From a virus, in IMG/VR virus record IMGVR_UViG_3300007345_006615, positions 1 to 28,136 of that record: a stretch of DNA of 28,136 bases; one strand, 5' to 3'. Each line of letters begins with the position of its first letter. Within the stretch, counting starts at the first letter, position 1. The notes under the pieces are model-generated. The model ran no database searches. It saw only the letters and a program-made list of their open reading frames with translations, and had not been told where the DNA came from. Below, piece after piece: positions 1 to 28,136 of this stretch. The position numbers and the translations under genes were made by a program.

Positions 1-9
1 AAACTAACC

Positions 10-738
10 ATGAATAATTTATCTCTAGCAATTTATTCACATAGTTCATACTATGATTGTTTAATGCCATGTCTTGACAGGTTTAATCGTTACTGCAAAT
101 ATGAATTTGACCACAAGTTTTTACTTCTAGATCAAGAAGATAGCTTTGAAGGGTATGATGTATTAAAGTATACAGATGCAGCATGTTATACGGCTAGGCT
201 TGTAGAAACAGTATCTCAGATACCAACTGATTATTTATTATTTCTTCATGAAGATATGATCCTATATGAAGGAGTAAGTAAGACATATATGAATCTAGCT
301 GTAGAAGCAATCATGGAAGACGATATTGATTGTATCAAGCTGATTAAGTGTGATGACAATTTCTTAGAAGCACCATATAAGAATAGCAGATTTTTAAAAA
401 CTATTCCAACAACCGCTAATCTATTATTCGCTGTTCAACCTACCTTATGGAACAAAGAGTCTTATATAAATGTTCTGAAGGCGAACCCAGACAAAAATAT
501 TTGGCAATTAGAGGGATCTGGTCAGGGATACGCGAAAGAAAACGGGTATAATTGTTTATATACATATGACCAATTCTTGGATAAGAAGCGTGGAAAGTAC
601 CACTATGACTCTTGCGTTTTTCCTTATATAGCAACCGCAATAGTCAAAGGTAAATGGAACATCACAGACTATCCTAAAGAGATGAGGGAGATGCTTGAAG
701 AATATGAAATTGACCCGAATGTTAGAGGAATAAGGTAA
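10..738 (+). CDS. Putative GT-A-like glycosyltransferase
   Basis: This 242-residue protein has no signal peptide or membrane segment. It begins with a beta strand (LSLAIYSHSSYYD), and near residues 77-83 has a hydrophobic strand ending in an acidic pair (LFLHEDM), which resembles the nucleotide-sugar/metal site of GT-A glycosyltransferases. It heads a run of sugar genes and its stop overlaps the next start (TAATG). A glycosyltransferase role is inferred from the fold-like pattern and the neighbours; no family was recognised outright. The window begins only nine bases upstream, so its promoter and binding site cannot be judged. Confidence 0.55.
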   Translation: MNNLSLAIYSHSSYYDCLMPCLDRFNRYCKYEFDHKFLLLDQEDSFEGYDVLKYTDAACYTARLVETVSQIPTDYLLFLHEDMILYEGVSKTYMNLAVEAIMEDDIDCIKLIKCDDNFLEAPYKNSRFLKTIPTTANLLFAVQPTLWNKESYINVLKANPDKNIWQLEGSGQGYAKENGYNCLYTYDQFLDKKRGKYHYDSCVFPYIATAIVKGKWNITDYPKEMREMLEEYEIDPNVRGIR

Positions 739-1238
739 TGGCAATTAAACTTCTGTTATTAGACGTTGATGGAGTTATGACAGATGGTACTAAAACTTAC
801 AATGAAGACCATGAAGTTATTAGTAAGAGATATTGCGACTTAGATTTTACTGCGATCCGTAGGTTTATGGCATCTGATGTACCTGTGGTTCTTGTGTCTG
901 GTGATAGATTCAATACAGGAATGGCTAATAAAAGAGCTATTCCTCTTGTTATTTCAAGAGACAAAATCAAAGAGCTTCCTTGGATTATGAAGAAGTTTGG
1001 TACATCTTATGAAGATACAGCTTTTGTTGGAGATGATCTTTTTGATAAGGGTATAATGGAGGGTTGCAAGTATAAATTCTGTCCAAACAACTCTCCGCAA
1101 ACCCTTAAAATGATATGCACCGAGGTTATCAATAGGCATGGAGGCGATGGTGTTGTTGCAGAACTTTATGATATATGCATTAAGAAGGAACTTATAACCC
1201 CTGTCCCTCTAGTTAATATACAGGACTGGCACTCATGA
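738..1238 (+). CDS. KdsC-like HAD-family sugar phosphatase
   Basis: This 166-residue protein carries the haloacid dehalogenase motifs in order: DVDGVMTDG near residues 9-17 (nucleophile Asp plus acid Asp), VSGD near 53-56, a Lys in the SRDKIKE segment, and VGDD near 96-99. The DVDGVxTDG form and the cap-less length close to 170 residues are those of the KdsC group, which dephosphorylates 3-deoxy-octulosonate 8-phosphate or related acidic sugar phosphates. It overlaps both neighbours (TAATG upstream, ATGA downstream), so it is probably translated with the glycosyltransferase and kinase genes. No KdsA or KdsB is visible here, so the substrate may be another sugar phosphate, such as one made by the kinase/isomerase genes downstream. 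Confidence 0.85.
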   Translation: MAIKLLLLDVDGVMTDGTKTYNEDHEVISKRYCDLDFTAIRRFMASDVPVVLVSGDRFNTGMANKRAIPLVISRDKIKELPWIMKKFGTSYEDTAFVGDDLFDKGIMEGCKYKFCPNNSPQTLKMICTEVINRHGGDGVVAELYDICIKKELITPVPLVNIQDWHS

Positions 1239-1927
1239 ACGTGTTTCTATTAAGTCATATTTGGATTCAAGACAATCAGAAGTATAAACAACATCTGGTT
1301 GATCGTGTTGTTTCTCATTATAAGCACAACTATCCAGATACCGCAATAATATTAACAGGTCATGGAGTAAGACCTCACGATTCCACTGTAGAAAATGTAG
1401 ACCATTTAGTTTGGCACGATAGAATCATAAACACAGAGGTTGGAAGAGGTCATCCTCAATGTGTTAGTGAAGGGATTGCAATAGCAAAAGAGATCGGTGC
1501 TACACACATATTTAAAAATAGAGCAGACATGATTGTGTGTTGTAAAGACATCTTTAAAAGATGCTTTGATAAAATGGCTATGGCAGAGAAAAGAGGTATT
1601 GGATTTTTTGAAGGTGAGATGCTTCACGATATTACCATTTTTTCTGAGACTGAAACAATGAGACAGGCTTGGGATACGTCAAAATGGAACGGCAGCACGC
1701 GAGTTAATGGTGTTATAAATTCAAATAATGCACTCATTGCTCATGGACATAAAATTAAAGTCTCGTTCTATCAAGCAAATCAAGAGGACTTACCAGTTGC
1801 TTTTTTAGATCCTTGGTGGGAAAGTCATTTTAAAACGATGTCAGACAAACAATTCGTATATGTTGATTTTGATTGGACTAAACATACCTTCTTTAGCGGA
1901 TATAGCAGGAGAGCGCAGTCACTATGA
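1235..1927 (+). CDS. WavE-like glycosyltransferase (first of three)
   Basis: This 230-residue cytosolic protein opens with a beta strand (MNVFLLSHIW). Near residues 93-99 it has the segment FKNRADM, which matches in position and pattern the KVRSD and KLRSN segments of the proteins at 4409-5170 and 6530-7585. That shared K-x-R-[SA]-[DN] element is the acidic-site region of WavE-type lipopolysaccharide glycosyltransferases. Start and stop overlap the neighbours by four bases each (ATGA). Probable role: transfer of a sugar to a phage-specified glycan. The WavE assignment is weaker than for the other two, because the GDHI segment is not evident. Confidence 0.5.
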   Translation: MNVFLLSHIWIQDNQKYKQHLVDRVVSHYKHNYPDTAIILTGHGVRPHDSTVENVDHLVWHDRIINTEVGRGHPQCVSEGIAIAKEIGATHIFKNRADMIVCCKDIFKRCFDKMAMAEKRGIGFFEGEMLHDITIFSETETMRQAWDTSKWNGSTRVNGVINSNNALIAHGHKIKVSFYQANQEDLPVAFLDPWWESHFKTMSDKQFVYVDFDWTKHTFFSGYSRRAQSL

Positions 1928-2631
1928 AAGATGTAGTATTATATGGAAATATAACTTATGATAAAGTTTTTTCCAATCGTGGATCGTATAATACAGTTGG
2001 AGGTATTGCAAATATCTGGGAAGCTCTAAGAAGTTTTGACAGTTCTATATCTGTTGGTGTTCAACCATGTGCTATTGGTGAAGCGTTAATTCTTATTGAC
2101 AAAGACGCTTGCGAAAGGGCATCAAAGCCAAACTTGATTGTAACGTCTTTGCCAGACATTCCCGTTCCTGCTAAGTGGCATCATGTTGCATATTTAAATT
2201 CTATCAATCATAATGTCAAGAAAACAATCTCATTCATTAAAGAGTTAAGTAGTTTCAAAGGAATTATCTCAGCAGATATTTGTGATTCAGAACCGATACC
2301 CTTTGAGTGTTTGGATAAGATAGATATTCTATTCGCTGGCGAGGGAGATTTTATTGGCAGTCCAGAAAAAATCGCAAAACAGGTGAAAGGTGCTTTTATC
2401 TACCATTCCCCTGTGAAAACTAAAGTATACTTTAAAGGAACCGAGAAGGTATTTGAGGTCGAAAAATTTGTAGACAATGTAAATGTTCTTGGTGCTGGTG
2501 ACAAGTTCGCAGCAAAAGTGATTGGCTACATGGGGAAAAATTACGATTTCAATTTCGATATAAATGGAATATCAAATGCAATAATCGCATCTCAAAGAAG
2601 TCTAAGCAAAGAATTTAAGGAACAGAAATGA
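1924..2631 (+). CDS. PfkB/ribokinase-family carbohydrate kinase
   Basis: This 235-residue protein shows the two PfkB signatures: an N-terminal double glycine followed by Asn (VGGIANIWEAL, about residues 26-36) that contacts the sugar, and a C-terminal NVLGAGDKFAA (about 189-199) containing the GAGD anion hole and catalytic Asp. PfkB kinases phosphorylate sugars or sugar phosphates with ATP; the N-terminal half of HldE, which makes heptose 1,7-bisphosphate, belongs to this family. The protein is shorter than typical 300-residue members, so part of the lid may be missing. It is joined by ATGA overlaps to a glycosyltransferase gene before it and the nucleotidyltransferase-isomerase gene after it, which suggests one pathway. 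Confidence 0.85.
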   Translation: MKDVVLYGNITYDKVFSNRGSYNTVGGIANIWEALRSFDSSISVGVQPCAIGEALILIDKDACERASKPNLIVTSLPDIPVPAKWHHVAYLNSINHNVKKTISFIKELSSFKGIISADICDSEPIPFECLDKIDILFAGEGDFIGSPEKIAKQVKGAFIYHSPVKTKVYFKGTEKVFEVEKFVDNVNVLGAGDKFAAKVIGYMGKNYDFNFDINGISNAIIASQRSLSKEFKEQK

Positions 2632-3785
2632 ACATTATATTACCAATCGCAGGTCGCGCCCAAAGATTTTTAGATGATGGATATTTGATGCCAAAACCTT
2701 TGATTATGGCAAAAGATAAACACATTATTGATTGGGCAATTGATTCAATTAAAGATTATCAAGATCATAACTTGATTTTCATAGTCAGGCAAGATCATAT
2801 CTATAACTTTGGAATTGATAAGGTTCTAAGAGAAAAGTTTGGAAGCAACGTTGAGATCGTTGTTGTTGATAGAGTTACCGAGGGCGCGTTATGTACATGT
2901 CTGCTTGCAGAAAAGTATATTGATGACAGTCCTCTTCTTATCTACACTCCTGATGTTTTCTTTGGTCCACAGTTCGATCCTAAGACTATTGATACAGAAC
3001 TAGATGGTTTGTTGCTTACATTCAAAGCAAACTCTCCTGCCCACAGTTATGTGAAGATGGAAGATGGTCTAGCAACCAGAACTGCCGAGAAAGAAGTTAT
3101 AAGTAACAATGCAGCGGTAGGAGTCTACTACTTTAAAAACGGTAACGACTTCGTGAAGTATGGTAATCAGATGATCGACGACGAAGAAAAGGTTAATGGA
3201 GAATACTACATTTGCCCTGTCTACAACCGTTTGATTAATGATGGCTTGAAGATCGGCATTGAAGAAACCAAGGCTATGCACGTTCTTGGAACTCCAGCGG
3301 AGCTAAGATTCTTTATTGATTATGTTTGTAGCCACTTTGATGAGAAACCGATTGCTTTGTGTTCAGATCATTCTGGTTTTGAATTGAAAGAGCAGTTCAA
3401 AGAGGCTTACAATGGCAAGGTAATTGACTTTGGTACATTCTTCGATGGAAGCTGTGACTACCATGATTATGTATCTCAAGCAGCAAGGGCAATAGAAGAT
3501 GGTATTTGTAGCATGGCACTTGGGTTTTGCAGGACTGGGCAAGGGATTAATATTTTAGCAAATAAATATGACCATATTAGATCAGCCTTAGTTTTTAATG
3601 AGTATACAGCAGAGTACGCAGTTAGACATAACTGTTGCAACTTCTTCTCTTTGCCTTCAATGTTCTTGGATGTAGACGATATAAATAGCATCGTTACAAA
3701 GATCCTTGAATCAGAATTTGAAGGCGGTAGGCATATGACAAGAATGAAAAAGACAATAGATCAAGGATACAGGCATGATATTTAA
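2628..3785 (+). CDS. Sugar nucleotidyltransferase fused to RpiB-type sugar-phosphate isomerase
   Basis: This is a two-domain 385-residue protein. Residues 1-235 are a sugar-1-phosphate nucleotidyltransferase: strand MNIILPIAG, then RAQRF and MPKPLI (21-26) for nucleotide binding, and the metal Asp in YTPDV (about 109). The usual GxGxR loop is altered to GRAQR. Residues 240-385 match ribose-5-phosphate isomerase B throughout: SDHSGFELK (Asp247, His248), VIDFGT, the active-site Cys301 in FCRTGQGI, ANKYDHIRSAL, His334 in VRHN, and FEGGRH near the end. RpiB enzymes interconvert aldose and ketose phosphates. The fusion puts an early and the final step of sugar activation in one polypeptide. The nucleotidyltransferase half is paralogous to that of the 5163-6533 protein. 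Confidence 0.9.
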   Translation: MNIILPIAGRAQRFLDDGYLMPKPLIMAKDKHIIDWAIDSIKDYQDHNLIFIVRQDHIYNFGIDKVLREKFGSNVEIVVVDRVTEGALCTCLLAEKYIDDSPLLIYTPDVFFGPQFDPKTIDTELDGLLLTFKANSPAHSYVKMEDGLATRTAEKEVISNNAAVGVYYFKNGNDFVKYGNQMIDDEEKVNGEYYICPVYNRLINDGLKIGIEETKAMHVLGTPAELRFFIDYVCSHFDEKPIALCSDHSGFELKEQFKEAYNGKVIDFGTFFDGSCDYHDYVSQAARAIEDGICSMALGFCRTGQGINILANKYDHIRSALVFNEYTAEYAVRHNCCNFFSLPSMFLDVDDINSIVTKILESEFEGGRHMTRMKKTIDQGYRHDI

Positions 3786-4419
3786 TAAGGATAGAAACTT
3801 CTTGCATATTTCCATACCTAGAACTGGAAGTACGCAAATGAATATCTTACTGCAAAACAAGAATCTTCCAGAGCCAGACCAGCATCACATGACGTTGGCA
3901 GATGCTTTGAAGGTTCATCCAGAGGCAGCAGCAGAAGATTGTTTTCGATTTACCTTTGTAAGAAACCCCTATGACAGGATGGTTTCTCTTTACTTTGAGT
4001 TTACTAAAAATAGAGTAACAAAATACTCTCAAAAGGTTGACACTGACAAGCCATTGTTCCATGAGTTTGATCAAGGCGATGATGTATCTAGCTTTAGGAA
4101 CTTCTGTTGTAACTTTAAAAATACAGAGTGGGTTGATGATATTTTCTTAAAACCTCAAGCAGATTTTTGTAAGAGTAGTATTTGCGAGATGACCCATATA
4201 GGGAAGTTTGAAAATTTAAATCAAGAGTGGGAAGATCTTTCAGAAGTACTTATAGGAAAGAAAATATCTCTTGTTAACAGACAAAAAGAAACTCATAAAG
4301 AGGCAAAACCAAGATCAAGCAAACATCTTAATTTTTCTGAATACTATAATGTAGAATCTAAGTTGGCTATTCAAGAATTTTATAAAGAAGACTTTGAGAG
4401 ATTTGAATATGAAAGATGA
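3775..4419 (+). CDS. PAPS-dependent sulfotransferase-like protein
   Basis: This 214-residue protein has both cofactor motifs of the sulfotransferase superfamily. The N-terminal P-loop-like phosphosulfate site is HISIPRTGST (about residues 11-20), and the 3'-phosphate site is FVRNPYDRMVSLY (about 61-73), with the conserved Arg and Ser. Such enzymes move sulfate from 3'-phosphoadenylylsulfate to a hydroxyl or amine, often on a carbohydrate. The ATG lies inside the end of the preceding gene and has AAGGA seven bases upstream (3763-3767). Its place between sugar-activation and WavE-like genes suggests sulfation of the phage-specified glycan or a sugar intermediate; that substrate is inferred. Confidence 0.82.
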   Translation: MIFNKDRNFLHISIPRTGSTQMNILLQNKNLPEPDQHHMTLADALKVHPEAAAEDCFRFTFVRNPYDRMVSLYFEFTKNRVTKYSQKVDTDKPLFHEFDQGDDVSSFRNFCCNFKNTEWVDDIFLKPQADFCKSSICEMTHIGKFENLNQEWEDLSEVLIGKKISLVNRQKETHKEAKPRSSKHLNFSEYYNVESKLAIQEFYKEDFERFEYER

Positions 4420-5170
4420 TCTTACTATTGTAATACAAGGCTTGTATAGTGAAGATAGTGCGAATAAGATTGAAGAATATAGAAAAATTACAAACAACAT
4501 AGTCTACTCAAGTTGGAATCACCCAAGTTTAAACGAGCTACCTAATTATGTTAAAGTAGTTTCTCATGAGCTTTGTGATAAAGGTAATTGTTATTGCTGT
4601 AATAAAAGGATGCAAAATCTTATTCAAAAAAGTACGATAGCTTGGGCTGTATCAACTACAAAGACTGGCATCGAGCAAGTCCAAACAGAATATACCATCA
4701 AAGTAAGATCAGATGAGTACTATAATTTAGAACCATTTGTTGATAAGATGATGGAAAATAAAGATAAGGTTTTGTTTGGAAATATATTTGTAGACAAATT
4801 TAAAACCCAACCTTACCATATGGGCGATCATATTTTTGGTGGTAAAACCAAATTTTTTAAAACTGCATATGAAAATATTTTTTATGACGCACATAATTAT
4901 TCACAAAAGGGTTTTGATAAATACTGTTATAATTATAGAAGATTTCGCCCAAGTGAAAGTTGGACTGCTGAAGCAATGCTTGCTTGTAATATAATGAAAG
5001 CTATGGGGTTGGAAATAACAAAAGAAAACTTTGCAAAATGTTTTGAAGTTATTGATATTAATCTTTTGGTTCCATTTATGGCTAGATGGGGCCATGCTAA
5101 TAAAGTTTATGTAAGTAAATTTCATGAGCATAGAAATATTTTTTCAATGAAGGACATGTTAGATGATTAA
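4409..5170 (+). CDS. WavE-like glycosyltransferase (second of three)
   Basis: The ATG at 4409 was chosen over an in-frame TTG at 4394 because a purine-rich GAGAG precedes it and it overlaps the sulfotransferase stop by only 11 bases; it gives 253 residues. The protein starts with DLTIVIQG, has SSWN, then IKVRSDEYYN with the putative metal Asp, and YHMGDHIFGGKT. These segments recur in order in the 6530-7585 protein (IIQG, STWN, KLRSNAMY, YHPGDHIIAGKT) and fit the WavE lipopolysaccharide-synthesis family. It probably transfers a sugar to a cell-surface or virion glycan. A central cysteine cluster (GNCYCCNKR) is unusual and could bind metal. Confidence 0.75.
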   Translation: MKDDLTIVIQGLYSEDSANKIEEYRKITNNIVYSSWNHPSLNELPNYVKVVSHELCDKGNCYCCNKRMQNLIQKSTIAWAVSTTKTGIEQVQTEYTIKVRSDEYYNLEPFVDKMMENKDKVLFGNIFVDKFKTQPYHMGDHIFGGKTKFFKTAYENIFYDAHNYSQKGFDKYCYNYRRFRPSESWTAEAMLACNIMKAMGLEITKENFAKCFEVIDINLLVPFMARWGHANKVYVSKFHEHRNIFSMKDMLDD

Positions 5171-6533
5171 ACACATTATATTTGATTTAGACGGCGTTCT
5201 TGTTGATGCTAGAGAAATTCATTTTGAAGCATTAAATTTAGCCTTAGAAAAAATTTGTGGAGAACAATACAAGATTTCAAAAAAAGACCATCTATCAAAA
5301 TATGATGGATTGCCAACAAAAAAGAAACTTGAAATATTAGGTATTGACTATAGCCTTCATGAAAAGATATGGAAAGAAAAACAGAAAAAAACTTTGGAAG
5401 TCATAGATTATATGATGCCAAATGTTTATATGAGAAATATAATAAGAGTATTAAAATCGAGAAATTACTCTGTACATGTATGTTCAAATTCAATAAAGAA
5501 CACTATCAAAATGATGCTCATAAGGAATGATTTGATAGAATTTATTGATGAAATTTTTTCAAATGAAGATGTAAAATTCTCAAAACCTAGTCCAGAGATA
5601 TACTTACAAAGTATGATTAAGGCAGGAGCATCACCAAAAGAAACTCTTATAATAGAAGATTCTCCAATAGGTAGAAAAGCAGCTATTGATTCTGGTGCGC
5701 ATTTACATGCTGTTAGAAATACAGACGATGTTTATTTGGAGCAAATTCTAAGACATATAGATAAAATAGAAAGGAAAGAACAAGTGAATAAAGACAAATG
5801 GCATGGTGGGAAAATGAATGTTTTAATACCTATGGCTGGCGCAGGATCACGATTTGAAAAGGCTGGTTATACTTTTCCAAAACCTCTCATTGAAGTAAAC
5901 GGAAAACCAATGATAGAATTGGTAGTAGAAAATTTAAATGTCCAAGCCAAATATGTATTCATAGTTCAGAAATCACATTCAGAAAAATACAACTTAAAAA
6001 ATATGCTAAGTTCTATCTGTCCAAAATGTGAAGTGGTTGAAGTTGATGGAGTGACAGAAGGAGCAGCATGTACTACATTACTAGCTAAACAATTTATTGA
6101 TAACGATGAACCACTTTTAATGGCTAACTCAGATCAATATGTTGACTGGGACTCTCACGATTTTATGTATTCAATGCAAGGCGACAATGAGATAGATGCT
6201 GGTATATTAACTTTTAAATCACATCATCCGAAATGGAGTTTTGTGAAGTTGGGAGAAGATGGGTATGTTAATGAAGTAGCTGAAAAAGATCCTATTAGCG
6301 ATATAGCAACTGTTGGGATTTATTATTGGAAAAAAGGCTCCGACTACGTTAAATATGCAGAAGATATGATTTCTAAAGATATTAGATTTAATAATGAATT
6401 TTATGTTTGTCCTGTATTTAATCAAGCGATTGAAGACAATAAGAAAATTAAGATATCTAATATCGCAAGCAATAGCATGTGGGGTCTTGGCACTCCAGAA
6501 GATCTGAAGATTTTTATGGACAGTCATAAATGA
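5163..6533 (+). CDS. HAD phosphatase/phosphomutase fused to sugar nucleotidyltransferase
   Basis: This 456-residue two-domain protein has AGGA eight bases before its ATG. Residues 1-205 are a HAD hydrolase with a helical cap of the beta-phosphoglucomutase type: DLDGVLVD (8-15), CSNS (107-110), KFSKPSPE (138-145), and IIEDSPIG (163-170). Residues 218-456 are a nucleotidyltransferase: MNVLIPMAGAGSRF, FPKPLI and NSDQY as the metal-site region. The domains match two steps of sugar activation (dephosphorylation or phosphate transfer, then NTP coupling). The second domain starts at a Met (5814) preceded by GGTGGG, so an internal start yielding free nucleotidyltransferase is possible. Confidence 0.88.
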   Translation: MIKHIIFDLDGVLVDAREIHFEALNLALEKICGEQYKISKKDHLSKYDGLPTKKKLEILGIDYSLHEKIWKEKQKKTLEVIDYMMPNVYMRNIIRVLKSRNYSVHVCSNSIKNTIKMMLIRNDLIEFIDEIFSNEDVKFSKPSPEIYLQSMIKAGASPKETLIIEDSPIGRKAAIDSGAHLHAVRNTDDVYLEQILRHIDKIERKEQVNKDKWHGGKMNVLIPMAGAGSRFEKAGYTFPKPLIEVNGKPMIELVVENLNVQAKYVFIVQKSHSEKYNLKNMLSSICPKCEVVEVDGVTEGAACTTLLAKQFIDNDEPLLMANSDQYVDWDSHDFMYSMQGDNEIDAGILTFKSHHPKWSFVKLGEDGYVNEVAEKDPISDIATVGIYYWKKGSDYVKYAEDMISKDIRFNNEFYVCPVFNQAIEDNKKIKISNIASNSMWGLGTPEDLKIFMDSHK

Positions 6534-7585
6534 AAATAGCTGTTATAATTCAAGGTTCATGTATCAATAATATTGATATATTACATGCTAATATAAATAA
6601 TCTAAAAGATTATATTGATCCACAAGATATTTATATATCTACATGGAATGAAGACCTATGGAATAATAAAAAACTTTTTAATGAATTAAAAAGATTAAAA
6701 GATGATAACAATATTAAAGTTGTTTTAAATAAACCTATTTTAGATAAGTCATTATTATTTAATAATAATAATTTTGTTAAACAATCTGTTTCTTCATACA
6801 ATGGAATTGTTAATGCTTTAAAATTTAATAGTTATGATTACATAATTAAATTAAGAAGTAACGCAATGTACAAAGGTTATAATGTTCTTATAGATAAAAT
6901 AATTGAGGAAAAGAATAAGATAGTTTGCTCTAGTTCTTTTTTTAGAAATGATCTACCGTATCATCCTGGCGATCATATTATTGCAGGAAAAACAAGTGAA
7001 ATTTACGATTTTTTTAATTTACAAATTGAAAAAATAAAGGAGCTTGGCGTAAATAACAATATTATATATTCTTATTTATCGGACAAAAGATATTCCTACG
7101 CATTCTATGATGACCCTGATTTAATGGATAAAATTATTCATCAGAATGTAACTAATACCCCTCCAGAAATAAAATTTTGTGTAGATTATTTAATTAATAA
7201 AATTGGTAGAAATGTATATAAAAAAGAAAGTCATGTTCTTATGAAAAAATATTTTTCTCCTATAGATATAAATAAATTTGATAGTTATTATTATTATGTT
7301 AATTCAATAAAGTGTGAAATTTATAAAGACGATATAGATTTAAACTACAATGGAGATATTATTAATTTTATAACTTCATATTTTAAAGAAAAATGTAAAT
7401 GCAAATACTTTTTATGTAAGCACAGAGCAGGATATGCTTTAATGAAAACTTTATTTAATAATACTGTAAAAAAAAGTGAAGATTTAATACCTATCGTACA
7501 GGATGATATAACCACATATTGTAAATTTGTATCTCCATACACTTTATTAGAAGAAACAAAACATATTCCTAGAATTGGAGTTTGA
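6530..7585 (+). CDS. WavE-like glycosyltransferase (third, very AT-rich)
   Basis: This 351-residue protein shares with the 4409-5170 protein the ordered segments VIIQG (5-9), ISTWNED, YIIKLRSNAMY and YHPGDHIIAGKT. The acidic residue of the RSD motif is Asn here, which may weaken metal binding or mark a specificity change. The coding sequence is strikingly rich in A and T, and in Asn, Ile, Lys and Tyr, compared with the 2628-4419 genes, which suggests separate acquisition. The C-terminal third (residues about 250-351) has no counterpart in the shorter paralogue and includes a Cys cluster (KEKCKCKYFLC). The start overlaps the previous stop (ATGA). Confidence 0.7.
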   Translation: MKIAVIIQGSCINNIDILHANINNLKDYIDPQDIYISTWNEDLWNNKKLFNELKRLKDDNNIKVVLNKPILDKSLLFNNNNFVKQSVSSYNGIVNALKFNSYDYIIKLRSNAMYKGYNVLIDKIIEEKNKIVCSSSFFRNDLPYHPGDHIIAGKTSEIYDFFNLQIEKIKELGVNNNIIYSYLSDKRYSYAFYDDPDLMDKIIHQNVTNTPPEIKFCVDYLINKIGRNVYKKESHVLMKKYFSPIDINKFDSYYYYVNSIKCEIYKDDIDLNYNGDIINFITSYFKEKCKCKYFLCKHRAGYALMKTLFNNTVKKSEDLIPIVQDDITTYCKFVSPYTLLEETKHIPRIGV

Positions 7586-7586
7586 T

Positions 7587-7913
7587 ATGATTTGGATAGA
7601 TTTAGTTAAGAATTATTTGGCAGATTTTTGTACAAAAAATTTAAAAAATTTAGAAAAAGCTTATGATGACGAAGTACAATTAAGAGACTGGGAAATAACG
7701 GCGAAAGGAAAAGACAGTGTAATTTTAGCAAACAAAGAATTGTTTTCAAATTTTGAAACAATAAAGATTCATATCTTAAATACAGCATACAGGAACAAAC
7801 TTGTTTTTATAGAATTTGTTTTAGAATTAGACGATGAAGTTTTAAATGTTGTAGATATTTTTAATATAAACGAACAGGGTAAAATCAAATCAATCAGAGC
7901 TTATAAAGGATAA
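7587..7913 (+). CDS. NTF2/SnoaL-like small protein
   Basis: Reading from ATG 7587 gives 108 residues. This start is preferred to an in-frame TTG at 7575 because GGAG (7577-7580) sits six bases upstream. The layout is an N-terminal helix (WIDLVKNYLADF), then alternating strands ending in VVDIFNINEQGKIKSIRAYKG-like sequence, which is the typical last two strands of NTF2-fold (SnoaL/ketosteroid isomerase-like) proteins. Members include isomerases, dehydratases and non-catalytic dimers, and no specific activity can be assigned. Its position at the end of the sugar cluster may mean an accessory role there. Confidence 0.65.
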   Translation: MIWIDLVKNYLADFCTKNLKNLEKAYDDEVQLRDWEITAKGKDSVILANKELFSNFETIKIHILNTAYRNKLVFIEFVLELDDEVLNVVDIFNINEQGKIKSIRAYKG

Positions 7914-7918
7914 TTAAA

Positions 7919-8215
7919 ATGATTACAATGAATGAAATGGCGAATTCTTATGCTAATAATCTTCAAGAAGAAATTAAAAGAGCAGAAAATAATCTTGAAG
8001 AACAGCAAAGATATGTTGCACAACTTAGATCGCATTTTAACGAATGCGTTAATGCCTTACAAAATAATACTTCTAATCAGAATACGGCTCTAAATTCACC
8101 TCCAGCTTCAGTTCCTTTATCTGCTATAAATCCGCAGTTAGAAAGTAGAATTGAAAATGCAGACGGAAGCGTTAGTGAAACTATTAGTGTTAATCCGTTT
8201 ATTCAGTCTAAATAA
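7919..8215 (+). CDS. Small coiled-coil phage protein
   Basis: This 98-residue protein has AGGA (7907-7910) eight bases before the ATG. Residues 5-50 look strongly helical, with heptad-like spacing and many Glu, Gln and Arg residues (NNLEEQQRYVAQLRSHF), and the rest is Pro, Ser and Asn-rich and probably disordered. It is not recognised. It lies just upstream of a small basic protein and the SSB gene, so an accessory replication or structural role is possible but unproven. Confidence 0.65.
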   Translation: MITMNEMANSYANNLQEEIKRAENNLEEQQRYVAQLRSHFNECVNALQNNTSNQNTALNSPPASVPLSAINPQLESRIENADGSVSETISVNPFIQSK

Positions 8216-8234
8216 ATTTAAGAAAGGAAATTGT

Positions 8235-8465
8235 ATGAAAAATTCTAGCTCAGTTGATTGGAACCTACTTCTTGACTCAAACAATAGTGTTTTAAAAACT
8301 ATTTCAAGATGGAGTTCTGGAGAATTAACAACAAGAGAAGTTGTTGACTCAGTTACTTTTACAGAGTTTTCTGGAGAGTTTAGAAAATTAGTTAGAAATC
8401 ACGGTACTACTTATGGTCGTCGCCTTGCAAGAAAAGCGTTGCGATATCGAGGCGAATTAGTTTAA
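8235..8465 (+). CDS. Small basic hypothetical protein
   Basis: The ATG at 8235 is preferred because AAAGGAAA (8224-8230) precedes it and the longer reading would overlap the previous gene. It gives 76 residues. The N-terminal half is neutral and helical (WNLLLDSNNSVLKTISRW), and the C-terminal third is strongly basic (GRRLARKALRYRGE). A basic tail next to the SSB gene suggests nucleic acid contact, but no family is recognised. Confidence 0.6.
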   Translation: MKNSSSVDWNLLLDSNNSVLKTISRWSSGELTTREVVDSVTFTEFSGEFRKLVRNHGTTYGRRLARKALRYRGELV

Positions 8466-8506
8466 TTTATTTTTATTTATTTTTATTATTTAGGAGATTT
8501 ATTTTT

Positions 8507-8902
8507 ATGTCAGATCTTAACAGATGGGTTGGTTCAGGTAGAGTAACTAGAGACACTGAGCTTCGCTACACTCCAAACGGTACAGCCGTTGCAGACGTTG
8601 GCATTTGCTCAAACAGAATCTGGTCAAAAGATGGCAATAAACAAGAAGAGCCAACTTTTGTTGATGTTACCCTGTGGGGTAAGCAAGCAGAATCTCTGGC
8701 TCAGTACCTTACAAAAGGTGCTTTTGTTATGGTAGAAGGTAGGCTTCAGCTTGACACTTGGGAAACAGATGAAGGCGTTAAAAGATCAAAACTGAGAGTT
8801 GTAGCAGAAAGAGTTAATCTTGGGCCTAAATCAAATGGTGGCGGATCTAAGAATCAAAGAGTTGCCAGTACTGAAGAATCTTCGGAAGAAGTTCCATTTT
8901 AA
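8507..8902 (+). CDS. ssb: Single-stranded DNA-binding protein
   Basis: This 131-residue protein follows the bacterial SSB plan. The OB fold covers residues 1-105 (LNRWVGSGRVTRDTELRYTPNG at the start in two blocks, then TFVDVTLWGKQAE, YLTKGAFVMVEGRLQ, and KLRVVAERV). It is followed by a Gly/Ser-rich linker and an acidic tip, SSEEVPF, equivalent to the DDIPF tail that recruits partner proteins. It coats single-stranded DNA during replication and recombination, probably with the RecA-like protein at 26132-27124. TAGGAGATTT lies about ten bases upstream of the ATG, and an intrinsic terminator follows at 8933-8968. Confidence 0.95.
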   Translation: MSDLNRWVGSGRVTRDTELRYTPNGTAVADVGICSNRIWSKDGNKQEEPTFVDVTLWGKQAESLAQYLTKGAFVMVEGRLQLDTWETDEGVKRSKLRVVAERVNLGPKSNGGGSKNQRVASTEESSEEVPF

Positions 8903-8932
8903 TTTGATTAATATATTTTGATATTTGTTTAG

Positions 8933-8968
8933 AACCAACAGTGGTGTATATATTACTGTTGGTTTTTT
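8933..8968 (+). terminator. Intrinsic terminator after ssb
   Basis: A perfect ten-base stem, AACCAACAGT (8933-8942) with ACTGTTGGTT (8955-8964), closes a 12-base loop and runs into six Ts (8963-8968). It separates ssb from the next transcription unit. Confidence 0.88.
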
Positions 8969-8992
8969 ATATATTATGACTGGAGATTAAAA

Positions 8993-9940
8993 ATGCCTTT
9001 GAAAAAATGCAATGAAAATAATAAATCAGGATGGAAGTGGGGAGATTCTGGAAAATGCTTTGTTGGTCCTAATGGTAAGAAGCAAGCAATTAAGCAGGGG
9101 ATTGCTATAGAAGGTCCAAAAAAGTTTTCAGAAATGGCTTCTGAATACGAATGGGAAATTCAAGAATCAGAAATTGAATATGTGCTAGAATGTGCATATG
9201 AGGCTGGTGCTAATTTTGCAGAAGGAAGCTGTATATCTATTGCACTTTACACAAATGAGGGATGGGCAGAAGAAATTACAGAAGATAACTTTGTTACTCC
9301 TGCTAGTGAAGATTATTATGAGGGGTACGAAGGTGATGATGTAGAAGAATGGGATATCGCAGCAAATCGTCCCGGTCTTTGGGAAAATATCCGTAAAAAG
9401 AAAGAACGCGAAGGTAAGAAATATCGCCCAGCAAAACCGGGAGATAAAGATAGACCTGATCCAGAGGCTTGGAAACGAGCGCAATCTTTGTTGAAAAAAA
9501 CAGTTGCGGAATACGAAGAAGGTCAGATGCAACGTGAGCAACTCATGAAGATGCACAAGCAACTCATGGAAATTGAAGAATATCTTGAGAGTGTTGATTT
9601 TGAAGATTGGACTAAGGATATGATTTCTAAGTCAGAAGTTTATATTCAGAATGTCTACGATTTTGTAAAGTCGCAAAGTGCTGATGAGTCTTATGCTGCC
9701 GAGTATCAAGGCCGAAAAGTAACTTTAAATAAACCATTTAGAACTCCCGGCGGTCCTAAGAAAAGTGCCGTTTATACTAAAAATGAAAAAGGAAATGTTG
9801 TTCTTGTTCGATTTGGAGATCCAAATATGAAAATTAAGAAAAGCAATCCAGCAAGGAGAAAGAGCTTTAGAGCTAGACATAACTGTAGTAATCCCGGTCC
9901 AAAATGGAAAGCAAGATATTGGTCTTGTAAGGCATGGTGA
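8993..9940 (+). CDS. Modular phage head-type protein with SFRARH C-terminus
   Basis: This 315-residue protein has three recognisable blocks. Residues 1-39 are a Lys/Gly/Cys-rich block (GKCFVGPNGKK). Residues 122-163 hold NRPGLWENIRKKKERE followed by KPGDK. Residues 250-315 run from TPGGPKK through VRFGDPNM to RRKSFRARHNC and end in ARYWSC. The last two blocks recur in structural or head-maturation proteins of many marine and freshwater phages, often attached to portal or prohead protease genes. Between them are acidic and helical stretches. TGGAGAT precedes the ATG. The exact role is unknown; conserved Cys and His residues in the last block could bind metal. The next gene starts two bases after its stop. 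Confidence 0.65.
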   Translation: MPLKKCNENNKSGWKWGDSGKCFVGPNGKKQAIKQGIAIEGPKKFSEMASEYEWEIQESEIEYVLECAYEAGANFAEGSCISIALYTNEGWAEEITEDNFVTPASEDYYEGYEGDDVEEWDIAANRPGLWENIRKKKEREGKKYRPAKPGDKDRPDPEAWKRAQSLLKKTVAEYEEGQMQREQLMKMHKQLMEIEEYLESVDFEDWTKDMISKSEVYIQNVYDFVKSQSADESYAAEYQGRKVTLNKPFRTPGGPKKSAVYTKNEKGNVVLVRFGDPNMKIKKSNPARRKSFRARHNCSNPGPKWKARYWSCKAW

Positions 9941-9941
9941 T

Positions 9942-10388
9942 ATGGAAAGAAGAAATTTTATAAAGGTTTTAGCAGCAGCACCTTTCTTTGGTGCTGCTTT
10001 AGCTAGAAAATGCGAATCAAAAGAATACAAATTCAGCGAGCAGTGGTTTTGCGACCAGTGGGAATTAGCTAAAGCGTCTGATTATTCCGACTCTGTTTGC
10101 AGTGAAACATTGGTGAAAACTCTCGCGGGCGATGAGCAAGCAATCACGACCATCTATGCCGAAACCGACCTCAATGAAAACCGTTACTACGATCCTAAGT
10201 GGAACGTAAACGGAAGTTGGAATAAAGCACAAAGTAGAATGGCATTAATATCTCACCTTGCTGGGGCTAATCATAAGTTTGATAAATCGTATTTAAACAC
10301 TTTGTCAACTGACCAACTCCAAAAACTACATGACGATGACCACAATAAAAAAAGAAGAACGACAATAAGAAGGAGATGGTTTAGATGA
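9942..10388 (+). CDS. Tat-exported hypothetical protein
   Basis: This 148-residue protein begins ERRNFIKVLAAAPFFGAALA, a twin-arginine motif (RRNFIK) followed by a hydrophobic stretch, so it is probably exported folded through Tat. The mature part has paired Cys residues near residues 37 and 52, a central hydrophilic region, and a motif LSTDQLQKLHDDDH near the C-terminus that could bind metal. The last residues are very basic (RRTTIRRRWFR). It overlaps the Tat-exported DUF1501 gene by four bases, which suggests coexpression and possibly a complex. No family is recognised. Confidence 0.6.
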   Translation: MERRNFIKVLAAAPFFGAALARKCESKEYKFSEQWFCDQWELAKASDYSDSVCSETLVKTLAGDEQAITTIYAETDLNENRYYDPKWNVNGSWNKAQSRMALISHLAGANHKFDKSYLNTLSTDQLQKLHDDDHNKKRRTTIRRRWFR

Positions 10389-11614
10389 AAAGAAGAGATT
10401 TTATTAAATGTGGAACTTCTGGTTTTTTAGTAGGTAACATAAGCGCAGCATATGCAGAAGAAAAACAAAAAGACGATCCCGCAGTACTATTCCTGTTTCT
10501 CGGAGGTGGTGCTTCTCATATTGAAACTTTTAATCCTATACCATATGCTCCTGCTGATCGTAGAAGCGTGACAGGCGCTAGGAAAACTAATGTTGCAGGC
10601 ATAGAGCTAGGTGGTCTTTTTGAGAATTTATCTAGCAGAACCAACAAAATAGCTATTCCTAGAGCGTTCGGTCATAGGGATCAGAACCATGCATCTGCTG
10701 TTCATTGGGTAGTAACCGGAGAAGCTAATTTTGGTGCTGGTACTAGTTCAAAATGGCCCAGTTACGGTAGTTGTATGGCAAAATATCATGGTCCAAATAC
10801 AGATGATGGACTGCCTACATATATTAAAATGGGAGAAATACAACATGATGATGCCGCTTGGTTGGGTGGTAAATATATGGGTTTTGACGCAACCAGAGAA
10901 GGCAGAAAAGACCTACAACTTCTTGGCAAGAGTGATGACTTTAGAAAAAGATTACATGCATTAAATGTAATTGATAATGGATTTATTGGAAGAAACCAAC
11001 AAATGTCAAAAGATTGGAGAGATTTGAGAGAACAGTCTGTTGATATTATATTAGGAAGTACTTCAAAGGCTTTTAAAGTAGAAGAAGACAGTCATTATGA
11101 CCGTTTTAAGGCTACAAGTTTTGGAACTGATTGTTTAACTGCGATCCGTCTATTGGAAGCAGGTTCTAAATTTGTAACGCTTAATATGGGTGGCTGGGAC
11201 ATGCATCAAAATATAGGTGCTTCATTAGAAACTAGACAAAAAGAATTAGATGCCTATCTTTGTAAAGTTATGGATTTATTAGAACATAGAGGTATGTACG
11301 AGCGTGTAATGCTTATCGTGACTTCTGAGTTTGGAAGAACTCCAAAAGTAAATCAAAACCAAGGTAGAGATCATTTTGGAAAACTTGCACCACTAATGAT
11401 TAGTTGTGGTAGTTACGAAATGGGTAGAACTATTGGTGCTTCAAATGGAAATGCAGATGAGGCAGAAAGTGGTCATTGTACACCAGAGGATTTAGCCTGG
11501 ACAATATTTGACCATTTAGATATGGAAAAGAAAACAAGATGGACTGGCGTTGATGGTCGTCCGCATGATATAGTCAAGGAAGATTCTAAAAACATTTTAA
11601 AGGAGATTGTATGA
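10385..11614 (+). CDS. DUF1501 (alkaline phosphatase/sulfatase-fold-like) Tat-exported protein
   Basis: This 409-residue protein starts with KRRDFIK and a hydrophobic segment ending AAYA near residue 24, a Tat signal. The DUF1501 hallmarks follow in order: GGGASHIETFNP (40-51), FGHRDQNHASAVHWVVTGE (95-113), GGWDMHQN (269-276), VTSEFGRTP (312-320) and GRDHF (327-331). DUF1501 proteins are distantly related to sulfatases and alkaline phosphatases; their function is not settled, and they are abundant in Planctomycetes, Verrucomicrobia and some other bacteria. The metal-site residues look intact, so activity is plausible. Carriage by a phage, in an operon of exported proteins, is unusual. It acts outside the cytoplasm if Tat export works. 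Confidence 0.9.
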   Translation: MKRRDFIKCGTSGFLVGNISAAYAEEKQKDDPAVLFLFLGGGASHIETFNPIPYAPADRRSVTGARKTNVAGIELGGLFENLSSRTNKIAIPRAFGHRDQNHASAVHWVVTGEANFGAGTSSKWPSYGSCMAKYHGPNTDDGLPTYIKMGEIQHDDAAWLGGKYMGFDATREGRKDLQLLGKSDDFRKRLHALNVIDNGFIGRNQQMSKDWRDLREQSVDIILGSTSKAFKVEEDSHYDRFKATSFGTDCLTAIRLLEAGSKFVTLNMGGWDMHQNIGASLETRQKELDAYLCKVMDLLEHRGMYERVMLIVTSEFGRTPKVNQNQGRDHFGKLAPLMISCGSYEMGRTIGASNGNADEAESGHCTPEDLAWTIFDHLDMEKKTRWTGVDGRPHDIVKEDSKNILKEIV

Positions 11615-11901
11615 GAAATTTAATTATTGGTTTATTAGGCGTTTTATTATTTGCTGCTACAGCAGAGGCTCATTGGCCTTGGCAAAATCATCAGCATCCC
11701 CATGACTACAGATATAATCCTCCCAGGGTTTATTATCAACCTTATGTTGTTTGGTTGCCTCAAGGAACATCTTTGAATGTCGGTCCTGTATATGTTGATC
11801 CATATAGAAGGCATGTTAGAATGGGAATAAATTATGGTTTTTATCACATTCCTCAAGTTCAAACATTTAATTTTTATAATGGTCAACAAGGTCCAAGATA
11901 A
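11611..11901 (+). CDS. Small Sec-exported Tyr/His/Pro-rich protein
   Basis: This 96-residue protein has a classic Sec signal peptide (MRNLIIGLLGVLLFAATAEA, cleavage after AEA). The mature 76 residues are rich in Tyr, His and Pro (HWPW, NHQHPHDY, PRVYYQPY, DPYRRHVRM). Histidine clusters could bind metal, and the composition resembles short envelope proteins of unknown function. It overlaps the DUF1501 gene by four bases and AAGGAGATTGT lies before its ATG, so it belongs to the same exported set. Confidence 0.72.
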   Translation: MRNLIIGLLGVLLFAATAEAHWPWQNHQHPHDYRYNPPRVYYQPYVVWLPQGTSLNVGPVYVDPYRRHVRMGINYGFYHIPQVQTFNFYNGQQGPR

Positions 11902-12031
11902 TAAAAAGCTTATTGAAAATATAGACTACTACATAGTAGATAATAAAGTTGTATTTACGGAAAAGTTCTTGAAGTCAAGAGGAAAATGTTGTAATAATAA
12001 TTGTAAACATTGTCCTTACAAGAGCAAGTAA
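11879..12031 (+). CDS. DUF5522-like small cysteine protein
   Basis: Reading from ATG 11879 gives 50 residues; the start overlaps the previous gene by 23 bases and has no obvious binding site, so it may depend on translational coupling. The protein has the DUF5522 layout: NIDYYIVDNKVVFTEKFLKSRG then CCNNNCKHCPY, with four Cys and a His in a compact metal-binding pattern. The family is widespread in bacteria with unknown function. It has no signal peptide, so it would be cytosolic, between two exported proteins. Confidence 0.72.
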   Translation: MVNKVQDNKKLIENIDYYIVDNKVVFTEKFLKSRGKCCNNNCKHCPYKSK

Positions 12032-12032
12032 A

Positions 12033-12440
12033 ATGTTCAAAAAAAAATTAATGATTCTAGGGATATTAATCATGGCATGTTGTGGTGGGAATAACTGTAA
12101 AAAAGGTTGTGCTGAACAACCAGTAAACTCAAAAGATATTAAAAAAGAGATAGTAATTCAATTTAGTGCAGACTGGTGTGGTCCATGTAGGCAATTAAAA
12201 AATATTATGAAATCTCAAGAAATGAAAGAGTATGTAGAGTCGGAAAAAATTAAATACTACATTTTAGATATTGAAAAAAAAGATAAAACAACTAAAATGT
12301 GGATAGACTACTCAAAGCCAACAACTATTCCTTTAGTTGTTAAATATTCATGGAGTGAGAAATTAAAAAGATGGAACGAAATTAAAAGATTCATTGGTTC
12401 AAAAAATGCTTCTTTTATGAAAGAATGGCTTAAAAATTAA
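12033..12440 (+). CDS. Thioredoxin-like lipoprotein
   Basis: This 135-residue protein has a basic start, a hydrophobic stretch and the lipobox-like IMAC (Cys16), so it is probably a lipoprotein facing the periplasm. The thioredoxin fold follows: IQFSADWCGPC (42-52) with the redox pair Cys49 and Cys52, and the cis-proline loop PTTIP (Pro100). The signal region also holds further Cys residues (ACCGGNNCKKGC). It is likely a disulfide reductase or isomerase. It starts one base after the DUF5522-like gene and ends the exported gene set; the Cys-containing neighbours are candidate substrates. An intrinsic terminator follows. Confidence 0.85.
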   Translation: MFKKKLMILGILIMACCGGNNCKKGCAEQPVNSKDIKKEIVIQFSADWCGPCRQLKNIMKSQEMKEYVESEKIKYYILDIEKKDKTTKMWIDYSKPTTIPLVVKYSWSEKLKRWNEIKRFIGSKNASFMKEWLKN

Positions 12441-12463
12441 GTCCATAATTCAGAATCCTAAAG

Positions 12464-12469
12464 TATAAT
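12464..12469 (+). promoter_or_regulatory. Possible -10 box (TATAAT)
   Basis: A perfect TATAAT sits in the short non-coding gap, immediately before the terminator stem. No good -35 hexamer is visible. Transcripts starting about seven bases downstream would begin inside the stem and so escape the terminator, giving a compact terminator-promoter overlap for the GT4 unit. TATAAT is frequent in AT-rich DNA, so this is tentative. Confidence 0.3.
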
Positions 12470-12504
12470 TCCATGTGGGCTAATGTTCACATGGATTTTT
12501 TTTT
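12470..12504 (+). terminator. Intrinsic terminator after thioredoxin-like gene
   Basis: An eight-base perfect stem, TCCATGTG (12470-12477) with CACATGGA (12488-12495), closes a ten-base loop and is followed by nine Ts (12496-12504). Confidence 0.88.
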
Positions 12505-12513
12505 GGAGCAACT

Positions 12514-12567
12514 ATGATTGAATTAGCAATAGCAATTTTTATTGCATCTTTTTTTATTAGGAAATAA
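12514..12567 (+). CDS. 17-residue hydrophobic micro-ORF
   Basis: TTGGAG (12503-12508) sits five bases before an ATG that opens a 17-codon frame, MIELAIAIFIASFFIRK, ending in TAA directly before the ATG of the glycosyltransferase gene. The peptide is a single hydrophobic stretch with a basic end, like a minimal membrane peptide. It may be a translated leader that couples to the next gene, or a small membrane protein. The binding site is good, but there is no conservation evidence. Confidence 0.45.
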   Translation: MIELAIAIFIASFFIRK

Positions 12568-13650
12568 ATGAATAAGTTAAATTTAAATGCACCTATAAAC
12601 AGTTTAGGGTATGGAGTCGTAGGATACAATATATGGAAAAGTCTAAATTCAGATCCAGATGTTGATACAACATTGTTTCCAATAGCTAATCAAGTTTCAC
12701 CTCCATGCTTAATCCAAGATAGTGAAAAGTTTTTTCTGCAAGATTCAATACAAAAGCAAGACCTATTTGACGCTACTCTACCAACATTAAAAATCTGGCA
12801 TGAAAATCAATTGGCAGATAGGATTGGAAAAGGAAAGTTTGTTGCTTGGCCTTTTTTTGAAGTAAATAAATTTGATAATAGAAGAAGAAGTCATTTGCAA
12901 TCTGCGGATGAAATTATTGTATCATCAAAATGGGCTAAAGAAATAGTTGATAAATATGTAGGTTCTTATGTGCATGTTGTTCCTTGCGGTGTTGATAGGA
13001 ATATCTTCAATGAACAATTAAATAAACCAAATACCTCTAAATGCATTTTCTTTAATTGCGGTAAATGGGAAGTAAGAAAAGGTCATGACGTTTTATGCGG
13101 GGCTTTTAAAGATGCTTTTCCAATGAACCACGATGTTGAACTATGGATGATGACAGAAAATCCATTTCTAAATCAAGAAGAAAAAGGCTATTGGGAATCT
13201 AAATATAGAGAAGATAGAATTAAATTAATACCAAGGGTACAATGGCAAGAAGAACTGGCTGATATAATATCTAATGTTTATTGTGGTGTTTTTCCAGCAA
13301 GATCAGAAGGTTGGAATCTAGAAATTTTAGAAATGATGGCTATGGGTAAACAAATAATTACAACGAATTATTCTGCTCATACTGAATTTTGCAATAATCA
13401 AAATTGTAATCTTATAGATATAGAACAAGAAGAATCTATTTATGATGGAAAATGGTTTATAGGAGATAACGGAACATGGGCATCCTTAGAAGGAAATTCT
13501 TATGAGCAATTAGTTAATGCATTTAAAACAGAGTATAATTCTTGGAAAGACAACCCTTTTAAAGTAAATCAACATGGAATAGAAACTTCCAAAGAATTGT
13601 CTTGGAAAAATTCTAGCGATAAAGTTAAAAAAATAATTTTTGGAGAATAA
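12568..13650 (+). CDS. GT4-type glycosyltransferase (GT-B fold)
   Basis: This 360-residue protein follows the GT1/GT4 plan. The N-terminal Rossmann domain has a glycine turn (NSLGYGVVGYNIW), a linker region with VVPCGVDRNIF (about residues 137-147), and the C-terminal nucleotide-sugar domain begins FFNCGKWEVRKGHDVL. Further on is PARSEGWNLEILEMMAMGK (about 247-265), the E-x7-E motif of retaining family 4 enzymes, followed by ITTNYSAHTEF. AGGA lies five bases before the ATG. It likely adds a sugar to a glycan, and differs in fold from the WavE-like enzymes earlier. It is separated from that cluster by the exported gene set. Confidence 0.88.
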   Translation: MNKLNLNAPINSLGYGVVGYNIWKSLNSDPDVDTTLFPIANQVSPPCLIQDSEKFFLQDSIQKQDLFDATLPTLKIWHENQLADRIGKGKFVAWPFFEVNKFDNRRRSHLQSADEIIVSSKWAKEIVDKYVGSYVHVVPCGVDRNIFNEQLNKPNTSKCIFFNCGKWEVRKGHDVLCGAFKDAFPMNHDVELWMMTENPFLNQEEKGYWESKYREDRIKLIPRVQWQEELADIISNVYCGVFPARSEGWNLEILEMMAMGKQIITTNYSAHTEFCNNQNCNLIDIEQEESIYDGKWFIGDNGTWASLEGNSYEQLVNAFKTEYNSWKDNPFKVNQHGIETSKELSWKNSSDKVKKIIFGE

Positions 13651-13653
13651 TAT

Positions 13654-14208
13654 ATGAATCATCCAGATAATGACGCGAGACTAAAACAATTGAATGAAAG
13701 CATTAAAATGCTTAATAAATTAAAAAGAATAGATAGTGGTGCTAATGAATTTTCTAGAAAAGTTAGGGCAAAATTATTATCAAAAGAATCTAAGATGCCA
13801 ACTAGATCAAATCTATCTGATGCTGGATGGGATTTGTATTCAACAGAAGATGTTGTTATTGCTGGAGGTCAAAGAAAAATAGTTAAGACTGGAATATCGT
13901 TACAAATACCAGACGAATGGGTTGGTTTGATTTGGCCTAGATCTGGACTTTCTGTAAAAAAGGGTCTTGATGTACTAGCAGGAGTTGTTGACTCTGGGTA
14001 TAGAGGCGAAATAATGGTATGTCTGTACAATACAAATAACCAATTACAATTGTTTGCTGATGAAAACGATCCAAGTGTTACAATAAAAAAAGGAGATAGA
14101 ATAGCTCAAATTTTATTTCAAAGAGTTCCAGACATTCATTTAGTCGAGGTAGATGAGCTTTCTAATAGCGATAGAGGCAAAAAAGGATTTGGGAGTTCTG
14201 GACAATAA
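13654..14208 (+). CDS. dut: Trimeric dUTPase with N-terminal extension
   Basis: This 184-residue protein carries all five dUTPase motifs: SDAGWDLY (55-62), PRSGLS (95-100), AGVVDSGYRGEI (109-120, catalytic Asp113), GDRIAQILF (147-155) and RGKKGFGSSG (174-183). It hydrolyses dUTP to dUMP, limiting uracil in DNA and feeding dTMP synthesis. The first 36 residues are a charged helical extension absent from most phage dUTPases. GGAG precedes the ATG, and the stop overlaps the GMP reductase start (TAATG), so the two nucleotide enzymes are probably translated together. Confidence 0.95.
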   Translation: MNHPDNDARLKQLNESIKMLNKLKRIDSGANEFSRKVRAKLLSKESKMPTRSNLSDAGWDLYSTEDVVIAGGQRKIVKTGISLQIPDEWVGLIWPRSGLSVKKGLDVLAGVVDSGYRGEIMVCLYNTNNQLQLFADENDPSVTIKKGDRIAQILFQRVPDIHLVEVDELSNSDRGKKGFGSSGQ

Positions 14209-15275
14209 TGAAAATTTCAAACGATATAAAATTAGATTTTGATGATATTCTATTGGTTCCAAGTAGAAGTCCGAATGCATCCAGAAAAGATGTAAAACTT
14301 GACAGAACATATAAATTTTTTCATTCAAACAAAGAATGGAATGGTTTGCCAATCATGGCAGCCAATATGGATACTACTGGAACTTTTTCAATGGGTTCCG
14401 AATTGTTGAATTTTAATGCAATAACTTGTTTACATAAACATTATACTGCTGAAAAAATACTTTCTTTTTATGAATATTCTGATTGCTGTTCAAATGTTTG
14501 GATGAGCATAGGGATGAAAAAAGAAGATCTAGTAAAAGTTAATGAAGTAGTTTATAAGTTGGGATGGTGTCCAAATATCTGCATTGATATTGCGAACGGA
14601 TATACAGAAAAATTTGTTGAATGGTGTTCAGATGTAAGGAATTCATTTGATTATGGTTCTAAGCCGATTATTATGGCTGGAAATGTTTGTACTCCAGAGA
14701 TGGTTTCCGAATTAATTCTGCATGGAGGTGTTGATATTGTTAAAGTTGGGATTGGGCCAGGATCAGCCTGTACTACTAGACTAAAAACTGGTGTCGGATA
14801 TCCTCAATTGTCTGCTATAATAGAGTGTAGTCATGCCGCTCATGGATTGAAAAGCGATGAGAAAAGAATGGGATTAATATGTGCTGATGGAGGATGTAGA
14901 ATACCGGCAGATGTTTGTAAGGCATTTGCTGCCAATTCAGATTTTGTCATGCTTGGTGGTATGCTGGCAGGAGCAGACGAGTGCGAAGGTGAGTGGGAAT
15001 ATTTGCCCAACTTAGAAAAGAAAAGCTTGATTTTCTATGGTATGTCCTCAGAAAAAGCCCAGAACAAACATAATGGAGGTATGGCTAATTATAAAGCAAG
15101 CGAGGGGAGGGTTAAAAAAATTGCATATAAAGGACCAGTTAAAAATATAATGAATGAAATATGTGGTGGACTTAGAAGTTGTTGCGCCTACCTTGGAGCA
15201 ACATCGCTAAAAGATTTGTCAAAATGCTCTAAAGCAGTTATGGTAAATCGTACTCATTTTGATGGTTCAACTTAA
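14208..15275 (+). CDS. guaC: GMP reductase
   Basis: This 355-residue protein follows Escherichia coli GuaC closely along its length: DFDDILLVPSRS near the start, MAANMDTTGTFSMGSEL (50-66), CIDIANGYTE, AGNVCTPEM, and the catalytic loop KVGIGPGSACTTRLKTGVGY (179-198) with Cys188 and Thr190. ICADGGC and FVMLGGMLAG for phosphate binding follow, then FYGMSS and GGLRSCCAYLGA. GMP reductase converts GMP to IMP with NADPH. The loop and the lack of a CBS insert separate it from IMP dehydrogenase. Phage-borne GuaC is uncommon; together with dUTPase and NrdJ it would shift purine pools towards adenine nucleotides during infection. Confidence 0.93.
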   Translation: MKISNDIKLDFDDILLVPSRSPNASRKDVKLDRTYKFFHSNKEWNGLPIMAANMDTTGTFSMGSELLNFNAITCLHKHYTAEKILSFYEYSDCCSNVWMSIGMKKEDLVKVNEVVYKLGWCPNICIDIANGYTEKFVEWCSDVRNSFDYGSKPIIMAGNVCTPEMVSELILHGGVDIVKVGIGPGSACTTRLKTGVGYPQLSAIIECSHAAHGLKSDEKRMGLICADGGCRIPADVCKAFAANSDFVMLGGMLAGADECEGEWEYLPNLEKKSLIFYGMSSEKAQNKHNGGMANYKASEGRVKKIAYKGPVKNIMNEICGGLRSCCAYLGATSLKDLSKCSKAVMVNRTHFDGST

Positions 15276-15277
15276 AA

Positions 15278-15685
15278 ATGAAAAGTTTTATTAATAAAAT
15301 ATTTAACATATCTTTTTTTAACAATAAAGAAATAGTTCAAGAAGAACAAGAAGAGCAAGAAGAAGAATGCTCTTATGAAAGTGGTCAAATATCAATAAAA
15401 TTTGATGCAGAAGATGGTAGTTTTCTTGTTGAGTCTGATATAAAAGACCTTTCTGATAAATCTGCCGAAGTTTTATCTTTTATTATATTGCACATAAGCG
15501 AGGGCAATTTAAATTCTTTTATTTCAAACTCTATTGAAGAATGGGCTTCCGATGATGAAGAGAGATTAATTTATAATCAAAAAATTGCTTTGTGTTTAGA
15601 AAACCTAAATGATATATCTAGAAATGATAAAAATAAAGTTGCTGTTAACGCTTCTATGGTTTTTAATTTTAAAGATATGAAGTAA
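15278..15685 (+). CDS. Acidic hypothetical protein
   Basis: This 135-residue protein has a short basic-hydrophobic start (MKSFINKIFNISFF), then a Glu/Gln tract (residues 21-30), then a mixed alpha/beta domain (SIKFDAEDGSFLVESDIKD, LSFIILHISEGN). It is very acidic and has no recognised family. It starts two bases after the guaC stop. The alternation of strands and helices suggests a folded domain after a flexible acidic linker. Confidence 0.62.
   Translation: MKSFINKIFNISFFNNKEIVQEEQEEQEEECSYESGQISIKFDAEDGSFLVESDIKDLSDKSAEVLSFIILHISEGNLNSFISNSIEEWASDDEERLIYNQKIALCLENLNDISRNDKNKVAVNASMVFNFKDMK
15338..15364 (+). repeat. Three tandem 9-base units coding QEE
   Basis: The units CAAGAAGAA, CAAGAAGAG and CAAGAAGAA are in frame in the acidic protein and encode (QEE)3. 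It looks like a small slippage-prone repeat forming an acidic linker. Confidence 0.7.
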
Positions 15686-15741
15686 AATTTAGTGTATTTA
15701 CATTAGTAATAACTATTATTAACTTAAAATTGGAGACAGTT

Positions 15742-16188
15742 ATGGCAAAAAACGATTTTTCTTCATTGCCAGAACCTAATACTTATGATATTTATTGGTC
15801 AGCATGGGTAGATGCTTATAATAATGAAGAAGCAGAAAAGGTAAAACAAAAATATAGGGAAACTGTTGAAGAATTTAAAGAAGAATTTTTAGAAGAAGAA
15901 TTAATTGAAGATTTTTATGAGCAACCTTATAAAACAATAATGACTCCTTTTGGGATACTTCCTATAACAGAACAAAGTTTGGCTAGTAATCATTTTAAAT
16001 TATGGGTAGGACATTGTAATTTTAAATTATTAGAAAAACATTATGAAATTATAGAAAATTGTAAAGGTGTAGAGTCAATTGATATATTAACGCCTTATAG
16101 ATTTAGATTAGGGATTGGAATGATGTTTGAAGATAGAGAAATAATGAACGGAGTAAAGAAGGCATTGATTGATTCTGTTTCAAACTAA
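15742..16188 (+). CDS. Hypothetical protein with acidic helix
   Basis: The ATG at 15742 is preferred to an in-frame TTG at 15730 because GGAG (15732-15735) lies six bases before it; it gives 148 residues. Residues 30-60 are a long acidic helix (KVKQKYRETVEEF and EEFLEEELIEDFYEQ). The C-terminal half looks like an alpha/beta domain (MTPFGILPITEQSL, FKLWVGHCNF, LTPYRFRLGIGMMFEDREI). Its family is not recognised. The protein is probably cytosolic. It lies just upstream of the ClpP-like gene, with 11 bases between. Confidence 0.62.
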   Translation: MAKNDFSSLPEPNTYDIYWSAWVDAYNNEEAEKVKQKYRETVEEFKEEFLEEELIEDFYEQPYKTIMTPFGILPITEQSLASNHFKLWVGHCNFKLLEKHYEIIENCKGVESIDILTPYRFRLGIGMMFEDREIMNGVKKALIDSVSN

Positions 16189-16199
16189 TAGGTGATATA

Positions 16200-16808
16200 A
16201 TGAATCAGAGAGATACCGTAAGCGAACTGCATCTTTATGGAATAGATGTAAAAAATAGGGAGATCTATATAAATGAATTCGATGATTCTGGAGAATCTGG
16301 TGGTGTAGACCACAGAATGGTTCAAAACTTTGTCAAGAATATAAATTTCCTTAAAGGTCAAAACAAAGAGCCTATAACAATACACTTGCAAACTGTTGGA
16401 GGGTGCTGGTATTCTGGAATGGGAATATATGATGCAATAAAAAATTCAAAGTGTAAAACAACGATTATAGGATATTCTCAGGTTTGTTCTATGGGTACTA
16501 TAATAATGCAAGCTGCAAACAAAAGACTTTTAACTAAAAATTCTGCGTTTATGGTTCATTGGGGAAATAGTGACATAGGAGGTCATTATCTAAGTTCTCA
16601 AAATCTAGCCTCTTTTGAAAAACATCTAGGGTCAGTAATGATAGCTATTTATTCAGAAAAATCTCAAAAGGGACAGTTCTTTAAAGAAAGAGGATATAAC
16701 TTAGCTAAAACTAAAGCATATCTGAAAAGAAAGATGAATAATGGAGACTGGTATATGACTCCAGAAGATGCTATTTATTATGGATTTATTGATGGTATTG
16801 TAAAATAA
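16200..16808 (+). CDS. ClpP-like serine protease
   Basis: This 202-residue protein has the ClpP fold and triad. HLYGIDVKNREIYI matches the first strands, and PITIHLQTVGGCWYSGMGIYD (in two parts) the oxyanion region. The nucleophile is Ser97 in VCSMGT, the His is His120 in AFMVHWG, and the likely Asp is Asp183 in GDWYMTPEDA. A final helix (AIYYGFIDGI) matches the usual end. Phage ClpP-like proteins often act as prohead maturation proteases or as regulators of host proteolysis. No scaffold is fused here, so free ClpP-like action is possible. GGTGATATA precedes the ATG, and the stop overlaps the next gene. Confidence 0.87.
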   Translation: MNQRDTVSELHLYGIDVKNREIYINEFDDSGESGGVDHRMVQNFVKNINFLKGQNKEPITIHLQTVGGCWYSGMGIYDAIKNSKCKTTIIGYSQVCSMGTIIMQAANKRLLTKNSAFMVHWGNSDIGGHYLSSQNLASFEKHLGSVMIAIYSEKSQKGQFFKERGYNLAKTKAYLKRKMNNGDWYMTPEDAIYYGFIDGIVK

Positions 16809-17437
16809 TGTATATTGAATATTGTGTTTATAATAAAAACATAGAAGATTATAACAAAGAACTCTCTTTCGTATTTAAAGCTATTGATAGTAATGTCAAT
16901 GGTGTATGTCTGCCTATACATATGTATCATGAAATTAAGAATTTTATACCAGAAGCAGTTGTTTGTTCCGTGCCTATTGATTATCCATCTGGATATTCAT
17001 CAACAAAAACAAAAAATCATTCTGTATTAAATGCTGTAAAAGGAGGGGTAAAATCAATTGACTATGTTATGAATAATTATCTTTTTCAATCAAAGCATAA
17101 AGAGTTAGAAAAAGAAATAAAATCAGCAATAAATATTTGTAGAGATTATAATGCTACTCTCAGAGTTTTTATAGACAATAGGCTTAGTAAAGATATAGTT
17201 GGAACAGCAAAATATTTAAACGATTTAGGAATTGAATTTTGTTATCCAACCATAGGTTATCATCATGAACAATTCGTAGATACTTTAATAAACTGCAAAA
17301 TAATTGAAAAAAAAGTTAATATTAATACTATTTTTAATGGTTATTTTTGGAATGAACAACAAGTAAATATCTTAAAAAGAAGTAATATATTTGGTATTAG
17401 AATATACAATATAGACTTTTGGTGTAATTATAATTAA
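16808..17437 (+). CDS. DERA (DeoC)-like barrel lacking catalytic lysines
   Basis: This 209-residue protein aligns by eye with deoxyribose-phosphate aldolase. VVCSVPIDYPSGYSSTKTKN (51-70) matches the strand plus TTxxK region, and the segment from VKGGVKSIDYVMN (77-89) matches the GADEIDMV helix-strand, retaining Asp85. HKELEKEIKSAINIC follows. The Schiff-base segment VKTSTGF is replaced by FCYPTIGY (144-151), and the later VKAAGGI Lys segment by TIFNGYF (174-180), so both key Lys residues appear lost. The protein is therefore probably a non-aldolase relative or pseudoenzyme that may still bind a sugar phosphate. It overlaps the ClpP-like gene by one base (TAATG). Confidence 0.6.
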   Translation: MYIEYCVYNKNIEDYNKELSFVFKAIDSNVNGVCLPIHMYHEIKNFIPEAVVCSVPIDYPSGYSSTKTKNHSVLNAVKGGVKSIDYVMNNYLFQSKHKELEKEIKSAINICRDYNATLRVFIDNRLSKDIVGTAKYLNDLGIEFCYPTIGYHHEQFVDTLINCKIIEKKVNINTIFNGYFWNEQQVNILKRSNIFGIRIYNIDFWCNYN

Positions 17438-17499
17438 GGATAGGATTTTATTTGTTGGATCTTTAGGAATTTAAAATCAATTTGATAAAGGGTTTTATT

Positions 17500-18093
17500 A
17501 TGTCAAATTGGAATATTTCAACTGGCGCAGATGATGTGTTGGTTAATGGTTTACCTTCTAGCGGAAACAATGACGTTGGAACGATTAGAGCGGCTGGTAC
17601 AGTTACAGATACAAAATTTGTTTCAGATGCAGTAAATTTAGGTCGATCAACTTATATTACTGTTGTTTCTGGTCTTTCAGATGTTGAATCTCCACTTGCT
17701 GGTGGTGCTTTTAATGCTGGAGATCAAGTTATTGTAAGAGTAACAACCGACCTTGCTGGCGTTTCAAATAATGTATTACTTGCAGGCGCTTCAAATTCGG
17801 CTAATGCTAGTGATTCTATTCATCAAATGCAAAATATTAGCACTTACTATTATAAGACTGCTGTTAGAACAGGTGGTTGGAATGAATACTCAGGAGTATT
17901 TAGTCCTGCTGTTACTGTAGGCGATGCAGGCGGATGGGATATCTCACTTACTGGAGATACATCAGCAACACTCGCTACCTCTGGAACAGATAACTCTGCT
18001 AATCCATCGCAGGCTATTCCAGGCGAATTAGTCTATAGGGATGGTAGCCCAGACCCAGTTCAAGATGAATATAAAGCAAAAACTAACTGGTAA
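17500..18093 (+). CDS. Putative virion (decoration or capsid-associated) protein
   Basis: The ATG at 17500 has AAAGGG (17487-17492) seven bases upstream and gives 197 residues; an in-frame TTG at 17482 is less likely. The protein is rich in Gly, Ala, Ser, Thr, Val and Asn, has no Cys and almost no Lys until the end, and reads as beta-rich (STYITVVSGLSDVESPL, AGDQVIVRVTT, GGWDISLTGDTSATLAT). This composition, unlike its Lys/Glu-rich neighbours, is typical of phage structural proteins. The specific role is unknown; a decoration protein, head fibre or tail-surface protein are options. Confidence 0.55.
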   Translation: MSNWNISTGADDVLVNGLPSSGNNDVGTIRAAGTVTDTKFVSDAVNLGRSTYITVVSGLSDVESPLAGGAFNAGDQVIVRVTTDLAGVSNNVLLAGASNSANASDSIHQMQNISTYYYKTAVRTGGWNEYSGVFSPAVTVGDAGGWDISLTGDTSATLATSGTDNSANPSQAIPGELVYRDGSPDPVQDEYKAKTNW

Positions 18094-18125
18094 TTAATTC
18101 TCTTATAGCAATAGCAGGAGATATT

Positions 18126-18446
18126 ATGCTAGATAACAGCTTTTTAGATACTATTAAAATACTATTGGAAATTGCTGCTCTTGTTTTTTTACCTGTAATA
18201 GTATGGTTATTAAAAACAGTGGTATCTCATAATAAACAATTGACGGTATTGGAAGAAAAGGTTAATGCCGAAATTAATCGTAGATTGGATGTTATGGAGA
18301 GAAAACTAGATACTTTTGATAACAAGATTGAACAGAAAATTGATAGATTAGAATCAAACTTGAATTCTAAAATTGATATTATGACAAGCATTGTAACTAC
18401 ATTAGCAAATAATAATAGTGTAACTGGTAGTAAAAAAGAAAAATAG
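18126..18446 (+). CDS. Membrane-anchored coiled-coil protein
   Basis: This 106-residue protein has AGGAG (18116-18120) five bases before its ATG. Residues 10-33 are one transmembrane helix (LLEIAALVFLPVIVWLL), and residues 36-95 a heptad-rich coiled coil (VMERKLDTFDNKIEQKI). It has the general layout of XhlA-like lysis accessory or scaffold-like membrane proteins, but that similarity is one of architecture only. A terminator follows at 18471-18506. Confidence 0.65.
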   Translation: MLDNSFLDTIKILLEIAALVFLPVIVWLLKTVVSHNKQLTVLEEKVNAEINRRLDVMERKLDTFDNKIEQKIDRLESNLNSKIDIMTSIVTTLANNNSVTGSKKEK

Positions 18447-18454
18447 TTTTTTCT

Positions 18455-18460
18455 TATAAT
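18455..18460 (+). promoter_or_regulatory. Possible -10 box (TATAAT)
   Basis: A perfect TATAAT lies in the gap after the coiled-coil gene, ten bases before a terminator hairpin. No convincing -35 is seen. A transcript from here would carry the hairpin at its 5' end. Tentative because of the AT-rich background. Confidence 0.25.
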
Positions 18461-18470
18461 TTAACGAATC

Positions 18471-18506
18471 GCGAGGTACAATTAAATGTTGCACCTCGCT
18501 TTTTTT
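18471..18506 (+). terminator. Intrinsic terminator after coiled-coil gene
   Basis: GCGAGGT (18471-18477) pairs with ACCTCGC (18493-18499). After an A/C mismatch the stem continues with CAA (18479-18481) and TTG (18489-18491), and seven Ts follow (18500-18506). Confidence 0.9.
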
Positions 18507-18518
18507 GTGGAGATATAA

Positions 18519-18731
18519 ATGAAAAATAAATCAAAAGGCTTTACATACACAACTACAATAGATTATGATGTTGCAGATATGTATGCTTCTTCTAAATGTA
18601 AGAAATGTCTAGGTAGAGGAATAAATAAAACCTATACAAGTTTAAATGGCACAATTAAAAAGAATGAAAAATTAATTGAAAATTTAACATATTGTGACTG
18701 CGTTCATAAGAACGTAAAAAAATACGGATAA
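18519..18731 (+). CDS. Small zinc-motif protein
   Basis: This 70-residue protein has GTGGAG (18507-18512) directly upstream. It carries CKKCLGRG (27-34), a half DnaJ-type CxxCxGxG knuckle, and CDC (59-61) about 25 residues later, which could complete a metal site. It is Lys and Asn-rich and probably cytosolic. A related CxCxGxG...CPC pattern occurs in the membrane protein at 22473-23240. Function unknown. Confidence 0.65.
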   Translation: MKNKSKGFTYTTTIDYDVADMYASSKCKKCLGRGINKTYTSLNGTIKKNEKLIENLTYCDCVHKNVKKYG

Positions 18732-18766
18732 TAAAATTTAAATAATCTATTACAAATTTCAAGGTG

Positions 18767-18772
18767 TATAAT
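18767..18772 (+). promoter_or_regulatory. Candidate -10 box for the pseudoknot RNA
   Basis: A perfect TATAAT is preceded by TG. Its expected start point, about seven bases downstream, is the GG at 18779-18780 that begins the GC-containing first stem. No clear -35 is visible. The fit between the start and the stem supports an independent RNA, but AT-rich DNA gives many such boxes. Confidence 0.4.
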
Positions 18773-18947
18773 AATAATGGTCGAGAAATTAAGCTTAGTT
18801 GTAATTTTTACATTAGGTTAAAGCAACACATCTCGACTAATATTATTAAGCTAAATACTAGAAGTAAACAATTATTAAAAGTTATTAACTCAATATTAAA
18901 CAATTATAAATTACTTGTATATTTAGTTAACCCATGTGTTGCTTTTT
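18769..18947 (+). ncRNA. Candidate structured RNA with H-type pseudoknot
   Basis: Two long inverted repeats interleave. Stem 1 pairs 18769-18786 with 18831-18848 (16 Watson-Crick pairs, one G-U, one A-A mismatch; core GGTCGAGA with TCTCGACT). Stem 2 pairs 18820-18831 with 18934-18945 (12 perfect pairs, AAGCAACACAT with ATGTGTTGCTT). The second strand of stem 1 directly follows the first strand of stem 2, the layout of an H-type pseudoknot; only T18831 is shared. The first loop holds TGTAA-TTT-TTACA (18800-18812). The second holds nested stems 18849-18857 with 18920-18928 and 18862-18867 with 18911-18916. Stem 2 ends in five Ts (18943-18947), a terminator-like end. No known family was recognised. 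Confidence 0.55.
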
Positions 18948-18960
18948 AAAAAATAATTAC

Positions 18961-18997
18961 GACCCATTTCGCAAAAACGAGATGGGTCTTTAATTTT
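18961..18997 (+). terminator. Terminator-like hairpin before nrdJ
   Basis: An 11-base stem, GACCCATTTCG (18961-18971) with CGAGATGGGTC (18978-18988), has one G-T pair and a CAAAAA loop and is followed by TTTAATTTT. The T tract is broken, so efficiency may be partial. It isolates nrdJ from the RNA candidate upstream. Confidence 0.78.
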
Positions 18998-19020
18998 ATG
19001 TACATAGGAGTAGGATTTTA

Positions 19021-21531
19021 ATGTCAAGATTTACAAATTCATTTTCAGAAGAAACATGGTATCAGAAATATAAATTTGGAGATGATAAAAATATTGAAGA
19101 CACTTGGAGAAGAGTTGCGAAAGACTTAGCATCAGTTGAAGTAGAAAAAGAAAAATATGAAGAAAGGTTTTATGAGATATTAGAAGATTTTAAATTTGTT
19201 CCAGGCGGAAGAATTACAAGCAATGCTGGAACTGGATTAAAGGGAACGACTTATATTAATTGTTTTGTTGACGGTTTTGAAGGTACTGATCTGGATTCTA
19301 TCGAAGGTATTTATTCTACACTAACTAAACAAGCACAAATTTTAAAAAGCGAAGGAGGCTATGGATTTTGTGCAGATGTAATGCGTCCTTGCGGTTCACA
19401 TATTGGAGGAATTGCAAACCAGTCTCCCGGTTCTGTAAAGTTCTTAGAGTTATGGGACAAATCATCAGAGATTATTACAGCAGGATCAAGCAAAAAGTCA
19501 AGAAAAGACCAAAAGAATTTTATCAGAAAGGGTGCGCAAATGGTAACTATGAGTTGCTGGCATCCAGATATTATTGAATATATTGAAGCAAAAAGAACGC
19601 CAGGACGGTTATCTAAATTTAATATGTCTGTTTTATGTACAGATGATTTTATGGAAGCTGTTAAAAAAGACCAAGCATGGTTTTTATGGTTTCCAAACTA
19701 TGAAGATTACCCAAATCTTTATAAAAAAGAATGGGATGGAGATCTTAAAAAATGGGTAAAACTGGCAGAGGCTAGTGACGAAAGCGATAAATCTCCATGC
19801 GTTCCCTACCACACCTTTGATTCTGCAAGAGATTTGTGGAATCTAATTATGGATAATACATATAATAGAAATGAACCGGGGGTTCTTTTTATTGACAATA
19901 TGAACAAGATGAACAATCTTCATTATTGTGAAAATATTAATGCTACAAACCCATGTGGTGAACAGGTATTACCCATCGGGGGTGTTTGTTTGTTAGGGTC
20001 TATTAATTTAGTTCATTTTATTGATCCAGAAAATAAAGACTGGAAATATGATGAGTTAGAAAGATGTATACATATTGCGATAAGATTTATGGATAATGTT
20101 AATGACAAAACAAATGTTCCTCTAAAATCTCAAAAGAAAAATCTGATTGATAAAAGAAGAATAGGTCTTGGTGTTATGGGGTATGGTTCAGCATTGATGA
20201 TGGCTAGGGTAAAGTATGGAAGCAAGAAAGCTTTAGAAATGACAGAAAATCTTATGAGGTTTTTTACAAATGAAGCATACAAAGCTTCTTCATTTTTAGC
20301 TAAAGAAAAAGGAGCTTTTCCCCTATTCGATAAAGATAAGTATCTTGATGGCGAATTTATTAAAAATTTAAATGTTGATACGGTTGGACTAATAAAAAAA
20401 TATGGAATAAGAAACTCACACGTTACTTCTATTCAGCCGACTGGCAATAGTTCTTGTTATGCAAACTTAGTCAGCGGTGGTCTTGAACCTCTATTTATGC
20501 ATGGATATTTTAGAACATCTATTCAACCAACGGTTCCAGATGGCTTGGCAAGTCCTAAAAATGTTGACTGGGAAAATAAAAAATTTGATTTAGAAAAATA
20601 TAATGGAAGTCCTCATACTGATTGGAAATGGGTAAAAGAAGGGGATGAGAATCTTCTTGCAACAGAATTTGAAGGGAAAGTGTGGAAATTTGATCGTACA
20701 AGAGGTCTTTTAAAAGAAGAATGGATAGAAGATTATGGTGTATCTTATTTAAGGAGGAATAAAAAATGGTCTGCTGATGCTAATTGGGCGTCTTGCACTA
20801 TGGATCTTGATGTTGATTCTCATGTTAATACAATGTCAATATTTGCTAATTGGGTTGATTCAGCTATTTCTAAAACAATCAATCTACCAAATGATTATCC
20901 ATATGAAGACTTTAAAGAAGTTTACAATAAGGCATGGAAAAAAGGAATAAAAGGATTTACGACCTATAGAGCAGGAACAATGACTGCTGTTCTTTCTGCT
21001 AATTCTTCTATTGATAATAAAGAAGAAAAACTCCCAGAGGAAAGACCAAAAGAACTAAAATGTGATGTTTATCATATAAAAGTAAAAGGTGAAGAATACT
21101 TTGTTCTTGTTGGGCTATATGAAGGTCAGGTATATGAGGTGTTTGCTGGTAAAAATGGATTTATCGACAAAAAAATTAAAACCGGAAAAATCATAAAACT
21201 AGGTCGTCCAAAAGGTGTTTATAAAGCAATCTTAGAAGATGGTCTTGAGCTTTCTCCGATAAATCAAACTTGTAGTGAAGAAGAAGATGCTTTGACAAGA
21301 ATGACTTCTACAGCACTTAGAAGCGGTGCAGATACTCAAATGATTGTTCAACAATTAGAGAAAGTAAAAGGAGATATGAATTCTTTTGCAAAGAGTATGG
21401 CAAGAGCATTAAAAAAATATATACCAGATGGATCAGAGGAAGAGGGATATTGTCCAGAATGTGAACAAGACTCATTGATTAGGCAGGAAGGATGTGTTAC
21501 TTGTACAAAATGTGGTTGGTCCAAATGTTAG
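19021..21531 (+). CDS. nrdJ: Class II (adenosylcobalamin-dependent) ribonucleotide reductase
   Basis: This 836-residue protein matches NrdJ in length and active-site spacing. Cys81 in TYINCF is one reducing Cys. Asn310, Cys312 and Glu314 in NATNPCGEQ are the thiyl-radical set, and Cys323 in GGVCLLGSINL is the second reducing Cys, 11 residues on as in the Thermotoga enzyme. QPTGNSS binds phosphate. The C-terminal region ends in a zinc ribbon (CPECEQ, then CTKCGWSKC) typical of long NrdJ. It reduces ribonucleotides to deoxyribonucleotides using B12, without oxygen and without NrdB. AGGA (19012-19015) precedes the ATG. No cobalamin riboswitch element (B12 box) is seen upstream. It depends on host-derived cobalamin. 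Confidence 0.96.
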   Translation: MSRFTNSFSEETWYQKYKFGDDKNIEDTWRRVAKDLASVEVEKEKYEERFYEILEDFKFVPGGRITSNAGTGLKGTTYINCFVDGFEGTDLDSIEGIYSTLTKQAQILKSEGGYGFCADVMRPCGSHIGGIANQSPGSVKFLELWDKSSEIITAGSSKKSRKDQKNFIRKGAQMVTMSCWHPDIIEYIEAKRTPGRLSKFNMSVLCTDDFMEAVKKDQAWFLWFPNYEDYPNLYKKEWDGDLKKWVKLAEASDESDKSPCVPYHTFDSARDLWNLIMDNTYNRNEPGVLFIDNMNKMNNLHYCENINATNPCGEQVLPIGGVCLLGSINLVHFIDPENKDWKYDELERCIHIAIRFMDNVNDKTNVPLKSQKKNLIDKRRIGLGVMGYGSALMMARVKYGSKKALEMTENLMRFFTNEAYKASSFLAKEKGAFPLFDKDKYLDGEFIKNLNVDTVGLIKKYGIRNSHVTSIQPTGNSSCYANLVSGGLEPLFMHGYFRTSIQPTVPDGLASPKNVDWENKKFDLEKYNGSPHTDWKWVKEGDENLLATEFEGKVWKFDRTRGLLKEEWIEDYGVSYLRRNKKWSADANWASCTMDLDVDSHVNTMSIFANWVDSAISKTINLPNDYPYEDFKEVYNKAWKKGIKGFTTYRAGTMTAVLSANSSIDNKEEKLPEERPKELKCDVYHIKVKGEEYFVLVGLYEGQVYEVFAGKNGFIDKKIKTGKIIKLGRPKGVYKAILEDGLELSPINQTCSEEEDALTRMTSTALRSGADTQMIVQQLEKVKGDMNSFAKSMARALKKYIPDGSEEEGYCPECEQDSLIRQEGCVTCTKCGWSKC

Positions 21532-21546
21532 ATAGGTATTAATATT

Positions 21547-22476
21547 ATGGTTTCTAAATTTAAAAATACTAAAGAATTAGTAGATGCGTATGAACATGGT
21601 TTTGTTGGTGCAGAATGCGACCCAGAAGAAACAAAGCAATTATTGGCAGAATTAAGTTCCCCTTTATTTGGGGCTGCTGCTTATGATTTAGATTCTTCTG
21701 GTGAGGGCAAACTAAGCCTTCCTTTCAAATCGTTACTAAAATTTGATAAGGGTTTTGGTCCAGCAGAAAGGCAAACAACTGGAGATTGCGTATCTCATGC
21801 AACTCGCAATGCTATTGATGTCACAAGGGCTGTAGAAATTGATATTAAAGGTCAGGCAGAAAATTTTATTGCTAGGGGTGCTACAGAGGCTATATATCAA
21901 TCTAGAAGTCATATGGGTCAAGGAATGACCTGTTCTGGTGCTGCTAAATATGTAAATCAGCAAGGAGGCATCTTAATAAGAAAAGATTATGAATTAGTTA
22001 ATTTATCAAATTATAATTCATCTTTAGGAGCAAAAAAAAGAATTCCGAATGAAATTTACAAGACAGAGGCAAGAAAACATCAGGTTAAAACAATTTCGTT
22101 GGTGAGTACAGTAGAAGAAGCTAGAGATGCTTTAGCTAACGGTTATGCCCTATCTTGTTGTAGCATGGTAGGATTTTCATCTTCTAGGGATAAAAATGGA
22201 ATATCTGTTAGAAAAGGATCTTGGGCGCACGCAATGGCCTGGATAGCCTGTGATGATACTAGAGAAATATATGATGAAACTTTATTTTTAATTCAAAATA
22301 GCTGGGGAAAATGGAACGGTGGTCCTAAGAGACATGGGCAACCTGACGGAAGTTTTTGGGTTAGAGAGAAAGATGCTAGGGCTATTTTAAACGCTAGAGG
22401 GTCTTTTGTATTTAGTGATGTAAACGGTTTTCCTGCTAAACAACTTCCTGATTATGGCTTAGGAGATTGGTCATGA
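21547..22476 (+). CDS. Papain-like (C1-type) cysteine peptidase
   Basis: This 309-residue protein has a papain-type active site in order: oxyanion Gln76 and nucleophile Cys81 in RQTTGDCVSHA, His228 in GSWAHAMAWIAC, and Asn251 in LIQNSWGKWNGGP, which mirrors papain NSWGxxWG. A 70-residue N-terminal region could be a short propeptide, but there is no signal peptide, so it is cytosolic or released at lysis. It starts 15 bases after nrdJ and overlaps a membrane protein gene (ATGA), followed by holin-like genes. It may process virion proteins, attack host proteins or take part in lysis. Fold confidence is high, role confidence low. Confidence 0.85.
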   Translation: MVSKFKNTKELVDAYEHGFVGAECDPEETKQLLAELSSPLFGAAAYDLDSSGEGKLSLPFKSLLKFDKGFGPAERQTTGDCVSHATRNAIDVTRAVEIDIKGQAENFIARGATEAIYQSRSHMGQGMTCSGAAKYVNQQGGILIRKDYELVNLSNYNSSLGAKKRIPNEIYKTEARKHQVKTISLVSTVEEARDALANGYALSCCSMVGFSSSRDKNGISVRKGSWAHAMAWIACDDTREIYDETLFLIQNSWGKWNGGPKRHGQPDGSFWVREKDARAILNARGSFVFSDVNGFPAKQLPDYGLGDWS

Positions 22477-23240
22477 ATTTAAATTTCAAATTAATTTTAG
22501 GATGCTTATCGATTGGATTAGCTATATTCCTATCCTTTTATGAAAAAGAGAATCCTATGCCAGATAAATTACAAAAACCTAGTGAAGAAATAGTAGATTT
22601 GGTTTCATCTTTATATGAAATAGACAATAGAGACTCTGCTGAATATTCAGGTATGTTTTATGCTATGTGGCAACAGTATGATGAATTAGATATAAAAACA
22701 AACTTACAACTTCAGTACTACTTAAAGTATTTGGGTGATGAGGTTCTTAAAGGTGAAAATAGTGGTAAATATCCTGAGTGGTCTATTACCGCTTCTGGTA
22801 TTATGTCTAAAGTTGTTGGAAAGCAAGATGAGAGTGAACCAATAACGAATGAAGAAAGAAAAAAATTAAAGGATTTATTTTACGGTTTTGCATGGAAAAT
22901 GTATATTCCAGAGTATGATTCAGTGTTTGAGGAATATAAAGAAAAAACATTAAAGGCAATTAAAGATTATAATAATGATGACGATGATGATCCTGTACCT
23001 CCAAATCCAGTAGAAGAGTGTATATGTGAGGGTAAGGGTTATGTTATACATGGAGACGGGCATAGAAGTCCATGTCCATGTGTAGAGTCAGGACAAGACT
23101 GTAATCATAATCCTAAATGTGGTTATTCTCAAGTGATTTATACTGAACCAGTTTATATTCAAAACCAAAGTGGTTCATGTCCTTCTGGCAATTGTATTAG
23201 ACCAAGAAGAAGTATTTTTAGTAGGCTATTTGGAAGGTAG
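22473..23240 (+). CDS. Membrane-anchored protein with C-terminal Cys motif
   Basis: The ATG at 22473 has AGGAG (22461-22465) seven bases upstream and overlaps the peptidase stop; it gives 255 residues. Residues 5-22 form a transmembrane anchor. A helical domain follows to about residue 165, then an Asp run and Pro linker (DDDDDPVPPNP), and then CICEGKGY...CPC, a half DnaJ-like knuckle with CxC. The tail is Cys-containing and ends basic (RPRRSIFSRLFGR). The layout suggests a cytoplasmic or periplasmic domain held at the membrane, and possibly a partner of the adjacent peptidase. Not recognised. Confidence 0.65.
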   Translation: MNLNFKLILGCLSIGLAIFLSFYEKENPMPDKLQKPSEEIVDLVSSLYEIDNRDSAEYSGMFYAMWQQYDELDIKTNLQLQYYLKYLGDEVLKGENSGKYPEWSITASGIMSKVVGKQDESEPITNEERKKLKDLFYGFAWKMYIPEYDSVFEEYKEKTLKAIKDYNNDDDDDPVPPNPVEECICEGKGYVIHGDGHRSPCPCVESGQDCNHNPKCGYSQVIYTEPVYIQNQSGSCPSGNCIRPRRSIFSRLFGR

Positions 23241-23243
23241 AAA

Positions 23244-23591
23244 ATGAATTTAGAAGATTTTTGCTTTTTAGTTTCTAAAAAAGCTGCATCAAATGCAAAA
23301 AAAGAAAATTATTCATTAGACATTTTGACTATTATAACTGTAGCCAATATTGTTATGCAGGTAATTAAATTTTTATATAAAATATATGGAACCACCGAGT
23401 CAACATCGTCTGCTTTGAATAAAATGGGGCCAATTACAAGGTTCGCTTTATGGAGATCTGTTAGAAAAAATTTAAAAGGAAAAAAAGAAAGAGAGTATTT
23501 ACTTGATTCTTTGAAAGACAGTTTCAATAAAACAAATAAAAAAGATATTTTTATGTTAGTTAACGAACAAATTGGAGAAAAAAATGACTAA
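23244..23591 (+). CDS. Small membrane-associated hypothetical protein
   Basis: This 115-residue protein has a hydrophobic segment at about 25-48 (DILTIITVANIVMQVIKFLY) and a basic C-terminal half (FALWRSVRKNLKGKKERE). GGAAGGTAGAAA precedes its ATG. Its end overlaps the holin candidate by eight bases. It probably belongs to the lysis or membrane gene run, but no family is recognised. Confidence 0.6.
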   Translation: MNLEDFCFLVSKKAASNAKKENYSLDILTIITVANIVMQVIKFLYKIYGTTESTSSALNKMGPITRFALWRSVRKNLKGKKEREYLLDSLKDSFNKTNKKDIFMLVNEQIGEKND

Positions 23592-23760
23592 GTTTTTATC
23601 ATTATTAAAATCAAGAAGATTCTGGGCTGCTGCTATAGGTTTGGTTGCTGTCGTAGGATCAGAAGTTTTTGGAGTAACATTGGATACAGAACATTTGCTT
23701 AGTGTTGTTAGTATCGTTATAGCATGGATCGTTGGTGACACAGTTAGAGAAACAAAATAA
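23584..23760 (+). CDS. Holin-like two-helix membrane protein
   Basis: GGAG (23574-23577) lies six bases before ATG 23584, giving 58 residues; a TTG further upstream is rejected. It starts with a basic stretch (SLLKSRRFWAAAIGL), has two hydrophobic helices (about 15-30 and 38-54) split by a short polar turn, and ends charged. The KSRRFW start followed by two helices is seen in small phage holins. It would make membrane holes for lysis. No classical endolysin is recognised in this window, so the assignment rests on architecture and on the run of small membrane proteins around it. Confidence 0.62.
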   Translation: MTKFLSLLKSRRFWAAAIGLVAVVGSEVFGVTLDTEHLLSVVSIVIAWIVGDTVRETK

Positions 23761-24059
23761 TGAATGAAATTATTAATTACATAAGGGGTATAGATCCCGT
23801 AATAATGCTATTACTTGGAGGTGGTCTTATTTTAGTTCTACCTTCATTAAAACCTTTTTTATCACAAGTTGTGGATTTATTTAAAAATTTTACCAAGAGA
23901 GAAAAACCTGTTGTCCCTCCACCAGTTGTAGAAGATCCTTCTATACTAGATTTGGTTAAGGAGTGGGAAGAGTTTTACAGACTGTGTAAAAAATCAGGTT
24001 TAGATAATGCATGTGAAAAATTAGATGAAGTTTGGCATTTATTGAGAAAAGATGAGTGA
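23760..24059 (+). CDS. Small single-helix membrane protein
   Basis: This 99-residue protein starts by a TAATG overlap with the holin candidate. Residues 13-35 form one transmembrane helix (PVIMLLLGGGLILVLPSL), followed by a Pro-rich linker (EKPVVPPPVVEDP) and a helical domain (LVKEWEEFYRLCKKSGL). It could be a spanin-like or holin-regulating protein, but it has no lipobox and its role is unassigned. Confidence 0.6.
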   Translation: MNEIINYIRGIDPVIMLLLGGGLILVLPSLKPFLSQVVDLFKNFTKREKPVVPPPVVEDPSILDLVKEWEEFYRLCKKSGLDNACEKLDEVWHLLRKDE

Positions 24060-24264
24060 AAAAGACAAAGAAGAATATGGAAACTCTTGGATTTCAGATT
24101 TAATTGTCGAAAAGGTTTTAGAAAACATTAATATGTCAAGAGAAACTTTAGATAAGATTATTCCAATAGTTTCTTCTATAGCAGATTCAATTGAATTTTC
24201 TGAGGGCAAAAAGGGATACTCAATTAAATTTAAAAAAGATATTTCAATTTACATAGACAAATAA
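24052..24264 (+). CDS. Small hypothetical protein
   Basis: This 70-residue protein overlaps the previous gene by eight bases. It is helical in its first half (ISDLIVEKVLENINMSRETL) and ends in two likely strands (GYSIKFKKDISIYID). It is cytosolic by composition and unrecognised. It ends the membrane gene run; a terminator follows. Confidence 0.55.
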   Translation: MSEKDKEEYGNSWISDLIVEKVLENINMSRETLDKIIPIVSSIADSIEFSEGKKGYSIKFKKDISIYIDK

Positions 24265-24267
24265 CAC

Positions 24268-24326
24268 ACGCGCCTAACCTCTCTTTTGCTCAGGTAAAAT
24301 GACGTTAATAAAGGGCGCGTTTTTTT
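24268..24326 (+). terminator. Long-loop terminator or attenuator-like element
   Basis: ACGCGCC (24268-24274) pairs with GGCGCGT (24314-24320), followed by seven Ts (24320-24326). The loop of about 39 bases holds a minor stem ACCT/AGGT (24277-24280 with 24292-24295) and an ATG (24299) in frame with the next gene. A ribosome starting there would pass through the right arm, so translation could influence termination. Confidence 0.6.
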
Positions 24327-24337
24327 ATGGATACAAC

Positions 24338-24565
24338 ATGTACGAATATAAAAAATGTGATAATTGTAATAGAATGTTAAAAAATAGCGATAAAGTCACG
24401 GTTATAATACCTGATGTAGAAGTCGAAGGAAGATATAGGAAAGATCAAGAGGGTTTTAGGCTAAAGCTTTCAAAAGACGGAATTGAAATAAGAACAGCAA
24501 AAATTTATTGTAAAAAATGCTTAGATATAAAAAAATATTTTTTGAATAAACAAGAGGAAGAATAA
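24338..24565 (+). CDS. Small zinc-binding-type protein
   Basis: From ATG 24338 this is 75 residues with CDNC (Cys7, Cys10) and CKKC (Cys58, Cys61), a four-Cys metal site around a beta-rich centre (VTVIIPDVEVEGRY). An alternative in-frame ATG at 24299, with AGGT four bases upstream, lies inside the terminator-like hairpin; the downstream start gives the more natural N-terminus (MYEYKKCDNC), but its binding site is poor. Its stop overlaps the next start (TAATG). Function unknown, perhaps nucleic acid or protein binding. Confidence 0.6.
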   Translation: MYEYKKCDNCNRMLKNSDKVTVIIPDVEVEGRYRKDQEGFRLKLSKDGIEIRTAKIYCKKCLDIKKYFLNKQEEE

Positions 24566-24945
24566 TGCCAGAGTATAGTTTTAGGTGCGATAAATGCGAT
24601 AGGACATTTGAAAGGTTTTTTCATGTAAAAGAATATGAATCGGAATTAAAAAAATCAAAATGCCCATCCTGTAAAAGCAAGAAAATTCATAGAGATTTTT
24701 TAGCAGATAACATAACTCCAAACTACATTAAAGGAATGCATGAAGCAACGACCTTGGGAGAACTAGCAGACAAAAGATGTAAGAAACTTGGAAAACAAAC
24801 TGTTGAAGGAATGAGAGAAGATTTTAAAACTAAAAAGAGAAATACTCTTGAAGAAAAACTTCCAGAAGGAATGACTATGGGGGGATATGAAAATTCAGAA
24901 AGACTTTCAAAAACAGAAATTGATAATAAAAGGAAAAATAAATGA
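24565..24945 (+). CDS. FmdB-type zinc-ribbon protein
   Basis: This 126-residue protein has the FmdB/CxxC zinc-ribbon layout: MPEYSFRCDKCDRTFERFF, with Cys8 and Cys11, then KCPSCKSKK with Cys33 and Cys36. FmdB-like small regulators occur in many bacteria and phages and bind one zinc. The Lys/Glu-rich helical tail is probably phage-specific. A regulatory or assembly role is possible, but there is no direct evidence. AGGAAGAATA lies before its ATG, and it ends in an ATGA overlap with the next gene. Confidence 0.75.
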   Translation: MPEYSFRCDKCDRTFERFFHVKEYESELKKSKCPSCKSKKIHRDFLADNITPNYIKGMHEATTLGELADKRCKKLGKQTVEGMREDFKTKKRNTLEEKLPEGMTMGGYENSERLSKTEIDNKRKNK

Positions 24946-25346
24946 GTGAATTTAAGATTAATGCGAAGAATAATAAAAGTAAGGATATTGCTATTAAAGC
25001 ATATACCTTTTGGGGTATGCATGAAACAGAAGATGAATCAGGATTTCCTTTATTAGAATTAGAAGAAGACGACGATATGGATATCTTTATGCTTCATAAT
25101 GTATTTGCGGCAGAACTTGTACAAGGTAAAAAAGTAACCTACTATGTTAAAAGAGGAAAGTACGGAAAACTTTATGATCCTATCGGTATGTATAGTGAAG
25201 GAAAGCAGAAATCTCAAATGAGACATGCTGGAAAACCTGAATGGGTATTAAAACCTACTAGTAAAAAAGTTTTTGATCTATACAGAAATTATTTAAAAAC
25301 TAAAAATTCGGCTTGGCTTAATAACGCAGAAAGGGAAGTGGTATGA
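24942..25346 (+). CDS. Hypothetical phage protein
   Basis: This 134-residue protein overlaps both neighbours by four bases. Its first half is acidic (LLELEEDDDMDIF) and its second half basic (YYVKRGKYGKLYDP, then KPTSKKVFDLYRNYL). The mixed strands and helices suggest a folded domain. Its family is not recognised. The location before an HTH protein and the recombination genes suggests a DNA-related or packaging role, but that is a guess. Confidence 0.55.
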   Translation: MSEFKINAKNNKSKDIAIKAYTFWGMHETEDESGFPLLELEEDDDMDIFMLHNVFAAELVQGKKVTYYVKRGKYGKLYDPIGMYSEGKQKSQMRHAGKPEWVLKPTSKKVFDLYRNYLKTKNSAWLNNAEREVV

Positions 25347-25708
25347 CTAAAGGAAATAAAATCTCTGATATTGAAATTTACTGTATTGAAAAAATGGTAA
25401 TGGAGGGAAAATCTGTTGAAGAAATTTCTGTCTTTTTAAAAAGAGATTCTAGAACAGTAAAAAAATATTCTGATAATATTGATCCTTATGAAAATAATAC
25501 TGTTGAACAAGATGCTGCTGTAAATGAAAAAAGATTTGCAAAAGCAGATAAAACTAGTACTCATTTTGTTCATGAAACTGAGGGTAAAAAAAATAAAGGT
25601 GTCACTATCATGACTCCAAACGAATCTGCAAGATCAGATGAAATGCGTTCTCTCAGGTTGTCTAAAGATGTAAAAAAGAACATTCATACTATTTCAGAAG
25701 ATGAGTAA
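25343..25708 (+). CDS. Helix-turn-helix-type small protein
   Basis: This 121-residue protein starts with a likely helix-turn-helix at residues 8-44: ISDIEIYCIEKMVMEGK, then SVEEISVFLKRDSRTVKKY, with a recognition helix of the homeodomain-like or sigma4-like type. The rest is charged, probably disordered, and ends acidic. It could be a transcription regulator or a small terminase-like DNA binder; the gene order (before recA-like) does not decide. It overlaps both neighbours. Confidence 0.62.
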   Translation: MTKGNKISDIEIYCIEKMVMEGKSVEEISVFLKRDSRTVKKYSDNIDPYENNTVEQDAAVNEKRFAKADKTSTHFVHETEGKKNKGVTIMTPNESARSDEMRSLRLSKDVKKNIHTISEDE

Positions 25709-26135
25709 AAAACAAACTAAAAAAAGTAAATATCCTTCTAGATATTCTCCAGAAAAGTTTGTACACGCCGCGCAATATATTACAGAAGTAATCTGTGAAA
25801 AGAAAGCGAAAATTGATAAAAAAGAACTCCCAATAAAATTTTGGGAGTTGAATGAATGGCGTAAATTCTATAAATATCAAATAACTTTAGCTAATAAGTT
25901 ATTGAAAAAATATGGAGAACATTCTATAATAGCAGCATTAAAAGACAAAAGAATGTGGAGAACTTATTCTTTAAGAAACCCATTTCTTGAAAATGTTATT
26001 AAGGAATATAAAGCAAAAGAAGACATTGCTAGAGAGATTGCAAAGAAAATAGAGTATGATTTCTCAGAGAAAGAAACATACGAAAGTAACAATAAGAAAA
26101 AATCTATTATTTCAAAACTAGAGGATCTTGAATGA
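25701..26135 (+). CDS. Basic hypothetical phage protein
   Basis: This 144-residue, strongly basic and helical protein begins KKQTKKSKYPSRYSPEKFVHAAQYITEVICE (in pieces: YPSRYSPEKF, AAQYITEVICEKKA) and continues with WRKFYKYQITLANKLLKKY. The pattern of aromatic and basic residues suggests DNA contact. It lies directly upstream of the recombinase with an ATGA overlap and may load or assist it; no family name is recognised. Confidence 0.58.
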   Translation: MSKKQTKKSKYPSRYSPEKFVHAAQYITEVICEKKAKIDKKELPIKFWELNEWRKFYKYQITLANKLLKKYGEHSIIAALKDKRMWRTYSLRNPFLENVIKEYKAKEDIAREIAKKIEYDFSEKETYESNNKKKSIISKLEDLE

Positions 26136-27124
26136 CACAAACAGATATTATTAAAGAATACGGCGATGTTCTTCTTGATGCATCTCACATAGTTGAAAAT
26201 CCACCGCCTATTATTTCAGTTAGTCCTAAAATTGATATTGCTTTAGGTGGGGGAGTGCCAGAAGGATGCCTGTTTATCATGACAGGTCCAGAAAAAATTG
26301 GTAAGACTGTACATGCTTTACAGTTTTGTAAAAATGCACAAAATGTGAAAACAGAAAATAAAAAAGATAGAAATATCTATTATGGAAATGTTGAAGGTAG
26401 GCTCAAGAAGCGTGACCTAGAAGGTATTAGAGGACTTGATTATTCATCAGAATTATTCAAAATTGTTGGTTCTACAAAGGGAAATATTCTTTCTGGTGAA
26501 AAGTATCTAGGTATCTTTGATAACATTATTCATAATGAACCTCATGCTGTATGTGTTATTGATTCGTTCTCTGCACTAGCAGCAGAAGCAGAATTGGTTG
26601 CAGATATTACAGATACACAGGTTGCTGCAATGAATCGTTATCTAAGCAAGTTTACTAGAAGATTTGCAAACGTACTTCCAATTAATAGAGTGACGCTTGT
26701 TGGTATCACTCATCTTATGGCTAATATCCAGAAGTTTGGCGCAGGTAAAACTAAAGTAGAGAAGTCAGGCAATGCACTTAAATATGCTCAAGATGTGAAA
26801 CTATGGGCTACTCACAAACAACCTCTCATGCAGGGAGAAACACAAATAGGCCAGAAGGTTAACTGGATTGTTGAAAACTCTGCGATTGGTGCGCCGGGAC
26901 AAAAGGTTACAAGTATTATTAAATACGGGCATGGTATCTGGAATGAATATGAGCTTGCAGAGCTAGCTAAAGACTTTGGCGTTGTCGAAGGTAAGACTTG
27001 GATTACTCTTCCTAATGGCGAAAAGGTTCAAGGAATGTCTAACTTTGCCACTTATCTAGAAGATAACCCATCCTACTATAATGATCTTAGGCAGCAGGTT
27101 TTTGAAATGATTGGAATGGGATGA
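26132..27124 (+). CDS. RecA/UvsX-like recombinase
   Basis: This 330-residue protein has the RecA core. GGGVPEGCLFIMTGPEKIGKT contains the Walker A loop GPEKIGKT (52-59), YYGNVEGRL (83-91) has the catalytic Glu of the RecA D/N-x-E segment, AVCVIDS (139-145) is the Walker B strand, and a long C-terminal helical region follows. It forms ATP-dependent filaments on single-stranded DNA for strand exchange, cooperating with the SSB at 8507-8902. It resembles phage UvsX/Sak4-like proteins more than cellular RecA in length. An ATGA overlap joins it to the basic protein upstream and a TGATGA junction to the nuclease gene downstream. Confidence 0.88.
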   Translation: MTQTDIIKEYGDVLLDASHIVENPPPIISVSPKIDIALGGGVPEGCLFIMTGPEKIGKTVHALQFCKNAQNVKTENKKDRNIYYGNVEGRLKKRDLEGIRGLDYSSELFKIVGSTKGNILSGEKYLGIFDNIIHNEPHAVCVIDSFSALAAEAELVADITDTQVAAMNRYLSKFTRRFANVLPINRVTLVGITHLMANIQKFGAGKTKVEKSGNALKYAQDVKLWATHKQPLMQGETQIGQKVNWIVENSAIGAPGQKVTSIIKYGHGIWNEYELAELAKDFGVVEGKTWITLPNGEKVQGMSNFATYLEDNPSYYNDLRQQVFEMIGMG

Positions 27125-27531
27125 AAGTAAAAGATTTATATGGCAATACTTCTAACTGGAAACTGAGGGGTGATATAGTTAGTGCTTCTGACAGCAGAAG
27201 AAGATCACAACTTCATATCAATGCCAGAAGGATATTGTATGGTCTTTTCCCCACCATTCAGATTTTAGAAGAAGTTCCAATTAATGCAAGGCCGGGAAAG
27301 ACCCAATACTTGGACTTCTATATCAATAAGGTAAAACTTGCTGTTGAAGTTCACGGTCAGCAGCATTATAAATTTAATAGTATGTTTCATGTTTCTGCGC
27401 AAGATTTTATAAATCAAAGGAAGAACGATGCAGATAAGAAAGAATGGTGTGAGTTAAACAACATAACATACATAGAACTACCCTACAATGAAAAGGAAGA
27501 GGAATGGCTGAATCGGATAAATCACCGCTAG
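27121..27531 (+). CDS. Putative PD-(D/E)XK nuclease (Vsr/DUF559-like)
   Basis: This 136-residue protein has the nuclease core order: an early Glu (ILEEVPI, Glu50/51), then LDFYINK (Asp65), then LAVEVHGQQHY (Glu76 with Gln80/Gln81), and a Lys/Trp/Cys helix (NDADKKEWCEL) as in Vsr/DUF559 endonucleases. Such small nucleases cut damaged, branched or specific DNA. Its direct coupling to a RecA-like gene suggests recombination or repair, for instance branch resolution. Metal residues appear present. It overlaps the next gene by 28 bases. Confidence 0.65.
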   Translation: MKVKDLYGNTSNWKLRGDIVSASDSRRRSQLHINARRILYGLFPTIQILEEVPINARPGKTQYLDFYINKVKLAVEVHGQQHYKFNSMFHVSAQDFINQRKNDADKKEWCELNNITYIELPYNEKEEEWLNRINHR

Positions 27532-27989
27532 GCAGGATGAACAGGATTGATGAAATACTAGACGAGTATGAATTATCAATAGGTCTATCAAAGTTTACAG
27601 AAAAATCCATAGATGACGAAGCTAAAAAATATCTCTCTATGGACAGAAATCAAATAGAAAAGCTTAGTATCCAAGAGTGTGGAGAAGCAGCACTGATGCT
27701 TGGTGGTCTTTCGTTTCATATCCAGAGATGTTTTAATAGAGAAATGTCAAGAGTCAACTGGGCAGACAACCTTCTAAAGAAAACTATTGCTGGTGAAGAA
27801 CTACAATACAGAGGCTCTTGGGAAAGTCAATATAATCAAGCTGTTAAAAATAATGATTATGCAAATGATTTATTAAAGCTAAAAAATTACGCTAAACAAA
27901 GAGCAGATAGATTGACTTATCTTGCATCTTCTGCTAAGAACATGAGTGATCTTTATAAGAATCTACAAATGGCAAAGGCTATGAAATGA
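27504..27989 (+). CDS. Helical hypothetical protein near recombination genes
   Basis: This 161-residue protein begins inside the end of the nuclease gene with AAGGAAGAGGA before its ATG. It is nearly all helix: an N-terminal segment IDEILDEYELSIGL, a central ECGEAALMLGGLSFHIQRCF, and C-terminal helices. It lacks recognisable motifs. Its gene position suggests a partner of the recombinase or nuclease, but no function can be assigned. It ends with an ATGA overlap. Confidence 0.6.
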   Translation: MAESDKSPLGRMNRIDEILDEYELSIGLSKFTEKSIDDEAKKYLSMDRNQIEKLSIQECGEAALMLGGLSFHIQRCFNREMSRVNWADNLLKKTIAGEELQYRGSWESQYNQAVKNNDYANDLLKLKNYAKQRADRLTYLASSAKNMSDLYKNLQMAKAMK

Positions 27990-28111
27990 ATAAAAAAGAA
28001 TTAATTGCTAAAATATTAGAAAAATTAAGTGAAGAAGAATTAAAACAATTAATTGGAGAAAAAGAAAAAGAAGAAGAAAAACACAGAAATGTAAAAAAAA
28101 GGAGAAGATAA
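27986..28111 (+). CDS. 41-residue Lys/Glu-rich protein
   Basis: This frame starts in an ATGA overlap with the previous stop and ends at TAA 28109-28111. It reads MNKKELIAKILEKLSEEEL with a Lys/Glu helix, then a basic tail (HRNVKKRRR). The helical start and basic end suggest a small nucleic acid-binding or tether peptide. The window ends 25 bases later, and the last bases are A-rich, so a sequence error here could hide a longer gene. Confidence 0.5.
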   Translation: MNKKELIAKILEKLSEEELKQLIGEKEKEEEKHRNVKKRRR

Positions 28112-28136
28112 GAAAAAAACAAAAAAAAGAAAAAAA

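Follow-up and report, generated by a model that had tools for sequence, protein, structure and literature searches.

Between a gene for a 70-aa CxxC protein and a gene for a class II ribonucleotide reductase (RNR), two inverted repeats are found within the window, that is, the whole 28,136-nt stretch of viral DNA that was analyzed. The arms of the one (18769-18786 and 18831-18848) are 18 bases each and pair throughout save for one mismatch, one of the pairs being G-U. They are interleaved with those of the other (18820-18831 and 18934-18945), which are 12 bases each and match perfectly, both repeats being as the initial annotation of this DNA had described them. As base 18831 is claimed by both repeats, the second stem proper, S2, is taken here as 18820-18829 with 18936-18945. 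Along with the first stem, S1, i.e., 18778-18786 with 18831-18839, and as judged by comparison of sequences, it constitutes an H-type pseudoknot. The features of the locus are as follows.

18519-18731, + strand: gene for the upstream 70-aa CxxC protein, a conserved neighbor, with homologues nearby in most members of the family described below
18763-18772, + strand: promoter-like element GGTGTATAAT, kept in nearly all members
18764-18949, + strand: 61-codon open frame, judged spurious, with the corresponding frame broken in other lineages
18778-18786, + strand: stem S1, 5' strand (TGGTCGAGA), partner of 18831-18839, with two-sided changes at 8/8 core pairs
18792-18819, + strand: loop-1 hairpin P2, the fold of loop 1, with a 4-bp base in the structural alignment (strand-swap test 0/20000)
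18820-18829, + strand: stem S2, 5' strand (AAAGCAACAC; family AAAGCRRCAC), near-invariant in sequence
18831-18839, + strand: stem S1, 3' strand (TCTCGACTA), covarying with 18778-18786
18849-18857, + strand: loop-3 helix P3, 5' strand, the basal helix of the fold (swap test 0/20000)
18920-18928, + strand: loop-3 helix P3, 3' strand, pairing with 18849-18857, on the same basis as that strand
18936-18945, + strand: stem S2, 3' strand (GTGTTGCTTT; family GTGTYGCTT), in every true member
18961-18999, + strand: predicted intrinsic terminator, an 11-bp hairpin (18961-18988) plus a T-rich tail, covarying across lineages
19021-21531, + strand: class II ribonucleotide reductase gene (NrdJ_Z; TIGR02504, 471 bits against a cut-off of 400)

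Taken by itself, the window displays a modest excess over chance. An interleaved pair of equal strength is seen in 13 of 500 dinucleotide shuffles and a single helix of equal strength in 8 of 500, with the nested fold of the region having a z of -2.4. As this signal is modest, in a stretch that is A/T-rich, a comparison across lineages was needed. Scanning IMG/VR with the window's NrdJ gave some 20 close relatives, a set thus picked independently of the RNA, and the element is present in most of those which have upstream sequence. Extra lineages came from pattern scans, i.e., for S2 or instead for the promoter together with the 5' S2 strand, with chance matches told apart by the absence of promoter and S1; one candidate, L159, was set aside as such a match. 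Long- and short-loop pattern scans supplied no new lineage. True members thereby amount to approximately 20 distinct sequences or lineages from uncultured phage contigs, all of them metagenomic fragments. The S2 3' strand is present as well in members that were found without an S2 3' query, i.e., by the NrdJ scan or by the 5'-only pattern.

A scan of a genome collection yielded two true members, both within one ‘Lokiarchaeota’ MAG and with the gene order of the window, the other 15 matches, which are without promoter and S1, being taken as chance ones. The two contigs (L116 and L117; JABXKB010000076.1 and JABXKB010000078.1) share the phage locus, and one carries the window's RNA unchanged. Probably these are misbinned phage contigs, though they may be a sign of a link to a ‘Lokiarchaeota’ host. 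Among cultured phages the RNA was not found by the searches run: a nucleotide similarity search against known phages returned chance matches only, the neighboring proteins have no convincing relatives in known phages, and the huge phages LR756501 and LR756502, which are nearest by NrdJ (49-56%), contain no match to the RNA.

The layout is shared across the family. The element GGTGTATAAT, or a near variant, is followed by an S1 of 8-9 bp, the distance from the TG of the element to stem 1 being 11-16 bases and mostly 13-14. Loop 1 is 20-44 nt long, with a hairpin ending in GUU; in L098 versus L106, otherwise near-identical loci, it is expanded to 95 nt (L098), and the repeats differ. The S1 3' strand comes 1-4 nt after the S2 5' strand, loop 3, which contains P3, spans 76-116 nt, and 9-18 nt past the S2 3' strand (GUGUYGCUU) there is a hairpin plus T run. 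With only matches better than E 0.01 counted, each of the RNA-bearing contigs (15 of 15) holds a single copy of the RNA; a second match, of 14 bits and E 0.5, is seen in one contig. That the S2 strand might be a repeated targeting motif was considered and rejected, with the strand occurring almost solely inside the RNA.

Pairing is what the lineages have in common. S1 strands pair better with their own partner than with a lineage-swapped partner in 20,000 of 20,000 permutations. For P2, P3, and the terminator hairpin, swapped strands reach the observed mean pairing in 0 of 20,000 permutations each. P3 in particular differs in sequence in each lineage with its pairing kept, though a few individual members (L093, L098) have a weak P3. 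Both the hairpin in loop 1 and the nested stems in the second loop, as initially proposed, are thus borne out. In the structural alignment, all eight S1 core pairs display two-sided changes, and 93% of S1 cells are paired, a share that is 73% in shuffles and drops to 26-49% on sliding. That alignment was fitted to a covariance model and so leans towards structure, but the swap test is independent of it. Plain MAFFT alignments, which placed S1 out of register, were replaced by a three-member in-register seed followed by model-based realignment. The covariance model built from those three members, a search which the initial annotation had suggested, recovered 17 further members, the window included (25.5 bits, E 0.0014).

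Support for S2 is of a different kind, consisting of strict conservation with little covariation. Seven of its ten pairs are invariant or nearly so, one is compensated, one is A-U or G-U, and one is often unpaired. The compensation is a single G-C to A-U change, found in the window's clade, while the A/G wobble recurs. Each of the two interleaved helices therefore carries compensatory change, S1 at 8/8 pairs and S2 at one, and the H-type pseudoknot that was first proposed from the window alone holds across about 20 lineages. By comparison, that is, the predicted structure of S1, loop-1 hairpin, S2, loop-3 helix, and terminator is established.

No -35 element is conserved among the members. The conserved promoter-like element should set the start of transcription, predicted at ~18779-18780, which agrees with an earlier suggestion that a TATAAT box places the start at stem 1. 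Given that start, the A/T outer half of what had been described as an 18-bp stem 1 is promoter, overlapping with the -10 box, and probably is left out of the transcript; it is the core of 8-9 bp (18778-18786 with 18831-18839) which stands. Nine related contigs hold additional copies of GGTGTATAAT, the most being eight in 119 kb, and several of these copies directly precede genes (structural genes among them) or tRNAs. Only one RNA-bearing contig has the reversed pattern, of which there is none in the 119-kb, eight-copy case. Some 20-45 bases before GGTGTATAAT in L083, L084, L088, L105, and L013 there is a palindrome like AAAAGTTG-N4-CAACTTTT, which may be an activator or operator site, and no such palindrome is present upstream of the promoter in the window. 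Elsewhere in the window, at 8931-8966, a 16-bp hairpin that has a T-rich tail contains GGTGTATATATT, a promoter-like motif.

The 18961-18988 hairpin begins 15 bases past S2 and is the sole terminator-like site in the region, where 0.1 would be expected. Initially it was viewed as partly conflicting with the preceding structure, but it appears instead to be a separate terminator, one which does not compete with S2. A GC-rich, covarying hairpin plus T run is found in all lineages other than the branch of L093-L095 and L126, from which the hairpin is absent and in which S2 leads directly into seven Ts. The T run following S2, pointed out previously, is therefore a plausible terminator in that branch only, with the next hairpin predicted to terminate elsewhere. 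The element thus would possess both its own promoter and its own terminator, each as predicted, as well as no conserved coding frame. From terminator to RNR start codon there are ~20-50 bases, leaving little room for another promoter.

Upstream of the RNA there is mostly a dCMP-deaminase-like gene or instead the 70-aa CxxC gene, homologues of which lie in similar position in most members and also in sister phages which are without the RNA. Downstream, wherever the contig reaches that far, there is an RNR gene, either directly or after one small gene. This RNR, however, is not always the same enzyme. NrdJ_Z is what the window and L130, among others, encode here. L088 plus L128 have one family of class Ia NrdA and L094 another, while L132 and L098 have an RTPR-like monomeric class II enzyme, a subtype name that is provisional, the curated cut-off of the RTPR model not being reached. 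In sister phages that share this gene order and have an NrdJ 71-78% identical, the RNA is missing both upstream of that gene and from the contig (these being fragments). With at least four RNR families behind the RNA, and with NrdJ found also without it, the RNA is tied to no single enzyme or cofactor, and the specific link to nrdJ that was initially suggested is not upheld.

Across L088, L094, L126, L128, L130, L132, and L098, compared with the window's 19021-21531, the RNR has been swapped among NrdJ_Z, the two class Ia NrdA families, and RTPR-like enzymes, with many of the genes on either side left where they were. The RTPR-like reductase of L098 (8071-11601, - strand) contains an intein with a LAGLIDADG endonuclease domain. 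In some phages only, a small lysine-rich (basic) protein of 70-111 aa is encoded between RNA and RNR (L092, L093-L096, L098, L130, L132); two members of this protein family were scanned, with no Pfam or NCBIfam match. On contigs without the gene at that site it was not found elsewhere (again, fragments), and a role as an obligatory partner of the RNA therefore looks unlikely.

What kind of RNA this is can be viewed from several perspectives. The one toward which we lean, if by no wide measure, is of a discrete phage noncoding RNA, of a predicted length of ~215 nt. It is preferred because promoter and terminator form a unit of their own, because the L093-L095/L126 branch has kept a termination signal by different means, and because the RNA persists across RNR exchange. 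Transcription would start from the phage's own promoter at the first bases of S1. S1 then would lock the 5' end, and S2 plus terminator the 3' end, of what would be a stable, compact RNA. Constant in sequence and beside the loop-1 hairpin, S2 may be the surface for one conserved partner, a candidate being a protein, RNA polymerase for instance, of host or phage, with S1 and the loop-3 helix serving presumably as scaffold. The reductase genes would be reached solely via read-through or from promoters further upstream. Counting against a discrete RNA is its constant position upstream of an RNR, also after RNR exchange, as a leader would have.

It is that constant placement before RNR which keeps alive, as a possible though distinctly less probable reading, a cis-acting leader. 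Here the pseudoknot, still on the polymerase or else in complex with a protein or ligand, would decide passage through the terminator and into the RNR operon, whether by put-like antitermination or by factor-dependent attenuation. The order of promoter, structured RNA, terminator, and RNR start, with so short a final distance, is what a leader would display, every member with a long enough contig has an RNR downstream, and the near-constant S2 could touch polymerase. Sister phages nonetheless keep NrdJ without the RNA. The tight packing is no special evidence, moreover, as at another site of this phage, too, a terminator lies right up against the following start (18471-18506 before 18519).

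Nor has pairing of the RNA with the terminator or start site co-evolved. The RNA's own pairing with either terminator arm, with the spacer, with the 45 nt after the terminator, or with the start region is no better than lineage-swapped pairing, in a test which would miss very short or invariant pairing but which, in kind, S1 and P3 pass. An attenuating or other base-pair switch thereby becomes unlikely, which leaves two options, an RNA that is discrete and terminated or one that acts in cis by contacting polymerase or a protein.

A put-like leader has a known counterpart. HK022 putRNA, a phage antiterminator RNA of ~70 nt with two stem-loops, acts through contact with RNA polymerase, and, like the present RNA, it is found right after a promoter and ahead of terminators (PMC9378689). 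It belongs, however, to lambdoid early operons, whereas the RNA described here is larger, with a conserved core of ~170 nt, and is pseudoknotted, differences that argue against a leader of that type.

More speculatively, and as something we consider rather improbable, the RNA could reprogram RNA polymerase or a host factor via S2, thereby licensing whichever RNR cassette follows. If so, then it would be a point at which an RNA, independently of cofactor, controls the dNTP supply of the phage.

Far less probable is a replication-origin transcript, that is, promoter plus structured RNA priming phage DNA synthesis. A single copy per contig, the conserved promoter, and nearby nucleotide-metabolism genes are consistent with such a role, but a primer needs neither a terminator nor a sequence-constant S2. 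Slightly less probable still is an adenosylcobalamin riboswitch, or another base-pair-switching riboswitch, for RNR. In the window the RNA does precede a B12-dependent RNR, but in other members the enzyme encoded behind it is class Ia NrdA, which works without cobalamin, no Rfam cobalamin model matches, and the alternative pairing with terminator or start site is missing. That the repeats arose by chance in A/T-rich DNA, or that the region is coding, may be dismissed despite that modest window-only excess. Both are refuted by covariation, by recovery with the covariance model, and by the frame at 18764-18949, in which every other lineage, L086 with its 91% identical NrdJ among them, has 2-8 stops; the lack of a coding frame is as initially claimed.

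Rfam 15, in which membership means a score at or above a family's gathering threshold, provides no family for this RNA, consistent with its having been called undescribed. There were 0 matches to the window, a best score of 26.3 bits versus a cut-off of 65 for the window region at E up to 10, and, with eleven member loci searched up to an E of 1, a single CRISPR-repeat match that is below family threshold. A literature search found nothing on RNR-linked phage RNA of such kind. The family and its pseudoknot layout are therefore new as far as these searches reach, though structured phage RNAs that come with promoter and terminator are, as a kind, already known. The initial observation is confirmed and the interpretation of it partly supported.

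Phage lambda's 6S RNA, the terminated pR'-tR' leader, similarly is ~200 nt, made from a phage promoter, and located in front of an operon. It is not known to be pseudoknotted, and the likeness is one of description rather than of alignment. SAM-II and preQ1-I are small H-type pseudoknot riboswitches, resembling the present RNA in fold, in a sequence-constant second stem, and in position upstream of a gene. They are, however, much smaller, and the RNA here lacks both an Rfam match and a switching partner in terminator or start site.

With its shape kept while its sequence and the enzyme behind it have changed, this RNA probably does something that these phages need. It adds to an uncultured phage lineage a covariation-supported RNA family that is absent from Rfam 15. 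It represents, too, a natural experiment, with the RNA fixed while the RNR behind it is swapped, the enzymes being of class II (dimeric or monomeric) or of two class Ia types, and completed by a sister group in which the RNA was either lost or never present. That experiment makes the question of leader or free RNA directly testable.
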